Shown here piece by piece: positions 1 through 64,000 of a DNA stretch of 64,000 bases. This DNA comes from Methylococcales bacterium. GTDB lineage: Bacteria; Pseudomonadota; Gammaproteobacteria; Methylococcales; Methylomonadaceae. Within the stretch, counting starts at the first letter, position 1, and each line of letters opens with the position of its first letter. The notes under the pieces were generated by a model, which did not search any database, was not told the origin of the DNA, and saw only the letters and a program-made list of their open reading frames with translations. The position numbers and the translations under genes are program-made. The stretch spans positions 1 through 64,000 of the forward strand of contig JAGLDH010000122.1 of the NCBI GenBank assembly GCA_023145835.1. The letters run 5' to 3'.

Positions 1-119
1 ATGATATGGGAACACTGATGATTTTTTCCTAAAAGCATAAAATATTATTTATTACTTTTGAAAAATACCATATCCATTAAACGAACGGATTAAACACCCG
101 CCCCCTTGACCTTGCAGCA

Positions 120-2234
120 TTACGTCAAATCAATCAAAACCATTGCGTTTATTCCAACTTCAACAGAAATGATTATTTTATTTCCCGATTTTTTATATGT
201 TAGTAATTTTTCTTTATGCCATTGAGGTTCAGTTTGTATAATTTTTGTGGGTTGAGTATCAAAACCCCATGGAATAGTGAGCTCTACTTTCAATTTTTTT
301 TGTTCATTTCTCAAAGCTCCAACCCAACTATAATTGAGTATATGAATAAGCATTTGTTGTTGATAGACATAAGGCTGAACAACAATAGGTAATTTCTTAC
401 TTACCCAGCTTTCAGCGCCACTTTTATTAACCAATTCCAGTATTATCTTTGCCTGTTTACTTCCATGCGTTTTAAGATAATCCTGCCCAACCGTTTCGTT
501 CAAAAGATAAATAGTTCCTTGGCCATATTTTTTTGCATTCTTTCCATCTAAAATATCAGCCCATATACTTTGTTTTTGCCTAAAAGCATTTTCATCCCAA
601 AAACCTGGTTCAGCACCTGTTATTATTAAAGTACTCCCCTTATTGATAGCAGCTAATAACTTATTTTTTTCTTCCTCACTTAACGAAGCCATAGAAGGAA
701 GCACTAGAGTAGAGTAACGGCTTAATAAATCACTATCAACTCGACTAATAGGATAAATATCTGTTGGAATTTGATTTTGGAACAATAATAGACTGAGCCC
801 ACGATAGTCACCCAAATATTCCAATTCAGTCGCACTGGAACTTCTATCTCCTGACCAGCTTCGGTCACGTCTAGGTGCAGAACTCACATACATTCCACCT
901 CTTTCGGTTATATCAAGAAAGTCTCTGTTTCGTTCGGAATAAAGAACAGCAACGGAAGCAAGCGAACGCGAACGAAAAATTTGTTTTGAGTAGCGTTTGA
1001 TCCAATTAAATTGAGTCTTCCGAAACTCCGCGCCAACAGAAGACCCTCGCGTAGATGTGCGAAGTTCATAAGGATTGTTCTGTGCTGCTACTGCACTAGC
1101 AAGTACCAATTGAGCATCTGCTTCATTATAGCCATAACTAAATACCCAAGAAGGACGATCCATAGTTGCACCACGACAATATTTATAGACACTGTGCATC
1201 GCTATCCAATCATCATAACTTGCCTCAGCCATAGCTGTCGACTCACTGATCGCATTAACTTCCCATATAACCTGAATATTTTTAAGGTCACTTCCTTCAG
1301 AACCTAATTGAGTTGCTCCCGTATGGTCAAGTCCAGCAATATCTGCAATGGTAACGGTCTTTGGCGATATACTTTCAATACGTGTTTTACATTCATCAAG
1401 AAATTCAGTAATCGTTCTATGTCGCCAACGAATATATTGCCAAAAAGATTTATCAGAAAGGTCATATTTATCAGGAAATGATAGACCTGTCTGTAACGTG
1501 AATTTCTTTTGACAGTAGCGACATGAACAAGACATTGTCGTGGCTATTTGATTAAAAATAGGTACATCTAACCATATTCCATCGACACCGGTAGTTGCTA
1601 ATAGCTCTAGTTTATTTTTAAACCATTCTCGATAAGGTGTATTTGGACAGAGCCATGCACTTTCATCCGTTTTTGCCATCCAAAATATTTTCCCCCCATA
1701 ATAGACACCACGCTTTTTTCTATCAAAAGAGACTTGTAACCAATCTTCATGTAAACGAGCAAATGAATCTTGTCGGGTCACCCCATTTGCAGTAATCACT
1801 TCCAATGCAGGAATACACCAAATAATTTTCAGTCCTTGCTGATGAACTGTTTCCGTTATCTCCTTAATATGTTGCATTTCCTTGCTATATTCAGAGTTCG
1901 ATAAATAATCAGACAATCGGCTTTGAGCCTCTATAACAGTAACACCTTGTTTGATAAATCGAGTGATTTCCTTTTTTAATTGATATTGACTCAATCGCCT
2001 GCTAATGGAAAGCCCACCTATTCTTGCCTCAGCAATCCAGTCAGTATTTTTTTCATCATTTAAGTTATATAAAGATACTCCATGCTGATCAATTGGTATT
2101 GCATACGCTTCCTGCAAAAAAATTGAAGGCAAAGTAGAAGCAACCCCAATTTTTCCTGACAAATTCAAAAAGTCACGACGTGTCATCGTACTCTTTTTAT
2201 TATTTGTCCCGTTATGTCGAATCAATTTTTGCAT
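120..2234 (-). CDS. Tat-exported glycoside hydrolase-like protein (GHL6/GH42-like)
   Basis: Probably a periplasmic or surface enzyme acting on a polysaccharide. From the ATG at 2234 the product is 704 aa; a TTG at 2249 would add five residues. A twin-arginine motif (TRRDF, about residues 18-22) followed by a hydrophobic stretch indicates Tat export. Residues about 60-380 resemble the (beta/alpha)8 barrels of the hypothetical glycosyl hydrolase 6 / GH42-like group: GVDGIWLD (about 216-223) ends in a candidate catalytic acid and is followed by a Cys cluster (C236, C238, C241) typical of that group. The region from about 400 to 560 resembles the glutamine-amidotransferase-like trimerisation domain of such enzymes. 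It is last in view of three codirectional genes, starting 23 bases after the beta-barrel gene. Substrate and activity are inferred from context. The 119 bases beyond its stop show no recognisable gene. Confidence 0.7.
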   Translation of the reverse strand: MQKLIRHNGTNNKKSTMTRRDFLNLSGKIGVASTLPSIFLQEAYAIPIDQHGVSLYNLNDEKNTDWIAEARIGGLSISRRLSQYQLKKEITRFIKQGVTVIEAQSRLSDYLSNSEYSKEMQHIKEITETVHQQGLKIIWCIPALEVITANGVTRQDSFARLHEDWLQVSFDRKKRGVYYGGKIFWMAKTDESAWLCPNTPYREWFKNKLELLATTGVDGIWLDVPIFNQIATTMSCSCRYCQKKFTLQTGLSFPDKYDLSDKSFWQYIRWRHRTITEFLDECKTRIESISPKTVTIADIAGLDHTGATQLGSEGSDLKNIQVIWEVNAISESTAMAEASYDDWIAMHSVYKYCRGATMDRPSWVFSYGYNEADAQLVLASAVAAQNNPYELRTSTRGSSVGAEFRKTQFNWIKRYSKQIFRSRSLASVAVLYSERNRDFLDITERGGMYVSSAPRRDRSWSGDRSSSATELEYLGDYRGLSLLLFQNQIPTDIYPISRVDSDLLSRYSTLVLPSMASLSEEEKNKLLAAINKGSTLIITGAEPGFWDENAFRQKQSIWADILDGKNAKKYGQGTIYLLNETVGQDYLKTHGSKQAKIILELVNKSGAESWVSKKLPIVVQPYVYQQQMLIHILNYSWVGALRNEQKKLKVELTIPWGFDTQPTKIIQTEPQWHKEKLLTYKKSGNKIIISVEVGINAMVLIDLT

Positions 2235-2256
2235 TTTATAAAATCTCAATTATTAA

Positions 2257-4125
2257 CTAAAAGTGCCAATTCAAATTCAAAGCTAGCTGATGCATATCTG
2301 TAAAACCACCAATTTGTCCGTTAGCAGATGTTGTATTAGCTGATTTTTCATCTTCATAGGTATAACCCAAGCTAATGGAGTTGGTACTATCAGGAAGAAA
2401 ATAAACAAATTCTCCTTGTGCTCTTTTTCTATAATCCAATGTAGTTCCCCCACCATAGGAAAAATTTGCTCTAAATAAAACCTGATGGTTTGAATCAAAA
2501 GTGAAAAGCAGTGCCTGTCCACTTAAAATACCTTCATGACGAACTTCCGATTTAACAAAAGTTTCATATTTATCATTCGTCGCGTCTCGTTTATCATTAA
2601 AATAATCAACTTCATACCCTATTTTGATAAAGGATGAAGGATCACGCGTATAACTCTTGCGTCGACCGCGATAGTCATACATTCCATCACTTGCCCATAA
2701 ATTGTAATATCCTGCACCCTTAATATGGAAACGATAATTACCATCAGAAACAAAGGTATTATCAATCATTAACTGTAGCTCAGTCATATTGTTTGATTCG
2801 TAATTAACGGACGCAGAAACTTTATTTTGTGTCAACAAACTCAATCGAGCATCAATTTCATCAACTAAATTATGCTCATAATCTAAACGATAAACTATTT
2901 CTTTCATCCAAGGTCGAGCTGCAAATGAAAAGCTTCCAATCGGTATCGTTCCTCCATAAGAATTAAAGCTAGGATCTTCGTTAAGAAAAGGAAATTCTTC
3001 TGTTGTAGCAGGATTATTACTTCGAAAAAATCGACCAGAAACATCATCATGGAGAGCCCCTACCTTACCTGTCAGCAAATAATCATCTCCTTTCCAACGA
3101 TAACTCCCTTTAACCAATAAAGAGCCACTATTGATATTTACTTGCCCAGCTAATACACCTTTTCCTCGGTAATTTAAGTGACTGTAATTTGTTTCAACCC
3201 CAATATCAAAGGATGACCGAGTAAAAAGGTATGTATAGTCTGTAAACACATCATAGCGATCAAGATTCAATGTTGATTCAGAAAAGTTAGTGTAAACAGC
3301 CCCCGCTTTAAATGGATTAACAATATTAGAATTTTTACGTATACGATTGATTACCCTATCCTTTCCTGCCCCACTATCTCCGGATACACTATCAATATGA
3401 TCATAAATCTCAGCCTCTCTAAAACGCTCATCCAGCTTGGCGTAAATTGAAGCTAATTGACGCATATCATCAACTTTTTTAGGATGATACTTTCGAATTT
3501 CTTCGTAAACCTTAGCCGACTCCCATAACTGTGAATCGGTATAAAGCACTTCCGCTAGTCGTTTAAGGTTATTATAATTATCTGGCTCTAATTTTTTGAC
3601 CACTCGCCGTGTGTCAATTTCATCTTCATACATGGCCTGGTTTTGATAAAGTTCGGCCAAGCGAGAAGATGCAATGAGTTGATCAGGATCTAAAGCAATA
3701 ATTTCCTTTGCAACAATAATTTCTTGAATTGGCATTTGATAAGCTTTGTAAACATCCATCAATATTAGCCTGACTTCAATATCTTTTGGTCTCATTAATG
3801 AAGCTTGGCGAAAAACCTGAATTGAATAAGCCCAGTTTTTTGCACCAACGGCTATTCGCCCTAGCTCAATAAGTACCTCGTAATTGTCAGGATCAGCTTT
3901 AGATAATTGCTGCAACATATAAATAGCGGCATCCGACTTTCCTCTCTTAAACAATAATTTTGCATCTTCCAATCGTCGTTTAGATTCTTCGGGTGAAATC
4001 GTTGATTTAGTTGATTCAGTTATCTCTTTTTTTAGATCATCAACTGATAGCATATTTTCTCCCCAACTGTTATTCACAAAGAGAAGATTCATGCAAATTA
4101 AGTAAACAACGTTTTTATTTTTCAT
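2257..4125 (-). CDS. TPR and outer-membrane beta-barrel protein, PelB-like
   Basis: Likely an outer-membrane export component for an exopolysaccharide. The 622-aa product has an N-terminal signal peptide (hydrophobic residues about 5-20). Residues about 50-250 are helical TPR-like repeats with recurrent pattern ADPDNYEVL / LEPDNYNNL. From about 270 to the end the sequence alternates polar and aromatic residues in strand-length blocks and finishes in LALNLNWHF, an outer-membrane barrel terminus with a final Phe. TPR plus porin is the architecture of PelB and of the cellulose and alginate exporters BcsC and AlgK/AlgE, but this protein is about half the length of PelB (about 1,190 aa). It starts 5 bases after the PelA-like gene ends, so the two are almost certainly co-transcribed. 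Architecture is well supported; the polysaccharide exported is not known. Confidence 0.75.
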   Translation of the reverse strand: MKNKNVVYLICMNLLFVNNSWGENMLSVDDLKKEITESTKSTISPEESKRRLEDAKLLFKRGKSDAAIYMLQQLSKADPDNYEVLIELGRIAVGAKNWAYSIQVFRQASLMRPKDIEVRLILMDVYKAYQMPIQEIIVAKEIIALDPDQLIASSRLAELYQNQAMYEDEIDTRRVVKKLEPDNYNNLKRLAEVLYTDSQLWESAKVYEEIRKYHPKKVDDMRQLASIYAKLDERFREAEIYDHIDSVSGDSGAGKDRVINRIRKNSNIVNPFKAGAVYTNFSESTLNLDRYDVFTDYTYLFTRSSFDIGVETNYSHLNYRGKGVLAGQVNINSGSLLVKGSYRWKGDDYLLTGKVGALHDDVSGRFFRSNNPATTEEFPFLNEDPSFNSYGGTIPIGSFSFAARPWMKEIVYRLDYEHNLVDEIDARLSLLTQNKVSASVNYESNNMTELQLMIDNTFVSDGNYRFHIKGAGYYNLWASDGMYDYRGRRKSYTRDPSSFIKIGYEVDYFNDKRDATNDKYETFVKSEVRHEGILSGQALLFTFDSNHQVLFRANFSYGGGTTLDYRKRAQGEFVYFLPDSTNSISLGYTYEDEKSANTTSANGQIGGFTDMHQLALNLNWHF

Positions 4126-4130
4126 TCTAT

Positions 4131-7115
4131 CTATCCTTTTTTTATTATTCTGACAGAGTAATTTGTTTGAGGAGCTTTAAGCTGAGATCTCATGACTAAA
4201 ACGCCTCGATTGTTAGTTTTCAATGTAGCATTTAACACGCTTTGTTTATTTTTAAAAAATGTAACAATATACTCAGAGCTAGCTTGTAGTCCACCTAGTT
4301 TTATTAATGTTTTACCAAAACCTCTATAATTAAAAATAACGCGTCCAACAGAGCTGGAAAACTGATCAATAAACTGAGTTGCTTGAATAATATAAGGTAC
4401 CCCAGGTTCCTTGTCAGAAAAATACAATTTCTTCCGTTTACGACCATCCATATGGATATAAGTTTCATTACTATTAGTCTGATAATAACCAATTATGCCT
4501 TCTGAACGTTGCATATCTACTTTTTTATGACCTCTCAAGCGTAGAGTTCTTAAATAACCATTATTTTCAATCCAATATGCATTTTCATCATCTTCGTCAC
4601 GCCCTATATGAGTACGGTAGTAGTCTTCAGTAATTTCAAGATACTGCGTTGCAAAAATATTAGCAGAGTCCTGAGTTCTTATGTAGTCATAAATAAGCCT
4701 TAAAGCATCCATACTTTCATTTTTAATTCCACTATAAAAATGATAATACAGATTCATTGGATAAATTCGATGAGGCTTTTCCGTTTTTTCAAAATGCTGA
4801 AGTAATTGCTTTTGCCCCCCCCAGTCTCCCGTCAAAAATAACGTATAATAATAATCGTTTTGTGCTGATGTTCTATACTGGCGGTAAGGAGGATATGCTA
4901 AAGCATAAGATGCCAGGTTGGCTAATGAAGGATGATCATCATCAAATCGTGGATCCCCTCCATTTAAGTTATGCATACCAGAACGCCAAACAATTTCTAA
5001 TGCTTTCTCATCTGGATTAGTAGCCCCAGACCAATATAATGAAGTCGTCTTTTTATTCGGTGGTGTTAATGTTTGATCAGCAAATAATTTAGCCCCCCAT
5101 ATTTCTTCCAGTAAATTATGCTTCTTATAACCTATTTTATAAGGGTACGAATCCGGATTTATGACATAAGGATCTCCACCCACCCAATCAAAAGGATGTG
5201 TTGCTGAATGGACGGCTACATCTACATTATCTAATTGATAAATTTTTCGGGATAATACGATACCTGGGTGAAAGTATTTATTACCTAATTTTTCTACATT
5301 CTTTGTAATGACTGAAACTGAGGTTGGAATATCATTATACTTCTTCAAAATATCCTCATACACATAAGTCCCTGCAAAATGAGCTCCATCAATCAATGAA
5401 ATCGAACCCAATGCATCACCATCAATATGTGCATAAAAAATACGAGAACCATTTAAAGTAGTGACATCAGGTGCAGGAAAATCTTTAACACCTAATGCTT
5501 CGGAAAAAAACCGATATGGGTTAATAATCCATGCCCCAGTTGTAGGCTGCTCAGCAATTTCAGGTTGCACGTCACCTTGTAAGGCTTGTTCAACTAAAGC
5601 GATGCGATCACTATCATGAGCGGGAAAGTAAAAAGGAGTTTCTTCTAGACTCACTCCACCTTGGCTCGTGATTATTCCTAAGTCGACATGCCCGTAATCT
5701 CTATCATTAAACGAAAAGAAAACTCTATTTCCAGGACTTATTGATCGATAAGTATCCTCGTATGATAATGAAGATAACGACAACTCATGCTCAAACCCCA
5801 GCATCGATTTATCATGTACTCTAACTTTAGGTATATCTTCGTCTCGCCTTTCAGACCTATCGACATATTCAATACTTAGTCTTTCAAAAACATCTTTTTG
5901 GTTTTCAACCTTTTCTTTTGTAATCAAGTCATAAGTTGCCCCATAATCACCGAGGATAGCAACTTTTTTTCCACGCTTAATCTGCGTAATCATCCAATCA
6001 CCATAATCTTCAGCTTCATGCATATATGGAGTAGTATGCCAGGTAACAATTCCCTGAATCGCTTCCATTTCACTCTTACTTGGCAATCCATCTTCAACCG
6101 TTCTATAAACAGGAACTAACCCCAGGTATTCTAAAATTACAGCGACTCTATTGAAAAGTAGCGATTTACCCAGTGTTTTCGTCTCTGATTTTTTATATAG
6201 CATCAATACTTGACGAGGTATTTCTTCATCTTGCATTTCCTGTTCGCTAATAGTGACAGGAGGTTCCCTTTCAGGAAGAGGATGAGCCTTAACCAACTCT
6301 TCATGTGTCTTGTATTTAAAGGTAGGAACCTTAGGTGATTTTGCGTTAAAAACTTGTTTCATAAAAGCAGGATAATCAACTCGAAATACATTTTTCTCTC
6401 CATCCCAGAAAAAAGAATAACCTTCTAAAATCATACCTCCAAAAGGCGTAATAACATTAAACGCACTTTTTGAGTCGAACATATCCTTTCGCTCTACCTC
6501 GAAAAACACGTTATTTTCAGGATTAATGCTTTTATAAAGTTGAAAACTATTTAATTGATTTTCTTCGATAGGTGATTGATACTGCGCATATTGCTGATCT
6601 GCCTTATTAAGTTTTAATTTTTGATTATCTCCAGTAAAGGCAAAATAAAACTGTAATCCAAAGGGATAAAAAAAGGTATTAATAGTTTGGGTCGATTCAT
6701 TCCATTCTGTAAAAGTACCATCTTGCTTAGAAATAAGACCTTGATAAGCACCGTAACTTCCTAGTATCAATATTCGCCGACCGGCTTCCATTTGCTCTAC
6801 CAGCCATTCAGGATAAAGGTCACCACCTACCATTTGAGACGTTTGAAAAACTGACATAACACCATGATAAGAACTCATATCAGGTTTCTCTATTAACAGT
6901 TTTTCAACATCTTTAGTTTCGTATGAATAACCTGCTTGCTGCAAAAAACCTGTATAAATATCAATTAATCCTTGGTGATTAGGGTCTCGTGCTTTATATA
7001 ACACCAATATTTTTGATCCTGGCTCTGCAACAGCTGAAGAAATAAAACCAAACCATAGCATTGGAAAAATAAGCAAAAGAACAGTTAATCGTTTCAAACA
7101 CAGTAAATTTTTCAT
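4131..7115 (-). CDS. PelA-like polysaccharide deacetylase with duplicated N-terminal domain
   Basis: Predicted periplasmic deacetylase modifying an exopolysaccharide. The 994-aa product has a signal peptide (residues 1-30, ending AVA). Two related alpha/beta domains follow, about 35-260 and 302-510. They share KILVLY/QVLMLY starts, RRILILGSYGAY versus KKVAILGDYGAT, and NPENNVFF versus SPGNRVFF, so the region is an internal duplication. Residues about 555-870 form a deacetylase-like domain with HIDGDA (563-568) and H636-x3-H640 followed by PFDW, matching the metal-site pattern of the PelA deacetylase domain. A beta-rich C-terminal domain ends the protein. Unlike PelA of Pseudomonas, no glycoside hydrolase domain is fused; a separate hydrolase-like gene lies downstream at 120-2234. 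First large gene of the leftward operon. Confidence 0.75.
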   Translation of the reverse strand: MKNLLCLKRLTVLLLIFPMLWFGFISSAVAEPGSKILVLYKARDPNHQGLIDIYTGFLQQAGYSYETKDVEKLLIEKPDMSSYHGVMSVFQTSQMVGGDLYPEWLVEQMEAGRRILILGSYGAYQGLISKQDGTFTEWNESTQTINTFFYPFGLQFYFAFTGDNQKLKLNKADQQYAQYQSPIEENQLNSFQLYKSINPENNVFFEVERKDMFDSKSAFNVITPFGGMILEGYSFFWDGEKNVFRVDYPAFMKQVFNAKSPKVPTFKYKTHEELVKAHPLPEREPPVTISEQEMQDEEIPRQVLMLYKKSETKTLGKSLLFNRVAVILEYLGLVPVYRTVEDGLPSKSEMEAIQGIVTWHTTPYMHEAEDYGDWMITQIKRGKKVAILGDYGATYDLITKEKVENQKDVFERLSIEYVDRSERRDEDIPKVRVHDKSMLGFEHELSLSSLSYEDTYRSISPGNRVFFSFNDRDYGHVDLGIITSQGGVSLEETPFYFPAHDSDRIALVEQALQGDVQPEIAEQPTTGAWIINPYRFFSEALGVKDFPAPDVTTLNGSRIFYAHIDGDALGSISLIDGAHFAGTYVYEDILKKYNDIPTSVSVITKNVEKLGNKYFHPGIVLSRKIYQLDNVDVAVHSATHPFDWVGGDPYVINPDSYPYKIGYKKHNLLEEIWGAKLFADQTLTPPNKKTTSLYWSGATNPDEKALEIVWRSGMHNLNGGDPRFDDDHPSLANLASYALAYPPYRQYRTSAQNDYYYTLFLTGDWGGQKQLLQHFEKTEKPHRIYPMNLYYHFYSGIKNESMDALRLIYDYIRTQDSANIFATQYLEITEDYYRTHIGRDEDDENAYWIENNGYLRTLRLRGHKKVDMQRSEGIIGYYQTNSNETYIHMDGRKRKKLYFSDKEPGVPYIIQATQFIDQFSSSVGRVIFNYRGFGKTLIKLGGLQASSEYIVTFFKNKQSVLNATLKTNNRGVLVMRSQLKAPQTNYSVRIIKKG

Positions 7116-7224
7116 AAAGTAATTTTTTTAATTGAATTTCTAGCTGTTTAATACAAAAATCAATGAATTACAAACAATACGCGGTAAAAAAACAAGATAA
7201 ACACAGAATTAGATCTCATTAAAA

Positions 7225-7392
7225 CTATAACGGATCAAAACGAGAAAATAAAAACCAGCACAAAACAAGGAGGACACCCCCTCCCCCTATAATTGCCACA
7301 CCTATTTCAGGATTACTACGTAATAGAACTTTTGCTGCGCCTAATACAGATAGTAATAATAAAATAACTATTATTGAAAAGATTGTTCTCAA
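7225..7392 (-). CDS. Small two-helix membrane protein, TTG start
   Basis: A 55-residue reading frame upstream of the PelA-like gene on the same strand. It begins with TTG at 7392; a stop precedes it in frame and no ATG is available. The product has one hydrophobic helix at residues about 4-20 and a second, glycine-rich one (IIGGGGVLLVLCWFLF) at about 34-50, ending SRFDPL. The composition and two clean membrane segments are unlike random AT-rich sequence. There is no strong Shine-Dalgarno, only a GGA several bases before the TTG. It could be a small accessory protein of the polysaccharide locus, 109 bases upstream of the deacetylase gene, or an independent small membrane protein. I do not recognise a family. 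Confidence 0.42.
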   Translation of the reverse strand: MRTIFSIIVILLLLSVLGAAKVLLRSNPEIGVAIIGGGGVLLVLCWFLFSRFDPL

Positions 7393-7507
7393 GAGAAGTC
7401 CATATATTTACCAAGTATACACAAATTATAAAATATGCCCCTAATCATGTAAATTGATTTCAGTTATACTACAACGACTATTACAAATTTAAATTGAAAA
7501 TAATATT

Positions 7508-7744
7508 ATGACCCTAAAACCTGAATTAATTGAAGAATTAAAAATACTTTCACTCTACAATTTAGAGTCTCACCAAGAGGGAATTAAGGTTCATGACTCT
7601 GCTACACCCGATAGTATTTCTGCAGCGAAAAGGCTATTTGATAAGGGTTTATTATCCCAACATGATGGAGGTTATTTGACTGATTTAGGTATTGAAGCAG
7701 CGGAACATACTCAAGCAGCTCTAACAATTTTGACTTCACGCTAA
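7508..7744 (+). CDS. TIGR02647 family protein
   Basis: A 78-residue soluble protein matching what I recall of the TIGR02647 family, a small group conserved in gammaproteobacteria with no proven function. Recognisable elements are the LxPELIEELxIL start, NLESHQEGIKVH, AAKRLFDKGL and the ending GYLTDLGIEAAEHTQAALTIL. The layout resembles a winged-helix-like fold, so binding to nucleic acid has been supposed, but nothing here proves it. The length is normal. It stands alone, with 138 bases before the next gene, and is divergent from the polysaccharide locus. Confidence 0.8.
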   Translation: MTLKPELIEELKILSLYNLESHQEGIKVHDSATPDSISAAKRLFDKGLLSQHDGGYLTDLGIEAAEHTQAALTILTSR

Positions 7745-7882
7745 TCAACGCTAAATTATTATTACACTTTAATTTATATTCGTTCATATTACCTTTTCGA
7801 AATAATTTTACACTTTATCTGCAACGCCATCAAAATAAGTATTTTTATAAAACAACCGCTTGCCTTACCAAAATAAAATCAT

Positions 7883-8191
7883 ATGGATTTTTTTCTCATC
7901 ATTTTTCTGTTATCAATTGGATATTATTGGTCTGACTCAATGAAAACAAGAGAACTTGCATTTTTTTACGTTAAAAATCATTGCCAACAAGTTGAGGTTC
8001 AATTATTAGATGAATATGTTGCTTTAAATGCTCTGTGGCTAAAAAAAGATGAATATGGAAAAACTAAAATATGGAGATCTTATCAGTTCGAATTTACTTC
8101 TACAGGTTATGAACGGTACAACGGCAAAGTCATTATGCTCGGTCAAAAAATAATAAGTATCCAATTGGATCCCTACAAAATAATAGACTAA
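7883..8191 (+). CDS. DUF3301 family membrane-anchored protein
   Basis: A 102-residue protein with one N-terminal hydrophobic helix (residues 2-18, containing YYWSDSMKTRE) and a soluble remainder. The W-x-D-S-MKxRELA segment followed by CQQxxVQLLDEYVAL, and a conserved tail with RSYQFEFTSTGYERYNGKV, are the pattern I recall for DUF3301, a small gammaproteobacterial family of unknown function. It is followed after 11 bases by a DUF2956 gene, so the two are probably co-transcribed, an arrangement usual among gammaproteobacteria. The helix probably anchors the protein in the inner membrane. Confidence 0.75.
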   Translation: MDFFLIIFLLSIGYYWSDSMKTRELAFFYVKNHCQQVEVQLLDEYVALNALWLKKDEYGKTKIWRSYQFEFTSTGYERYNGKVIMLGQKIISIQLDPYKIID

Positions 8192-8202
8192 CTTTTTAAC
8201 AG

Positions 8203-8556
8203 ATGGCAAAACAAAAGAGATTTGAAAAGGTTTCACCTCAAACACAAGAGGAAGCGATGAAAGCAGCAATGGCAACGCAGCGCCCTGGACAAACGAAAGA
8301 ACAAACCAAACTCATTGCTCAAGGGATTCAAAAAGGGATCAACCAATACAAAAAACAACAGAAATCAAAAGCGAGAGAACTAAATAAGAAACTTAACAAA
8401 GCCTCTCAATCACAAACACACTCCACACAAAACGAAGATAATTTCTCTCATACTCCAGACCAAAAAATCAAACAAAAAAGTCGTTTACCGTGGATACTAT
8501 TAATTATAAGCTGGATTGGGTTTATCGTTTATTTTTTCCAAACAAATCTTCTTTAG
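8203..8556 (+). CDS. DUF2956 family protein
   Basis: A 117-residue very basic protein with a C-terminal transmembrane segment (about residues 95-114). The N-terminal block with SPQTQEEAMKAAMATQRPGQT, TKLIAQGIQKGI and a Lys/Gln-rich stretch is the hallmark I associate with DUF2956, a gammaproteobacterial family of unknown role. The middle (about 55-90) is Gln/Ser/Lys-rich and probably disordered. It follows the DUF3301 gene by 11 bases and faces the convergent DUF6164 gene, with only 17 bases between them. Tail-anchored topology suggests a cytoplasmic basic domain at the inner membrane. Confidence 0.75.
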   Translation: MAKQKRFEKVSPQTQEEAMKAAMATQRPGQTKEQTKLIAQGIQKGINQYKKQQKSKARELNKKLNKASQSQTHSTQNEDNFSHTPDQKIKQKSRLPWILLIISWIGFIVYFFQTNLL

Positions 8557-8573
8557 ATTTCATACCTATTTAA

Positions 8574-8939
8574 TTACAGGCCAATTTCCAAGAGCAATTT
8601 GATACTAATATAAAAGATAAAAACCACCCCTCCGATGTAAATCATAAATCGAAATGGCTTTTGTAAAAAAACATCTTTTATCCCTTTATTTTTCCCTTCT
8701 TTTTTTAATTGATCATATATCTGTCGCTGTAAAACAGCACGCTTTTGATGATATTCATTCAGTAAACTTTGTGCCTTTCCATAATCATCATTATTCACCA
8801 GCCAAAGTGCTGGCATTGAAACGCCCCAGTTCCCAGCTGATGTTTCATAAAAATCAAGTTCATTGATATCTAATAACTCTTTTATTTCAGAAGCTTCATC
8901 ATCGGGTACACCTCGTAAAGAAAAAAGTAATTTTGACAT
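8574..8939 (-). CDS. DUF6164 family protein
   Basis: A 121-residue protein with a DUF2007-like ferredoxin-fold N-terminal part: LRGVPDDEASEIKELLDINELDFYET is the start of this family, which resembles signal-transducing small domains. A single transmembrane helix lies near the C terminus (about residues 98-118). GNWGVSMPALWL and the following D-x-x-KAQSLLNEYHQKR fit DUF6164. Function unknown. It is convergent with the DUF2956 gene and no other gene follows it on the minus strand, so it is probably monocistronic. Confidence 0.7.
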   Translation of the reverse strand: MSKLLFSLRGVPDDEASEIKELLDINELDFYETSAGNWGVSMPALWLVNNDDYGKAQSLLNEYHQKRAVLQRQIYDQLKKEGKNKGIKDVFLQKPFRFMIYIGGVVFIFYISIKLLLEIGL

Positions 8940-9082
8940 TAAGAAAATAAATAAAGAAAAAAGTAATATAATTTACCACAACAACCTAGCCCCAAATCAT
9001 TAATAATAAAATTACGTCATATACCCACTAAAAACACGTCATTTAACATTGTTTTTTAAATAACAAATCCAGAAAATTTTTA

Positions 9083-9111
9083 TTTACAACAAAATCAACG
9101 ACTTATATTAT
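9083..9111 (+). promoter_or_regulatory. Candidate sigma70 promoter of the small metal-protein operon
   Basis: TTTACA (9083-9088), 17 bases, then TATTAT (9106-9111), placed 55 bases upstream of the first start codon of the group beginning at 9167. Both hexamers are one or two mismatches from consensus and the spacing is ideal, but the surrounding DNA is so AT-rich that chance matches are common. Confidence 0.4.
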
Positions 9112-9166
9112 GGCACTTTTTATGCTGTTATTTATCAAGACTTTATAATAACCAAGAGTTAAAAAG

Positions 9167-9415
9167 ATGCCTGAAGAACTAGCTATACCCTCCTCCGAAT
9201 CCATAACAAAAAAAATTGACAATCGTTCATTAGCACTGGGAGCAGGTCTTGCAGTTGCTTCTATGATTATAGTTCCCGCAATAGCAGTGCGCTTAGGATT
9301 AGGTGCAAGTTTAACGGGAGCGTTACGTATTGCCTTAATGAAAGCCTCCAGCCGAGCAACTTATGGAGAAACAGACGCCTCTGGAGCAGCTTCTTCAGGT
9401 TTCAGTTGTCATTAA
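9167..9415 (+). CDS. Small Ala/Gly-rich membrane protein of the copper island
   Basis: An 82-residue protein with one or two hydrophobic segments (about residues 24-62: LALGAGLAVASMIIVPAIAV, then LGLGASLTGALRIAL) and a C-terminal tail ending in Cys-His. I do not recognise the family for certain; short proteins of this kind are found beside HMA-domain proteins. It is the first gene of a group that continues with the metal-binding knuckle protein and the His-rich membrane protein and ends at the hairpin at 10046-10094. The terminal SGFSCH may bind metal. A role in copper or haem-copper handling is inferred from context only. Confidence 0.6.
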   Translation: MPEELAIPSSESITKKIDNRSLALGAGLAVASMIIVPAIAVRLGLGASLTGALRIALMKASSRATYGETDASGAASSGFSCH

Positions 9416-9491
9416 TATTGAGAGCCCCTCTTATATTTGATAGAATTGCCTATATCCCAAAATTATATATTAAGAATATTGATGAAAAGTA

Positions 9492-9662
9492 ATGAGTGAT
9501 AAAAAAGAAGTTTGTGACCTTTGTGGATTAGCAGTTGAAGTCAATGGGTTTACATTAAAAACTCAAAATGGCGACAAGAAATTCTGTTGCGAAGGTTGTA
9601 AAGGTATTTTTCAAATGTTACATGAAGATCAGGTTCTGTCTGAACCAACAGAAAATTCGTAA
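9492..9662 (+). CDS. Stand-alone metal-binding knuckle protein (ATPase_cat_bd-like)
   Basis: A 56-residue protein. Its whole length is one small metal-binding module: CDLCG at residues 8-12, then FCCEGCKGIFQML. The CxxC ... CCxGC pattern is that of the N-terminal putative metal-binding domain found on CcoI/FixI-type copper P-type ATPases (Pfam PF12156 as I recall it). Here it is made as a separate protein rather than fused to the ATPase. It sits between a small membrane protein and a His-rich membrane protein, about 1.4 kb upstream of a CopA-type ATPase that lacks this domain. A Cu(I) or Zn-binding adaptor is the likely role. Confidence 0.75.
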   Translation: MSDKKEVCDLCGLAVEVNGFTLKTQNGDKKFCCEGCKGIFQMLHEDQVLSEPTENS

Positions 9663-9683
9663 TTAAATCAAAAGAGAAAAACA

Positions 9684-10010
9684 ATGAAACATTCTCACGG
9701 AAGCCATGCAATGAAAGGCATGGGAAAAATGGGGCATAGTCACCAAGCTGGACATGCAATGGGAAAACAGATTGTAAAAGGATCAATGGCTTCAGCTACA
9801 GTTCAATCAGGAGGAAAAATAATGGCAAAACTGACAAAGCACCCAGTATTAATATTTGGTTTAGGTGTTGTAGCAGGCTATGCGGTTTACAAATATAGAA
9901 AAGATATTATTTCTAGCGTTGAAAAAGCAACTGATGCAAGCAAAGACTTTGTGTTACAGCAAAAAGAAAATCTGGAAGATATCGTTTCGGAAACAAAAGA
10001 GGAAGGTTAA
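9684..10010 (+). CDS. His/Met-rich small membrane protein
   Basis: A 108-residue protein with an N-terminal region rich in His and Met (HSHGSHAMKGMGKMGHSHQAGH, split here for clarity at residues 3-24), a transmembrane helix at about 54-70 (VLIFGLGVVAGYAVYKY) and an amphipathic Lys/Glu-rich C-terminal helix of the YtxH-like kind. His/Met clusters bind Cu or other soft metals, so the protein may buffer copper at the membrane. It follows the knuckle protein by 21 bases and precedes a strong hairpin terminator, so it is last in its transcription unit. The family is not recognised with certainty. Confidence 0.65.
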   Translation: MKHSHGSHAMKGMGKMGHSHQAGHAMGKQIVKGSMASATVQSGGKIMAKLTKHPVLIFGLGVVAGYAVYKYRKDIISSVEKATDASKDFVLQQKENLEDIVSETKEEG

Positions 10011-10045
10011 TTTCTCAAGCATAAAGATTTTTTTATGTTACTAAA

Positions 10046-10094
10046 CAAAACGGGCAATAAGCTATATATTTCATATACCTTATTGCCCGTTTTG
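10046..10094 (+). terminator. Strong intrinsic-type hairpin
   Basis: A 16-bp perfect stem (10046-10061 with 10079-10094, containing CGGGCAATAAG and its complement) around a 17-base loop, flanked on the plus side by a short T-rich run. It lies 36 bases after the stop of the His-rich gene and ends that transcription unit; A/T flanks on both sides make it potentially bidirectional. Confidence 0.75.
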
Positions 10095-10235
10095 CTTTTA
10101 GATCAAATTAAAATCACGATATTCTGTCGCCAACAGAGTTCACAATCCGTATTTACATCAAATAGATAAAAATAGTTTTTTCACGGCGGCAATATTGATC
10201 TCAAATAAGCTTTTAACGTTTTTATATTTTTTGTA

Positions 10236-10859
10236 ATGAGTATTCAGAAAAAATTTATTGTTAGACATCGGGATAAAGGCCATGTTCGCTTTGCAATACC
10301 CGATCAATTATGTGATGAACTCGTCGCAAAAACACTCACAACTAGGATTTTAGAATTAGAGGGTGTGTATAGAGTTAATCTTTTCAGAAAACAGAAAAAA
10401 CTATCCATAAAATACAATGAGATAGTTTGTGACTTTAAACAATTGGCAAACCAGATTTTCCAACTTCTTTCTGAGTTAGATCAACAAGGACTACTCATTG
10501 CAACTGTTGTTAACCAGATTAGTTCTGAGACCAAACCCACTTGGAATATTAAATCAAAAATCAAGAACTGGAAAGCTTCTAGATGGGCAACAGAAAAATA
10601 TGATGATGCAAAAGAAACTGTTCAAGCTGCAAAAACACTCACAAAAATAGGATTAAAAGCGCCAAAGTCTATTATAAAAGATCCAGAGAAAGCCATTATT
10701 GATTTTCTTAACGATATATTAGTCTTATTCTTAATAAAATTACACTGGACGAGAATCACTCAAGAATGGATACCACGGCCATGGAAATTTAGATATCAAT
10801 GGATAGCCATTTTTTACCTTTTTTATTTACTAGTTCGCTCTCGAAAACCTAAAGAATAA
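10236..10859 (+). CDS. Degenerate HMA-like domain membrane protein
   Basis: A 207-residue protein. Residues about 5-80 look like a heavy-metal-associated ferredoxin fold without the CxxC metal site: KGHVRFAIPDQL, LELEGVYRVNLFRKQKKLSIKYN and a final amphipathic helix. The middle is basic and helical (KIKNWKASRW). A hydrophobic segment near residues 160-170 and another at about 187-200 (WIAIFYLFYLLV) imply membrane association. The same degenerate module precedes the true HMA domain in the CopA gene downstream and in the small HMA protein at 15288. Metal binding through Cys is not possible here, so it may act as a scaffold or interaction domain in copper trafficking. It has its own gap of 199 bases before copA. 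Confidence 0.6.
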   Translation: MSIQKKFIVRHRDKGHVRFAIPDQLCDELVAKTLTTRILELEGVYRVNLFRKQKKLSIKYNEIVCDFKQLANQIFQLLSELDQQGLLIATVVNQISSETKPTWNIKSKIKNWKASRWATEKYDDAKETVQAAKTLTKIGLKAPKSIIKDPEKAIIDFLNDILVLFLIKLHWTRITQEWIPRPWKFRYQWIAIFYLFYLLVRSRKPKE

Positions 10860-11058
10860 TTGTTTTACTCAATCATTTTATTAACAATGAAATTAGACTA
10901 ATTTGATAACAACCATAGATTAACTATCAATCTTATAGCCCAATATGAATGAAATTAGAAGCATTTATTTCCCTATCTTTTCTTCTAAATTATCTTAATA
11001 CCTCATATTGGACTCACTAACCTTTTCATAGTCGACCTTATTATCATTATCTTAAATC

Positions 11059-13509
11059 ATGGATTCAGAAATAACGAGTTATAAAAACTTTGATCTTGCC
11101 CACCAACTGAAAAGACGTGTTCGCATTATTTCTCCTGTTCTAAAAAAAGATCAGGAACGCTGTTATATTCTAGAAATCCTGCTTAAAAAACGTTCCGAAA
11201 TAAAACGTGTCCGCTCTGTATTCTCAATAGGATCAATAGTTATTGACTTTGATCCAGCTCGTTTACCCAAAAAAAACCTGCTAATCATGCTGGATACAGT
11301 GCTAGACAATATTGCACAAAAAAAGAGCTTACCTAACAAGAAAAAGAAAAAACAATTTTCAGGAAAAGCCCAAGAAGTTGATTTAGCAATTCAAGGCATG
11401 ACATGTGCATCATGCGCCTTGCTTATTGAAATGGTACTTAATAAAGATCCCAACATTAAATCAGCTAATGTTAATTTTGCAACAGAGACAGTGACTGTTC
11501 ATGGCAAACTTAACAAAGAACAAATTAGTGACAAAATGGAGTCTTTAGGATATAGCTCTATGTCTATGGACACCCTATCGCAACGGAAAAATGTTATTCT
11601 GAAAGAACAACAAAGAGTAGACAGCGCCAAACGTCTTTTTGTGTGGTCAGGATTACTTAGTACTCCTGTTCTTATCCTTGCCATGTCAATGAACAAAAGC
11701 AGATGGTCTCACGGGGTTCAATTTATTCTAGCCACACCTGTCGTCTTTGGTGCCGGTAAACAATTTTTCATAAAGGCTTGGCGGCTCGCAAAACAAAAAA
11801 CAGCTAACATGGATACATTAATTGCTCTTGGTGTTGGTTCAGCTTATGGCTACAGTTTACCGGGGTTATTAAGACGACAAGGGCATTTATATTTTGAAGC
11901 TGCAGCTGCCATTATTACTTTTGTATTATTAGGCCGCTATCTTGAAGAAAGGGCTCGAGGAAAGGCAGGAGAAGCTATTCGTCAATTAGTTGATTTGCAA
12001 CCGCAAACAGCAACATTACTTAAAGGCAAACAAGAAATAATAATTGATGTTGATGAAATCTCTCTAAGAGATATTTTACTTGTCCGGCCAGGAGAAAAGA
12101 TCCCTACTGATGGCGATGTCGTTTTTGGTCTTTCAACTGTTGATGAAGCAATGGTGACAGGTGAAAGCATGCCCGTTGTCAAAGAAATAGGCCATAAAGT
12201 TATTGGTGGCTGTGTTAATGGAACAGGCGTTTTACATATCAAAGCAACTGCTATAGGCATGGATACGGTATTAGCGGGTATTGTTCATATGGTTGATCAA
12301 GCTCAGGCCACAAAATTACCTATTCAAAAACAAGTGGATAAAATATCAGCTGTTTTTGTTCCTGCGGTGATGGGAATTTCTGGATTAACTTTTGCTAGCT
12401 GGATGATTATCGGCGCTCCATTTTCCATCGCCTTTGGAAGTGCTGTCACTGTATTATTAATTGCCTGCCCTTGCGCTCTTGGTCTAGCAACACCTGCCGC
12501 TATCATGGTTGGCACAGGACAAGCCGCTAAAAAAGGTGTTTATATTCGTAATGGAGAAAGCTTGGAGGTCGCAACAAAATTAAATGCAATTGTATTTGAT
12601 AAAACCGGCACTATTACTGAAGGAAAACCTAAAGTTACTGATTTTTTTAAACTATCCCGTCTTGGAAAAAATAAAATCATCACTTTAGCTGCATCAGCAG
12701 AAAACAACTCAGAGCACTTTCTAGCAAAAGCTATAGTTGACTATGCTAAAGAACAATCAGCAGACCTACTGGAATGCACACATTTTAACAGCAAAACAGG
12801 CTTTGGGATCGAAGCTGAAGTAGAGGGTAAAAAGCTATTACTCGGAAATAAGTCCTGGATGGACAATCAAAAAATAAATATTGATAAGCTAATAGATAAG
12901 GCAAGTTTTTTTTCAGAACAAGGCAAAACACCTGTTTTTATGGCTATTAATAACAAAGAAACCGCTGTTTTTGGCATTGCTGATAAACCAAGAAAAGAAG
13001 CTTCAGACGCTATTTCTCGATTACATAAATTAGGTATTCAAACGTTAATGGTTACGGGTGATACAGAAAAAACAGCCCATTATATTGCCTCTAAAGTTGG
13101 CATTAAACAAGTCGTTGCCAGTGCAAAACCAGAGAAAAAACTTGCTATTATCAGAGAATTACAAGAACAAGGAAAACAAGTGGGAATGATTGGTGATGGT
13201 ATTAATGATGCCCCTGCCCTAGCAGCAGCAGATGTTGGCTTTGCAATAGGAAGTGGAACAGATGTGGCTATAGAATCAGCTGATTTAACCTTGGTACAAG
13301 GTGATATTTCAAAAGTCACAGAAACAATAGAATTAAGTACTGATACAATTAATATAATAAAGCAAAACCTATTTTGGGCATTCGGCTATAACACTGTTGC
13401 AATTCCAGTAGCAGCATTAGGTAAACTTAACCCAATGATAGCATCAGCAGCAATGGCACTCAGCTCAGTCTCTGTCATTGTTAACTCTTTAAGACTTAAT
13501 AAAAAGTAA
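11059..13509 (+). CDS. copA: Cu(I)-exporting P1B-type ATPase with an extra degenerate HMA domain
   Basis: Inner-membrane pump that exports Cu(I) from the cytoplasm at the cost of ATP. The 816-aa product has, in order, a degenerate HMA-like domain (about 12-86, no CxxC), a true HMA domain with MTCASC (Cys 116 and 119), eight predicted helices, the actuator TGES (367-370), the CPC metal-channel motif (470-472), the phosphorylation site DKTGT (514-518) and the hinge GDGINDAP (from 712). The helix 7/8 signatures YNTVAIP and MALSSVSVIVNSLRL identify the Cu(I) subgroup. The nucleotide-binding SEHPL motif reads SEHFL here, a Pro-to-Phe change in a usually invariant position. The next gene begins 10 bases after the stop with an AAGGA ribosome site overlapping the end. 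Confidence 0.93.
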   Translation: MDSEITSYKNFDLAHQLKRRVRIISPVLKKDQERCYILEILLKKRSEIKRVRSVFSIGSIVIDFDPARLPKKNLLIMLDTVLDNIAQKKSLPNKKKKKQFSGKAQEVDLAIQGMTCASCALLIEMVLNKDPNIKSANVNFATETVTVHGKLNKEQISDKMESLGYSSMSMDTLSQRKNVILKEQQRVDSAKRLFVWSGLLSTPVLILAMSMNKSRWSHGVQFILATPVVFGAGKQFFIKAWRLAKQKTANMDTLIALGVGSAYGYSLPGLLRRQGHLYFEAAAAIITFVLLGRYLEERARGKAGEAIRQLVDLQPQTATLLKGKQEIIIDVDEISLRDILLVRPGEKIPTDGDVVFGLSTVDEAMVTGESMPVVKEIGHKVIGGCVNGTGVLHIKATAIGMDTVLAGIVHMVDQAQATKLPIQKQVDKISAVFVPAVMGISGLTFASWMIIGAPFSIAFGSAVTVLLIACPCALGLATPAAIMVGTGQAAKKGVYIRNGESLEVATKLNAIVFDKTGTITEGKPKVTDFFKLSRLGKNKIITLAASAENNSEHFLAKAIVDYAKEQSADLLECTHFNSKTGFGIEAEVEGKKLLLGNKSWMDNQKINIDKLIDKASFFSEQGKTPVFMAINNKETAVFGIADKPRKEASDAISRLHKLGIQTLMVTGDTEKTAHYIASKVGIKQVVASAKPEKKLAIIRELQEQGKQVGMIGDGINDAPALAAADVGFAIGSGTDVAIESADLTLVQGDISKVTETIELSTDTINIIKQNLFWAFGYNTVAIPVAALGKLNPMIASAAMALSSVSVIVNSLRLNKK

Positions 13510-13519
13510 GGATTCCCAA

Positions 13520-14341
13520 ATGGATCATTCAATGCATGGTATGCATGAAATGGCAGCTGCCACAGGATTTGACTACACACTCGCATTTATTGCTGGTTTT
13601 CTTGGGAGCGGGCATTGTTTAGGAATGTGTGGCGCCTTAGTTTCAGGTTATTTTATTAATTCAGGTAAAAACAAGTCCTATCTGCCTTACTTTGCTTACC
13701 AATTTGTACGAATTCTAGTTTATGTTGCCATAGGCCTGTTAGCGGCTTCTTTAGGTGTGGTAATGGTTTCTAGCGGCATGCTAGGGAAATTACAAAGCAT
13801 CTTGCAAATGATAATTGGAAGTATAGTAATTATACTTGCCCTAGGTATTTTAGGCTTAGTTCCATGGCAAGGTTCAGTAAAACTTCTACCAATGAACCTG
13901 TTGCGTAAAGGCTATACTAGTGCTCGAACAAAAGGTCCAGTTGTTGGCGCAATGATTGCTGGCTTTATGAATGGCTTAATGCCCTGCCCTTTAACCTTTG
14001 CTATGTATGTTGAAGCAACTTCTGCAACAACCATACTGGAAGGCGGAACCTTATTATTAGCCTTTGGTGCAGGAACGTTACCAACTATGTTATTTATTAG
14101 TTTTGCTTTTGCTAAGATGGGAGCAAATATTCGCGGTCTTATGCTAAAATCAGCCGCAATCATAATGATCTTTATGGGATTAAACACTATCTACAAAGGA
14201 TTGACTTTTTATGTAGAAGAAGATTTCAAACATCGCACATTTTTACACTTTCTAAAAGAAAAAATAGACGATGGCGCTTTATTGATGAATGAAATGATTG
14301 AATATATCAATATAATGATGAGTAATATTCAAGGTATGTAA
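13520..14341 (+). CDS. SafE/DsbD-type membrane protein of the copper operon
   Basis: A 273-residue inner-membrane protein with six or seven helices. The second segment carries GSGHCLGMCG (near residues 29-38), and a later helix NGLMPCPLTF; this pairing is the signature of the sulfite exporter TauE/SafE-like family with a DsbD transmembrane region (COG2836 as I recall), members of which accompany CcoI/CopA ATPases. The N terminus is Met/His-rich (MDHSMHGMHEM), suggesting metal contact. Its start has an AAGGA Shine-Dalgarno inside the copA stop region and its stop overlaps the next start (TAATG). Likely role: copper delivery or thiol chemistry at the membrane for cytochrome oxidase assembly; the precise substrate is not shown. 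Confidence 0.8.
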   Translation: MDHSMHGMHEMAAATGFDYTLAFIAGFLGSGHCLGMCGALVSGYFINSGKNKSYLPYFAYQFVRILVYVAIGLLAASLGVVMVSSGMLGKLQSILQMIIGSIVIILALGILGLVPWQGSVKLLPMNLLRKGYTSARTKGPVVGAMIAGFMNGLMPCPLTFAMYVEATSATTILEGGTLLLAFGAGTLPTMLFISFAFAKMGANIRGLMLKSAAIIMIFMGLNTIYKGLTFYVEEDFKHRTFLHFLKEKIDDGALLMNEMIEYINIMMSNIQGM

Positions 14342-15192
14342 TGCAAAAGGCTGATTTAGCTGCACTAGCAAATGCAGTACAACAACTAGAGTCTTCTAAT
14401 TTGGCAACATCTCTCAGCCACATGATAGGTATGCCAATTGAAAAAGCAATGGCTGCATTGCCTGGCCATTGGTCAAATATTGTTTCTCGAATGACTCGAA
14501 TAGCATTAGAAAAAGCACTAGACACTGCTCTTTATTCACTAAATGAAAAACCACTAAAACCTAAAAACAAAATCCATACATTACTCGTAGGTGTTAGTGG
14601 TGCAGTTGGCGGCACATTTGGCATTACAGCACTTGCTATTGAACTACCCTTTTCAGCAACCATTATGCTCCGTTCTATTGCAGATATAGCACGAAATTTT
14701 GGAGAAGACTTAAATGAACTTGAGAGTAAAATGGCTTGTTTAACAGTTTTTGCATTGAGCGGAGGCAAAACTACTACACCTTCTAAATCATCTGAAGCAG
14801 CAGACACCAGCTATTATGCTGTACGTTCATTCTTAACTAAAGCATTAGGGGATACAACAAATCATATTGCAGTACATGGCCTATCTAAAGAGTCTGCACC
14901 TGTTATGATTAAATTTGTCAATGCAGTTTCAGCACGATTCTCAGTCCCAGTTTCTGAAAAAATAGCAGCTCAATCATTACCTATTGTTGGTGCTGTAAGT
15001 GGAGCCTCTGTTAATTATTTATTTATAAAACATTATCAAAAAATGGCAAAAGCTCATTTTTTGATTCGCTCGCTAGAAAGAAAATACGGAAGTAAAATCG
15101 TGAAAAAAAAGTATAAGAATATTATTAAATACAACCATAAACAAAAGAGTAATAAATGGAACTCTTTAGAACACAATAATACAACAGCCTAA
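14341..15192 (+). CDS. EcsC family protein
   Basis: A 283-residue protein. The central part (about 75-200) has the EcsC-family pattern: Gly-rich VGVSGAVGGTFGITALAIELPFSAT segments, then RSIADIARNFGEDL and a long helical region. It has hydrophobic stretches but no clear signal peptide; EcsC proteins are membrane-associated and of unknown biochemical role. The tail is Lys/Asn-rich and probably disordered. The start codon overlaps the stop of the SafE-like gene by one base, so translation is coupled and the protein belongs functionally to the copper operon. EcsC proteins have no established metal role, so this association is notable. Confidence 0.75.
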   Translation: MQKADLAALANAVQQLESSNLATSLSHMIGMPIEKAMAALPGHWSNIVSRMTRIALEKALDTALYSLNEKPLKPKNKIHTLLVGVSGAVGGTFGITALAIELPFSATIMLRSIADIARNFGEDLNELESKMACLTVFALSGGKTTTPSKSSEAADTSYYAVRSFLTKALGDTTNHIAVHGLSKESAPVMIKFVNAVSARFSVPVSEKIAAQSLPIVGAVSGASVNYLFIKHYQKMAKAHFLIRSLERKYGSKIVKKKYKNIIKYNHKQKSNKWNSLEHNNTTA

Positions 15193-15287
15193 CTTGACCA
15201 TGATTAAAACACTATCTTATTTACTAACTTTTAGATAATTGCTTTATCCCTTTGAACCAAACTAGAACAAGTTCCATAGATAAATAT

Positions 15288-15809
15288 ATGTCACAAAATC
15301 AATCTCTTAATAAATTTACGATAACCCAGCAATCTGATCAACAGTTACAAATTATTGCGCCTAATTTATTTAGTAATAAAGAACGAATCAATATTTTTCA
15401 GACTTTACTATTGATGCAAGAAGCCATTGAAGATGTAAAAATAGACCCGAAAACAAACGCTGTATCTATTGACTACAACTCAAGCCTACTTCCGAAAGAA
15501 AACTTAACAAATCTATTAAGTACCGTATTAAAAAACTTTGATCAAAAACCATTGCAAAGTAAAGAAAAAAAACAGACAAAATCAGGCAATACAGAACAGA
15601 CAATTTCATTTAAAGTAAAAGGAATGAGTTGTAATTCATGCGCTTTGTTTTTAGAATTGGTTCTATCTAGAAACTCAGATGTTAAGCATGCAAACATCAA
15701 CTACGAATCTACACTAGGAACTGTCAAAAGTTGCTTAAATAAAGAAGATATTTTTCATATTATTGAAAAAAATGGCTATCAGGTAGACTCTATTGACGTA
15801 ATTTCTTAA
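15288..15809 (+). CDS. Small HMA-domain protein duplicated from the CopA N terminus
   Basis: A cytoplasmic protein of 173 aa from ATG 15288 (a TTG at 15252 would add 12 residues; neither has a clear ribosome site). It has the same two-domain order as the first 175 residues of CopA in this operon: a degenerate HMA-like domain (IIAPNLFSNKERINIF ... LLPKENLTNLLSTVL) and then a true HMA domain with MSCNSCALFLELVL against CopA's MTCASCALLIEMVL. The linker is Lys-rich in both. It is best explained as a duplicated and freed CopA N terminus, serving as a Cu(I) chaperone that docks on the ATPase. It lies 95 bases after the EcsC gene. Confidence 0.75.
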   Translation: MSQNQSLNKFTITQQSDQQLQIIAPNLFSNKERINIFQTLLLMQEAIEDVKIDPKTNAVSIDYNSSLLPKENLTNLLSTVLKNFDQKPLQSKEKKQTKSGNTEQTISFKVKGMSCNSCALFLELVLSRNSDVKHANINYESTLGTVKSCLNKEDIFHIIEKNGYQVDSIDVIS

Positions 15810-15848
15810 CAGCACAAATATCCCTAGAGAAAAGTAGAAGAGCCCTTA

Positions 15849-16052
15849 ATGACTGATAACCGTATAACAGAGTTAGAAATTAAAATAGCCTATCAGGAAG
15901 ATTTATTACAATCCCTAAACACCATTGTAAGTAATCAACAATTACAAATAGGTCGTTTAGAAGAAACATGTAAATTTCTTAATGAACGTATAAATAATGA
16001 AAGAACACAAGAGGGAATTAATCAGGGCATTGAAAAACCTCCACATTTTTAA
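15849..16052 (+). CDS. slyX: SlyX family protein
   Basis: A 67-residue coiled-coil protein. RITELEIKIAYQEDLLQSLN, then the heptad pattern up to ERI, and a tail ending IEKPPHF match the SlyX family (E. coli SlyX is 72 aa, ending in a similar PPHY). The function is unknown; the gene was named for proximity to slyD. It starts 39 bases after the small HMA gene, and could be read with it or from its own promoter. Confidence 0.88.
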   Translation: MTDNRITELEIKIAYQEDLLQSLNTIVSNQQLQIGRLEETCKFLNERINNERTQEGINQGIEKPPHF

Positions 16053-16148
16053 TTACCCAAATATTTTTAGTTTACAATTGACAAACACTAGTCTAGTGTT
16101 GCCTATATAGCACATAAAATCTACTTATAAAGTAAAGCGGTGAAAATA

Positions 16149-16538
16149 ATGGAAACTATTCTAATATCAGGTAGAACTTACGATGAAGCTACCATAATTA
16201 AAGAAAACGAAGAATATGTTCGACTAGAAGCCGTAGATCTATGCTTTGCATTAAGTAAACTAGTCCACGATAACTCTTCGCTAGTCAGAACTGCCGTCGC
16301 AAGAAAAAAAGTAGGTCATGAAATATTAGTTAGTGATGAATGCTGGCGTGTACGTGCTACCGTAGCTAAATATACTGACGATATAGAAATTTTAGATAAA
16401 CTAATAGATGATGAAAAAGATTTTATTAGGTTTATAATCGTCAAACGAGGATACAACTTAGAGTCTTACCTTAATGATGTAGACGAAGAAATTGCATCAA
16501 CAGCAAGATACCTAATTCAACAAAAAGAAGTTGCTTAA
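16149..16538 (+). CDS. Hypothetical protein with HEAT-like repeats
   Basis: A 129-residue acidic protein. I place the start at the ATG 16149, which has a GGTGA ribosome site six bases upstream; a GTG at 16140 would add three residues. Short helical pairs recur, for example SSLVRTAVARKKV, CWRVRATVAKYTDDIEILDKLIDD and FIRFIIVKRGYNLESYL. This pattern (VRATVAK.. then ..IL.KLIDDE) is like the leucine-rich repeat variant / HEAT proteins that mediate protein contacts. No catalytic motif or membrane segment is visible. It stands alone before tRNA-Phe and I do not recognise a named family. Confidence 0.6.
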   Translation: METILISGRTYDEATIIKENEEYVRLEAVDLCFALSKLVHDNSSLVRTAVARKKVGHEILVSDECWRVRATVAKYTDDIEILDKLIDDEKDFIRFIIVKRGYNLESYLNDVDEEIASTARYLIQQKEVA

Positions 16539-16669
16539 CGCATCTAAACCAAATCAATACCGCATTGCTTTTCTCTATTTAATTCAGTTAACTTGGTTTT
16601 TTTAGAAGAATGCTCGTAACTATCTTATTCAATTCTTTAAAATTGAAATCTAAAGGCAGCATTTTTTAC

Positions 16670-16698
16670 TTGACTAAAACTCCATAATTTAGTCTAAT
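16670..16698 (+). promoter_or_regulatory. Promoter of tRNA-Phe
   Basis: TTGACT (16670-16675), 17 bases, TCTAAT (16693-16698). Start of transcription would fall about 10 bases before the mature tRNA end at 16716, an ordinary short leader. Close to the sigma70 consensus with ideal spacing. Confidence 0.65.
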
Positions 16699-16715
16699 AG
16701 TTGGCTTGGTGCCGT

Positions 16716-16791
<76 letters not shown>

Positions 16792-16998
16792 TTCCTTAAT
16801 GCCTTCGCCGTTTCTACTTCTACTCAAAATTAATACTAAAAACTATAGCAACGATATCGTATACCTTAGTAATACGTCTATTCTAGTAATTATTTCTCAC
16901 TAATTTCTACTTTTTTTAAGATTAAACCATTAATTTTCCCCTAATCCTGATTAGAACATGTAAAATCATTAGATTTACATTTTCTAAGTGGGTATAAA

Positions 16999-17556
16999 GT
17001 GAGTTTTCGAGGTACTACAATACTTTCAGTTCGCCGTAACGGTAAAGTTGTTATCGGTGGCGATGGTCAAGTTTCTTTAGGTAACACAGTAATGAAAGGC
17101 AATGCACGAAAAGTGCGCCGTTTATATCACGACAAGGTCATTGCGGGGTTTGCTGGTGCGACTGCCGATGCATTCACCCTATTTGAACATTTTGAAGGCA
17201 AACTAGAAAAACATCGAGGGAACTTAACTCGCGCTGCAGTAGAAATGGCAAAAGATTGGCGTACAGACCGAGCGTTAAGAAAGCTAGAAGCATTACTAAC
17301 TATTGCAGATTCAAAAACTTCTTTGATTTTATCAGGAACGGGTGATGTGATTGAACCTGAGTATGATCTAATGGCTATAGGTTCAGGAGGTTCATTCGCA
17401 CAATCTTCAGCTAGAGCATTACTGGAAAATACAAATTTAAGTGCACGTGAAATTGTTGAAAAATCTTTACATATTGCTGCAGACATTTGTATTTATACCA
17501 ACCATAATCTTCGCATTGAAGAATTAGATGCTGAAGTAACCAGTAACAAAGAGTAA
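16999..17556 (+). CDS. hslV: ATP-dependent protease subunit HslV
   Basis: Threonine peptidase of the HslVU (ClpQY) complex, a cytoplasmic chambered protease. The 185-aa product has [47 protein letters not shown] and AIGSGG, all diagnostic. The GTG start at 16999 gives a five-residue leader (MSFRG) before the catalytic Thr-Thr pair, whereas E. coli HslV begins directly with MTTI; the leader must be removed to expose the N-terminal Thr, as is seen in HslV of several other bacteria. Followed after 5 bases by hslU. No clear heat-shock promoter is certain in the 207 bases between the tRNA and this gene. Confidence 0.97.
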
Positions 17557-17561
17557 ATAGA

Positions 17562-18896
17562 ATGACCAAAATGACACCCAAAGAAATTGTTAGCGAACTA
17601 GACAAACACATTATCGGTCAATCTAGTGCCAAAAGATCTGTTGCTATTGCCCTACGTAATCGCTGGCGTCGAACACGTGTGGCTGAAGAATTACGCGAAG
17701 AAATCACCCCAAAAAATATATTGATGATAGGCCCAACCGGTGTGGGTAAAACAGAAATTGCTCGGCGTTTAGCTCGTTTAGCCAACGCCCCTTTTATCAA
17801 GATAGAAGCTACAAAATTTACTGAGGTTGGCTATGTAGGCCGAGATGTTGAATCTATCATCCGTGATCTAGTTGATACGGCTGTCAAAATGAACCGCATG
17901 TCAGAAATGGAAAAAGTACAAAACCGCGCAGCTGATGCTGCTGAAGAAAAGGTTTTAGACATCCTTTTACCTAGTGCAGAAGGCGGAATGATTTCAGAAA
18001 GTGAATCATCCACTCGACAAAAAATGCGTAAAAAATTACGTGAAGGTGATTTAAACGACAAAGAAATTGAAATAGATATAACAACTCCCTCTGTCGGTGT
18101 GGAAATTATGGCTCCCCCTGGTATGGAAGACATGACCAACCAACTTCAGGGCATGTTTCAAAACTTAAACAGCGGCAAAACAAAAACCCGTAAAATGAAG
18201 ATTTCTGATGCATTAAAAGCATTACAGGAAGAAGAAGCATCTAAGTTAGTTAATGAAGACGACATAAAATTATCTGCTGTTGAGTCTGTTGAACAAAACG
18301 GAATTGTATTTCTTGATGAAATAGACAAAGTATGTAAACGTTCTGAACTTGGCGGTGGCGGTGGCGGCGGTGGAGAAGTCTCTCGAGAAGGAGTTCAGCG
18401 TGATTTATTACCCCTAGTTGAAGGCAGTACGGTTAGCACAAAATACGGCATGATTAAAACAGATCATATTTTATTTATTGCTTCTGGTGCTTTTCACTTA
18501 ACCAAACCCTCAGATTTAATTCCTGAATTACAAGGCCGCTTTCCTATTCGGGTCGAGCTAGAAGCATTATCAGCCGATGATTTTGTACGCATCCTTACAG
18601 AACCCGACGCATCATTAACGGAGCAATATGAAGCATTATTAAAAACAGAGGGTGTTGAACTCAGTTTTTCTGAAGATGGTATTAAGCGAATTGCGGAGCT
18701 AGGTTGGCAGGTTAATGAAACAACCGAAAATATTGGTGCTAGAAGATTACATACCATACTGGAACGCTTACTTGAGGAAATATCCTACAATGCTCCAGAC
18801 TTGACAGAAAAAACAATCACAATTGACGCTGCTTATGTTGATGCCCATTTAACTGAATACGCCGAAGATGAAGATCTAAGTCGTTACATTTTATAA
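17562..18896 (+). CDS. hslU: ATP-dependent protease ATPase subunit HslU
   Basis: AAA+ unfoldase that feeds proteins into HslV. The 444-aa product is of normal length, with Walker [16 protein letters not shown], the HslU start [20 protein letters not shown], pore region EVGYVGRD, the inserted I-domain (about residues 110-240), Walker B VFLDEIDK, the arginine region [12 protein letters not shown] and the C-terminal EDLSRYIL that docks into HslV. A run of glycines (GGGGGGGG) occurs before [17 protein letters not shown]. Lies 5 bases downstream of hslV and 3 bases upstream of the DUF971 gene, so the three are one operon. Confidence 0.97.
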
Positions 18897-18899
18897 AAA

Positions 18900-19289
18900 A
18901 TGAGATTAACCGTAGAACCAGCAAACTGTACTCTTACGGATATTAAGTTACACCAAGTTTCCCGTATTCTTGAAGTTAGTTTCGATAATGGAGAGACATT
19001 TAAACTCCCTTGTGAATATTTACGTGTATACACCCCTTCTGCAGAGGCTTTAGGCCATGCTCCTGGTCAAGAGTCACTCCAAACAGGCAAGGAAGAGGTC
19101 AATATCACAGGAATAAAACCTATTGGCAATTACGGAATATCACCTATTTTTTCTGATGGCCACAGCAGTGGAATTTATTCTTGGGATATGCTTTATAAAC
19201 TTGGGTCAGAATACTCCTCGCTTTGGAAAAACTATCTCGACAAACTAAAACAAGCCGGACATACACGAACAGAACCGTTAAAAAATTAA
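18900..19289 (+). CDS. DUF971 / gamma-butyrobetaine hydroxylase-like N-terminal domain protein
   Basis: A 129-residue protein of the DUF971 family, also called the GBBH-like N-terminal domain. Diagnostic parts are [55 protein letters not shown]. In eukaryotes the domain precedes butyrobetaine dioxygenases and binds zinc; bacterial single-domain forms have no proven function. The usual gammaproteobacterial position is between hslU and ubiE, exactly as here (3 bases after hslU, 13 before ubiE), which supports the call. Confidence 0.88.
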
Positions 19290-19302
19290 GGTACGATCAA
19301 TC

Positions 19303-20052
19303 ATGACAAATGAAAACACAACTCATTTTGGGTTTGAGCAAGTAGCAACAGAGGATAAAGTTAGAAAAGTTCGTGGTGTCTTTGATTCCGTTGCAAGTAG
19401 TTACGATGTAATGAATGACTTAATGTCTTTTGGCGTCCATCGCATTTGGAAAAGAATTGCCATTCAATTAGCAAATGTAAGAAATGGTGATCAAATTCTT
19501 GACTTAGCCGGCGGTACAGGTGATTTAACAACACTTTTTGAAAAACGTATCGGTAAAGAAGGGCAAGTTGTATTAGCTGATATTAACTCAGAAATGTTAC
19601 GAACAGGCCGCGATCGCTTAATTGATCGCGGATTGATTGGTAACATTCACTATGCCCAAGTTAATGCAGAATGTCTTCCTTTCGAGGACAACACGTTTGA
19701 TTGTGTCTGTATCGCTTTTGGTCTACGAAACGTAACTGATAAAGATGCAGCACTACGCTCTATGCATAGAGTTCTAAAACCAGGTGGACGCGTTATTATT
19801 TTAGAATTTTCCCATCCAATAGATAAAGTGACAGAAAAAGTTTACGACTTCTATTCATTTAAACTGTTACCAAAAATTGGCGCCATTGTAGCTAAAGATG
19901 AGGAAAGCTATCGTTACCTTGCTGAATCTATTCGTATGCACCCTAAGCAAGATGAACTCAAACAAATGATGGAAGATGCGGGGCTAGAACGTTGTGAATA
20001 CTTCAACATGAACCAAGGTATTGTAGCTGTTCATAGAGGATATAAAATCTAA
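19303..20052 (+). CDS. ubiE: Ubiquinone/menaquinone C-methyltransferase UbiE
   Basis: SAM-dependent C-methyltransferase of ubiquinone biosynthesis (and menaquinone if made). The 249-aa length equals E. coli UbiE. Motifs: [26 protein letters not shown] at the start, the SAM-binding [48 protein letters not shown] and the late [14 protein letters not shown]. It is followed by ubiJ and ubiB in the classical order, supporting a conserved ubiquinone operon and therefore aerobic respiration. Confidence 0.97.
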
Positions 20053-20127
20053 CTTTTCTGCTCATTTGTTAAATAATACCCAGAAGAAACCCACCAAACT
20101 AACAAAGGCAGAAAAAGCAAATATAAA

Positions 20128-20757
20128 ATGATCATTAAACCTTTACTAACCAGTGCGGTAGAAACAGCCTTAAACCACTATTTATCGTTAGACGAAGATG
20201 TGAGTCTGTTTCTAGCACCTATATCAGGTAAAGTGATAGCCATTAATATTCTTCAGTTTAATGAAACAATGTATCTCTGCCCTACACAGGACAAAATTCA
20301 GATTCTTGAAAGTTATACTCAAGAAGTAGATGCAACAATTAGTGGTAGCTTATCTGCTTTAGGCTTAATGAGTTTAAGTTCAACCCCCATGAAATCGATT
20401 TTTAGTGGCGAAGTTACCATTGAAGGTGATACTCATGTTGCTCATAAGTTCCAGCAGATTTTTGAAAAACTAGATATTGACCTAGAAGAAAAGTTGTCTC
20501 ACTTTACCGGAGATATCATCGCACATAAAATTGGCAACTTCTTCCGAAGTGGTCAGGATTGGACAGAAGAATCTGTTACTACATTTAAACTCAACAGCAA
20601 AGAATTTTTACAAGAAGAGACAAGAGACCTACCCGCAGCCCCAGAAGCTGATATTTTTTATCATCAGGTTGATAAACTTCGTTCTGATTTCGACCGCTTA
20701 TTAGCACGCCTAGAAAAAATACAAACAGAAAAACCCTCTACCACTAAAACCAACTAA
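20128..20757 (+). CDS. ubiJ: Ubiquinone biosynthesis accessory factor UbiJ (SCP2 domain)
   Basis: Lipid-binding accessory protein of the soluble Ubi complex that holds polyprenyl intermediates. The 209-aa product has an SCP2-like domain (about residues 12-115) followed by a C-terminal coiled region ([16 protein letters not shown]). [28 protein letters not shown], and [33 protein letters not shown] match UbiJ. The order ubiE-ubiJ-ubiB is the classical one. It begins 75 bases after ubiE and ends 20 bases before ubiB. Confidence 0.92.
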
Positions 20758-20777
20758 TTCAAAAAAGGAATTTACTA

Positions 20778-22325
20778 GTGAACCCAAAAGTATTATTTCG
20801 TTTAATCCATATCAACTGGGTTATGATGTATCATGGTTTAGACGAAATTATTTTAAAAACTCACTTATTTCGCCCTATTCGTTTTATTACCTATTTATCA
20901 CCTAACTTCTGGCTCAGAAAACAAAAAAAACCACGCGGCGTTCGAATACGCAAAACATTAGAAGATTTAGGCCCAATCTACATTAAGTTTGGTCAAGCTT
21001 TATCAACTAGAAAAGATATCCTGCCAGATGATATTGCAGATGAATTAGTAAAGTTACAAGACAAGGTTCCCCCTTTCCCAAACGAACAAGCTCTACAGGT
21101 TATTGAAGAACAACTTGGACAACCCGCATCAGAAGCTTTTGCTAAATTTGACAATAACCCATTAGCATCTGCATCAGTGGCTCAAGTTCACACCGCAACA
21201 TTACATAGCGGTGAAGATGTTATTGTTAAAGTTTTAAGACCACATATTGAAAAAAACATTCAATCAGATGTAGGTTTACTTTATGAGCTAGCTCGATTAG
21301 CAGAAAAATTCTGGGATGATGCAAAACGCTTGCGCGCTTTAGAAGTTGTTGCAGAATTTGAAAAAACACTTCTCGATGAATTAGACCTCGTTAAAGAAGC
21401 TGCCAATGCAACAAAACTACGAACTAACTTTGAATCCTCTGATGCACTCTATGTACCAGAAATTCATTGGAAATATACGCGTAAAAAAGTATTGGTCATG
21501 GAAAGAATCTATGGTATTCCCGTAGGTGAGATTGAACAATTACGCCAAGGAAATGCAGACTTTAAGTTATTAGCTGAGCGGGGTGTAGAAATTTTTTTCA
21601 CCCAAGTTTTTCGAGATAATTTTTTTCATGCTGACATGCACCCTGGCAATATTTTTGTTGATTTACCTGACAAATATATTGCTGTTGATTTCGGTATTGT
21701 CGGCACACTTTCCTTATCCGATCAGCGTTATCTAGCGGAGAACTTTCTTGCTTTTTTTAACAGAGATTATCGTCGTGTTGCTGAAATGCACATTGAATCA
21801 GGCTGGGTTCCCTCAGACACACGAATTGAAGACTTTGAATCAGCTATCCGAAGTGTCTGTGAGCCAATATTTGACAAGCCCCTAAAGGATATTTCCTTTG
21901 GATTATTATTATTACGCTTATTCCAAACTGCAAGACGATTTAACATGGTCGTGCAACCCCAACTTGTCTTGTTACAAAAAACATTACTCAATATTGAAGG
22001 ATTAGGGCGTCAACTCTATCCAGACTTAGATTTATGGCAAACAGCCAAACCTTTTCTTGAAAACTGGTTTCATGATCGTCTTGGACCCAAAGCAAAAATC
22101 AAGCAAATTTTTAAGCAATTTCCAGAAGTAGCCGAACGTTTTCCAGAAATACCAACACTCATTATTCATGCTTTGGATAGTGCGACTCATACAAAACTAC
22201 AACTTGAAACTCAAAATAAAGAAATTTCTCTATTACGTCAACAAATAGAAAAAGAACATAGTGGAACAATTTGGGCTATTTTAGCAAGTGCCGTTATGGT
22301 TAGTGTTGCAGTTTTATTCCAATAA
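20778..22325 (+). CDS. ubiB: Ubiquinone biosynthesis ATPase UbiB
   Basis: Atypical kinase-like (ADCK/ABC1) membrane protein needed for ubiquinone synthesis. The 515-aa product begins at GTG 20778, preceded by AAAAGGA. It has the KxGQ motif ([13 protein letters not shown]), the Ala-rich loop ASASVAQVH in place of a glycine loop, a kinase-like catalytic region [11 protein letters not shown] and the metal-binding DFGIVGTL. One hydrophobic helix ends the protein ([16 protein letters not shown]), against two in E. coli UbiB (546 aa), so the C terminus is a little shorter. Last of the hslVU-ubi cluster. Confidence 0.95.
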
Positions 22326-22364
22326 ACTTAGAAAAATTAGCTGGGGCTGGCACTTTTAGTGATC

Positions 22365-22415
22365 CCTGTCACCAAAAACCGACAGCTTTAGGTGACGGGA
22401 ATAGATAGATTTTTT
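22365..22415 (+). terminator. Possible terminator between ubiB and the haloperoxidase gene
   Basis: Stem 22365-22373 with 22391-22399 (GTCACC with GGTGAC plus three pairs, one a wobble) and a T-run at 22410-22415, about ten bases later. It lies between convergent genes. A competing inner stem (CTGTC with GACAG) exists, so the call is moderate. Confidence 0.4.
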
Positions 22416-22418
22416 ATG

Positions 22419-24203
22419 TTAGATTCTCATCGAGCCCCCATCAAATAGTGGCACTGTCATAGAAAAGTTTTCCCCAAATGTTAACTTTTGTTCTTCAAGA
22501 ATCCCAATCGCAATTTGTTCTCCCATACGTAATGACTCGATGTAATCGGTAAAATAATGTACACCAGCCCAGTCTCGCCCAGTGGATATATTTGATGCGA
22601 GCTTATTAAGCTCCCCCTCCACAGTCAGTTTTCCACCCACCACAGGTACTTTAATCAAGCATGATCCATCTGACTCAGGAACAAAAGCAGTAGTATCGTC
22701 CCCTGCCATATTGAGTGGATGCTTGTGATCAAAAAATGCTTTTATAATCGTGACACACGCCCCAGCAACTGTAGCATGACCTGCACCGTAGGAAGGGTGC
22801 ATGGGTGATCCTTCACAAAATGCCATCGGCAATAAATAATTGCCCTGTTTTAATTTTGAATCTTGAGGGTTTTTAGCATCGATCATATTCAAGATGGGTT
22901 GAAGTGCGTTTACCATCGTATCAATTTCACTCACCCCCAGGCATTTATGCTTGGTTAGTCTTGCAGCTAGGGCTTCCGGTCTCAATCGACGGTGAGTATT
23001 AAACTTCTGATACCTAACTGCCTTGAGCGCACGGGTTGCTACCTCTGTTAACAGTGATAGGACATGAGGCCCACCAAAATGGGCAAAACCCTGTTGATGG
23101 TCAATATAATCATCTTGTTGAAACGGTAAACCTGGATCAAATGGAATTCCTTCCCCCAAGAGTATCAGGCATGCATTGAGGTAAGATTCATATAGTGCAT
23201 CGTAATGTACATAGGTTGCCATATCTCTAGGTGTCGTAATAAACCGGTAAGCCGGCTTATTTTCATATGACTCCATCCCACCCAAGTTAGCGCCTTCCTG
23301 TACATCCAACCATTCGTCCCAATGAGTCATATGATCCTCACAAGGTTTTGCATAACGCACACGTTGATCCGCTCGAATAGCACCATACGAAATAAATCCA
23401 TGAGAACGCTTATTAATGGTATCGTTAGAATTTACCCCTCGATTACCAACTAATAAAAACTGTGAAATATAAGGTCCGATTTCATCTCCAGGAGTAATAC
23501 CTCTAAATGCAGTCTGTCCTGTCAAAGTACCACGTTTACGACTCACTTCGTTAACGTTTAACGAGCAACAATTATCAGACTTAAACCAAGTTAGTTGATT
23601 AAGTTCTTTTAGAACACTATTAACAGTTATCGATTTGGTTTTACCTGGAGCAGTATATTTACAAGAGACTTTACCTTTGCAATTGACAATTTCTGTAAAA
23701 GGAATATCTCTTAACAATGCTTGAGCATAAACCTCACCCATCTCTGCGATCAACTCGTCACTACCTATAACTGGGGCTGGTGGCATCGTGACAGCATGAG
23801 AATCGGGCCCTTCCAAATCATAAGTCTGACCAGCTCCCTGACTCTCCCAAGCACGTACTTTAGCCTTAGCTTTTTTAGCCTTATTAGACCGCCAATCAGG
23901 GGTTTCTTCAGTACCAGCAATTGGTCCTAAGGGTGTATCAATAAAATCTCTTGGATCTCCACTATCAATACCTTTTACAAATAGTTGAAAGTCATTCGGA
24001 TTTAATACTAAGCCAGTCATTTCACAATGAGGCATTCCTTTGGTGAAGCTTGCCAAATAGGATGGCATATTTTTCCTATTAACAACTCGACGAAACTTCT
24101 GTTCATCTCCGTTTGTGATATGGAGAGGATGTACTCGGTTATAGGCAAGATCAGCAGCAGATATCCGAGTTTGCTGCGCAGCTACTTTTCTATTGATATT
24201 CAT
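22419..24203 (-). CDS. Vanadium-dependent haloperoxidase (bromoperoxidase-like)
   Basis: Predicted to oxidise halide with hydrogen peroxide, using vanadate. The 594-aa product has no signal peptide. The active-site pattern of the algal/cyanobacterial bromoperoxidase group is present in order: K400 with R408 in KFNTHRRLRPEA (spacing of 8 as in the Ascophyllum enzyme), SPMHPSYGAGHATVAGA with H476 as the acid/base, and GRDWAGVHY with R543 and H549 (spacing of 6). The vanadate-contacting Ser of the PSGH form is Ala 474 here (YGAGH). The N-terminal 100 residues are the usual leader of this family. Transcribed alone, convergent with ubiB. Enzyme class is likely, but halide preference and activity are not shown. 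Confidence 0.87.
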   Translation of the reverse strand: MNINRKVAAQQTRISAADLAYNRVHPLHITNGDEQKFRRVVNRKNMPSYLASFTKGMPHCEMTGLVLNPNDFQLFVKGIDSGDPRDFIDTPLGPIAGTEETPDWRSNKAKKAKAKVRAWESQGAGQTYDLEGPDSHAVTMPPAPVIGSDELIAEMGEVYAQALLRDIPFTEIVNCKGKVSCKYTAPGKTKSITVNSVLKELNQLTWFKSDNCCSLNVNEVSRKRGTLTGQTAFRGITPGDEIGPYISQFLLVGNRGVNSNDTINKRSHGFISYGAIRADQRVRYAKPCEDHMTHWDEWLDVQEGANLGGMESYENKPAYRFITTPRDMATYVHYDALYESYLNACLILLGEGIPFDPGLPFQQDDYIDHQQGFAHFGGPHVLSLLTEVATRALKAVRYQKFNTHRRLRPEALAARLTKHKCLGVSEIDTMVNALQPILNMIDAKNPQDSKLKQGNYLLPMAFCEGSPMHPSYGAGHATVAGACVTIIKAFFDHKHPLNMAGDDTTAFVPESDGSCLIKVPVVGGKLTVEGELNKLASNISTGRDWAGVHYFTDYIESLRMGEQIAIGILEEQKLTFGENFSMTVPLFDGGSMRI

Positions 24204-24448
24204 TTGATACTCCTTAATCGGTGCGATAAAAAGTTAACTCCATTAGGTTTACAGAATGAAAGAAAACGTAAATGTGTTAAGTTTTTATCATACAATATCA
24301 ACAAACCTCAATCTGTTAACTAATTCACACCTAACTTTTAAAGCATTGAATAATAACATTTTTCTAAAGTTTGTATTAAAATACCCATAATTTATAGCTC
24401 TTTAGTTTTTCAGTTAAACAGCCTATCGATTTTATTAAGCCCCTCATC

Positions 24449-24610
24449 TAAGTACCCAAGTAAAATTAATTTGACAATTTTACGCAGGATTTTTTTTTCA
24501 TTTTAGACACCGAATAAATAGGCGCATAGCAAGCTACGTAACTATTTATTCGGTGTCTAAAATGGTAAAAAAGGCAAGAAAAAGTTAAATTAATTTTACT
24601 TGGGTACTTA
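24449..24610. repeat. 162-bp palindromic element (MITE/REP-like)
   Basis: Nested inverted repeats. Outer arms: 24449-24475 and 24584-24610, 27 bases with one mismatch (starting TAAGTACCCAAG). Inner arms: 24499-24521 and 24542-24564, 23 bases perfect (containing TTTAGACACCGAATAAATAG). The centre holds GGCGCATAGCAAGCTACGTA, which matches the core of a second palindromic element at 38268-38413 on the other strand. The structure resembles a non-autonomous miniature element or a transcribed hairpin. No transposase is present, and a target-site duplication is not obvious. Confidence 0.75.
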
Positions 24611-24611
24611 A

Positions 24612-24755
24612 TCACCTACTCCTTGTATGCACCATCGCACCAGGATTACAAAATTCAGACGACCAATCACTTGGATTAGATAGTCCACGGTAGTTACATA
24701 AGTTTTCCTTATTACAATGAACCCAAGCCCCTTTATGAGGGCTAAACGTAATACA
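24612..24755 (-). pseudogene. Possible C-terminal coding remnant
   Basis: An open stretch of 48 codons without a usable start codon, ending in TGA two bases from the palindromic element. Its translation is protein-like and rich in Trp, Cys and Asn: HKGAWVHCNKENLCNYRGL, then NPSDWSSEFCNPGAMVHTR. A stop codon closes the frame at 24756. It looks like the end of a once larger secreted or Cys-stabilised protein, but no family is recognised. It could also be chance; the amino-acid composition is the only argument. Confidence 0.28.
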
Positions 24756-25153
24756 CTAAATTATAAGGTTTATTACTAAATTTAGTTGCTCCAAAAAGTT
24801 TAAATAAAATATCATAATATTAAAAATCAATTAACTTTCAATTACATACATAAACCTGAGGCTCATGGGTAATCAAGTAATTTTTTAGCATCTTGATACC
24901 ACTATTTATATAGCAAACAGACTTTTCAAAACCTTAATTAATTTAAGTAAATATAGGTTGTTTTTAAAACCTTAAAAGCCTATTATCATTCGAAAGTATT
25001 CTTAATAAAATGATACCACTAATTAATCATTCCTTATCTCAGCAAAATGAAATATTCGTTTTATTAATTAACTAAACAAATCAAATGCTTTAATACTTAA
25101 TTTTTAATATACAATTCAATTATTAAGACCGATTATTAATCTAATAACCAATT
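24756..25153. other. AT-rich upstream region of the nor operon
   Basis: Very AT-rich, with no open frame worth calling. It must carry the promoter of the nor operon starting at 25154. I searched for an Fnr/Nnr palindrome (TTGAT-N4-ATCAA) and saw none; no convincing NsrR or NorR site was recognised either. -10-like hexamers are too common here to choose one. Confidence 0.5.
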
Positions 25154-25486
25154 ATGCTTGAACCTGTTGCCTTAAAAGACTTTTTTATTACCTTTTTCTC
25201 TTCAGCTTTGATTGTTATGGCTGGGGCAAGTTATGCTCTTCTTTTTGCTTGGTCTAAAGTTAAACCAAGATTGAGTATCAAACTATCAGCTTACATTTCT
25301 TATTTAATTCTACTTATTTCAGTATACCAATTAACTCTTGCGGCTAACCTCGATGGTTACTGGCGAATAATCTCATATCTTATGGTCATTGGTTATTTTT
25401 TTGCTCCTATTGCTATCTGGCATTTATGTAAATCAACTCATGACGAATCCGATTTAATAACACCCTTGGAGAAAAATAATGAGTGA
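25154..25486 (+). CDS. Three-helix membrane protein coupled to norC
   Basis: A 110-residue inner-membrane protein with three hydrophobic helices (about 9-33, 46-64 and 70-92) and a charged cytoplasmic or periplasmic tail. It overlaps the norC start by 8 bases, so it is translationally coupled to the NO reductase genes. I do not recognise the family with certainty. It is not NorE (COX3-like, larger) or NnrS. Its position as the first gene suggests a role in assembly or stability of the NorCB complex. Confidence 0.6.
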   Translation: MLEPVALKDFFITFFSSALIVMAGASYALLFAWSKVKPRLSIKLSAYISYLILLISVYQLTLAANLDGYWRIISYLMVIGYFFAPIAIWHLCKSTHDESDLITPLEKNNE

Positions 25487-26078
25487 AAACCCTCAATGGG
25501 CTTCCGAGTCTTTTTGGAAAAAAGTAGCCGTTTGGGTAACAGCAGGCTCTTTTTTAATTCTGGTTGTTTTAACCTTCGATACATTAAAACAAACTTCTGC
25601 AGGTGGAGATCGAGTCCCTGCTTATTCAGTTATTAATAAAAAAATTGACTATCAGTTTGATAAAAAACTAAATAAATTTATGCCTATTATTGATGGCGAA
25701 GAATTATTATTTGGTAAAGAATTTAGCGAAGAAGAGGCAGAACAACTCGTCACACTAGGTAAAAAAACAACTCAGGCTAAAAACTGTATGAATTGCCATA
25801 CTCTATTAGGCAACGGTGCTTATTTTGCACCTGATTTAACCAAGGCCTGGCTTGATCAAGGCTGGTTAACAGTTGGGCTACGTGAAGAACAAATGCTTAA
25901 ATTTCTAATGGATCCTGAAAAAAATGCGCGTACTTTTGGCACTGACCGAAAAATGCCTAACCTTGATATTACAAAAGAAGAAGCAAAAGGAATTGTTGCT
26001 TTCTTAAAATGGATGTCAAGTATTGATACAAATGGCTTCCCTTACAATTTCACAACTATTTACGCAGAGGATGACTAA
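25479..26078 (+). CDS. norC: Nitric oxide reductase cytochrome c subunit NorC
   Basis: Membrane-anchored cytochrome c that passes electrons to NorB. The 199-aa product has one N-terminal helix (about 15-33), a haem-binding CMNCH followed by TLLGNGAYFAPDLTKAWLDQGW, and a likely Met ligand in RKMPNLDI, ending in FLKWMSSIDTNGFPYNF as in known NorC. It is about 50 residues longer than Pseudomonas NorC (146 aa); the extra segment lies between the helix and CxxCH (about residues 42-88, DRVPAYSVINKK ... EEAEQL). The gene starts inside the preceding small gene and ends 2 bases before norB. Confidence 0.93.
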   Translation: MSENPQWASESFWKKVAVWVTAGSFLILVVLTFDTLKQTSAGGDRVPAYSVINKKIDYQFDKKLNKFMPIIDGEELLFGKEFSEEEAEQLVTLGKKTTQAKNCMNCHTLLGNGAYFAPDLTKAWLDQGWLTVGLREEQMLKFLMDPEKNARTFGTDRKMPNLDITKEEAKGIVAFLKWMSSIDTNGFPYNFTTIYAEDD

Positions 26079-26080
26079 TT

Positions 26081-27586
26081 ATGAGTGCTAACCCTGAAAC
26101 AGTTAAACAAAGCTCATCTTCGCTAAAAGATAAATTAGCCACTTTTCATTCCTGGGCAGCAGTAGATGACAGCACCTTAAATAAGGGTCAAAAATTAGCC
26201 GTAAAATACTTTATGGGGGCAGTTATTCTTTTTATCTTCCAAATTATATTTGGTTTATTAGCAGGAATACAATTTATTGCTCCAGGCTTTCTGTATGAAA
26301 TCCTAGATTTTAGTGTCAATCGTATGATTCATATTAATGCCATGATTTTATGGATGCTATATGGATTTATAGGCTGTACTTACTGGCTTTTAGAAGACGA
26401 GAGTGGTACTGAAATCGTTGGCTTAAAATATGGTGTTATAGGCTTCTGGGTACTCTCTGCTGCGATTACTATTGTGGTACTCGTTTATTTACTAATACAA
26501 ACAGGCGCAGGAAATGATACAACGTTATGGCTAATTAACGAAGGACGTGAATATATTGAAGCTCCTCGTTGGGCCGACATTGGTATAGTTGCAGTCATGC
26601 TAATTTTCTTCTACAACGTAGTAATGACGTTTAGTAAGGGAAAGTGGTCGGGGATTGCGGGCGTTTTAACATTAGACCTAGTCGCATTAGCAGGGCTGTA
26701 TGTTGCTGGGATGTTTTATATGACTAATATCACCCATGAGCAATTTTGGTGGTGGTGGGTTATTCATCTTTGGGTTGAAGCAACATGGGAAGTGTTGGTC
26801 GGTGTTATCATGGCTTGGTCACTCATGACCATTTTGGGGGTAAGTCGTAGAATTGTGACTACATGGTTATATATAGAAGTCGCATTAATGTTTGGCTCAG
26901 GAATATTAGGACTCGGCCACCATTATTTCTGGATAGGTACACCTGAATATTGGCTTACCATTGGTGGTTTTTTCTCCGCTTTAGAACCTATTCCTTTAGT
27001 CGCTATGGTTGTCCATGCCGTTTATGACTCTGGTGAACGTTCATTTAAAAATATGAACCACCCGGCAATGGCATGGCTAATTGCTCATGCATTTGGTAAC
27101 TTTTTTGGTGGCGGTGTTTGGGGATTCATGCATACCTTACCACAAATCAATTTATACACTCATGGAACACAATGGTCTGCCTCACATGGCCATTTTGCCT
27201 TTTTTGGAGCCTACGCAACTATTAACATCGCTTTCTTTTATATAGCAATTCAACACTGGCGAGGGAATGTTTGGATGGGTTCTAACTCACTAAACGAGTG
27301 GCGTTGGAAATGGGCATTAGCTTTATTAAATATTGGTGTAGTTGGTATGACTATTGCGCTCTTAATTGCTGGTTATGAACAATCCTTTATTGAACGCGCC
27401 ATAGGCGGATCAACTTGGGGCGGTTATTTTGCTGCGCAAACACACCCTTCATTTATGAGTGCCATGCATTGGCGAATGCTTTTTGGACTAGTAACTGCTG
27501 CAGGACTGGGTTTATTGGTTTGGGATTTATTGACTATTGGTAAAGGAGAAACACGTAAAGCTGAAATGATTATTCACTCAAAATAA
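26081..27586 (+). CDS. norB: Nitric oxide reductase catalytic subunit NorB (cNOR)
   Basis: Reduces 2 NO to N2O in the inner membrane, a haem-copper oxidase relative with a non-haem iron. The 501-aa product has 12 helices. Conserved residues are in place: RMIHIN for the haem ligand, HLWVEATWEV with both functional glutamates (the usual text is HLWVEGVWE), GLGHHYFWIG, FFSALEPIPL with the third glutamate, and ASHGHFAFFGAYA with the haem His pair. No N-terminal fused quinol-oxidase extension is present, so it uses NorC (cNOR, not qNOR). No norQ or norD follows; the next gene is convergent. Confidence 0.95.
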   Translation: MSANPETVKQSSSSLKDKLATFHSWAAVDDSTLNKGQKLAVKYFMGAVILFIFQIIFGLLAGIQFIAPGFLYEILDFSVNRMIHINAMILWMLYGFIGCTYWLLEDESGTEIVGLKYGVIGFWVLSAAITIVVLVYLLIQTGAGNDTTLWLINEGREYIEAPRWADIGIVAVMLIFFYNVVMTFSKGKWSGIAGVLTLDLVALAGLYVAGMFYMTNITHEQFWWWWVIHLWVEATWEVLVGVIMAWSLMTILGVSRRIVTTWLYIEVALMFGSGILGLGHHYFWIGTPEYWLTIGGFFSALEPIPLVAMVVHAVYDSGERSFKNMNHPAMAWLIAHAFGNFFGGGVWGFMHTLPQINLYTHGTQWSASHGHFAFFGAYATINIAFFYIAIQHWRGNVWMGSNSLNEWRWKWALALLNIGVVGMTIALLIAGYEQSFIERAIGGSTWGGYFAAQTHPSFMSAMHWRMLFGLVTAAGLGLLVWDLLTIGKGETRKAEMIIHSK

Positions 27587-27611
27587 GTCATTTAAATTTT
27601 CTAATCTTTTC

Positions 27612-27642
27612 AAAGTTGGGGCTAATGAATAGCCTCGACTTT
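27612..27642 (+). terminator. Bidirectional hairpin after norB
   Basis: A 12-bp stem (27612-27623 with 27631-27642, two wobble pairs) with a 7-base loop, centred between the norB stop (27586) and the convergent gene end (27716). It probably ends transcription from both sides. Confidence 0.55.
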
Positions 27643-27715
27643 AAGTTAGTTTTGGAAAAAAAGAAAAACTCAGCAATTATAGTTTTCTCAATTTAGAGTA
27701 ATTTTCTAACTTTCT

Positions 27716-28450
27716 TTAATTATCAGCATCAAAACCAGCTTTTGTGGCTTCATCGACCTCATCACCTGACTCAGCAAATGCATCTCCCCAATCTGGCTCT
27801 CCTTCAGTTTCTTCCTGATCAATAACCTGTTCTTTATTGTCGGAGCCTAAATCAGCTTTTGTAGCATCATCAACTTCATTTTCTGACTCAGCGAATGCAT
27901 CATCCTTATCAGGCTTTTCTTCCTGATCGTCTGAATCATTGTTTTGTTCTTCATCATCAGTCAAGTTTTCTTCAGCAGCCTTAGTCGTTTCGACTTTCTC
28001 CGAAGAGCTTTCTTCAACAGATTCCCTTTCATTATTAATGCTTTGCTCTACCACAGAAGGATCAATAATTGCTTCATTCTTAGTTGTGTTATCAGTGGGT
28101 ACAAAATATAAATACTGATCTAGTAATTCACATAGATTTTGATAAAAGTCAGTAACTGAGGCTCCTTCTATTTGTTGCTTCATAAATTGTTGCAGGAATT
28201 GTTTCTCCGCTTCAATCATGTATTCACCAGACTCTACAGCTTCTTCATTCTTAACAGCATATCCATCAACTAAATGTTGAACCAAATAAGCTTTTCGCTC
28301 ATTTTCTTTGTTATTGACAGTATCTAATAATATTACAAATTCAGCTAAAATAGCATTTTTCTTTTTCCATCGAAAATATAGTAATAAAGCAACAACGATT
28401 AAGCAAACAACAGCAATTTCAACTACCAAAATAATGAGCATAATGTTCAT
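27716..28450 (-). CDS. Membrane-anchored protein with acidic repeat tail, vWA operon
   Basis: A 244-residue protein, third of the vWA operon. One N-terminal helix (about residues 4-27) is followed by a helical region to about residue 115. From about 125 on the protein is very acidic and probably disordered. The tail has two copies of a 26-residue repeat, at about 180-205 and 219-244, with shared text DAFAESxxEVDxATKA. The second contains PDWGDAFAES, and such Asp-Trp-x-Asp-Ala-(Phe/Met)-Ala-Glu pieces occur as docking peptides in other bacterial proteins. The start ATGA overlaps the stop of the gene before it. I recognise no family. Confidence 0.7.
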   Translation of the reverse strand: MNIMLIILVVEIAVVCLIVVALLLYFRWKKKNAILAEFVILLDTVNNKENERKAYLVQHLVDGYAVKNEEAVESGEYMIEAEKQFLQQFMKQQIEGASVTDFYQNLCELLDQYLYFVPTDNTTKNEAIIDPSVVEQSINNERESVEESSSEKVETTKAAEENLTDDEEQNNDSDDQEEKPDKDDAFAESENEVDDATKADLGSDNKEQVIDQEETEGEPDWGDAFAESGDEVDEATKAGFDADN

Positions 28451-29085
28451 AGGTTCTCAATTTCAATATTTTTGATTGCCTGTCTAAGACGACCATCAGT
28501 ATTACGAAAAATTTCAAACATTTTCTTACTACTATTTTTTAATGCCAGTTCTGTTTGCGATCCACTAAACACTCGAGTATATTCTGCTATTATTTTCTCC
28601 ATTGAATCTGTTGTAATAACCAATTCTTTTCTTAAAGCAGCACTTTCTTGTTTAAGCCGATTGATTTCAATTTTTGCAATTTCCACTGCTTCCACCTCCT
28701 TATTTGAAGTAGAAATACCCGCTATGCTAATATACGGTTCTGCAAGATTATCGATATACTGGCCTATCTGCATCAACATATTTCCATCCTGACTTAAAAA
28801 TACTTGAATTATTTTCTTATACAACTCGCGCTCTTTACTGCCAATATTATTCATTATTTCATTTAATTCTCCCGGATCGACATCACACTGCGTGGCTATC
28901 ATTTCACCTCGCTTTATAGCATTATTTTTTTCTCCCTCTTTTAATTTATTAATTAATCCATGAGCAGCAGCGTGGTCACCTGAGTTTTTCTTTTCATATA
29001 CCATCAATAAAATCAATATGAGTAAAATTAAAACAACCATCGCTTCTACCATTAACAGAGTAGTTATTGAATTTAGTTCTATCAT
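28447..29085 (-). CDS. Membrane-anchored helical protein, vWA operon
   Basis: A 212-residue protein, second of the vWA operon. One N-terminal transmembrane helix (about 8-28, LLMVEAMVVLILLILILLMVY) precedes a long, mainly helical soluble part with coiled-coil character (EVEAVEIAKIEINRLKQESAALRKELV) at about 128-160. No catalytic motif is visible. It overlaps its neighbours on both sides by the four bases ATGA, so all three proteins are made in balanced amounts and probably form one inner-membrane complex. Family unknown; a short gammaproteobacterial lineage-specific family is likely. Confidence 0.7.
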   Translation of the reverse strand: MIELNSITTLLMVEAMVVLILLILILLMVYEKKNSGDHAAAHGLINKLKEGEKNNAIKRGEMIATQCDVDPGELNEIMNNIGSKERELYKKIIQVFLSQDGNMLMQIGQYIDNLAEPYISIAGISTSNKEVEAVEIAKIEINRLKQESAALRKELVITTDSMEKIIAEYTRVFSGSQTELALKNSSKKMFEIFRNTDGRLRQAIKNIEIENL

Positions 29086-30872
29086 TCTAATCTAGCCAAT
29101 AATTGAGCTTGCGCAGCCGCAGCTCTTTTTTTAAAAAATTTAAACAGAAAAAAACCAGCGAGAATAAAAACAATATTTATCCCTATTACTATCCCTACTG
29201 TATTCACCCAATCTATATCCTCGTCTTCTTCAAGAGTTTCATCTATCTCTTCTTCCTCATCCTCCAATTTATTCGATTCAGGTTCTTCTAAATCCTCATT
29301 TTGATCTTGAACAGTTTTCTTGGGTTTGGAAAACAAACGCTCATCAATAACGATTGGTTTAACATTAGGTGAAAGTGAGTCCCCCTTTAAAGAATTAGCA
29401 ATAATAGAGAAGTTTATGATTTTCTTACCTTCTTCTTCTGCCACATCATCTAACACAAGCACCCATGCATCATGTTTATTTATAAGATCATGAGTCTCAG
29501 TGGCCTGCCCAATTTGAGTAATACTTGCCTGAATACTCAACATTTCTGTGTTAATTATTTTTTTATCAGGAATAAGCTTAATAGTGATAGATCGGGACTT
29601 TTGGTCTACATCCATTTTTACAGTCATAAGACTCTTAACCACATCAATAGCTTGAACAAATTCTCTTTGAAATGTTTTACCATCCGCTTTTATTTTTATC
29701 GTGTACTTCCCTTTTCTTAGTAATGGTTTGTCTGTATTGTTAAACAACCCAACCTTTTCAGTATCAGCTTCCATTTTCCATTCATTTTTTTCTCCCTTTT
29801 CATTGATTAGTTCGACAGAAATATCAATTAAATTCAAAAAATCTTCTTGACTAATTAATTGATGTTTATCTGTAAAATAAGCATTTAAATCAATCGTATC
29901 TTGATCCGAAATATGATTAGGAATGTCCTCCACTTGAAGTTTTAAATCTGTCACAATCATAACTTGATTATCTGGATCCATTTCAGCCACTATTTTCCAC
30001 TTCCCTGCTTTTGTTTTTTTAATCGTGATCAAATCATAGTTTTTGTCACTTAACCAAGAAACATGTTCAGGTTTTTTAAATTCACTTATTTTCGTTTTAT
30101 CGGGAGAAATCAACTGTGTTGCTTTCCCTCCTTTTTTCTTAAAAAGAAGAACAGAAAACTCATCAACAGAACTATCAATAGTAAAACTATTCCCCGTTAT
30201 AGGCACAGTATCTGTTGGAATTGCTTGTTTAAATATTTTTAAAAAAATCTTCTGTAACTGCTCCGCATGCTGAACCGTTTCATTCCATCCATTGGTATCA
30301 AAAGCCAGTTTTTCTAACAACTCTGTATCAGCATTATCAGATAAAGCAATCGTATGTACTTTTACTCCTGTTTGCTGCAGTTGAGAAATTTGATCTATTA
30401 TTATTCGCTCCCTTGATTCAGCACTTTCCATAATATCTTTAGAAACATCAACCACCCCATCTGTTAATAAAATCAAATGTCGTGGATTATCTTCTGGTGC
30501 TTCAAACCATTTATTAGAAGATGTCTGTATGGCATCTTCAATATTCGTAAAAAGTCCTAATGAATGAATTTTCTTTATTTTAGATAAGGCCTTCTTTTTC
30601 CATGCTCTATTAACTACGCCAGTCTTAACTAACACCTTAGTTCTCTCAGCAAATAACCAAACCCCAGCTTGAGTGCCGTTTGGTAATAAATTAATAAGGA
30701 GTTTTAAGGCTGGTATTCGTAGGTTTTTTGGATCGTTATGCTTCATACTGCCAGACACATCAATCAATATCTGCAACTCAGAACTTAGCTCCTTAGTATC
30801 AGTTGCATGCCCAATTGAATAAGTCGCGACAAATAAAAAACAAATACTAAACCATCGTAATTTACTGTACAT
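29082..30872 (-). CDS. Exported von Willebrand factor A protein with C-terminal membrane anchor
   Basis: A 596-residue protein and first gene of an overlapping three-gene operon. A signal peptide (about residues 1-23) leads into a vWA domain (about 32-205) with an intact MIDAS: D38-x-S40-x-S42 (DVSGSM), a Thr (FTNIEDAI region) and LLTDGVVD. Beta-rich Ig-like or bacterial-surface-like segments occupy about 220-520, then an acidic stretch of Glu/Asp (about 535-553) and a transmembrane helix (about 558-580) with a basic cytoplasmic tail. This topology places the metal-ion-dependent adhesion domain in the periplasm, tethered to the inner membrane. It could be related to TIGR03503-type vWA proteins, but I am not sure. 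It is not NorD. Confidence 0.8.
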   Translation of the reverse strand: MYSKLRWFSICFLFVATYSIGHATDTKELSSELQILIDVSGSMKHNDPKNLRIPALKLLINLLPNGTQAGVWLFAERTKVLVKTGVVNRAWKKKALSKIKKIHSLGLFTNIEDAIQTSSNKWFEAPEDNPRHLILLTDGVVDVSKDIMESAESRERIIIDQISQLQQTGVKVHTIALSDNADTELLEKLAFDTNGWNETVQHAEQLQKIFLKIFKQAIPTDTVPITGNSFTIDSSVDEFSVLLFKKKGGKATQLISPDKTKISEFKKPEHVSWLSDKNYDLITIKKTKAGKWKIVAEMDPDNQVMIVTDLKLQVEDIPNHISDQDTIDLNAYFTDKHQLISQEDFLNLIDISVELINEKGEKNEWKMEADTEKVGLFNNTDKPLLRKGKYTIKIKADGKTFQREFVQAIDVVKSLMTVKMDVDQKSRSITIKLIPDKKIINTEMLSIQASITQIGQATETHDLINKHDAWVLVLDDVAEEEGKKIINFSIIANSLKGDSLSPNVKPIVIDERLFSKPKKTVQDQNEDLEEPESNKLEDEEEEIDETLEEDEDIDWVNTVGIVIGINIVFILAGFFLFKFFKKRAAAAQAQLLARLE

Positions 30873-30939
30873 TAGATTTCACTTTATAGTTAATGCTATC
30901 TCTTAAAATATAGCCTAAATAATAAAATACAGGTGTTCT

Positions 30940-31494
30940 ATGGTTTCATTAAATCCCCCCGTTTGTGATTTTGGTGCAAAAGCGCCTAACTTTGATCTAC
31001 CCGGTACAGATAACAAAAACTGGACGTTAGAAGAATGTATGGGTACAAAAGGTCTACTCATCCTATTTATTTGTAACCACTGCCCCTATGTAAAAGCAAT
31101 ACATCAACGTATATTAAGAGATACTGCGGAATTAAAATCATTAGGTATTGCCTCTGTCGCTATTTCATCTAACGATGTAACTGAGTATCCCGAGGACTCA
31201 TTTGAAAATATGCAGCTTCTTGCAAAAGAGTTAAATTTTGATTTTCCATACTTACTTGATGAGAATCAAGAAATTGCTAAGCAATATGGCGCCGTATGTA
31301 CACCAGACTTTTTTGGTTATAACAAAAAATTAGAACTGCAATACCGAGGGAGATTAGATGCTAGCAACAAAGAAGCAGCACCTAATAACATTAAACGTGA
31401 TTTATTTATTGCAATGAAACAAATAGCCCAAACAGGTCATGGACCAAAAGAACAAATTGCCAGTATAGGTTGTTCGATAAAATGGAAAAAATAG
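30940..31494 (+). CDS. Thioredoxin-family / redoxin protein
   Basis: A 184-residue cytoplasmic protein of the AhpC/redoxin-like thioredoxin family. The fold starts at CDFGAKAPNFDLPG, with an active-site CxxC in FICNHCPYVKAI (near residues 44-55) and a cis-Pro region in YGAVCTPDFFGYN, which contributes a further Cys. Such proteins act as thiol reductases or peroxidases. Length is normal. The gene is divergent from the vWA operon across 67 bases, which must hold both promoters. Substrate is not known. Confidence 0.85.
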   Translation: MVSLNPPVCDFGAKAPNFDLPGTDNKNWTLEECMGTKGLLILFICNHCPYVKAIHQRILRDTAELKSLGIASVAISSNDVTEYPEDSFENMQLLAKELNFDFPYLLDENQEIAKQYGAVCTPDFFGYNKKLELQYRGRLDASNKEAAPNNIKRDLFIAMKQIAQTGHGPKEQIASIGCSIKWKK

Positions 31495-31825
31495 TTCATA
31501 AACCCTGTAAATATATATCCTGAATTGACCAAATATTTTTTTGATATTTCAACCTGTTTAGAGCATTTTCAGGACAAAAATAAGCTTCAGTCTGTTATCA
31601 GCACTAAAATATTGATAAAACTCCACGTGGTTATGTTTATGGCGAAACTTAATCTATTATCAGTTTCGGGTTTTATTTCATCCTCAGTCCTCCTAAGGGT
31701 CAATTTAACTACATTCTCAAAAAATATAAATAATAAATTTGAAATCAATTGTCACATTTCTAAAATACTCCTCACTTATTATTGCGATTGTATTAGTTGG
31801 ATACATAACTCGTAAGGAGATAGCG
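31495..31825. other. Leader region upstream of the PhoX-family gene
   Basis: Non-coding as far as I can see. A TTG-initiated open frame covering 31525-31815 lacks a ribosome site and has shadow-like composition. A hydrophobic extension of the next gene back to TTG 31739 is also open but not needed. One half-site resembling a Pho box (TGTCAC near 31748) has no second half. The only strong signal is the ribosome site AAGGAG at 31814-31819 for the gene at 31826. Confidence 0.5.
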
Positions 31826-33589
31826 GTGAATCCGAAAATTATAGCAGTTGCAATTCCCTCATTTTTACTAGGCCTATCAAATACTCAAGCGGAAGACAGA
31901 TTAATATTTTCTAAGGCACCTGTTCCTATCAGTGATCTTGATAAACGCAGTATCCTGACATCTCAGTTTGTCCAAGTCGATGGAGTTAAAGCAGATTTTA
32001 AATTTAATTCAATTATGCGATCAGGTGATAACCCAAAAGGCTCACTTGCCCCATTCGGTACAATATTTGATATTGAAGGAAAAAAGATAGTTGCTGAAGA
32101 TGGCTCAGTTCGTGTTTCTAATAACAATGATTTTTCTTCGCTTATCATTGGTGAAGACAATAAAGTCTATATGGTCTCTCATTTTGAAACACGCCCAGCC
32201 GCCGTTTATTTAACTGAGATAGATCAAAATTCATCCACCGGAAAATTAACAGCAAAAAAAACACGACCACTTGATTTTTCTCATGTAAAAGGTGGCTGGG
32301 TTCATTGTGCCGGCAGTGTTGTACCATGGGGTAATCACCTTGGGTCTGAAGAGTATCCACCTGATGCAAAACAATGGCGTGATAATAAGATTGATGATTA
32401 TAACGCAGCGATGGTTCGATATTTTCCTGAAGCACGAGGTGCCGCTAATACAGCCTTACCAGGCTTAGCAAAGCAATATATGAACCCTTATGACTATGGC
32501 TTCTCACTTGAAATTGATGTAAAAGACTATAACCACACATCCGTTGTAAAACATTACTCAATGGGTCGTGTCGCACACGAGCTATCTTATGTAATGCCAA
32601 ATGAAAAAACTGTTTATAGCTCTGATGATGGCTCTTATGTTGGGTTATTTCGGTTTGAAGCAGATAAGACTAAAGACCTCAGTTCAGGGGAGCTTTTTGC
32701 AGCTAAATTCACACAAACATCTCCTTGGACAAATGATCAAGAACGCATACAGACTTTAGATGGTGGAGCAGGAGCTTTAAGTTGGATAAGCCTTGGTAAA
32801 GCAACAGATGCTGAAGTTAGAAGCATTATTGATAGTGGAATCACTTTTGCAGATATTTTCTCTGAAAACACACATAATTGTACGCCAATAATGGTAGGTT
32901 ATGGTAAAGAGTGTTTAACAATAAAGCAGGGTATGGAAAAAGCAGCTTCGCGCTTAGAAACTCGTCGATATGCAGCATTAAAAGGTGCGACCATTGAATG
33001 GGAGAAAATGGAAGGTATTACCCATGATAAGTCAACCAACACCCTATATTTATCTATTTCTCGTGTTCGCAATGGCATGAGTGATGGTAAAGGTGATATG
33101 AGTGTTCCTTTTAATCACTGTGGAACAGTTTATGCGTTAGATCTCGACAATAATTATCTTGCAAGCAGTATACAAGGAATTATCTCTGGTATTCCTCGCT
33201 TACATAAACTTGGAGCTGCGAAAGATAATCCTTACTCAAAAAATGGAGCTTATACAGCTAATGAATGTGACATTCAGGCTATCGCTGAGCCTGATAACCT
33301 TACTTTCATCCCAAACTTTAAAACGTTGATTATAGGTGAAGATAGCGGAAAGCACCAAAATGATATGATTTGGGCTTTTAATGTTGATTCAAAAAATCTC
33401 ACTCGTATTTTAACTTCACCATACGGCTCAGAAACAACCTCCCCTTATTTTTACCGTAATTTAAATGGCTTTAGTTATCTTATGTCTGTCATTCAACATC
33501 CTTTTGGTGAGTCTGATAAAGATGCGCTAACAGCGGCCGAAGAAGCTCGTGGATACTCTGGCTATCTTGGTCCTTGGATAGGATATTAA
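31826..33589 (+). CDS. PhoX-family (DUF839) secreted protein
   Basis: Likely periplasmic phosphatase or related beta-propeller protein of the PhoX family (DUF839). I choose GTG 31826 as start, because AAGGAG at 31814-31819 lies six bases before it and it gives a clean signal peptide ending SNTQA. The product is 587 aa. Family motifs: the HCAGSVVPWGNHLGSEEYP segment, the SSDDGSYVGLFRFEADK segment, an FxRxE-like ITHDKSTNTLYLSISR region, EDSGKHQNDMIWAFN, and a C-terminal SPYFYRNLNGFSYLMSVIQHPFGE. PhoX enzymes bind iron and calcium. Proximity to a diheme protein and not to a pho regulon gene leaves its true substrate open. Confidence 0.82.
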   Translation: MNPKIIAVAIPSFLLGLSNTQAEDRLIFSKAPVPISDLDKRSILTSQFVQVDGVKADFKFNSIMRSGDNPKGSLAPFGTIFDIEGKKIVAEDGSVRVSNNNDFSSLIIGEDNKVYMVSHFETRPAAVYLTEIDQNSSTGKLTAKKTRPLDFSHVKGGWVHCAGSVVPWGNHLGSEEYPPDAKQWRDNKIDDYNAAMVRYFPEARGAANTALPGLAKQYMNPYDYGFSLEIDVKDYNHTSVVKHYSMGRVAHELSYVMPNEKTVYSSDDGSYVGLFRFEADKTKDLSSGELFAAKFTQTSPWTNDQERIQTLDGGAGALSWISLGKATDAEVRSIIDSGITFADIFSENTHNCTPIMVGYGKECLTIKQGMEKAASRLETRRYAALKGATIEWEKMEGITHDKSTNTLYLSISRVRNGMSDGKGDMSVPFNHCGTVYALDLDNNYLASSIQGIISGIPRLHKLGAAKDNPYSKNGAYTANECDIQAIAEPDNLTFIPNFKTLIIGEDSGKHQNDMIWAFNVDSKNLTRILTSPYGSETTSPYFYRNLNGFSYLMSVIQHPFGESDKDALTAAEEARGYSGYLGPWIGY

Positions 33590-33671
33590 CCCTGCTATTT
33601 CTCATAAATAGGCTCTTTTTTTTATGGATAGAGCCTTTGTTATTTAACAGGGAAACAAAACAGGTATTAAT

Positions 33672-35411
33672 ATGAGAAAGATATTTGAAACAGCTTTCAT
33701 CGTTACATTGGTATTTACTACCAAAATAGGCGCTTCAAAAACACTCGCCAACACTAAAAACCAATCATTACCCTCTGTGGATATTATTACCCGTTCGCTA
33801 CACAACAAAACGGCTTATATTCCACCACAATGTTATACAAAAACCGAGGATAAACAAGGTAATCTACATAATCCTTGTTTTTCCTGTCATACCCAAGCTA
33901 AGCGTCCAAATTTTATTAACGACTCTAACTTGCAACAAACCTATCGCTTTACCGATACAGCACGTAAAAACCCTTGGCACAATTTATTCAAAGACCGTAG
34001 TCAGGCAGTTGCGCAGATTAGTGATGAATCGATGATTCAATACATCCGAAAAAGCAATTATTTTGATGAACAAGGCTTAATAAAACTAACAAAAAAATTA
34101 AATCATGTACCCAAAAATTGGGATTATGATCATAATAGATACTGGGATGGATTTACCCCTGATGTCTGGTTTAATTTTGATAGTGAAGGGTTTGATCATG
34201 ATCCAGAAGGTAAATTAACTGGCTGGAGGGCATTTGGTTATTACCCTTACTTAGGGACTTTTTGGCCTACCAATGGTTCAACTGATGATGTCATGATTCG
34301 CCTAGCACCCGCCTTTAGAACTAACAGTAAGGGGAAGAATGATTTAGCAGTGTATAAAGTCAATCTGGCAATTATTGAATCCATGCTAAAAGAACAAGAT
34401 ATAACAATTGATCCAGTCGATGAAGCTAATTTTGACCATGTCGATTTAGATAAGAACGGGGAAATTGGCATTGCAACTAAAATTCATTATGACTGGGCAC
34501 CTGTAAAACAGCGTTTTATGTGGTACGTAGGACAAGCAAATATAGACCAAAAAGCAGGAAAATTACATTTAGCCGCAGGTTTATACCCTGAAGGTACTGA
34601 GTTTTTACATACTGTGCGTTACATTGATGTTGATGAGCAGGGCAATAATCACTTATCTTCTCGAATGAAAGAAGTTCGCTATGCTCGGAAACGTTTTTGG
34701 GTTAATTACTCCAAGCTAAAAGAAAAAGCACTAACAGAAATGAAGGAAAAGAATGATTTCCCCAATCGTTTACGCACAATAAGAGGTAATGCCGAAGTAG
34801 GTATTAGTAATGGGCAAGGCTGGGCATACGCAGCATTTATAGAAGATGCATTTGGAGAATTAAGACCACAAAATTATGAAGAACTCGTTTTTTGCGCAGG
34901 TTGCCATAGCGGTATAGGTTCAACTAAAGATGGTATCTTTTCATTCCAACGTAAGCTCCCTATAACGAGCCACCAACAAGGCTGGTTTCACTGGTCTCAA
35001 TTTGATTTAAAAAATATTGTTGAGCCACGTCGCCAAGATGGTAACTATGAATATAGCCATTATTTACAACAAAACAAATCCGCGAATGAGTTCAGAAATA
35101 ACCGAGAAGTACAGGATAAATTTTTTGACCAAAACAACAAGATCAAACCTGCCATGCTTAATCAATTACATAAAGATATTTCTTTATTACTCTACGCTTC
35201 AGAAAAACGCGCCTTACAATTGAATAAATCCTACCGTGTTATTGTTCAGGAACAAAGTTTTACTGAGGGGCGTGACGCAACAATAATACCGAGTAAAAAC
35301 ATTCATAAAGAAGTTGAACAAGATCAATCTACAGGTATTAAAGAGCCTATCTTTTTTAAGCCTTTATCTATCGAAAAAAGCACTAGTTTTATTAAACGCA
35401 CCGTTAAATGA
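33672..35411 (+). CDS. Exported diheme c-type cytochrome-like protein
   Basis: A 579-residue exported protein with two haem-binding motifs: CFSCH near residue 75 and CAGCH near residue 413. A signal peptide covers about residues 1-25. Between the haems there is a Ca-binding-like loop DLDKNGEIGIA (near 255-265). Otherwise the family is unknown to me. It is 82 bases downstream of the PhoX-family gene, with a short hairpin of seven base pairs between (near 33608-33635), so the two may share a transcript. A periplasmic redox or peroxidase-like role paired with the DUF839 protein is inferred. Confidence 0.75.
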   Translation: MRKIFETAFIVTLVFTTKIGASKTLANTKNQSLPSVDIITRSLHNKTAYIPPQCYTKTEDKQGNLHNPCFSCHTQAKRPNFINDSNLQQTYRFTDTARKNPWHNLFKDRSQAVAQISDESMIQYIRKSNYFDEQGLIKLTKKLNHVPKNWDYDHNRYWDGFTPDVWFNFDSEGFDHDPEGKLTGWRAFGYYPYLGTFWPTNGSTDDVMIRLAPAFRTNSKGKNDLAVYKVNLAIIESMLKEQDITIDPVDEANFDHVDLDKNGEIGIATKIHYDWAPVKQRFMWYVGQANIDQKAGKLHLAAGLYPEGTEFLHTVRYIDVDEQGNNHLSSRMKEVRYARKRFWVNYSKLKEKALTEMKEKNDFPNRLRTIRGNAEVGISNGQGWAYAAFIEDAFGELRPQNYEELVFCAGCHSGIGSTKDGIFSFQRKLPITSHQQGWFHWSQFDLKNIVEPRRQDGNYEYSHYLQQNKSANEFRNNREVQDKFFDQNNKIKPAMLNQLHKDISLLLYASEKRALQLNKSYRVIVQEQSFTEGRDATIIPSKNIHKEVEQDQSTGIKEPIFFKPLSIEKSTSFIKRTVK

Positions 35412-35617
35412 ATTAGGTTCAAACTCTATCCCCTATAATATTTAATAAGACACCAACCAAAGTTAATAGCTATTATGAGATAAGCATTCCCTTAATAACA
35501 TTTTGGGAACTTAGCTACGTGGCAGTATTATAATTTAAAGGGTTACAGAAAGATGGGCTGTCTTATTTGGCTAAAAAAACGATCAAATTATAGATAAATA
35601 ATTGATTGCGTTTAATA

Positions 35618-35653
35618 AATACCTAAATAGTCATATGTGCCTATTTAGGTATT
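35618..35653 (-). terminator. Hairpin at the 3' end of the glutaminase gene
   Basis: A 13-bp perfect stem (35618-35630 with 35641-35653) with a 10-base loop. One arm includes the stop codon and last codons of the glutaminase gene. No long T-run follows on the minus strand, so the call rests on the perfect stem and its position. Confidence 0.5.
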
Positions 35654-36687
35654 ACTTTGTAAGGATTACCACCCAGAGCATTAGAAATATCAGTAATTGC
35701 TCTTTGGGCGCGTATGCTGTTACCTGCTGCATCAAGTGGAGGGGATATTGCGGCAATACCAAATTTGTTAGGTGAGACAGCTAATATACCTCCGCCAACA
35801 CCACTTTTGGCTGGTAGCCCTGTTCGGTATAACCACTGTCCGGAATCATCGTATAAACCTGCTGTCGCCATAACAGCAAGGATTTCATCAATATTATCGG
35901 AATTGACCACTTTTTTTCCAGAAACAGGATTGGTTCCACCATTCGCTAGCGTTGCTGCCATATTAGCCAAATCTGTTGTGTTGACTGAAACTGAACATTG
36001 ACGAGTATAAATATCTGTTGCTTCTATCGCATCACCTTGAAGACGACCATATGCATGCATTAACATAGCAAGCGCTCGATTGCGTTGATTAGTCTCGGCT
36101 TCAGATTTGTAGACTTCTTTATCAATAGAAAGTTTGCGACCGGCAAAATCACTGTAAGTATCGATAATAGTTTTCCAAACAGCATCAGTATTAGCGCCTT
36201 TGATCATACTGGTTGCTGTGATAGCACCCGGGTTGACCATAGGGTTCATCTCTTCCCCTTTATACTGTTCAATGGCTACGATAGAATTAAATGCCTGTCC
36301 TGTTGCATCTACCCCCATATTGTCAGAGATTGATTTTGTTCCAGACTCTTCGATAACACGAGCCATTGTGAAAACCTTGGAGATGGATTGAATGGAAACT
36401 TCTGACGTGGTGTCACCAATTGAATAAACTTTGCCATCAGTGGTAACAAGAGTGATACCAAAAATATTTGAATCAACCTTAGCCAAAATCGGAATATAGT
36501 TTGCATTGGCTCCTTCCTTGATATTTTTGTACTTGTGATAGGCTGTCTGTAGAGCCATCTTTATTCTAGAAGGATCAAGCATTGTTTCGGCTTGAGAAAC
36601 TGATGAGCCTGAAGCCAAGGCGACTGCTATAAAGATATGTTGCAAAGTCTTTTTGAGCGGTTTCATTGTGTTGTTCTCATGTTTCAT
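35641..36687 (-). CDS. glsA: Exported glutaminase A
   Basis: Hydrolyses glutamine to glutamate and ammonia; serine-dependent beta-lactamase-like fold. The 348-aa product has the catalytic S-x-x-K in SIQSISKVFTMARV, MNPMVNPGAITATSMIKG, ALAMLMHAYGRL, the Tyr/Asn-containing ATDIYTRQCSVSVNTTDLANMAATLANGG and LPAKSGVGGGILAVSPNKFGIA. It is about 40 residues longer than E. coli GlsA because it begins with a classical signal peptide (about residues 14-33, ending VSQA). An internal Met8 is the more usual-looking start (with a weak GAG upstream). The export signal is unusual for this usually cytoplasmic enzyme. Confidence 0.92.
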   Translation of the reverse strand: MKHENNTMKPLKKTLQHIFIAVALASGSSVSQAETMLDPSRIKMALQTAYHKYKNIKEGANANYIPILAKVDSNIFGITLVTTDGKVYSIGDTTSEVSIQSISKVFTMARVIEESGTKSISDNMGVDATGQAFNSIVAIEQYKGEEMNPMVNPGAITATSMIKGANTDAVWKTIIDTYSDFAGRKLSIDKEVYKSEAETNQRNRALAMLMHAYGRLQGDAIEATDIYTRQCSVSVNTTDLANMAATLANGGTNPVSGKKVVNSDNIDEILAVMATAGLYDDSGQWLYRTGLPAKSGVGGGILAVSPNKFGIAAISPPLDAAGNSIRAQRAITDISNALGGNPYKVIPK

Positions 36688-36832
36688 TAATATAAATAAA
36701 GATATATTGTATCATTTCTATCCCACTCCCCATGTTTGCTATCCTGCTTATAAATTTTAACTTCTGAATCACTGTCACTACATTAAGATAATCAAATTGC
36801 CTTAATCACACTAACATCTAGAGCAATTCCTT

Positions 36833-37590
36833 TTATGGGATCAATTTAACTCTCCTCCCTGAATCGTTAACTTTTTCAGAATTCTCTAAATTTAAACCTA
36901 CTAAAGCAGTTAATTTATCGTATTCTAAAATAATAAGCTCATGCTTATGTAATGGCACTAAGTTATCTTGCTGCAACTGATGAAGTATTCGATTTACATA
37001 AACCGTTGTTAAACCAAGCGTGTCAGCTATACCTTCTTGATTTAATAAAAACTGGAAATATTATCGCTATTTAAACCTCTTAGTTTTAAGCGCAAGTATA
37101 ATTCTAGTACCATAAATGCAATTTTTTCACGCATACTTCGATGAGCAATATTTGCCATACAATGCTCAGTTAAAACCTTTTCGCGCTCTTCTTCTCGAAT
37201 GACTAGTAAAGATAATTCTGGATAGTGATAACACATCCTAAATAAACCAGGTATCCAACAAATAATAGAATCCTGCATAGCAATTGCAGAATAAGAAAAG
37301 CATTTATCAAGATCCGTTTAAAAACTAAGTATACCACCAGGCAAAACAGAACGAATAACTTGCCGCTTACCTTGCTCTGAAATTTGCGTTAGTAGAACCC
37401 AGCCCTAGCATAAGATATAAGTTTCAATAGGTTTCTCACCCTGATGATATAAATACTGCTTAGCAGATAAAATACAGAAGTAGGAGAATGAATCGTTTTA
37501 TCTTGATGAAGGCGTTTAAGTATACCCGGACATTTTCCATCACGATTTCTTAGGCAGTTTTTACAACAAGCAACAGAAATATTGTTCCAT
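36833..37590 (-). pseudogene. Decayed Crp/Fnr-family regulator
   Basis: Reading the minus strand from ATG 37590 (ribosome site GGAG about seven bases ahead) through several frames gives a full-length Fnr-like protein of about 250 codons. The N-terminal piece has a Cys cluster CCKNC ... GKC; then YHQGEKPIETYIL, GWVLLTQISEQGKRQVIRSVLPG, the dimer helix region TEHCMANIAHRSMREKIAFMVL and an HTH NQEGIADTLGLTTVYVNRIL. It is broken by a frameshift just after the start, another near 37450, in-frame stops TAG (37405-37407) and TAA (37318-37320), and a frameshift near 37040 before the HTH. Intact only in parts. With that many lesions it is a pseudogene rather than a sequencing error. Confidence 0.85.
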
Positions 37591-37792
37591 GCCTTACTCC
37601 TTAATTAATAATTTTTACTTATCTATGTATTGGTTTTCTGGACTATATCTAATACATCTAAGTTTATTTATTAATTCTTTCAAAAACTTAACCTACATCA
37701 ACTTTTTGATATTTAAAAAACAGTATTATACCTGAACATAAGCTGAATTTTTTAATTTAGTTTTCTTTTCCTATCACGACAAGGGGAGCAAT

Positions 37793-38002
37793 ATGCAAAC
37801 AGCAAGGAAGATAAAGTATGATTTTTCTGAGGACGTTACTGATTTTAAGCTAGCCATCATAGCGAAAACAAAAGGAAAAATATTAAGATTCAATCACGAG
37901 AAAAGACCATGCTTCCAAACTGGTGAATGCTACTTTTGTAAAAACACAAAATGTATTGATGCCAATGAATGTAAAAAACTTATTGCGGCATGGATGCGAT
38001 AA
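37793..38002 (+). CDS. Small Cys-rich protein
   Basis: A 69-residue protein with four Cys in a compact arrangement plus one more: CFQTGECYFCKNTKCIDANEC (positions about 40-60; spacing 6, 2, 4, 6). Such spacing could hold a metal or an iron-sulfur centre. The strong ribosome site AAGGGGAG stands six bases before the ATG. It is divergent from the decayed Crp/Fnr gene across about 200 bases and is followed after 35 bases by a DUF2934 protein. Family not recognised. A reversed palindrome ATCAACTTTTTGAT lies at 37697-37710 in the upstream region. Confidence 0.65.
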   Translation: MQTARKIKYDFSEDVTDFKLAIIAKTKGKILRFNHEKRPCFQTGECYFCKNTKCIDANECKKLIAAWMR

Positions 38003-38037
38003 CCATTACTAAAGTTAAAATAATTTAGGAGCAAATT

Positions 38038-38229
38038 ATGCTTACCAAGAAAAATGATTTAAATGTCGTTAAAAGAACCTCAGCAGCTCTTTTCGATGAT
38101 GCTGAAAAAAAAATACGTCAAGCTAAAATTACCGAAGCTGCATATTATATTTCAGAAAAAAGAGGTTTTATTACGGGTTATGAAATGGATGACTGGCTTA
38201 AGGCAGAAAAAGAAATTATAAATAAATAA
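38038..38229 (+). CDS. DUF2934 family protein
   Basis: A 63-residue protein. Its C-terminal half, KIRQAKITEAAYYISEKRGF followed by YEMDDWLKAEKEI, is the DUF2934 pattern (IxxxAYxxAExRGFxxGxExDDWLxAE). The function of these small proteins is not known. A good AGGAG ribosome site lies seven bases before the start. Probably co-transcribed with the Cys-rich protein upstream. Confidence 0.85.
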   Translation: MLTKKNDLNVVKRTSAALFDDAEKKIRQAKITEAAYYISEKRGFITGYEMDDWLKAEKEIINK

Positions 38230-38267
38230 CTTTATTAAAGCATTCCCCATATAAAGCTGGTGGACAC

Positions 38268-38413
38268 TATACTTCGCGCGGTCACGCCTGCGGATCACTA
38301 ACAACTGAGCTTTTGCCGATAGCTGCGTAGCTAATATGCGCCTGTTTTAGCACCTTGCTCTCGACAAAAATCAGTGCGTTATAAATTCCGCACCTGTGGC
38401 CGCGCGAAGTATA
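38268..38413. repeat. 146-bp GC-rich palindromic element
   Basis: Inverted arms: 38268-38293 and 38388-38413, 26 bases with about four mismatches, beginning TATACTTCGCGCGG. The element is visibly richer in GC than the flanking DNA. Its centre, read on the minus strand, is AGGCGCATATTAGCTACGCA, matching the centre of the palindromic element at 24449-24610 (GGCGCATA, AGCTACG and CTAT in the same order and spacing). The two are probably members of one family of intergenic repeats. Confidence 0.72.
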
Positions 38414-39289
38414 TCACTCATAATCGAATAATAATTCATACCCCATCAATATATACGTTTTTTAACGAGATCGATATTACACCAACTAGAGCCAACAATA
38501 TCTCATGAGATAAAAGTATCAAAAGTTAGTAGCTCAAGAGGTAAAAGTACCTAAATGGATTTACATTAACAAGAAAAAATCAAAATGAGGTATTCAAAGA
38601 GTGGAACTCTAGAATCAACACTCAACTAAAATTTAGAATCAGAAAAATAAAAAACACACAGAGCCATATCCGGCATCAATAATCAATCAAGAAAAGAAGC
38701 AGTTTTATGTCAATTCTAGCTCCATTTATTATAGTCTCTTTTCATTACCCATCTTCTTTCCGCTGAAATTAGCTTTCCAATTAATTAAAAACAAAAAAAA
38801 TCAATAAAAAAAATTTACCATTTTAATAAGAATCTAGCTTATAAAATGAGATATTCATCACAATTCATAAAATACTTTTAGTGGCACATCTAATGCCAAC
38901 ACTCAATGCATGAACAGCCTATAACAGGATAATAAAATTAACTACATAATCAACCACTTACAAGATTATTTTTATACTAATAAAGAAACAAAATATTCTA
39001 TTCTTAATTAAGAATTTTTCGTTTTATTGCTAATAAAACAGATACAATCCCCCTAAATTCAATCTTTTTTCCACTGATTATCGAACTCTCTTAACCTAAA
39101 TAACTTATATATTTCACGAAAATCAGAATTAAATTTCTATCAATATTGAAAAGATTCCTCTATAGTATACACAGCTACAGTTTTGTTATTGGCAAATACG
39201 GATATATCTTTATTGCTACTTTTTCCAGAATTCCACGTTTCATTATCTGTATGCATTATATTTTTTAATTTTTTACAGGTAAACACACT
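38414..39289. other. Long AT-rich non-coding region and cspA leader
   Basis: I see no gene here on either strand. The last 130 bases probably form the long 5' leader of the cold-shock gene: a TATAGT hexamer occurs near 39161-39166, so transcription would start about 120 bases before the ATG at 39290, similar to the long leaders of E. coli cspA-type genes. The rest is AT-rich and unremarkable. Confidence 0.5.
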
Positions 39290-39490
39290 ATGGCTACAGG
39301 CACTATCAAATGGTTTAACGAATCAAAAGGATTTGGTTTTATTTCTCAAGATGACGGCGGAGCTGATGTATTCGTACATTTTAGCGCGATCCAAGGCGAA
39401 GGCTTCAAAACTCTTAACGAAGGACAAGTAGTTACTTATGAAGTAGAAGATGGCCCAAAAGGCCCTCAAGCAACCAGCGTTACAGGCTAA
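39290..39490 (+). CDS. Cold-shock protein, CspA family
   Basis: A 66-residue single cold-shock domain that binds single-stranded RNA/DNA and acts as RNA chaperone. RNP1 KGFGFI and RNP2 VFVHF are intact, starting [18 protein letters not shown] and ending [11 protein letters not shown]. The normal family length is 65-70 aa. It is 98 bases upstream of an RRM-type RNA-binding protein in the same direction, a pairing that suggests shared regulation in the cold. Which csp paralogue it is cannot be told. Confidence 0.95.
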
Positions 39491-39588
39491 ACACGACCTT
39501 ATTGGCTGCTAACACTTAGAATACTTCAATAGATTTCTTTGTGTTGGCTTTTTAAGCAAAAACAGCTTCCATACTCCAGGTAATATCA

Positions 39589-39849
39589 TTGAAAAAACTA
39601 TTTATAGGCAATCTGCCCGCTGATACTTCAGAGCAAGAGCTTGAAACGTTATTTTCAGAATTTGGCACAGTACGTGGTTCTAAACTGGTTACTGATGTTT
39701 TTTCTGGTGATTGCAAAGGCTTTGGCTTTATTGAAATGGAAGGCCATGAGGCTAGAGCTGCTATAGCAGGTCTAGATGGCAAAGATTTCAAAGGCAAATC
39801 ATTACGCGTTAATTTTGAGACACCTAAAGCAGGTCGTCGAGGCCGTTAA
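39589..39849 (+). CDS. RRM-type RNA-binding protein
   Basis: An 86-residue RNA recognition motif protein: RNP2 LFIGNL at residues about 4-9 and RNP1 KGFGFIEM near 43-50, with a short basic tail ending RRGR. Bacterial single-RRM proteins (Rbp-type in cyanobacteria and many proteobacteria) are often cold-induced. The start is TTG at 39589: an in-frame stop lies upstream and there is no ATG at the right place. The ribosome site is a weak AGGT about nine bases ahead. Ends near a 10-bp hairpin at 39884-39908. Confidence 0.9.
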   Translation: MKKLFIGNLPADTSEQELETLFSEFGTVRGSKLVTDVFSGDCKGFGFIEMEGHEARAAIAGLDGKDFKGKSLRVNFETPKAGRRGR

Positions 39850-39883
39850 CAATTAATTCTGCACCTAAAGTCAACTACTAGAC

Positions 39884-39908
39884 TAGACCCAAGTCGACCT
39901 TGGGTCTA
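39884..39908 (+). terminator. Hairpin after the RRM gene
   Basis: A 10-bp perfect stem, 39884-39893 (TAGACCCAAG) with 39899-39908, and a 5-base loop. A T-rich (ATTATTATT) run follows a few bases later. Reasonable intrinsic terminator. Confidence 0.6.
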
Positions 39909-40078
39909 CTGATTATTATTCAATCTATTCAACTGCTCCATACCCATAAAGCCCAACAAACCATTGCTTTTTCGATTAAATAGCTGCTCTACATAAAGAA
40001 TCATTTTTCTTACCCCAAGTCGGCTACTAAAACCTAACTGAAATTATTAGTGTTGGGAAAGCTTTCATATACACATAA

Positions 40079-42253
40079 CTAATTAACCAAAGAACCTTGA
40101 AGTCTTTTTATCCAAGGATGTTCAGCCAAAGGATCTACATCAAAAGCGAGTGACTCAGGTTTGTGTAATAAACCAGCTACTCCAGATGCATTTGGGTTTA
40201 GTTGTCTTTTTTCAATAAAATCAACCATTCTTCGTACATTGTAAATAATTAAAACACAATTACCGTAAAGACTGTTATAAATCAAATAAGAAACATTTGT
40301 TTCTATAAAAAGAGGATTTCTTTTTATTAATGCCTCAATAGAAGGTAGGTTGCTTCCTGAAAGGTTTTTTAATACTGACTCATCATGGTTTTTTATTAAC
40401 CACGTCACATAGTCTAAAAGTGTGCCGGATAATTGATGCTGCTGTAGACTATAGACTTCCAAATCAGTAAACGTAAAGCTTTCTGCAACCAAATAATGCT
40501 TATCTTTATCCCCATCATTAGCAAAAAGTGAAATTTTTTCCAGCGCCTGATGTTCTAAAGCTTTTAAAAACTGTAGAGGAGCTCTGATGTGTTTATCAAC
40601 AGTTACAACCCAAGGCAATGCTCTTTTTGTCTGCTCATAACGTGACTTAACACTCGATATAACATCAGAACGCATAAGCTCCGACTCTCGCCCCTTAGGT
40701 TTGACTATAAAAGCATCGACAGCAGTAATTTGAGTTTTGAATCCTGATGCTTTAAATTGCTCTACAATATTATAGTACCGAGGTTGATAAGGAATTGACG
40801 TACCATCATAAAGAATATTAATGCGCATCTTTCTGGCATGGTCAGCGACCATCTGCCTTAATCTGTTTGCAAATGGCTCAACATAGTTATAATCATCACT
40901 ATGATGATTGGCTGCTGTCAGTACAGTATACAAGTCACTTATCTTCCGAAATTCATCTAGCGAAGCAATGACATAGTTATCACCACAATGAGCCTCAGCA
41001 ATTTCTTCTACTGCAGTTTTACCCGCCCCTGCTCCCCCCATACTCATAAACAACATAGGGTTCGACACAGAAGTTTTTCCAGTAAAAATAGACTCTAAGG
41101 CTTGATCTAATTTTTTACTAATTTTACTCAGTCGAGTATAAGCAATTTCAACTGATCGAACCAGCCGTTCGTCCCCCTTTGCTGCATTCAATAATTTGGT
41201 TTTTAACTCTTGATTGTTAGCCAATGTAAAAATAAGATACTTGTCATTACCTTCACATTGTTTTATTAGTTCTAACAATTCTGTATGGCTGGGTGATCGT
41301 AAACTGGTTAACACATTTACATCTAAACAGAATAAAGGAGGCGTTTCACCAGATCTGATGCTAATCCCATCAATTTCTGTTTTCTCTTTAACTCGAAGTG
41401 ATTCTGTTTCAGGAAGATATCCAATAATATGCCGAGTAGCATCCACTGGATTATCAGCAAATTGTTTTCCTTCAACAAATATTCTATCTTTTATCGTTTC
41501 AAGTGGAACCAAGCCCCCGTTGACCAAAACCAAACAAAAAGTACCTTGTTCTGTAGTGTGCGATAGAAATGGCACCCCCGAAATAAATACTTTATTTTCA
41601 GGCCATTCTCCATATGCATTTGCTTCATTTTGTAATATTTTAATCTGCGATGGGTCGAGCGCATGTTTAAATGCTGTTGTGACAAAAACCAAGTCACTCT
41701 CAAGATCATGTAATGCTGATGTATCCACCGCATCCAGTCGCCTAAAGTCAATACCTTGCTCATAAACACTCTTAAATGCAGGCAATTTACCCAAAGCTGT
41801 CATAAAAAAGTCTAAGGTAATTCTATTACCATAAGAAAACGGCCTTACTTGACGCATTTTTTGATAAAAACCAGCTAATCGCTCAGCAATATCTTCTGAA
41901 TAAATGACAAAACCATTGTTATCAAAAATAGCCGTGTCATTATTACAATCACTTTCTAAAACCAATTGCTCAACAGTTAAGCGAAAGGCTTTACGCTTAA
42001 CACCTTTATTAATTGTTCCTGGACGATGATCTACAGTAGCCTGATCTTGCCAATCATGAAAGATTTCACGATGAATACGTGAAAATAACTCTGTTAAATA
42101 AGTTACGCGCTTAGACTGATCATGAGAAACGGTTGCTTCAGCCTCTTGTCGTAAAGTAGCAAATAATTTTGTCCCTTGAGAAATAGCCAATGCTGTACGC
42201 AGCTTGGTTAGATATTCAAATTCTGATGACTTGGGGAAATTATTTTTATACAT
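40079..42253 (-). CDS. Zeta-toxin-type kinase fused to a Fic-like N-terminal domain
   Basis: A 724-residue cytoplasmic protein. Residues about 395-560 form a zeta-toxin-like P-loop kinase: MGGAGAGKTAVEEI (Walker A at 406-413), ASLDEF with D433, ILYDGTS (480-486), and a basic stretch around SRYEQTKRALPW (537-548). Zeta toxins phosphorylate UDP-N-acetylglucosamine or related substrates. The N-terminal part (about 45-170) looks like a Fic/Fido fold: IHREIFHDWQDQA, then RPFSYGNRIT (137-146) at the place of the catalytic HxFx(D/E)GNGRT, so the key His is Arg and the core is degenerate. The remaining regions are unassigned. No antitoxin-sized gene is beside it. The preceding gene, carbonic anhydrase, starts 67 bases away. 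Confidence 0.72.
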   Translation of the reverse strand: MYKNNFPKSSEFEYLTKLRTALAISQGTKLFATLRQEAEATVSHDQSKRVTYLTELFSRIHREIFHDWQDQATVDHRPGTINKGVKRKAFRLTVEQLVLESDCNNDTAIFDNNGFVIYSEDIAERLAGFYQKMRQVRPFSYGNRITLDFFMTALGKLPAFKSVYEQGIDFRRLDAVDTSALHDLESDLVFVTTAFKHALDPSQIKILQNEANAYGEWPENKVFISGVPFLSHTTEQGTFCLVLVNGGLVPLETIKDRIFVEGKQFADNPVDATRHIIGYLPETESLRVKEKTEIDGISIRSGETPPLFCLDVNVLTSLRSPSHTELLELIKQCEGNDKYLIFTLANNQELKTKLLNAAKGDERLVRSVEIAYTRLSKISKKLDQALESIFTGKTSVSNPMLFMSMGGAGAGKTAVEEIAEAHCGDNYVIASLDEFRKISDLYTVLTAANHHSDDYNYVEPFANRLRQMVADHARKMRINILYDGTSIPYQPRYYNIVEQFKASGFKTQITAVDAFIVKPKGRESELMRSDVISSVKSRYEQTKRALPWVVTVDKHIRAPLQFLKALEHQALEKISLFANDGDKDKHYLVAESFTFTDLEVYSLQQHQLSGTLLDYVTWLIKNHDESVLKNLSGSNLPSIEALIKRNPLFIETNVSYLIYNSLYGNCVLIIYNVRRMVDFIEKRQLNPNASGVAGLLHKPESLAFDVDPLAEHPWIKRLQGSLVN

Positions 42254-42320
42254 AAAACAGGTGTTTTCAACTTTAATTGAAAGAATAATGAAAAAGTATA
42301 CCTGAATTTACATTTTTAAA

Positions 42321-42968
42321 TTACTTCTTTAATGAATGCATAAGGCGAAGCATTCCTTTACTACTTACTTCTGTATCCAATGCTTTTAACAACCCATTAT
42401 TAATTGAATAGATCCATCCATGTACTGTTAAATCTTTTTTCTCATTCCACGCATCTTGAACGATTGTAGAATGACAAACATTAGCAACTTGCTCTATTAC
42501 ATTTTTTTCACACAACAGGTCAACTCTTTTCTCTTCTGTGGATAGAGCATCAATTTCTGTTTTATATAGCCGATAAACATCTTTAATATGCCCTAACCAA
42601 TTATCAATCAAACCATGCTTACATCCATCTAAAGCGGCTTTAACACCACCACACCCATAATGCCCACAAACAATAATATGCTTTACATTCAATACTTCTA
42701 CCGCAAATTGAAGGACAGACAAACAATTTAAATCCGAATGTACAACTATATTAGCAATATTCCTATGGACAAATACTTCTCCTGGCTCAAGATCAACCAC
42801 TTGGTTTGCTGGCACCCTACTATCTGAGCAGCCAATCCACAAATAATCAGGCGTTTGTTGTTTAGATAAATGGGTAAAGAAATCTGGATTTTTATCCGTC
42901 ATTCCTTTCGCCCAGGCTTCGTTATTATCGAACAGAACTTTTAATTTTCTACGTTGAAATTGATTCAC
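42321..42968 (-). CDS. can: Beta-class carbonic anhydrase
   Basis: Interconverts CO2 and bicarbonate in the cytoplasm using zinc. The 215-aa product has the zinc ligands Cys and Asp in GCSDSRVPANQV and His/Cys in VCGHYGCGGVKAA, plus HRNIANIVV. Length and sequence match E. coli Can (220 aa) very closely, including the ending of LKALDTEVSSKG-type. Transcribed leftward upstream of the zeta-kinase protein gene with 67 bases between. Confidence 0.96.
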   Translation of the reverse strand: MNQFQRRKLKVLFDNNEAWAKGMTDKNPDFFTHLSKQQTPDYLWIGCSDSRVPANQVVDLEPGEVFVHRNIANIVVHSDLNCLSVLQFAVEVLNVKHIIVCGHYGCGGVKAALDGCKHGLIDNWLGHIKDVYRLYKTEIDALSTEEKRVDLLCEKNVIEQVANVCHSTIVQDAWNEKKDLTVHGWIYSINNGLLKALDTEVSSKGMLRLMHSLKK

Positions 42969-43030
42969 AATTATCCCTTAAAATACTTAGGTCTTTATTG
43001 ATAAAGACTTATAACGAATTATAGTGATTT

Positions 43031-43630
43031 TTAAAATGAATTTTCGAAAACAATTTCATCAAATACTAATTGACCCGCACGAGGAGAGGCTTCAGTTACA
43101 CCTTTACCAATAGCAACATACATGGTGATAACATGATCAGTAGGTAAATCAATCAATTTGGCTACCGCTGAAAAATCAAAACCATCCATAGGACAAGAAT
43201 CATACCCCATTGATTTTGCTGCCAACATAAGTGTTTGAGCAGCAATACCACAAGACCTCATTCCTTCATCTCGTTGTACTTGGTCTTTATCACGATAATA
43301 GCCATCAATAGCAGGCAAAATAAAGTCCTGCACCTCTTTAGGAGCATTTTTCCAGTAACGGCCAGGTGATTCCCATGCTTTTAAATCAGCACAAAGAATA
43401 ACCAATAGAGAGCTATCGGTTACTTGTGCCTGATCCCATGAAACCTTCCGAATTTCTTTTCTCAGCTCAGGGTCTTTAACAACGACAAAACGCCAGTGTT
43501 GGATATTAAAAGCTGTCGGCGATAAGGCAGTAAGACTTAAAAGTTTTGTTATTTCACCCTCTGTCATTTTATGACTCGCATCATAATGCTTAACAGAGCG
43601 GCGACATTTTATCGCTTCTTCAGTATTCAT
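43031..43630 (-). CDS. Nitroreductase-family protein
   Basis: A 199-aa FMN-dependent oxidoreductase of the nitroreductase family. The start RRSVKHYDASHKMTEGEI, the ALSPTAFNIQHWRFVVVKD segment with the FMN-binding loop, and the late MYVAIGKGVTEASPRAGQ are typical. It would use NAD(P)H to reduce quinones or nitro compounds; the real substrate is unknown. 14 bases separate its start codon from the DUF1289 gene upstream, so they form an operon. Confidence 0.9.
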   Translation of the reverse strand: MNTEEAIKCRRSVKHYDASHKMTEGEITKLLSLTALSPTAFNIQHWRFVVVKDPELRKEIRKVSWDQAQVTDSSLLVILCADLKAWESPGRYWKNAPKEVQDFILPAIDGYYRDKDQVQRDEGMRSCGIAAQTLMLAAKSMGYDSCPMDGFDFSAVAKLIDLPTDHVITMYVAIGKGVTEASPRAGQLVFDEIVFENSF

Positions 43631-43644
43631 TGTATTATTAAGCT

Positions 43645-43851
43645 CTAAGGCTGAGGTAAAGTTTTTTTGATAACAGATTTACTAATAGCACCTACAAATT
43701 CTTCAACATTTTCATAATCTTGCTTTTGTACAAAATTAACGATACTCATAACCAAGGCTTTAGTTTCGGCTATCTCTTCATGAGACCGACCACAACCTTC
43801 ACAATGAGTACCATCATAAGTACATAAATCATTACACGGAGTAAATTTCAT
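43645..43851 (-). CDS. DUF1289-like small Cys protein
   Basis: A 68-residue protein. The N terminus, PCNDLC then TYDGTHCEGCGRSHEEIAE, has the C-x3-C and C-x2-C pattern of DUF1289, a small probably metal-binding family. The remaining helical part is lineage specific. It lies between the SemiSWEET gene upstream (29 bases) and the nitroreductase gene downstream (14 bases). Confidence 0.8.
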   Translation of the reverse strand: MKFTPCNDLCTYDGTHCEGCGRSHEEIAETKALVMSIVNFVQKQDYENVEEFVGAISKSVIKKTLPQP

Positions 43852-43880
43852 ATTCTTTTCCTTTTATCAAAAGTGTTATT

Positions 43881-44165
43881 TTAGCCGTTCTTATAAATAA
43901 CGTTATAAATTTTAAATCCAAGAATAGATGCTGATAATAACAATGTTATAGAGTTAGCAAAAATAATGGCATAATCTAATTTTTGTATACCATAAATAAG
44001 CCATAGTAAAACCCCTGTCGTAAACAACGTATACATACTCAAGGAAAGAGAACGGGTATCTCGAGTTTTTAAAGTTAGGAATGCTTGTGGCAAAAAAGAA
44101 GATGTAGTCAAAAATGCCGCACAATACCCTAATATTTCGGTTATGCTCATATTATTTAAAAGCAA
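43881..44165 (-). CDS. SemiSWEET sugar transporter
   Basis: A 94-residue inner-membrane protein with three helices, the half-transporter form of the SWEET/MtN3 family; two copies pair to move sugars. Helix 1 has GYCAAFLTTSSFLPQAFLTL with the proline-Gln (PQ) motif, followed by the loop KTRDTRSLSLSMY, and then two hydrophobic helices ending in FANSITLLLSASILGFKIY. The start may be Met1 or Met6. It is the first gene of the small operon leading to DUF1289 and nitroreductase. Confidence 0.88.
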   Translation of the reverse strand: MLLNNMSITEILGYCAAFLTTSSFLPQAFLTLKTRDTRSLSLSMYTLFTTGVLLWLIYGIQKLDYAIIFANSITLLLSASILGFKIYNVIYKNG

Positions 44166-44196
44166 AGAGTAAATAACGGATTAAGTTTACTAACTA

Positions 44197-44226
44197 TGAT
44201 AGAACAAGCTAAAGCTTGTTCTATCA
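44197..44226 (-). terminator. Perfect hairpin after fabI
   Basis: A 14-bp perfect stem (44197-44210 with 44213-44226, TGATAGAACAAGCT) with a 2-base loop, between fabI (stop at 44293) and the SemiSWEET gene. No long T-run follows on the minus strand, but the size of the stem and its location point to termination or transcript protection. Confidence 0.6.
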
Positions 44227-44292
44227 AAATCAGCCAGATAAGAGATATTTTTATATCATAAAAAACTCACTCTATACCCGCTGTTAATACTC

Positions 44293-45075
44293 TTAACTTG
44301 CTACTAGCCCTGCAATATTATATCCGCCATCAACATAAGTAATTTCACCAGTCACACCAGATGCTAGGTCAGAACACATAAAAGCAGCTACATTACCCAC
44401 TTCTTCAATAGAGACATTTTTCTTCATAGGGGCTGTATCAGCAGCTTTGCTCAGCATTGATTTAAAGTTATTAATCCCCGCTGATGCTAATGTTCTAATA
44501 GGGCCTGCTGAAATAGCATTAACACGCGTACCTTCAGCTCCTAAAGCAGCCGCCATATAACGAACGTTTGCTTCTAAACTTGCTTTTGCTACGCCCATAA
44601 CGTTATAGTTAGGAATAGCCCGTTCAGCACCTAAATAAGTCAATGTTATTAAAGAACCATGACGGCCTTTCATCATATCTCGACCCGCTTTAGCTAATGC
44701 AGTAAAACTGTATGAACTAATATCATGAGCGACTGAAAAATTATCTCGGGTTGTAGCATCAACATAATCCCCATCTAATGCTTCGCGAGGAGCAAAGGCA
44801 ACAGAATGAACGATACAGTCTAGTCCATCCCAGTGCTTACCTAACTCGGCAAACACATTTGTGATTTGCTCATCAGTTGAGACATCAAGCTCTATATTGA
44901 TGTTGGAATCACATTCTTCTGCCATTTTAGCCACGCGGTCTTTCAACCTCTCATTTTGATATGTAAAAGCTAATTCAGCACCTTCACGATGCATCGCTTG
45001 TGCAATACCCCATGCTATTGACTTATTACTAGCTAAACCTACAATTAAGACGCGCTTGCCTTGCATAAACCCCAT
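44293..45075 (-). CDS. fabI: Enoyl-ACP reductase (NADH) FabI
   Basis: Last reduction step in each cycle of fatty-acid synthesis. The 260-aa product is an SDR-fold enzyme with [29 protein letters not shown] (cofactor-binding start), the FabI signature [15 protein letters not shown], and the catalytic Tyr-x6-Lys in the segment ending [18 protein letters not shown]. Length matches E. coli FabI (262 aa). It is divergent from the ABC importer operon across about 100 bases. Confidence 0.97.
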
Positions 45076-45177
45076 TTTTCTCTCCAGACGTATTTGTTTG
45101 TTAGAATAGATGGAAGTATACCTTGCTCAGTCATTAAATTCGATAACTTAGGAATAGAACTTTTAAATTCAAATAAT

Positions 45178-47286
45178 ATGCGAATAGTTTTTCTAATTAT
45201 TTTTAACCTACTATTAAGTAGCTGCGACTTATCCCAGTTGAATAACCCTTATTCAGAAGCAGATCCCAATTTATCTATTTTATATTCTTCTTTCTCTGAA
45301 AGACCTAAAAGGCTTGATCCAGCAACCTCTTATAGTACCAGTGAAAATAGTTTTCTGGCACAGATATATGAGCCACCCTACCAATATAGTTATCTTAAAA
45401 GGCCTTATCAGCTTGAACCCTTAAGCGCCAAAAAATTACCTGTTATAAATTATTTTAATGCTCAAGACGTCTTACTCTCTGGCAATTTTTCAGCCAACAA
45501 AATTGCCTATTCAGAGTACATAATCGAAATTAAACAAGGCATAAAGTTTCAGCTCCACCCTGCTTTTATTGAAGCTAATCGACATCTATCATCAGACCAA
45601 ATAGAAAAACTCACTCAATTAAATGATTTTACTGAGCAAGGAACAAGAGAGTTAATTGCTGAAGACTATGTTTATCAAATAAAGCGATTAGCTGACCCAA
45701 AGGTTCAATCCCCCATTGCTGAGTTTATGAAAGAATATATTGTTGGTTTTGGTGAATTTTCTCAGGAAGTTAAAGATAAGAAAAAAATTGAAATAAAATC
45801 AACGCCTCTTTCAGGGGTTACCGTTTTAAGTCGTTATAAATATAAAATCAGAATTAAGGGTAAATACCCACAATTTAAGTTTTGGTTAGCAATGAACTTT
45901 TTTGCACCAATGCCTTGGGAGGCCAATGAGTTTTATCAGCAAAAAGGGCTAGGAGATAAAAACATTTCATTAAATTGGTACCCTATCGGGACAGGCCCTT
46001 TCTTTTTAGAAGAAAACAATCCTAACCAGAGAATAGTGTTAACTAAAAACCCAAATTATCACGAAACGTTTTACCCCTCCGAAGGTGAGCAGGTTGATAA
46101 AGAAAAAGGATTACTAAAAGATGCGGGGAGAAAATTACCCTTTATAGACAAAGTAATATATATTTTAGAAAAAGAAACAATTCCGTATTGGAGTAAGTTT
46201 TTACAAGGTTTTTATGATGCATCAGGAATTTCTTCAGATAGTTTTGATCAAGCTGTTCAATTTTCAGCATCGGGTAATGCTCAGCTAACAGAAACAATGC
46301 AGGATCAAGGGATACGATTACAAACCTCCATATCCACTTCTATTTTTTATATGGGATTCAATATGTTGGATCCTGTTATCGGAGGTGACTCTGAACACGC
46401 CCGAAAACTTCGTCTAGCTATTTCTATTGCTTTAGATTATGAGGAATATATATCTATTTTTATGAATGGCCGAGGCATCCCAGCTCAAGGTGTTTTACCA
46501 CCCGAAATATTTGGTAACTTAGAGAAAAAAGAAGGGATGAATCAATATGTTTATAACTGGAAAAACAATAATTACCAACGTAAATCAATTGAAAAAGCAG
46601 AGCAATTAATGACTGAGGCTGGATATAAATCAGGCGTTGACCCAAAAACGGGGGAAGCGTTGGTTCTCTACTTTGACACGACTTCTGTAGGAGCCGGTGC
46701 CAGGGCAATGATGAACTGGTATCGTAAACAGTTTGAAAAAATAGGGATTAAGTTAGTTATTCGTCCAACAGATTACAATCGATTTCAAGATAAAATTCGT
46801 GATGGTAGTGGGCAAATTTTCACCTGGGGATGGAATGCTGATTATCCTGATCCTGAAAATTTCTTTTTTTTACTTTATGGCCCGAATGGAAAAGTAAAGT
46901 TTAAAGGAGAAAATGCAGTTAATTATCAAAACTCAAAATTTGATCAACTTTTTGAACAAATGCGTAGCATGGATGATACTGAACAACGAAGCCAAATTAT
47001 TCAGCAAATGCAAGAAATAATCCGACATGATGTACCTTGGGTATTCGGCTACCACCCCAAGCGTTTTGCTTTATATCACCAATGGTTTGAAAATATAAAA
47101 CCTAGTTTCATGGCGCATAAAGAATTAAAGTATTTAAGAATTGACGCCACATCAAGAGAGCAAAAACGAGAACAATGGAATCAAGCTGTTTTTTGGCCTT
47201 TAATAGCAGCTTTAGTTCTTTTTATTCTCGTACTCATACCAGCAATCAATGCCTTTAAAAAGCGATCAAGGAAAACCGTACAATGA
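45178..47286 (+). CDS. Lipoprotein substrate-binding protein of an oligopeptide-type ABC importer
   Basis: Solute-binding protein, family 5 (SBP_bac_5). I place the start at ATG 45178 (702 aa): it gives a lipoprotein signal MRIVFLIIFNLLLSSC with the lipid Cys at residue 16. An upstream TTG-initiated extension is open but has no ribosome site. The +2 residue after Cys is Asp, the inner-membrane retention signal in E. coli. Unusually, a C-terminal transmembrane helix (about 668-688, FWPLIAALVLFILVLIPAI) also anchors the protein. Substrate-binding body features include the WYPIGTGPF and WGWNADYPDPENFFFLLYG segments. The next gene overlaps the stop by 4 bases. Confidence 0.85.
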   Translation: MRIVFLIIFNLLLSSCDLSQLNNPYSEADPNLSILYSSFSERPKRLDPATSYSTSENSFLAQIYEPPYQYSYLKRPYQLEPLSAKKLPVINYFNAQDVLLSGNFSANKIAYSEYIIEIKQGIKFQLHPAFIEANRHLSSDQIEKLTQLNDFTEQGTRELIAEDYVYQIKRLADPKVQSPIAEFMKEYIVGFGEFSQEVKDKKKIEIKSTPLSGVTVLSRYKYKIRIKGKYPQFKFWLAMNFFAPMPWEANEFYQQKGLGDKNISLNWYPIGTGPFFLEENNPNQRIVLTKNPNYHETFYPSEGEQVDKEKGLLKDAGRKLPFIDKVIYILEKETIPYWSKFLQGFYDASGISSDSFDQAVQFSASGNAQLTETMQDQGIRLQTSISTSIFYMGFNMLDPVIGGDSEHARKLRLAISIALDYEEYISIFMNGRGIPAQGVLPPEIFGNLEKKEGMNQYVYNWKNNNYQRKSIEKAEQLMTEAGYKSGVDPKTGEALVLYFDTTSVGAGARAMMNWYRKQFEKIGIKLVIRPTDYNRFQDKIRDGSGQIFTWGWNADYPDPENFFFLLYGPNGKVKFKGENAVNYQNSKFDQLFEQMRSMDDTEQRSQIIQQMQEIIRHDVPWVFGYHPKRFALYHQWFENIKPSFMAHKELKYLRIDATSREQKREQWNQAVFWPLIAALVLFILVLIPAINAFKKRSRKTVQ

Positions 47287-48260
47287 TTAAATATATCCTT
47301 CGTCGTATTTTATATGCATTGCCCTTATTAATGGGTGTAAACATACTTTCCTTTATTTTGTTTTTCGTCGTTAACAGCCCTGATGACATGGCTCGCATGC
47401 AACTAGGCCAAAAACATGTGACAGAACAAGCGGTACAAAACTGGAAACATCAACATGGATATGACCTCCCCTTATTATGGAATGATCGGGCATCATCGAA
47501 TAAAAAAATGACTGAAACTATTTTTTATCAGAAATCGATAGGATTATTTTTACTCGATTTTGGCGTTTCAGATAGTGGAAGAAATATTTCAGAAGATATC
47601 AAACAAAGAATGTGGCCTAGTCTGAGTATTGCCTTACCTTCTTTAATTGTTGGTTTATTAGTGAATATATCAGTCGCTTTGATGATGGTACTCTTTCGTA
47701 ACAGCTATTTAGAATTTAGCAGTATCGTTTTATGCGTCATATTAATGTCAATATCTTCTTTATTTTATATTATTGGGGGGCAGTTTTTTATCGGTAAATT
47801 GCTTAAGTTAGTCCCTATTTCTGGTTATGACACGGGATTTTCTGCCATTAAGTTTTTAATTTTACCCATTGTAATTAGTGTTATTTCAGGGATCGGTTCT
47901 GGAGCTAGATGGTATCGCACTCTATTTTTAGAGGAAGTAGAAAAAGATTATGTAAGAACAGCCAGAGCAAAAGGCTTAACAGAAACCCAAGTCCTATTTA
48001 AACATGTGCTTAAGAATGCCATGATTCCTATATTAACGGGAGTCGTTGTCGTATTACCCCTATTATTTATGGGGAGTCTTATTATGGAATCATTTTTTAG
48101 TATTCCAGGTCTAGGCAGTTATACCATTGATGCCATTAACAGTCAGGACTTTGCCATTGTTAGGGCGATGGTATTTTTAGGCTCGGTTCTCTATATTTTC
48201 GGATTAATACTCACCGACATTTCTTATACGATCGTTGACCCAAGAGTTCGATTATCATGA
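47283..48260 (+). CDS. ABC importer permease (OppB/YejB type)
   Basis: Inner-membrane permease of 325 aa with six helices, in the BPD_transp_1 family. It has the N-terminal MIKYILRRILYALPLLMGVNILSFILFFVV leader of the OppB/DppB/YejB group, an extended periplasmic loop (about residues 35-100), and the EAA-like coupling loop YVRTARAKGLTETQVLFKHVLKNAMIP at about 222-248. It overlaps the substrate-binding gene and the next permease gene by 4 bases on each side. Substrate is not known; dipeptides or microcin C-like peptides are possible. Confidence 0.92.
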   Translation: MIKYILRRILYALPLLMGVNILSFILFFVVNSPDDMARMQLGQKHVTEQAVQNWKHQHGYDLPLLWNDRASSNKKMTETIFYQKSIGLFLLDFGVSDSGRNISEDIKQRMWPSLSIALPSLIVGLLVNISVALMMVLFRNSYLEFSSIVLCVILMSISSLFYIIGGQFFIGKLLKLVPISGYDTGFSAIKFLILPIVISVISGIGSGARWYRTLFLEEVEKDYVRTARAKGLTETQVLFKHVLKNAMIPILTGVVVVLPLLFMGSLIMESFFSIPGLGSYTIDAINSQDFAIVRAMVFLGSVLYIFGLILTDISYTIVDPRVRLS

Positions 48261-49594
48261 TTATTTTATGGACTGACACACTCATTTATCTTTTAGTGAT
48301 AGCTATTTCTCTGGCTATCTTTTTTATTGGCAAACAACCTCAGATGAGACGTCCTATAAAAAAAATAGGTGCTAGCAAAACGGGAATGATCTCTCTGGTC
48401 GTTTTAATTTTTTTTGTCATCATCGGCCTACTCGACTCTGTCCATTTTAAATCAACTGAGTCACGTACTCATGAAATCATCAGCCTACTAGATTACTGGG
48501 CAAAACCATTAAGAGAACAAGGTGAAAAAACCTATTCAGCACCTTTTTCAACTCAGTTATATAGTAAAGAAACGATGACTGCAGATGATGGTACAACGCA
48601 ATGGGGCTACCCCCGATTAAAATTTGGAGGGGCTCATTTACAAAACCCAGAAGCTGAATGGAAAATGGATGTATTTACTAAAGCCTTAATTGGTTTTGGC
48701 AAAGGAGCCGGCTTATTCGCCCTACTTTTTATCTTTTTTTGGATCACCTTACATAAAAATCATGAACATTTTTTTGCAAACCCAACGTCTAAAGCCGTTT
48801 GGTTTGTTTTATTCACATTAATTTCAAAAACTTACATGTTAATTGATTTATCAATGTATTATCATGTATTTGGAACTGATAAAGTAGGTGAAGATGTTTT
48901 TTATCAAGCGATAAAAAGTATCCGCACAGGTCTGGTGATCGGGTCATTAACGACAATGATCATGCTTCCTCTGGCGATAGTTTTTGGCATTATGGCCGGT
49001 TTTTTTAGAGGTTGGGTTGATGATGTTATTCAATATATTTACACCACACTTAATTCAATTCCTAGCGTATTGTTAATAGCCGCGTCTATTCTGATGGTGC
49101 AGGTTTATATGTCAAACCATGCAGAAGACTTTAACAGCTTAATTGTCAGATCAGATATGCGCTTATTATTCTTATGTCTGATTCTTGGAGTCACAAGCTG
49201 GACAGGCTTATGCCGCATGCTACGTGCCGAAACACTCAAATTGAGGGAAATGGAATATGTACAAGCTGCACAGGCTTTAGGCGTTAGAAGAGGGGCTATT
49301 CTCATCCGGCATATTTTGCCTAATGTCATGCATATCGTACTAATTTCAGTGGTATTAGACTTTAGCGGACTGGTTCTGGCAGAAGCAGTCTTATCCTATA
49401 TTAATATCGGTGTTGATCCAACGACCTATAGCTGGGGAAATATGATTAACGGTGCACGATTAGAAATGGCACGTGACCCCGTAGTTTGGTGGTCTTTATT
49501 GGCATCATTTATCTTTATGTTTAGCCTTGTTTTAGCCGCTAATTTATTTGCAGACACCGTCAGAAATGCATTTGACCCTAGACGAGCAGATTAG
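48257..49594 (+). CDS. ABC importer permease (OppC/YejE type)
   Basis: Second permease, 445 aa. It is longer than OppC or DppC (about 300 aa) because of an N-terminal part with two or three extra helices and a periplasmic segment (about 25-210). The core (about 215-440) has a coupling loop MEYVQAAQALGVRRGAILIRHILPNVM and the usual C-terminal VLSYINIGVDPTTYSWGNMI and AANLFADTVRNAFDPR. It overlaps the first permease gene by 4 bases and is followed by the ATPase gene 10 bases later. YejE-like proteins have the same general form. Confidence 0.92.
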   Translation: MIILWTDTLIYLLVIAISLAIFFIGKQPQMRRPIKKIGASKTGMISLVVLIFFVIIGLLDSVHFKSTESRTHEIISLLDYWAKPLREQGEKTYSAPFSTQLYSKETMTADDGTTQWGYPRLKFGGAHLQNPEAEWKMDVFTKALIGFGKGAGLFALLFIFFWITLHKNHEHFFANPTSKAVWFVLFTLISKTYMLIDLSMYYHVFGTDKVGEDVFYQAIKSIRTGLVIGSLTTMIMLPLAIVFGIMAGFFRGWVDDVIQYIYTTLNSIPSVLLIAASILMVQVYMSNHAEDFNSLIVRSDMRLLFLCLILGVTSWTGLCRMLRAETLKLREMEYVQAAQALGVRRGAILIRHILPNVMHIVLISVVLDFSGLVLAEAVLSYINIGVDPTTYSWGNMINGARLEMARDPVVWWSLLASFIFMFSLVLAANLFADTVRNAFDPRRAD

Positions 49595-49604
49595 AGAGAA
49601 TAAC

Positions 49605-51215
49605 GTGGATAACAAACTACTGGAAGTAAAAGGCCTAACCGTTGCTTTTAAAAAAGACAAAGTTGTTGATGATATTAGCTTTGATATTTTTGCAGGTGAA
49701 ACATTTGCCTTAGTTGGCGAATCAGGATCCGGCAAATCGATTACAGCCCTCTCTGTTCTCCGCTTGCTACCCAACAATGCTAAAGTGTCAGCAAATCAGA
49801 TATTACTTAATAACGAGAGTTTACTTAGCATTCCTGAATACGATTTTTGTAAAATCAGGGGGAAACGTATAGGCTTGATTTTTCAAGACCCAATGTCATC
49901 TCTAAACCCCGTCATGACGATAGGTGAACAAATTGCCGAAGTTATGAAAATTCACTTTGACTATTCAAAAGAAGAGCTTACTCCAGCTGTTCACAAACTC
50001 TTAGAACAAGTAGAAATACCAGAACCTCAACGTAGAATTAATGAATTCCCTCATCAATTATCAGGAGGACAACGCCAAAGAATCATGATCGCCATTGCCT
50101 TAGCAGGAAAACCTGAACTACTGATCGCAGATGAACCTACAACTGCTTTAGATGTCACTATTCAAGCACAAATACTGGAACTACTAAAAACGATTCAGAA
50201 AAAAACGGGTATGTCATTGTGGCTCATTAGTCATGACCTCGCATTAGTTTCTACCATGGCAGATCGAATCGCCGTCATGCAGAAAGGAAAAGTTGTAGAA
50301 ATAGGCAGTACAAATCACTTTTTTAAACAGGCAAAGCATCCTTACAGCCTTAAATTATTAGCAGCACTTCCTTCTATGGATAGCTGCACAAATAAAGAAC
50401 TTAAAAAAATTGATAACAATGAAACACCTTTATTGAAAGTTGAATCATTTAAAGTGTATTACCCTATTCGAAAAGGATTTTTTAAACGAATCGTTGACCA
50501 TGTTCGCGCAGTTGATGATGTCAGCTTTGAATTAAAACAAGGTTCAACATTAGCCTTAGTAGGTGAATCAGGTTGTGGCAAAACAACCTTAGGTAAAGGA
50601 TTGGTCAATTTAATTCCAACTACTGCTGGACGTGTGTTATTAAATGGCATTGAATTAAACCAACTCAATGGTGATGAATTACGTCAAAAGCGATCTGTCA
50701 TCCAAATTGTTTTTCAAGACCCCTTTGCATCCATGAACCCCAGAATGTTAGTTGGGGATATTATTGCCGAAGGTATAAAGGCGCTACACTCAGATATTAA
50801 TTTAGTAGATAGACAACAAAGAGTTGCCAACTTATTAAAACAAGTTGAGCTCCCCGAATCATCTGCTCTACGCTATCCTCATGAATTTTCAGGTGGACAA
50901 CGACAACGAATTTGTATTGCTAGAGCATTAGCAGTTGAACCCAAATTAATTGTCTGTGACGAACCAACAAGTGCATTAGATGTTTCAGTACAAGCGCAGA
51001 TTATTGAATTATTACAAAAATTACAAAAAGAACAAGGTGTCAGTTATTTATTTATCACCCACAATTTAGCCGTTGTTGCTGAAATTGCAGATGAAGTCGC
51101 CGTTATGCACAAAGGGAAAATTGTTGAACATGGTCATGTTGAACAAGTATTAACACAACCGCAACATCCGTACACTCAATCACTTTTAGACGCTGTACCG
51201 GTGCTTGCCGATTAA
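49605..51215 (+). CDS. Dual-domain ABC ATPase (YejF/DppD-DppF fusion type)
   Basis: ATP-hydrolysing component carrying both nucleotide-binding domains in one chain. I choose the GTG at 49605 (536 aa) with the purine-rich AGAGAGAA upstream; open frame extends to 49548, overlapping the permease. First [11 protein letters not shown] Walker [26 protein letters not shown]. Second [42 protein letters not shown] short linker and an oligopeptide C-terminal extension ([12 protein letters not shown]) follow each. Completes a four-gene importer. Confidence 0.93.
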
Positions 51216-51310
51216 TAGATCAACATGACTATTTTCATTAATTGCTCGTTTGATACCTATCTTTCGTGATTTTAACCTTATTCCCATTCATGAGTTTCTG
51301 AAACTTACTT

Positions 51311-51316
51311 TATAAT
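51311..51316 (+). promoter_or_regulatory. -10 element of a pgk promoter
   Basis: A perfect TATAAT at 51311-51316, 41 bases before the pgk start codon. The matching -35 place (around 51288) reads TCATGA, a poor match, so the promoter would be weak or need help; a start of transcription near 51323 leaves a leader with the GAGGA ribosome site. Confidence 0.35.
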
Positions 51317-51357
51317 ACAAAGCATCTTACACTTTAAAATATAGAGGAATAGTGACT

Positions 51358-52533
51358 ATGTCTGTAAAAAAAATGGTTGATCTTGATTTATCTGGTAAAC
51401 GCATATTAATTCGTCAAGATTTAAACGTCCCAGTCAAAGATGGAAAAGTAACCAGTGATCTTAGAATTCAAGCAAGCATTCCAAGCATTAAACACGCTTT
51501 AGAAGCAGGTGCTGCTGTTATGGTTATGTCACATTTAGGACGCCCAACGGAAGGAGAATTTGATGAATCTTCTAGCTTAAAACCAGTTGCAGAACAGTTA
51601 TCAAACCTACTTGAAAAACCAGTACGCCTTGAAAAAAATTGGTTAGATGGAATTAACGTAAATACTGGGGAAGTAGTATTATGCGAAAATGTTCGCTTCA
51701 ATATAGGTGAAAAGAAAAATGATGATGAATTAGGTAAAAAAATGGCTGCATTATGCGACATTTTTGTAATGGATGCTTTTGGTACCGCTCATAGAGCACA
51801 GGCATCGACCCATAGTGTTGCAAAACATGCGCCAATTGCATGTGCAGGCCCATTATTGGCGAATGAATTAGATGCCTTAGGCAAAGCATTAAATCAACCA
51901 AAAAAACCTTTAGTAGCTATCGTTGGCGGATCAAAAGTATCGACAAAACTAACTGTTTTAGATTCTTTATCTACAAAAGTAGATCAATTAATTGTTGGCG
52001 GTGGTATTGCTAATACATTTATTGCAGCGGCCGGCTTTCCTATTGGAAAATCCCTTTATGAAGCCGATTTAATAGAGGAAGCAAATCGATTAATGGCCGA
52101 TGCAAAAGAAGCTGGGTCTGAAATCCCTGTTCCTGTTGATGTCGTTTGTGCCAAAGAATTCTCTGATACAGCAGAAGCAACTGTAAAAAATGTTGCTGAT
52201 GTTGAAGACGATGACTTAATTTTAGATATAGGCCCTGAAACATCTAAACAATATGCTGAAATTCTAGAAACGGCAGGCACTATTGTTTGGAACGGCCCTG
52301 TGGGTGTTTTTGAAATTGACCAGTTTGGTAATGGAACAAAATCGATGGCAGAAGCCATTGCAGATAGCTCTGCATTTTCTATTGCAGGAGGTGGAGATAC
52401 CTTAGCTGCTATTGATAAATATAATATCAAAGACAAAGTATCTTATACATCTACTGGTGGTGGAGCTTTTCTTGAGTTTCTGGAAGGGAAAGTATTACCT
52501 GCTGTTGCTATATTAGAAGAGAGAAATAAGTAA
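51358..52533 (+). CDS. pgk: Phosphoglycerate kinase
   Basis: Glycolytic/gluconeogenic enzyme that transfers phosphate between 1,3-bisphosphoglycerate and ADP. The 391-aa product (ATG at 51358, GAGGA nine bases upstream; GTG 51352 possible) has [74 protein letters not shown] and [12 protein letters not shown]. Length is normal (387 in E. coli). Separated by 142 bases from the ABC importer. Confidence 0.97.
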
Positions 52534-52612
52534 TATTCACTCTTTTTCCTACCTTGTAGAAAAACAACTATAACTATGATTTAAAACAGAGCGTATATGT
52601 TAGCTCAGTCGT

Positions 52613-52942
52613 TTAATCTGACTGAGCTAACTCATTCAACATCTGTTTTTCTTCAGCTGTTAGCAAATCATACATTTTGTTTGTATATTCAGCAGAGTCT
52701 GCTCTTCCCATACTTTTAATGCGCCTATTACCTCGCCGTCTACGTGACTCATTACGTCGATCTTTACTACGTCGATCATATTTTGGCCACAACAAATAGT
52801 CTTTCTGAATTTCACTTATCCATTCAGGGCTACCGAAAGAATGTAGAATCATACGCCTTTCTTTTGCTCGTCTCTCAACTTGTCGTCTATTTTTTTTCCT
52901 AGGGTCTTCTGAGGCCATATTATTAATAGAAAAAACACTCAC
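52613..52942 (-). CDS. Arg-rich small protein
   Basis: A 109-residue very basic protein, with repeated Arg-Arg motifs (VERRAKERR, DRRSKDRRNESRRRRGNRR) and a C-terminal helix of leucines and glutamate (YDLLTAEEKQMLNELAQ). Met1 and Met9 are both possible starts. Small Arg-rich proteins with DRR-type repeats are common in gammaproteobacteria but have no established function; binding to nucleic acid is plausible because of charge. I cannot name a family with certainty. Convergent with pgk, with about 80 bases between. Confidence 0.6.
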   Translation of the reverse strand: MSVFSINNMASEDPRKKNRRQVERRAKERRMILHSFGSPEWISEIQKDYLLWPKYDRRSKDRRNESRRRRGNRRIKSMGRADSAEYTNKMYDLLTAEEKQMLNELAQSD

Positions 52943-53098
52943 TAAAATACCATTAAAAAAATTACAACGGTTGATAGAGCCGTATTTATCAGTGTCGCTT
53001 TAAAATACACTTCCACTCTACCACTTATTTTCTAGTTGAATTGTGAATTAAGTACAAAAAACAACACTTTCCCCCAATGACTAAGAGCAAGCCTATCA

Positions 53099-54430
53099 TC
53101 ACCTATTTAACTGTCGATTATCCCAAAATGATTTAATCCATAAAAAGCCTAAATAAGATTGAACAAACCAAAAAACTTCGACAGGAAAGCGAAACCGCGG
53201 ATTACCCATTGGCCCAGGAATACAGATAAAATAAAAATTTGCCAACATCATTATCCATAAAAAACAATCTTTACGGCTGATAATAGATAAAGCACCGAGT
53301 AAAGCAAATACAGTAATTATTCCTCGTAATATCACCTCTAACAAGACTAATTTATCTTGTGCCATTAAAAATGTTAAAACTTTAGTAATAAAAACGGGAT
53401 CTTGAATTTCAAAAAAACGCACCCTATTAGGCTGCATTTTCAAGTTGCTATACACCTCTGTTATATTCATACCTATCATTACTTTAAGAACCCCAAAAAC
53501 CCATTGTTTAGCGTAATTACCGGGATATTTTGCGAGTTCCTTAAAAGCCACATTCTGTTGAACTTTAAAAAATTCAACTAATGATAATGGTCGTTTTTTT
53601 TGTTTTTCTTGCCGTTTTACTTCAACATCAACCAGCTGATCTATTATTTTATACCCTTCATTAAAAGGAATTCCTTTAGACCCTTCCCATACAATAGGCA
53701 CATGATAATTAGCAAACATATTGCTTTGTTGCCCACTAATAAAAAAAGAACCAAAATGCTGTTGATTACGCATCATCCAAGGGCTTACTGTTATTGATAT
53801 TGTTAAAAATAATAGCCCCGCATGAATCCATCTTTGTCTATTACGAAAATCAAAAGCTATTAATACGCTACAAATCACCAATGGAAAATATAGTAAAGCA
53901 GGACGAACTAATGTTCCTATCCCTAAAATAAGGCCACTTAATACTAAATATCGCCAATCTCGCTTTTTTAAATACCACCCTACAAGCAATAACCCAACTA
54001 TAAAAAAAGATAAAAATAAAGTCTCAGATAATATGAATTTAGGATAAGCCAAGCCACCGGGCTCTATTAATAAAAACAGCACCCCTGCACGTACAATGTT
54101 TTTTCCAAAAAGAGGTAGACTTAAACGATAAAATGACCATATAACAAAGCCATAAATAACTTCGTGCCAAAAAGCCACCCAATAACCCCCTTTCATTTCT
54201 AAAAAATCCAATAGAGCCAAGAATAAAGGAAAGCCAGGAGTTCTAAAAACATCAAGTTCAAGTGGCGGGTTAACTTCTGTAGAAAATATTTGATGCTCTA
54301 ATATATTATGAGCCAATTGGGTATATAAAAATGAGTCTTCTGCAAGATATTGCCCATCTATGACAATAAAATAAATAAATAAACTTATTCTAATAACGAC
54401 CAATAACCCAACAACTATTGAAAAATACAT
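53099..54430 (-). CDS. GT39-like membrane glycosyltransferase
   Basis: A 443-aa protein with about ten hydrophobic helices. The first periplasmic loop has the D/E motif typical of the ArnT/PMT (GT-C) fold: YLAEDSFLYTQLAHNI, then FRTPGFPLFLALL, and further SETLFLSFFIVGLLLVGWYL, GLILGIGTLVRPALLYFPLV. The C-terminal NPRFRFPVEVFWF matches dolichyl-phosphate-mannose mannosyltransferase-like proteins. It probably moves a sugar from a polyprenyl phosphate to a lipid or protein in the periplasm. It is divergent from the UbiA/GtrA pair, which handle polyprenyl-phosphate sugars, so a shared pathway is likely. Confidence 0.8.
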   Translation of the reverse strand: MYFSIVVGLLVVIRISLFIYFIVIDGQYLAEDSFLYTQLAHNILEHQIFSTEVNPPLELDVFRTPGFPLFLALLDFLEMKGGYWVAFWHEVIYGFVIWSFYRLSLPLFGKNIVRAGVLFLLIEPGGLAYPKFILSETLFLSFFIVGLLLVGWYLKKRDWRYLVLSGLILGIGTLVRPALLYFPLVICSVLIAFDFRNRQRWIHAGLLFLTISITVSPWMMRNQQHFGSFFISGQQSNMFANYHVPIVWEGSKGIPFNEGYKIIDQLVDVEVKRQEKQKKRPLSLVEFFKVQQNVAFKELAKYPGNYAKQWVFGVLKVMIGMNITEVYSNLKMQPNRVRFFEIQDPVFITKVLTFLMAQDKLVLLEVILRGIITVFALLGALSIISRKDCFLWIMMLANFYFICIPGPMGNPRFRFPVEVFWFVQSYLGFLWIKSFWDNRQLNR

Positions 54431-54647
54431 TTAAGCGCCTTTATAGTATCTCTTAGCAAAAAAGTGTAGCTGATAATTTATTTTATTCTAATTTGAAAAT
54501 AAATTACAACAACACTCTCAAATGGTTATAGTTTATCTTTAGTCGTTTAAGAAGTATACTAGTAGTGATAAATATTGGACTGCATCCAGTTATGCTCGTC
54601 TTTAATTAACAAGCAACTACCGATTAAACAACTAAAATACTAGACTA

Positions 54648-55589
54648 ATGCCCCACCCCCCCTCATTTCCTATTAAAGAATATATTCGTATTGCCCGCAT
54701 AGACCATTGGTTTAAAAATATTTTTATGCTACCAGGTATTGCCTTAGCAATGATATTAACGAATGTTTCTGCTGGTAATGCGGTTATCCCAATTTTTATT
54801 GGTATTTTAAGCACTTGTTTTGTTGCTTCAGCAAATTATGTGATTAATGAATGGTTGGATGCTGAGTTTGATCGCCACCACCCACTGAAGAAATATCGCC
54901 CTTCAGCAACAGGGAATATCCAAGGAAAATATGTTTATATTCAATATGCATTGCTCATTTTTTTGGGGCTAGGGTTAGCTTCTGCGTTAACATCTGAGTT
55001 TTTAGTCTTTTCTGTTATTTTGTTGGTAATGGGAGTCGCTTACAACGTAAAGCCAGTAAGAACTAAAGATAAAGTTTATTTAGATGTACTAAGTGAATCT
55101 ATCAACAACCCTCTACGTCTATTATTGGGATGGTCTATTTTAGTTGAAAATAGTCTACCTCCATCGAGTATTTTATTTGCTTACTGGATGGGCGGTGCTT
55201 TTTTGATGGCAATGAAACGTTATGCTGAATACCGTTTTATTGATGATAAAGAAATGGCAAGTAGTTATCGACGATCATTCAAATTTTATAATGAAGAGAA
55301 CTTACTACTTTCCTCATTTTTCTACGCATTATCATCCGCTTTTTTTCTTGGCATTTTCTTGATAAAATATCGGGTTGAGTTTTTATTAACATTCCCCTTA
55401 TTTGCTTTATTATTTGTTTGGTATGCGCATATTGCAATGAAACCACATTCTGCCACGCAAACACCAGAGAAACTATATAAAGAACCCATTTTTATGGGCT
55501 TCCTGGTGTTTTTAATATTGGTCGTTACGGCTTTATTTTTTATTGACTTGCCTTGGTTACGTGGTTTAGTTGATCCAATCCATTATTAA
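54648..55589 (+). CDS. UbiA-family prenyltransferase (polyprenyl-phosphate phosphoribosyltransferase-like)
   Basis: A 313-aa membrane protein with about nine helices. The aspartate-rich signature NEWLDAEFDRHHPLKKYRP and the second motif YLDVLSESINNPLRLLLGW, with the start RIARIDHWFKNIFMLPG, put it in the branch related to decaprenyl-phosphate phosphoribosyltransferase (DppR-like, Mycobacterium Rv3806c type) more than to UbiA itself. It would attach a phosphoribosyl group to a polyprenyl phosphate. It is followed after 2 bases by a GtrA gene and is divergent from a GT39-like gene: together a polyprenyl-linked sugar system. Confidence 0.85.
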   Translation: MPHPPSFPIKEYIRIARIDHWFKNIFMLPGIALAMILTNVSAGNAVIPIFIGILSTCFVASANYVINEWLDAEFDRHHPLKKYRPSATGNIQGKYVYIQYALLIFLGLGLASALTSEFLVFSVILLVMGVAYNVKPVRTKDKVYLDVLSESINNPLRLLLGWSILVENSLPPSSILFAYWMGGAFLMAMKRYAEYRFIDDKEMASSYRRSFKFYNEENLLLSSFFYALSSAFFLGIFLIKYRVEFLLTFPLFALLFVWYAHIAMKPHSATQTPEKLYKEPIFMGFLVFLILVVTALFFIDLPWLRGLVDPIHY

Positions 55590-55591
55590 CA

Positions 55592-56035
55592 ATGCCCTCT
55601 ACTAACTTTATTAATACTTTTTCCCGCTATTTATTTTCTGGCGGGACAGCTGTATCGGTACAATTTTCTACCTTAATTTTATTGGTTGAGTATGCGCCAC
55701 AAATTAACACAACAATATCTGCTGTTATTGCTTTTTCTATAGGCTGTATTGTAAATTACAATATCCAATATCATTGGACATTTAAGGTCACAGGCTCACA
55801 CAAACGTTTTTTTACTCGCTATCTTAGCGTTACTTTTGTCACTTTAGGATTAAATACGTCGATTTTTTGGTACTTCCATGAATATGTGCATTTATCCTAT
55901 TTATTCTCTCAATTTTTTGCTTCAGGCATAGTATTTATGTTTAATTTTTTAATCAATAATTTTTTTACTTTTAAAATGCCTACCACTGAAAGTAGAATAA
56001 AAACAGAAATAGAAACGAAATCATTCCTTCTTTAA
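55592..56035 (+). CDS. GtrA-family membrane protein
   Basis: A 147-aa protein with four helices and the GtrA pattern: FSRYLFSGGTAVSVQFSTLILL, then FSIGCIVNYNIQYHWTFK, FFTRYLSVTFVTLGLNTSIFWYFHE and FNFLINNFFTFK. GtrA-type flippases move polyprenyl-phosphate-linked sugars across the inner membrane. The gene begins 2 bases after the UbiA-like gene, which is a common pairing and supports a functional link. The C terminus is charged and short. Confidence 0.88.
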   Translation: MPSTNFINTFSRYLFSGGTAVSVQFSTLILLVEYAPQINTTISAVIAFSIGCIVNYNIQYHWTFKVTGSHKRFFTRYLSVTFVTLGLNTSIFWYFHEYVHLSYLFSQFFASGIVFMFNFLINNFFTFKMPTTESRIKTEIETKSFLL

Positions 56036-56217
56036 TTTCCTATTAGGATTGTATTTCACCGTTTTTTTAAACACAATCCTCCCTCTTGAAAAAGCTAAAA
56101 ATTGCTAAAATAGTATTTTATTCATATAATACTTAGTTACCTTTTATTTATTGCCTCTTTAAAGAACAATAAATAAAAAAGGTATCCATACAATTTTAAT
56201 TTTTATAGGTTTTTATA

Positions 56218-56463
56218 ATGGCTCGAGTTACCGTTGAAGATTGTTTAGAAAATGTTGAAAATCGCTTTAAACTAGTCCTATTAGCTAGTCAAAGGGCGCG
56301 TCAACTTGCAAAAGGCGCTGAAGAATTTATTCCTCGAGATAACGATAAAGACACTGTTCTTGCTCTACGTGAAATAGCTGAAGGTCATGTAACTGAAGAC
56401 AACATCAATCTTCTACACAATACAGGTGAACTTACGGAAAGTAATATTTTTGATGTAAATTAA
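56218..56463 (+). CDS. rpoZ: RNA polymerase omega subunit
   Basis: Small RNA polymerase subunit that helps assemble beta' and forms part of the ppGpp site. The 81-aa product has [35 protein letters not shown] and the acidic [16 protein letters not shown], conserved in all gammaproteobacterial omegas (E. coli 91 aa). It is followed after 6 bases by spoT. The usual upstream gene gmk is missing; gtrA is upstream instead. Confidence 0.96.
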
Positions 56464-56469
56464 CAAAAA

Positions 56470-58644
56470 ATGTTAGAAATAGCTGCCTCCGATTATAATT
56501 TTGAAGTAGACACTTCTGAAGGAAGACTACTTAATAAATTATGCACAATAGTAGGTAGCTATTTAGAAACAAAACAAATAAATAGTATTGTTCATGCCTA
56601 CCGGTATGGCGCAGAGGCTCATTCTGGGCAATTCCGAAAAAGTGGCGAACCTTATATATGCCACCCTCTTTCTGTAGCCATTACCCTTGCAGAAATGCAC
56701 TTGGACAGTAATTGTATCATTGCCGCAATACTACATGATGTTATAGAAGATACAGAAACTGACAAGGAAGGACTCGCTAAAACATTCAATATAGAAGTAG
56801 CTGAGTTAGTTGATGGCGTCACAAAACTAACAAAACTAGATAATAAATCACGCGCCGAAGCTCAAGCAGAAAACGTTAGAAAAATGCTTTTGGCCATGTC
56901 AAAGGATCTTCGCGTTGTCATTGTAAAACTGGCTGACCGCCTTCATAACATGCAAACACTCGGCGCAATGCCGATTGAAAAAAAACGTAGAATAGCCAAA
57001 GAAACACAAGAAATATATGTTCCTCTAGCTAATCGATTAAGTATGAATAACATACGCCACCAGTTAGAAGCACTTTGCTTAAAGGCACTCTATCCCCATC
57101 GTTATCTAGTTATCAATAATGCCGTCAAAAAATCACGTGGCAACCGACGTGAAATTATTGATACAATCGAAAAATCAATAAAAAACAGATTAACCCAAGC
57201 AGGACTTATTTTTGATGTCGAAGGTAGAGAAAAAAATATAGCGAGCATATATAACAAAATGAAACGTCAAAAAATTTCATTTTCTAACGTCTTTGATGTC
57301 TATGCTTTCCGTATATACTGCGACCAAGTAGATGACTGCTATCGTATATTAGGTCATACCCACAATTTGTTCAAACCTATTCCAGGTAAGTTTAAAGATT
57401 ACATTGCACTACCAAAATCTAATGGATACCAGTCCTTACATACTATTTTAATTAGCCCCTATGGCGTTCCAATTGAAATCCAAATTCGCACCCATGAGAT
57501 GCACCGACTTGCAGAATCAGGCATTGCTGCTCACTGGCTATATAAATCCGGCGAGCAATCCGGTAATAACGCACAAACCATAGCAAATGAATGGCTTAGA
57601 GAATTGCTTGAAATCCAAAAAACAGCGGGTGATTCATTAGAGTTTATTGACAACTTAAAAATCGATCTATTTCCACAAGAAGTTTTTGTTTTCACACCAC
57701 AAGGAACAATTATTAAACTCCCCAGGGGAGCAACAATTGTTGATTTTGCCTATGCTGTTCATACAGATATTGGCAACAGCTGCGTTTCAGCCAGAATTGA
57801 CAATAAACTTATTTCACTTCAATCTCAGCTTGAAAATGGAATGACTATAGAGGTTATTACCGCTCCTTGGGCAAGACCCAATCCACTTTGGCTTAATTAC
57901 GTTATTACAGCTAAAGCACGGAGCAGCATAAGAACTTATTTAAAACACTTTAAACAACAAGAGGCTATCAATCTCGGCCAGCGTTTATTAGAAAAAGAAT
58001 TACAAGATCTAAATATAGAACTACACAATATTGATGAGTCTAAAATCGAGCAGCTTTTAGCTCTCATGGAAATAGAAACGATGAGCGAGCTCCTTGAAGA
58101 AATTGGCTTAGGTAACAAAATGCCTATATTGATTGCAAAAAGACTTTCTCAAGAAAATATTACTGCCGCTGTAAAACTAGAAGACACAAATATCAACAAC
58201 AGCCCTTTAATTATTAAAGGGACTGAGGGTATGGTTATCACACTGGCAAAGTGCTGCAAACCCATTCCCGGCGATCCAATTATAGGTTATTATAATCCTG
58301 GCAAAGGCATTGTTATTCATCACTACAAATGCCATAACAGCAAAGATTTCAGAAAAAAACAAACCAGTTGGATTGATGTCGAATGGTGTCATGAAATTTC
58401 GGGTGATTTTTCAACTGACCTTAAAATAGAGTTATTAAATCAACGGGGCACACTAGCAACAATTGCGTCAACAATTTCTCTCATGGATTCTAACATTGAA
58501 GCAGTCTCTATTACTGAGCAAGATGAGTCAGTTTGCATTGATTTAGTGACCTTAACGATAAAAGACAGAATTCATTTAGCAAAAGTAATACGTAAATTAA
58601 AAAATTTGAATATTATTTTGAAAATTACACGAGTAAGAGCTTAA
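56470..58644 (+). CDS. spoT: Bifunctional (p)ppGpp synthetase/hydrolase SpoT
   Basis: Makes and destroys the alarmone ppGpp. The 724-aa product has an HD hydrolase domain with an intact HDVIEDT, the [12 protein letters not shown] helix and a synthetase domain with [33 protein letters not shown]. In that domain the RelA-specific ExDD is absent and FKD is present, as in SpoT/Rel. A TGS domain ([27 protein letters not shown]) and a C-terminal ACT domain follow. The length is close to E. coli SpoT (702 aa). Begins 6 bases after rpoZ. Confidence 0.95.
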
Positions 58645-58705
58645 AATAATTAAGTTTTCGCCCAAACTTGATATTATAACCCTCATAAATTGCACGACAA
58701 TCATA

Positions 58706-59104
58706 ATGACAAAATCTATCATTCAAACAAGTAAAGCGCCTCAAGCAATAGGTACATATTCTCAAGCTGTTAAAATCAATGATACTGTTTACCTTTCAGG
58801 ACAAATACCCCTTATTCCTGAAACAATGGAAATTATTGAAGGTGATATAGCCGTTCAAATCAAACAAGTTTTTGATAACCTTAAAGCCGTAGCTGAAGCT
58901 GCTGGGGGAAATTTTGTTAATATAGTAAAATTAAATGTTTTTTTAACTGACCTTTCTCACTTTCCTATTGTTAATGAAATTATGGGACAATACTTTGAAC
59001 AACCTTATCCAGCCCGTGCTGCTATCGGAGTTGCCTCACTACCCAAAGGTGCTACCGTAGAAATGGATGCCATTATGGTTATTGAAGAAGAATACCCAAT
59101 CTAA
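58706..59104 (+). CDS. ridA: RidA family reactive-intermediate deaminase
   Basis: Hydrolyses reactive enamine/imine intermediates made by PLP enzymes such as threonine dehydratase. The 132-aa product has [49 protein letters not shown], and [21 protein letters not shown] with the catalytic Arg. The position after spoT, 61 bases later and 24 bases before recG, is the normal one in gammaproteobacteria (yjgF/tdcF family). Confidence 0.95.
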
Positions 59105-59128
59105 GAAAACTATTACAGGCTTTAAAAT

Positions 59129-61207
59129 ATGGAAATACTGGCGCAACCAGTTACTTCATTATCAGGTATAGGACCTCAGTCTGTCATACGCCTTAATAAA
59201 CTTGGTATTTATACCATTCAAGATTTACTCTTCCACTTACCCCTCCGATACGAAGATCGTACAAAAATATATCCTATCAATACCTTAGCATCCGGCATGA
59301 CCGTATTGACAAGTGGAACAGTTGAATTTAGCAATGTACAAATGAAAGGTCGACGTAGTTTACTATGCAGAATTAGTGACCATACGGGCTTTCTTACGTT
59401 AAAATTCTTTCATTTTAGTGCCAAACAACAATCCAATCTTAGCCCAGGCACTTTAATTAGTTGCTTTGGAGAGGTACGTCATGGCTACCAAGGGTTAGAA
59501 ATAGTCCATCCTGAATATAAAATAATTTCCTCTACAGATAGCATAACAGAAACCCGCTTAACACCTATTTACCCATTAACAGAAGGACTACGCCAATCCA
59601 CACTCAGAAAAGCTATCACTCAATCTATCTTATTATGCCTAAAAGATAACCAACATCTTACTGACTGGTTACCTCAACCTATTTTAGATAAATTTAACTT
59701 CCCTTCTTTAAACAATGCCCTGTTATCTATTCACGCACCTGAAGAACATATTTCTGCTGAACATCTCCAGCAAGGCAACCTACCCTCATTAAAACGATTA
59801 GCTTTTGAAGAATTACTTGCTCACCACCTTACTTTACTCAAAAATAAAAAGACTGTTAAAAAGTGGCAAGCACCTATTTTTAAAGCAAACCAATCAATAA
59901 CGAGTAAGTTCACCTCTACCCTCCCTTTCTTGCTCACTTCTGCACAAAAAAGAGTAATAGATGAAATAATAACTGATTGCACATCAAATCACCCAATGCT
60001 AAGACTTGTTCAAGGAGACGTAGGTTCTGGAAAAACAGTTGTGGCGGCTTATGCTGCTTTGCTTTCAATTTCAACAGATTACCAAGTAGCCATCATGGCT
60101 CCAACTGAATTATTGGCTGAGCAACATTTACGAAATTTTAGGCAGTGGTTTGAAAATAATGAAATAAATATTGTTTATTTAACAGGCCAACTTAAAGGTA
60201 AAGCAAGAAAGGAAACAGTAGAATCCATAAATAATGGATTAGCAAATATCATCATAGGCACTCATGCCCTATTTCAGGACAGCGTGACTTTTAAAAAGCT
60301 AGGACTGATTATTATTGATGAACAACATCGATTTGGTGTACACCAACGTCTTGCATTAAGAGAAAAAGGACAACTCGATAATTACCGCCCCCATCAACTA
60401 ATAATGACAGCGACCCCTATTCCACGGACATTAGCTATGTTGCAATATTCCGATTTAGATATTTCAATTATTGACGAATTACCTCCAGGAAGGAAACCTG
60501 TAACCACCAGCGTCATTCCATCTAATCGGCGCGAAGAAGTTATTTCAAAAATAAATCAATGGACTAAAAAAAATCACCAAACTTATTGGGTTTGTACTCT
60601 AATAGAAGAATCTGATGTGCTGCAATGCGAGGCGGCAGAGAAAACTTTTGAACATTTAACGCATAGCTTACCCAATGTAAGAACAGCCTTAGTTCATGGT
60701 CGAATGAAATCTTTAGAAAAAGAGGTTGTTATGCAAGGTTTTAAAAATCATGAATATGACTTACTCGTTGCAACAACTGTCATTGAAGTTGGAGTTGATG
60801 TCCCAAATGCCAGTTTAATGATTATTGAAAATGCTGAACGTCTTGGGTTATCACAACTTCACCAATTACGAGGGAGAGTAGGAAGAGGCGATCAAGAAAG
60901 CTATTGCTTACTAATGTATCAACACCCTTTATCTAACACAGGAAGACAACGTTTAGGTATATTACGAGAAAGCAATGATGGCTTCATCATTGCAGAAAAA
61001 GATTTAGAATTGCGAGGACCAGGTGATGTTATGGGGACTCGACAAACAGGACTCATGCAATTAAAAATTGCTAATCTTAACCGAGATACTGATTTACTAG
61101 ATCATATACAAGATTCAGCAGAGGTGATCTGTTCACAATATCCTAATATAATTCAGCCCATCATTGACCGTTGGTTAGGTCATACGACTCATTATTCAGA
61201 AGTGTAA
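59129..61207 (+). CDS. recG: ATP-dependent DNA helicase RecG
   Basis: Branch-migration helicase acting on stalled forks and R-loops. The 692-aa length equals E. coli RecG (693). The wedge domain covers about residues 1-160 (VTSLSGIGPQSVIRLNKLGIYTIQDLLFHLP). Motif I is QGDVGSGKT, motif II DEQH (IIIDEQHRFGVHQR), motif III TATPIPRTLA, and motif VI QLRGRVGRGDQESYC, with the characteristic TRP motif region at the end (GPGDVMGTRQTG). Fourth gene in rpoZ-spoT-ridA-recG. Confidence 0.97.
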   Translation: MEILAQPVTSLSGIGPQSVIRLNKLGIYTIQDLLFHLPLRYEDRTKIYPINTLASGMTVLTSGTVEFSNVQMKGRRSLLCRISDHTGFLTLKFFHFSAKQQSNLSPGTLISCFGEVRHGYQGLEIVHPEYKIISSTDSITETRLTPIYPLTEGLRQSTLRKAITQSILLCLKDNQHLTDWLPQPILDKFNFPSLNNALLSIHAPEEHISAEHLQQGNLPSLKRLAFEELLAHHLTLLKNKKTVKKWQAPIFKANQSITSKFTSTLPFLLTSAQKRVIDEIITDCTSNHPMLRLVQGDVGSGKTVVAAYAALLSISTDYQVAIMAPTELLAEQHLRNFRQWFENNEINIVYLTGQLKGKARKETVESINNGLANIIIGTHALFQDSVTFKKLGLIIIDEQHRFGVHQRLALREKGQLDNYRPHQLIMTATPIPRTLAMLQYSDLDISIIDELPPGRKPVTTSVIPSNRREEVISKINQWTKKNHQTYWVCTLIEESDVLQCEAAEKTFEHLTHSLPNVRTALVHGRMKSLEKEVVMQGFKNHEYDLLVATTVIEVGVDVPNASLMIIENAERLGLSQLHQLRGRVGRGDQESYCLLMYQHPLSNTGRQRLGILRESNDGFIIAEKDLELRGPGDVMGTRQTGLMQLKIANLNRDTDLLDHIQDSAEVICSQYPNIIQPIIDRWLGHTTHYSEV

Positions 61208-61316
61208 ACAAAAAAATCCGGTTAATTATATCTCAACAACCTCTCTCAATAAAACACAAATAACGGATATAAATACAATATTAATAATTATAAAAACGAT
61301 GCTGACGGAGTACTAA

Positions 61317-61886
61317 GTGCATAAAAACAGTTTCTTATTCACCCAAGATCCTCAATGGAAAAAATCACGTCCAAGGATAAAGCAAGCACTTCCTAAAAAT
61401 GTAAGTTCATGGATTTACGAAAAAGGCTCTATTACCAAGCGTTTACGAAGTATTTATGGCCAATCTGTTACTGTAGAAATTTTATTTCACCGCTGGAAAC
61501 CCGCTTATTTAAGTGAATGTAACTTACTAAAACTACCACATCAACAATTTAACCTAATTCGAGAAGTGTTATTACATGCAGATGGAAAACCGTTGATTCT
61601 TGCCAGAACCATTCTCCCTAAACAGACAATAAAAGTTGCTAAACGTAATTTATCACATCTAGGCACCCGCCCCTTAGGAGAGGTTATCTTTTCTTATCCT
61701 AAATTAGAACGCTTAGAACTAAATTTCTGTAGTATTCCTCCTCACCTATGGACAAGCTCTCTTGCAAATAAAATAAATTCTACTCAACAAGTATGGGGCA
61801 GGAGAACCGTTTACGCAATTCAAGGACAAAAATTGCTAGTAAGTGAATTCTTCATGACAGGAGCACTTGAATTATTCACTCAATAA
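61317..61886 (+). CDS. ubiC: Chorismate--pyruvate lyase UbiC
   Basis: First committed step to ubiquinone: chorismate to 4-hydroxybenzoate plus pyruvate. The 189-aa product starts at GTG 61317 with GGAG seven bases ahead. Conserved parts are WIYEKGSITKRLRSIYGQSVTVEIL (with the EKGSLT-type motif), RTILPKQTI, RPLGEVIFSYPKLERL and GRRTVYAIQGQKLLVSEFFM. Length compares with 165 aa for E. coli. 109 bases after recG. No ubiA gene follows here, so the second step lies elsewhere. Confidence 0.93.
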   Translation: MHKNSFLFTQDPQWKKSRPRIKQALPKNVSSWIYEKGSITKRLRSIYGQSVTVEILFHRWKPAYLSECNLLKLPHQQFNLIREVLLHADGKPLILARTILPKQTIKVAKRNLSHLGTRPLGEVIFSYPKLERLELNFCSIPPHLWTSSLANKINSTQQVWGRRTVYAIQGQKLLVSEFFMTGALELFTQ

Positions 61887-61971
61887 CAATAAAATTAAAA
61901 CATTTTATCTAATTGTGCTATTTTCAATAGAGAGATACACACAAACCAATGAATTAAATAAAAAAACCATA

Positions 61972-62457
61972 ATGATTATGAAAAAAATAACATTTATTCA
62001 ACTAAGCGTGCTCTTTTCTTCTTTTAACTCTAACATTGCAATCGCTGCAGATAATACCACAGATGCCTCATTTTCTGGATGGCCTCTATTGCTGCTTATT
62101 GCTCTTCTCATTATCTTTCGAAAAAAAATATTTTCAGGAGAAAATATAAACGATCTAAAAGAAAATAGTGTAAGTACTGTAGTTACAAAACCAGAAAAAA
62201 AATCTTCATCAAAAAAAACAGCTTCACCTGAAAAAAAACCAAGCACTAATAAGGCAAAAACAAAAGCCAGCTCTTCCTTAAAAGATATAAGTGATGATAA
62301 TCAATGTCAAGCAAGCACGGCAAAAGGCACTAGATGCAAAAGGACAACAACACTAGAAAAAACAACTACAATTATCAATAACAAATCATACAAACTGACG
62401 GTCTGCAGTCAGCATAACAACAAAAATATTAAGCCATTCTCTGACCTAATCAAATAA
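61972..62457 (+). CDS. Membrane protein with a C-terminal Cys/His motif (DUF5763-like)
   Basis: A 161-aa protein from ATG 61972 (or 61978). It has a signal peptide (MIMKKITFIQLSVLFSS ... IAIA), a transmembrane helix (FSGWPLLLLIALLIIF, about residues 39-54), a long Lys/Ser/Thr-rich disordered linker (about 75-115) and a compact C-terminal domain. That domain carries CQASTAKGTRCKRTTT and CSQHNN, the C-x9-C ... C-x2-H pattern of small DUF5763-like modules, probably zinc binding. Membrane orientation would put the Lys-rich arm and domain in the cytoplasm if the first helix is cut. The ORF can be opened back to 61867, overlapping ubiC, but without a ribosome site. Confidence 0.65.
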   Translation: MIMKKITFIQLSVLFSSFNSNIAIAADNTTDASFSGWPLLLLIALLIIFRKKIFSGENINDLKENSVSTVVTKPEKKSSSKKTASPEKKPSTNKAKTKASSSLKDISDDNQCQASTAKGTRCKRTTTLEKTTTIINNKSYKLTVCSQHNNKNIKPFSDLIK

Positions 62458-62550
62458 TTCAGACTTTTATTACAACTTTATGATTCAACCAACTTTAAAG
62501 CTTCTTTTTAGAAACCACTTAAGCTATAACTTATAATAATTTTTCAGGCA

Positions 62551-62585
62551 CAAAAAAAGCCCGTAAGCTATTAAAATTACGGGCT
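62551..62585 (-). terminator. Intrinsic terminator of the secG-tRNA-Leu transcript
   Basis: A 9-bp perfect stem (AGCCCGTAA with TTACGGGCT, 62558-62566 with 62577-62585) and a 10-base loop; on the minus strand it is followed immediately by seven T. The classic structure, 35 bases downstream of tRNA-Leu, ends the leftward transcript, and faces the end of the gene at 61972. Confidence 0.85.
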
Positions 62586-62619
62586 AAATCTTTATTTAAC
62601 TATTGTACGTGCATTTAGA

Positions 62620-62704
62620 TGGTGCCGATGGCCGGACTTGAACCGGCACAGCTTACGCCACTACCCCCTCAAGATAGCGTGTCTACCAATTCCACCACAT
62701 CGGC
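62620..62704 (-). tRNA. tRNA-Leu (GAG)
   Basis: An 85-nt class II tRNA on the minus strand. Acceptor GCCGATG pairs with CATCGGC; the anticodon stem CTATC/GGTAG frames the loop TTGAGGG with anticodon GAG; it has a long variable arm and the T loop GTTCAAGTC, with A as discriminator and an encoded CCA. It lies 17 bases after secG, which is the usual secG-tRNA-Leu order in E. coli and many relatives. Confidence 0.95.
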
Positions 62705-62721
62705 AATATCAAACTAAACAA

Positions 62722-63324
62722 TCATTTATTATTTTTTGGTGTATCAAGTTTATCAGAAGCTATTTTCGCTGCATCATCAATAACTTCTTTGGCTTTATTT
62801 TGCACACTATCAGAAACTGTATCTAGTTTTTCTGAAGCTGTATCTACCGCACCACCTGATATGTCCTCTACTTTATTTTGAATACCATCAGAAACTGTAT
62901 CTATTTTATCAGAAACTGAATCTCCAGCATTATTAGATATTTCCTCAGGTACAACTAAAGTTTCTGGAACATCTTCTTTATTAAGAGGAATTGCTTTTAT
63001 TGGAGCAATACCTTCTGCACCATCTATTAAAGGAAGATCAGTAAATACTTCCTCTTCAACTTCAGGTCTATCCATTAAATCTATCGGCCCATCATTATGA
63101 CCACTTAATATAGCCAGACCTAAACTTGTAGAAAAAAACAAAGCAGCTAATATTGCAGTCGTTCTTGACAAGAAAGATGAAGCACCTTGCGCTCCAAAAA
63201 CAGAACCTGAAGAGGCACTACCAAACGCAGCACCTGCATCAGCACCTTTACCTTGTTGCAAAAGAACTAGGCCAACGACACCTAAGCCCAGCAACACATG
63301 AACAACTATAATTACTTGATACAT
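62722..63324 (-). CDS. secG: Protein-translocase subunit SecG with long C-terminal tail
   Basis: Part of the SecYEG translocon in the inner membrane. The first 75 residues are normal SecG: two helices (3-20 and about 52-72) with LLQQGKGADAGAAFGSASSGSVFGAQGASSFLSR between. The protein is 200 aa, nearly twice E. coli SecG (110). The extra 120 residues are acidic and hydrophilic, with a repeat near 136-160 and 165-185 (DKIDTVSDGIQNKVEDI against EKLDTVSDSVQNKAKEV). The tail probably lies on the periplasmic or cytoplasmic side as a disordered or helical extension. 12 bases after tpiA. Confidence 0.95.
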   Translation of the reverse strand: MYQVIIVVHVLLGLGVVGLVLLQQGKGADAGAAFGSASSGSVFGAQGASSFLSRTTAILAALFFSTSLGLAILSGHNDGPIDLMDRPEVEEEVFTDLPLIDGAEGIAPIKAIPLNKEDVPETLVVPEEISNNAGDSVSDKIDTVSDGIQNKVEDISGGAVDTASEKLDTVSDSVQNKAKEVIDDAAKIASDKLDTPKNNK

Positions 63325-63336
63325 ATCTTTTCTAAG

Positions 63337-64000
63337 TTAAATCGATTGATAAATCGTTAAAAATGACGCAGCATCCAATGATGCCCCACCAATTAATCCG
63401 CCATCTATATCAGGCATAGCAAAAATTGCTTTAGCATTATCTGGTTTTACACTACCACCATATAAAATTTGGATTTTATCCGCTACCACCTGGCTTTTAG
63501 CCGCTATTTGCTGACGAATATATTGATGAACTTCTTGAGCCTGATCATCAGTTGCTGTTTTCCCAGTTCCTATTGCCCATACCGGTTCATAAGCAATAAC
63601 TGAATTAGCAAGTGCATCAATTCCTGCCATATCAATTACAGCATTCAGCTGCCTATCAATAACAGAAAAAGTTGTATCACTTTCTCGCTCTTCTAAAGTT
63701 TCACCTATACATAAGACAGGAATAACACTCTCTTTTTGTGCCTGACAAAAACGTGTAGCAACTGATTCATCGGTATCACCATAATAAGAACGTCTTTCCG
63801 AATGCCCAACTAAAGCATAGGTACAACCACATTCTTTAAGCATTGCAGCAGAAATCTCACCCGTATATGCACCTGACTCTTGATCAGCTACATTTTGTCC
63901 ACCTAAGGCCAAAGGAGTATTTTTTGTTGCGCCCTGTACATCAGATAAATAAACATAAGGAACACAGACCGCTATTCCTTTATCTCCGTCTTTTAAGCCC
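63337..64000 (-). CDS. tpiA: Triosephosphate isomerase, 5' end outside the window
   Basis: Interconverts dihydroxyacetone phosphate and glyceraldehyde 3-phosphate. The frame is open to the window edge, where it reads GLKDGDKGIAVCVPYVYLSD, so the N-terminal 30 or so residues are missing. Present are GQNVADQESGAYTGEISAAML, the catalytic His in ALVGHSERR, the catalytic Glu in VIAYEPVWAIGTGK and YGGSVKPDNAKA, GGLIGGASLD. Followed by secG after 12 bases, as in many gammaproteobacteria. Confidence 0.96.
   Translation of the reverse strand, partial: GLKDGDKGIAVCVPYVYLSDVQGATKNTPLALGGQNVADQESGAYTGEISAAMLKECGCTYALVGHSERRSYYGDTDESVATRFCQAQKESVIPVLCIGETLEERESDTTFSVIDRQLNAVIDMAGIDALANSVIAYEPVWAIGTGKTATDDQAQEVHQYIRQQIAAKSQVVADKIQILYGGSVKPDNAKAIFAMPDIDGGLIGGASLDAASFLTIYQSI

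Follow-up and report, generated by a model that had tools for sequence, protein, structure and literature searches.

The window, a stretch of 64,000 nucleotides from a Methylococcales genome of 3.9 Mb, carries at positions 27716–30872 a run of three minus-strand genes, encoding in order a von Willebrand A (vWA) protein and two further proteins here called B and C (Table 1). A first-pass annotation of this DNA had described the genes as joined by ATGA overlaps, and both junctions do indeed read ATGA. Genes resembling norCB adjoin the module within the window.

Table 1 Features of the three-gene locus, in window coordinates
Feature	Position	Strand	Remarks or basis
vWA gene	29082..30872	-	596 aa; exported vWA protein anchored in the membrane
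Signal-peptide-like N-terminus, about aa 1-24	30801..30872	-	sequence by eye; model helix 2-20
vWA domain, aa 34-210	30243..30773	-	Pfam PF00092 (VWA), E 1.4e-15
MIDAS DVSGS, aa 38-42, then family signature MKxNDPxNLR	30747..30761	-	
TIGR03503-like beta domains, C-terminal of vWA domain	29127..30209	-	TIGR03503 matches 30209-29739, 29717-29127
C-terminal TM helix, about aa 556-577	29142..29207	-	structure model
ATGA overlap vWA/B	29082..29085	-	
Gene B	28447..29085	-	212 aa; TM at the N-terminus, then helical bundle and coiled coil
TM segment of B, about aa 6-30, then basic residues (YEKK)	28996..29070	-	sequence by eye, model
ATGA overlap B/C	28447..28450	-	
Gene C	27716..28450	-	244 aa; acidic tail; paralogous to B
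Acidic tail of C, about aa 130-244	27719..28063	-	two diverged repeats
DKDDAFAES, aa 181-189, degenerate first copy of FliN-like peptide	27884..27910	-	
FliN-like peptide DWGDAFAE in C tail	27770..27793	-	pattern's other two genome matches are FliN

The earlier description of the first protein as an exported vWA protein with an intact MIDAS and a C-terminal anchor is borne out by its signal-like N-terminus, by the conservation of the MIDAS residues (across 66 vWA sequences conservation is 90% or more at D38, S40, G41, S42 and T109, and D138 never varies) and by a predicted transmembrane (TM) helix, which in the structure model forms part of a helix at 556–595 (mean pLDDT 91.4). When this model was used as a Foldseek query the matches were generic vWA proteins, ANTXR2 among them, with TM-scores by query length of at most 0.28, and therefore only the vWA fold is common to the protein and its matches. 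Integrin-like and ANTXR receptors are laid out as a vWA domain, beta domains, one TM helix and a cytoplasmic part; the module has the same layout, which is an analogy and not whole-protein homology.

The region after the vWA domain matches positions 2–158 and 182–372 of the 374 in the profile TIGR03503, an NCBIfam hypothetical equivalog (whole-protein E 1.4e-41), and all 15 members of one alignment (A3) match the same profile. However, at 142.7 bits the vWA protein scores under the curated cut-off of 305.6, the open frames of proteins above that cut-off are 408–518 aa long (26 genomes) as against 596 aa here, and the sole member read, that at locus L097, has no vWA signature and no B gene after it. 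On this sequence evidence the vWA protein is a distant homologue of TIGR03503 and, by the curated cut-off, not a member. No mention of TIGR03503 was found in open-licence PMC papers.

Protein B had been put forward as a membrane-anchored coiled-coil protein, and its model agrees, having an N-terminal TM segment followed by a helical bundle and a coiled coil (mean pLDDT 90.3). Searches of PDB structures gave no significant match (best Foldseek E 1.5; best VIA Z 8.2, on a coiled-coil stretch of 66 residues), and for that reason B is given no fold assignment; its profile, run against PDB sequences, found coiled coils, designed helical proteins and TM helices (best E 2e-4). Protein C has an N-terminal TM segment and an acidic tail. 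The profiles of B and C each converge on 88 ORFs, all of which score with both, and by this measure of sequence the two proteins are paralogues; neither contains a FliM or FliMN_C domain (Pfam, E ≤ 1). Repeats in the acidic tail of C had also been noted earlier and are present, but not as two clean 26-aa units, their starts being 39 aa apart with 19 of 37 residues identical.

Turning to conservation, a B-type gene lies downstream of the vWA gene on the same strand in 73 of 77 non-truncated named loci, with a first gap of at most 458 bases, and in a further set of loci it was found by profile in 70 of 86, six more having the same layout by eye. Since many other genomes conserve it, a chance origin of the locus is ruled out, and the earlier expectation of a defined, coupled membrane module conserved beyond the host genome holds good; what does not survive is the idea of three genes as the unit, the conserved core being two, the vWA gene and the B-type gene that follows. 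Two B-type copies occur in 19 of 26 Methylococcales loci as against none of 60 outside the order, and among the sampled loci were seen only within it. One host of the module is the methanotroph Methylomonas sp. LW13 (L173), a strain amenable to genetics. The module, then, combines a vWA protein whose metal-site motif is intact with one or two paralogous TM/coiled-coil proteins, many though not all of which have an acidic tail. Within the text available from open-licence PMC papers no description of a vWA–B(–C) module was found, in keeping with the earlier view that it is undescribed.

That view had also set the module apart from NorD, BatABCDE and MoxR-vWA systems, and membership of each was looked for and not found. 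None of the three proteins matches an NCBIfam NorD model at E ≤ 1, and among the ORFs in the loci of 86 relatives, several of which are short, nothing matches the products of norB and norC of the window at E ≤ 1e-5; the NorD identity was rejected on these grounds, namely the lack of a model match and of conserved linkage to norCB. For a MoxR/Bat-type vWA chaperone system the case is that a vWA domain and a membrane anchor are common to both, but in the vWA protein the TM helix is C-terminal, after the beta domains, whereas the host's Bat-like proteins begin with a hydrophobic stretch, and no AAA_3 (MoxR-type) match occurs in the 15 window proteins scanned within and around the module. A MoxR-type ATPase elsewhere, for which the first-pass annotation had proposed a test, was found at two other loci of the genome together with vWA genes, and we regard a chaperone system of this type as very improbable here. 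The three proteins likewise have no match among the PADLOC models for anti-phage defence (E ≤ 0.01).

The module is associated with flagellar genes. In a class sample of 274 Gammaproteobacteria genomes, in which FliM, FlhF and PilM were counted as present when over the model cut-off, FliM was found in 73 of the 78 module-bearing genomes as against 69 of the 196 others (both, module only, FliM only and neither: 73, 5, 69 and 127; Fisher p 2.6e-20, without genome size as a covariate). With one genome drawn per family, over 171 families and 500 draws, the worst p value was 6e-11. Within the Methylomonadaceae the corresponding figures are 32 of 33 genomes with the module and 88 of 168 without (32, 1, 88 and 80; p 2.9e-7), and of nine sampled genomes of the host genus six have both module and FliM and three have neither. 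Of the five genomes with the module but without FliM, three (G123, G245, G259) are only 64–85% complete and one (G158) has a frameshifted vWA gene, leaving G141, 99% complete, as a clean case with an intact module and neither FliM nor FlhF over cut-off. In these samples, then, most genomes that have the module core have flagellar genes as well. It is, however, absent from 69 of 142 FliM-bearing genomes and is therefore a flagellar accessory at most; at none of the sampled loci did it lie within a flagellar gene cluster, and among 20 families discordant for FliM it is confined to the FliM-bearing member only in two (f125 and f132). A common lifestyle and common ancestry could make the association look stronger than it is.

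The second line of evidence comes from the acidic tails, some of which carry, often in several copies, peptides resembling the N-terminal ends of FliM (DDIDALL) or FliN (DWGDA[FL]xE), placed towards the end of membrane-anchored proteins rather than N-terminally as in FliM and FliN themselves. The two motifs used, [DE]IDALL (FliM-type) and W..A[FLM].E (FliN-type), were initially chosen by eye, and one alternative is that the peptides arose by chance or from the biased composition of these acidic, low-complexity tails and mean nothing for the flagellum. Of the 94 tails no more than 24 contain one of the motifs, leaving 70 without a clear motif, and certain tails expand as EPEAEPEA repeats. Against this, [DE]IDALL occurs 12 times among the 94 tails (mean in shuffled tails 0.00, maximum 1) and W..A[FLM].E 20 times (mean 0.08, maximum 1), while reversed or permuted forms occur 0–1 times; neighbouring proteins give 3 and 3 matches in 307,780 residues (877 ORFs), 57 acidic windows taken from such proteins contain neither motif, and the enrichment recurs in 71 further tails. 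Two kinds of motif, moreover, point to one machine, the flagellum. In one locus (L136) it is the vWA protein's own tail that holds W-type peptides, and in another (L126) that tail holds a looser form, so that the peptide, not its carrier, is seemingly what is kept. In the host genome the DWG[DE]A-type pattern occurs solely in C (once) and FliN (twice) and [DE]IDALL is confined to FliM, and across 12 genomes tails match the FliN of the same genome better than a re-paired FliN (p 0.002). An origin by chance or composition is accordingly judged improbable.

What is new here is that the module tracks the flagellum and that peptides of the FliM and FliN N-terminal type occur in its tails, and both point away from the surface or stress sensor of the first-pass annotation. 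A general periplasmic sensor of that kind, the flagellar link merely mirroring a free-living lifestyle, has some points in its favour: PMC9210963 deals with vWA domains and surface sensing in Pseudomonas type IV pili, and the three host-genus genomes without the module are small (2.1–2.2 Mb), so that its loss may accompany genome reduction. As a type IV pilus control, PilM (E ≤ 1e-3 in 270 of the 274 genomes, over cut-off in 202, and in 70 of the 78 module genomes as counted by eye from best E) gave an odds ratio of 4.2 with the module (p 1e-4), and the module is therefore also associated, less strongly, with type IV pili. However, the odds ratio for FliM is 27, the FliM association holds at one genome per family, and the peptides are concentrated in the tails; a sensor with no flagellar role is unlikely, if slightly less so than a chance origin of the peptides.

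We consider it probable, on the sequence evidence, that the locus encodes a flagellum-associated envelope module, in which a putative periplasmic vWA receptor would work with a cytoplasmic tail capturing a ligand of the switch, CheY-P or FlhG. The vWA part, presumed periplasmic, would bind its own ligand through the metal site, TM helices would link the vWA protein to B and C, and the cytoplasmic tail, akin to the flexible N-terminal tether of FliM, would capture a switch-complex ligand, the candidates being a receiver (phospho-CheY or a relative) and FlhG, the assembly ATPase; an envelope event might thereby be coupled to rotation switching or to flagellar number and position. The FliM N-terminus is reported to bind CheY-P via EIDALL (passages of PMC9126983). 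A more specific version can be offered only tentatively: that the module is a new transmembrane input to the flagellar switch, in which an integrin-like periplasmic vWA receptor displays, on a tail tethered to the membrane, copies of the FliM/FliN docking peptides as a sink or relay for CheY-P (or FlhG), by which envelope or surface contact might act on rotation or number in many flagellated Gammaproteobacteria.

One branch of the flagellum-associated reading, whose share of likelihood overlaps with it, would make the module a landmark for polar assembly, the tails binding FlhG (or steering FlhF/FlhG) and so setting flagellar place and number, in the manner of FipA and HubP, instead of acting on CheY-P and switching. 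FipA is characterised by a DUF2802 domain. Like the module, FipA and HubP/FimV are membrane proteins of polarly flagellated bacteria, but the module adds a vWA domain outside, and no DUF2802, LysM or FimV match was found in the three proteins (E ≤ 1). FlhF over cut-off accompanies 72 of the 78 module-bearing genomes as against 65 of the 196 others, yet among FliM-bearing genomes it is not significantly tied to the module (p 0.20). A precedent is provided by FipA, which with HubP, itself having an extended cytoplasmic region, recruits FlhF according to passages of PMC11236974, and in Shewanella FlhG is reported to bind the FliM N-terminus (passages of PMC12826062 and PMC11236974); however, in monotrichous species it is reported to bind FliM and not FliN (passages of PMC12826062), and the motif in the host genus is FliN-like. 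This branch seems to us somewhat unlikely.

If the flagellum-associated reading is true, an unrecognised envelope component is present in about half of FliM-bearing genomes (73 of 142 in the class sample) and addresses the flagellar switch or assembly ATPase by mimicking C-ring docking peptides; a route from envelope or surface events to the motor would become directly testable, and the unstudied TIGR03503-like vWA proteins would gain a first functional hypothesis.

As to gene neighbourhood, no family dominates among 111 proteins adjoining the module (Response_reg 5; ABC_tran, redoxin, TPR, Sigma70 and PilZ 3 each). CheV-like (L123), receiver-TPR (L105), GGDEF (L144) and PilZ (L107) neighbours each occur at a single locus and are suggestive, in numbers too small to use. 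Outside Methylococcales no family recurs beside the module in the 30 largest neighbour clusters, apart from antisense ORFs that overlap and a scatter of receiver or GGDEF proteins.

The three genes of the window encode proteins of 596 (vWA), 212 (B) and 244 (C) residues, and both gene pairs, vWA/B and B/C, are joined by ATGA overlaps. In the vWA protein a signal-like N-terminus precedes a VWA domain at residues 34-210 (Pfam), whose MIDAS motif is complete; beyond this, the predicted structure shows beta domains, then a stretch of low confidence, and at the C-terminus a helix (mean pLDDT 91.4) long enough to span a membrane. Neither B nor C gives any match above the Pfam cut-offs, and the structure predicted for B (mean pLDDT 90.3) is a transmembrane (TM) helix that leads on to a helical bundle and a coiled coil. 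Since basic residues (YEKK, RWKKK) follow the TM segments of B and C, the main parts of both proteins should, by the positive-inside rule, be cytoplasmic.

Coordinates of the module and of other features discussed in the text (L numbers denote fetched loci)
Feature	Location	Strand	Remarks
vWA-B-C	window 30872-27716	minus	head-to-tail order
norC-/norB-like genes	window 25154-27586	opposite to module	adjoining module; cytochrome c and COX1-type Pfam matches
Long ORF	window 22422-24203		594 aa; no Pfam match at E<=1e-5
Long ORF	window 33672-35408		579 aa; no Pfam match at E<=1e-5
MoxR/AAA_3 + vWA locus, same genome	L062 4858-10016
MoxR/AAA_3 + vWA locus, same genome	L063 6773-11367
FliN, same genome	L159 16585-17070		repeated N-terminal peptide
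Split vWA gene, genome G158	L251 325-2126		two frames
CheW + receiver (CheV-like) gene	L123 10171-11112		follows long-tailed vWA gene; no B gene there
376-aa neighbour protein	L104 4100-5230		EIDALL near N-terminus
376-aa neighbour protein	L106 12552-13682		EIDALL near N-terminus
Short TIGR03503 protein	L097 7185-8504

The module is real and widely conserved, and is undescribed as far as searches of the open-licence PMC literature reach. Its vWA protein is distantly related to TIGR03503, a family without known function (142.7 bits against a cut-off of 305.6), and was found in 25 of 61 relatives (E<=1e-3), or 24 once genome G045, whose match (7e-4 over 120 residues) was taken as generic vWA and excluded from later counts, is set aside. 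TIGR03503 matches occur in 78 of 274 genomes sampled from the class, and in 40 of the 369 sampled from the phylum, all 40 belonging to the window's class. A profile search found a same-strand B/C-type gene after the vWA gene in 70 of 86 larger fetched loci; among the other 16, three stop at or near a contig end (L047, L111, L133), six have a one-TM protein of matching layout 2-42 bases downstream (L148, L149, L151, L152, L153, L155), and seven have neither such a gene nor a protein of that layout (L060, L097, L105, L123, L143, L154, L156). In named genomes, whose 80 loci overlap partly with the unnamed set (some records being identical), there are two B-type copies in 21 loci, one in 52 and none in four, three loci being truncated; the 4-base overlap is used in 41 of the 73 having a B-type gene, while the vWA proteins of the four lacking one (754-859 aa) carry acidic tails of their own.

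These downstream B/C-type genes (70/86 loci, and 73/77 of the non-truncated named ones) bear out the proposal of the first-pass annotation that the genes form a module; its three-gene unit, however, must be reduced to a core of two. As judged from their sequences B and C are paralogues, because both profiles converge on 88 ORFs, all scoring with both. Among the fetched loci, 19 of the 26 within the window's order have two B-type copies, as against none of 60 outside it; vWA and B therefore make up the unit, C being a lineage-specific duplicate that bears the tail.

In the window a redoxin gene (Pfam) adjoins the vWA gene, and beyond C lie what we take, from Pfam matches, to be hslU-, ubiE-, SCP2- and ABC1-kinase (ubiB-like) genes; in the relatives' 86 loci the ABC1-kinase protein recurs in eight and redoxin in ten, both being present in L044, L046 and L056. 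A 110-aa membrane ORF precedes the norC-/norB-like genes. The norCB neighbourhood looks incidental, because the norB and norC products have no match at E<=1e-5 among ORFs of those 86 loci, and identity with NorD was rejected on this ground. MoxR-type ATPases, which it had been suggested might be sought elsewhere in the genome, are indeed present, with vWA genes, on two other contigs (one locus also has DUF58 and a vWA-TPR protein), and a MoxR system was therefore rejected too; the earlier view that the module is none of the known systems named there thus holds. A CheV-like gene was seen in another locus, L123.

The distribution of the module follows that of FliM, which is present in 142 of the 274 class genomes: both occur in 73, the module only in 5, FliM only in 69 and neither in 127 (p 2.6e-20), figures that are unadjusted for genome size; in the own genus, the genomes without the module are smaller. 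Among the five module-only genomes, G123 (85% complete) and G245 (81%) have FlhF above cut-off, G259 is 64% complete, and G158 has its vWA gene split between two frames, possibly through decay or a sequencing error; G141 is a clean exception. Drawing one random genome from each of the 171 families, 500 times over, gave a p of 6e-11 at worst. Twenty families are discordant for FliM, and six of them contain the module: f125 and f132 conform to the association, f53 and f78 each have an incomplete genome as their FliM-less member, f106 contains the broken copy and f89 (that of G141) is a misfit; the other 14, lacking the module on both sides, are uninformative. In the window's own family the module is present in 33 and FliM in 120 of 201 genomes, 32 of the 33 having FliM (the exception, G375, is 73% complete); in its genus, six of nine genomes have both and three neither. 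The 61 relatives divide into 23 with both, one with the module only (G059), 14 with FliM only and 23 with neither. For PilM, used as a control, the odds ratio with the module was 4.2, against 27 for FliM.

Outside the window's order many B-type proteins bear long acidic tails; those of Methylophaga loci L190, L195 and L203 (1595, 1167 and 872 aa) have long EVEAEPEVEAEP or similar acidic tails, with four DDIDALLASV repeats in L203. DDIDALL, and then DPWADALAEQ repeats, were seen in tails by eye and look like the N-terminal ends of FliM and FliN. Since the motifs had been picked in this way, they were tested against shuffles and neighbours, using 94 tails of more than 30 aa out of 97 proteins (15,387 tail residues). 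There were 12 occurrences of the strict [DE]IDALL, spread over 7 proteins (mean of shuffles 0.00, max 1), 26 of its looser form, over 13 (mean 0.86, max 4), and 20 of W..A[FLM].E, over 11 (mean 0.08, max 1), as against 0-1 for permuted and reversed forms; 877 neighbour ORFs (307,780 residues) gave 3, 14 and 3 respectively, and 57 acidic windows of neighbour proteins no strict or W motif. A further 71 tails, which belong to this class as well and in part to related genera and so are incompletely independent, gave 6 in 3, 13 in 9 and 15 in 7 (shuffle means 0.01, 1.17 and 0.12). One or other of the motifs is present in 24 of the 94 tails, and 70 have none. In L136 the tail of the vWA protein itself bears W-type peptides, as in looser form does that in L126. 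EIDALL also occurs in a 376-aa neighbour protein in two loci.

In the window's own genome, FliM (Pfam) contains LLSQDEIDALL and is the sole match to a [DE]IDALL DNA pattern, while FliN (Pfam) begins MSENEEEIGDDWGDAMEEQ, continuing ADWGDALKEQ, and the tail of C reads EPDWGDAFAESGDE. The DNA pattern DWG[DE]A-hydrophobic-any-E has three matches in the 3.9-Mb genome, once in C and twice in FliN; its reversed control has none. Tail peptides matched their own FliN more closely (34.3) than they did re-paired FliNs (29.1; p 0.002), in a set of 12 genomes that includes close relatives, in which the tail motif of G127 was matched by a looser rule and from which G037, whose FliN shows no motif, was left out; in G277, DPW occurs in both tail and FliN. 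A DWGDAxxEQ-type peptide is repeated two or three times at the N-terminus of FliN in L159, L165 and L265, and we know of no reported role for such repeats.

The co-occurrence with FliM and the FliM/FliN-like tail peptides point to the flagellum, so that the surface or stress sensor proposed earlier is probably wrong, and we rate the module as an accessory of the flagellar system. To our knowledge no ligand of the FliN N-terminal peptide has been reported. The simplest reading of the sequences would be capture of a ligand of FliM/FliN-type peptides by the tails, which may compete for it or concentrate it near the envelope, with the vWA protein as a putative periplasmic receptor controlling capture; switching or assembly may be affected. 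For FliM, passages of PMC9126983 describe binding of CheY-P by the N-terminal EIDALL, those of PMC7355467 suggest that the N-terminus may act as a flexible tether for CheY, and those of PMC12826062 and PMC11236974 indicate that it also binds FlhG.

TIGR03503 proteins above cut-off in other genomes of the phylum sample are short (frames of 408-518 aa), and in the one such protein read, that of L097, the vWA signature is absent and no B gene lies behind. Finally, L180, from a record titled Bacteroidetes bacterium, has a two-copy module resembling that of Methylomonas sp. WSC-6 (L179), and the record is probably a mislabelled or mixed bin.
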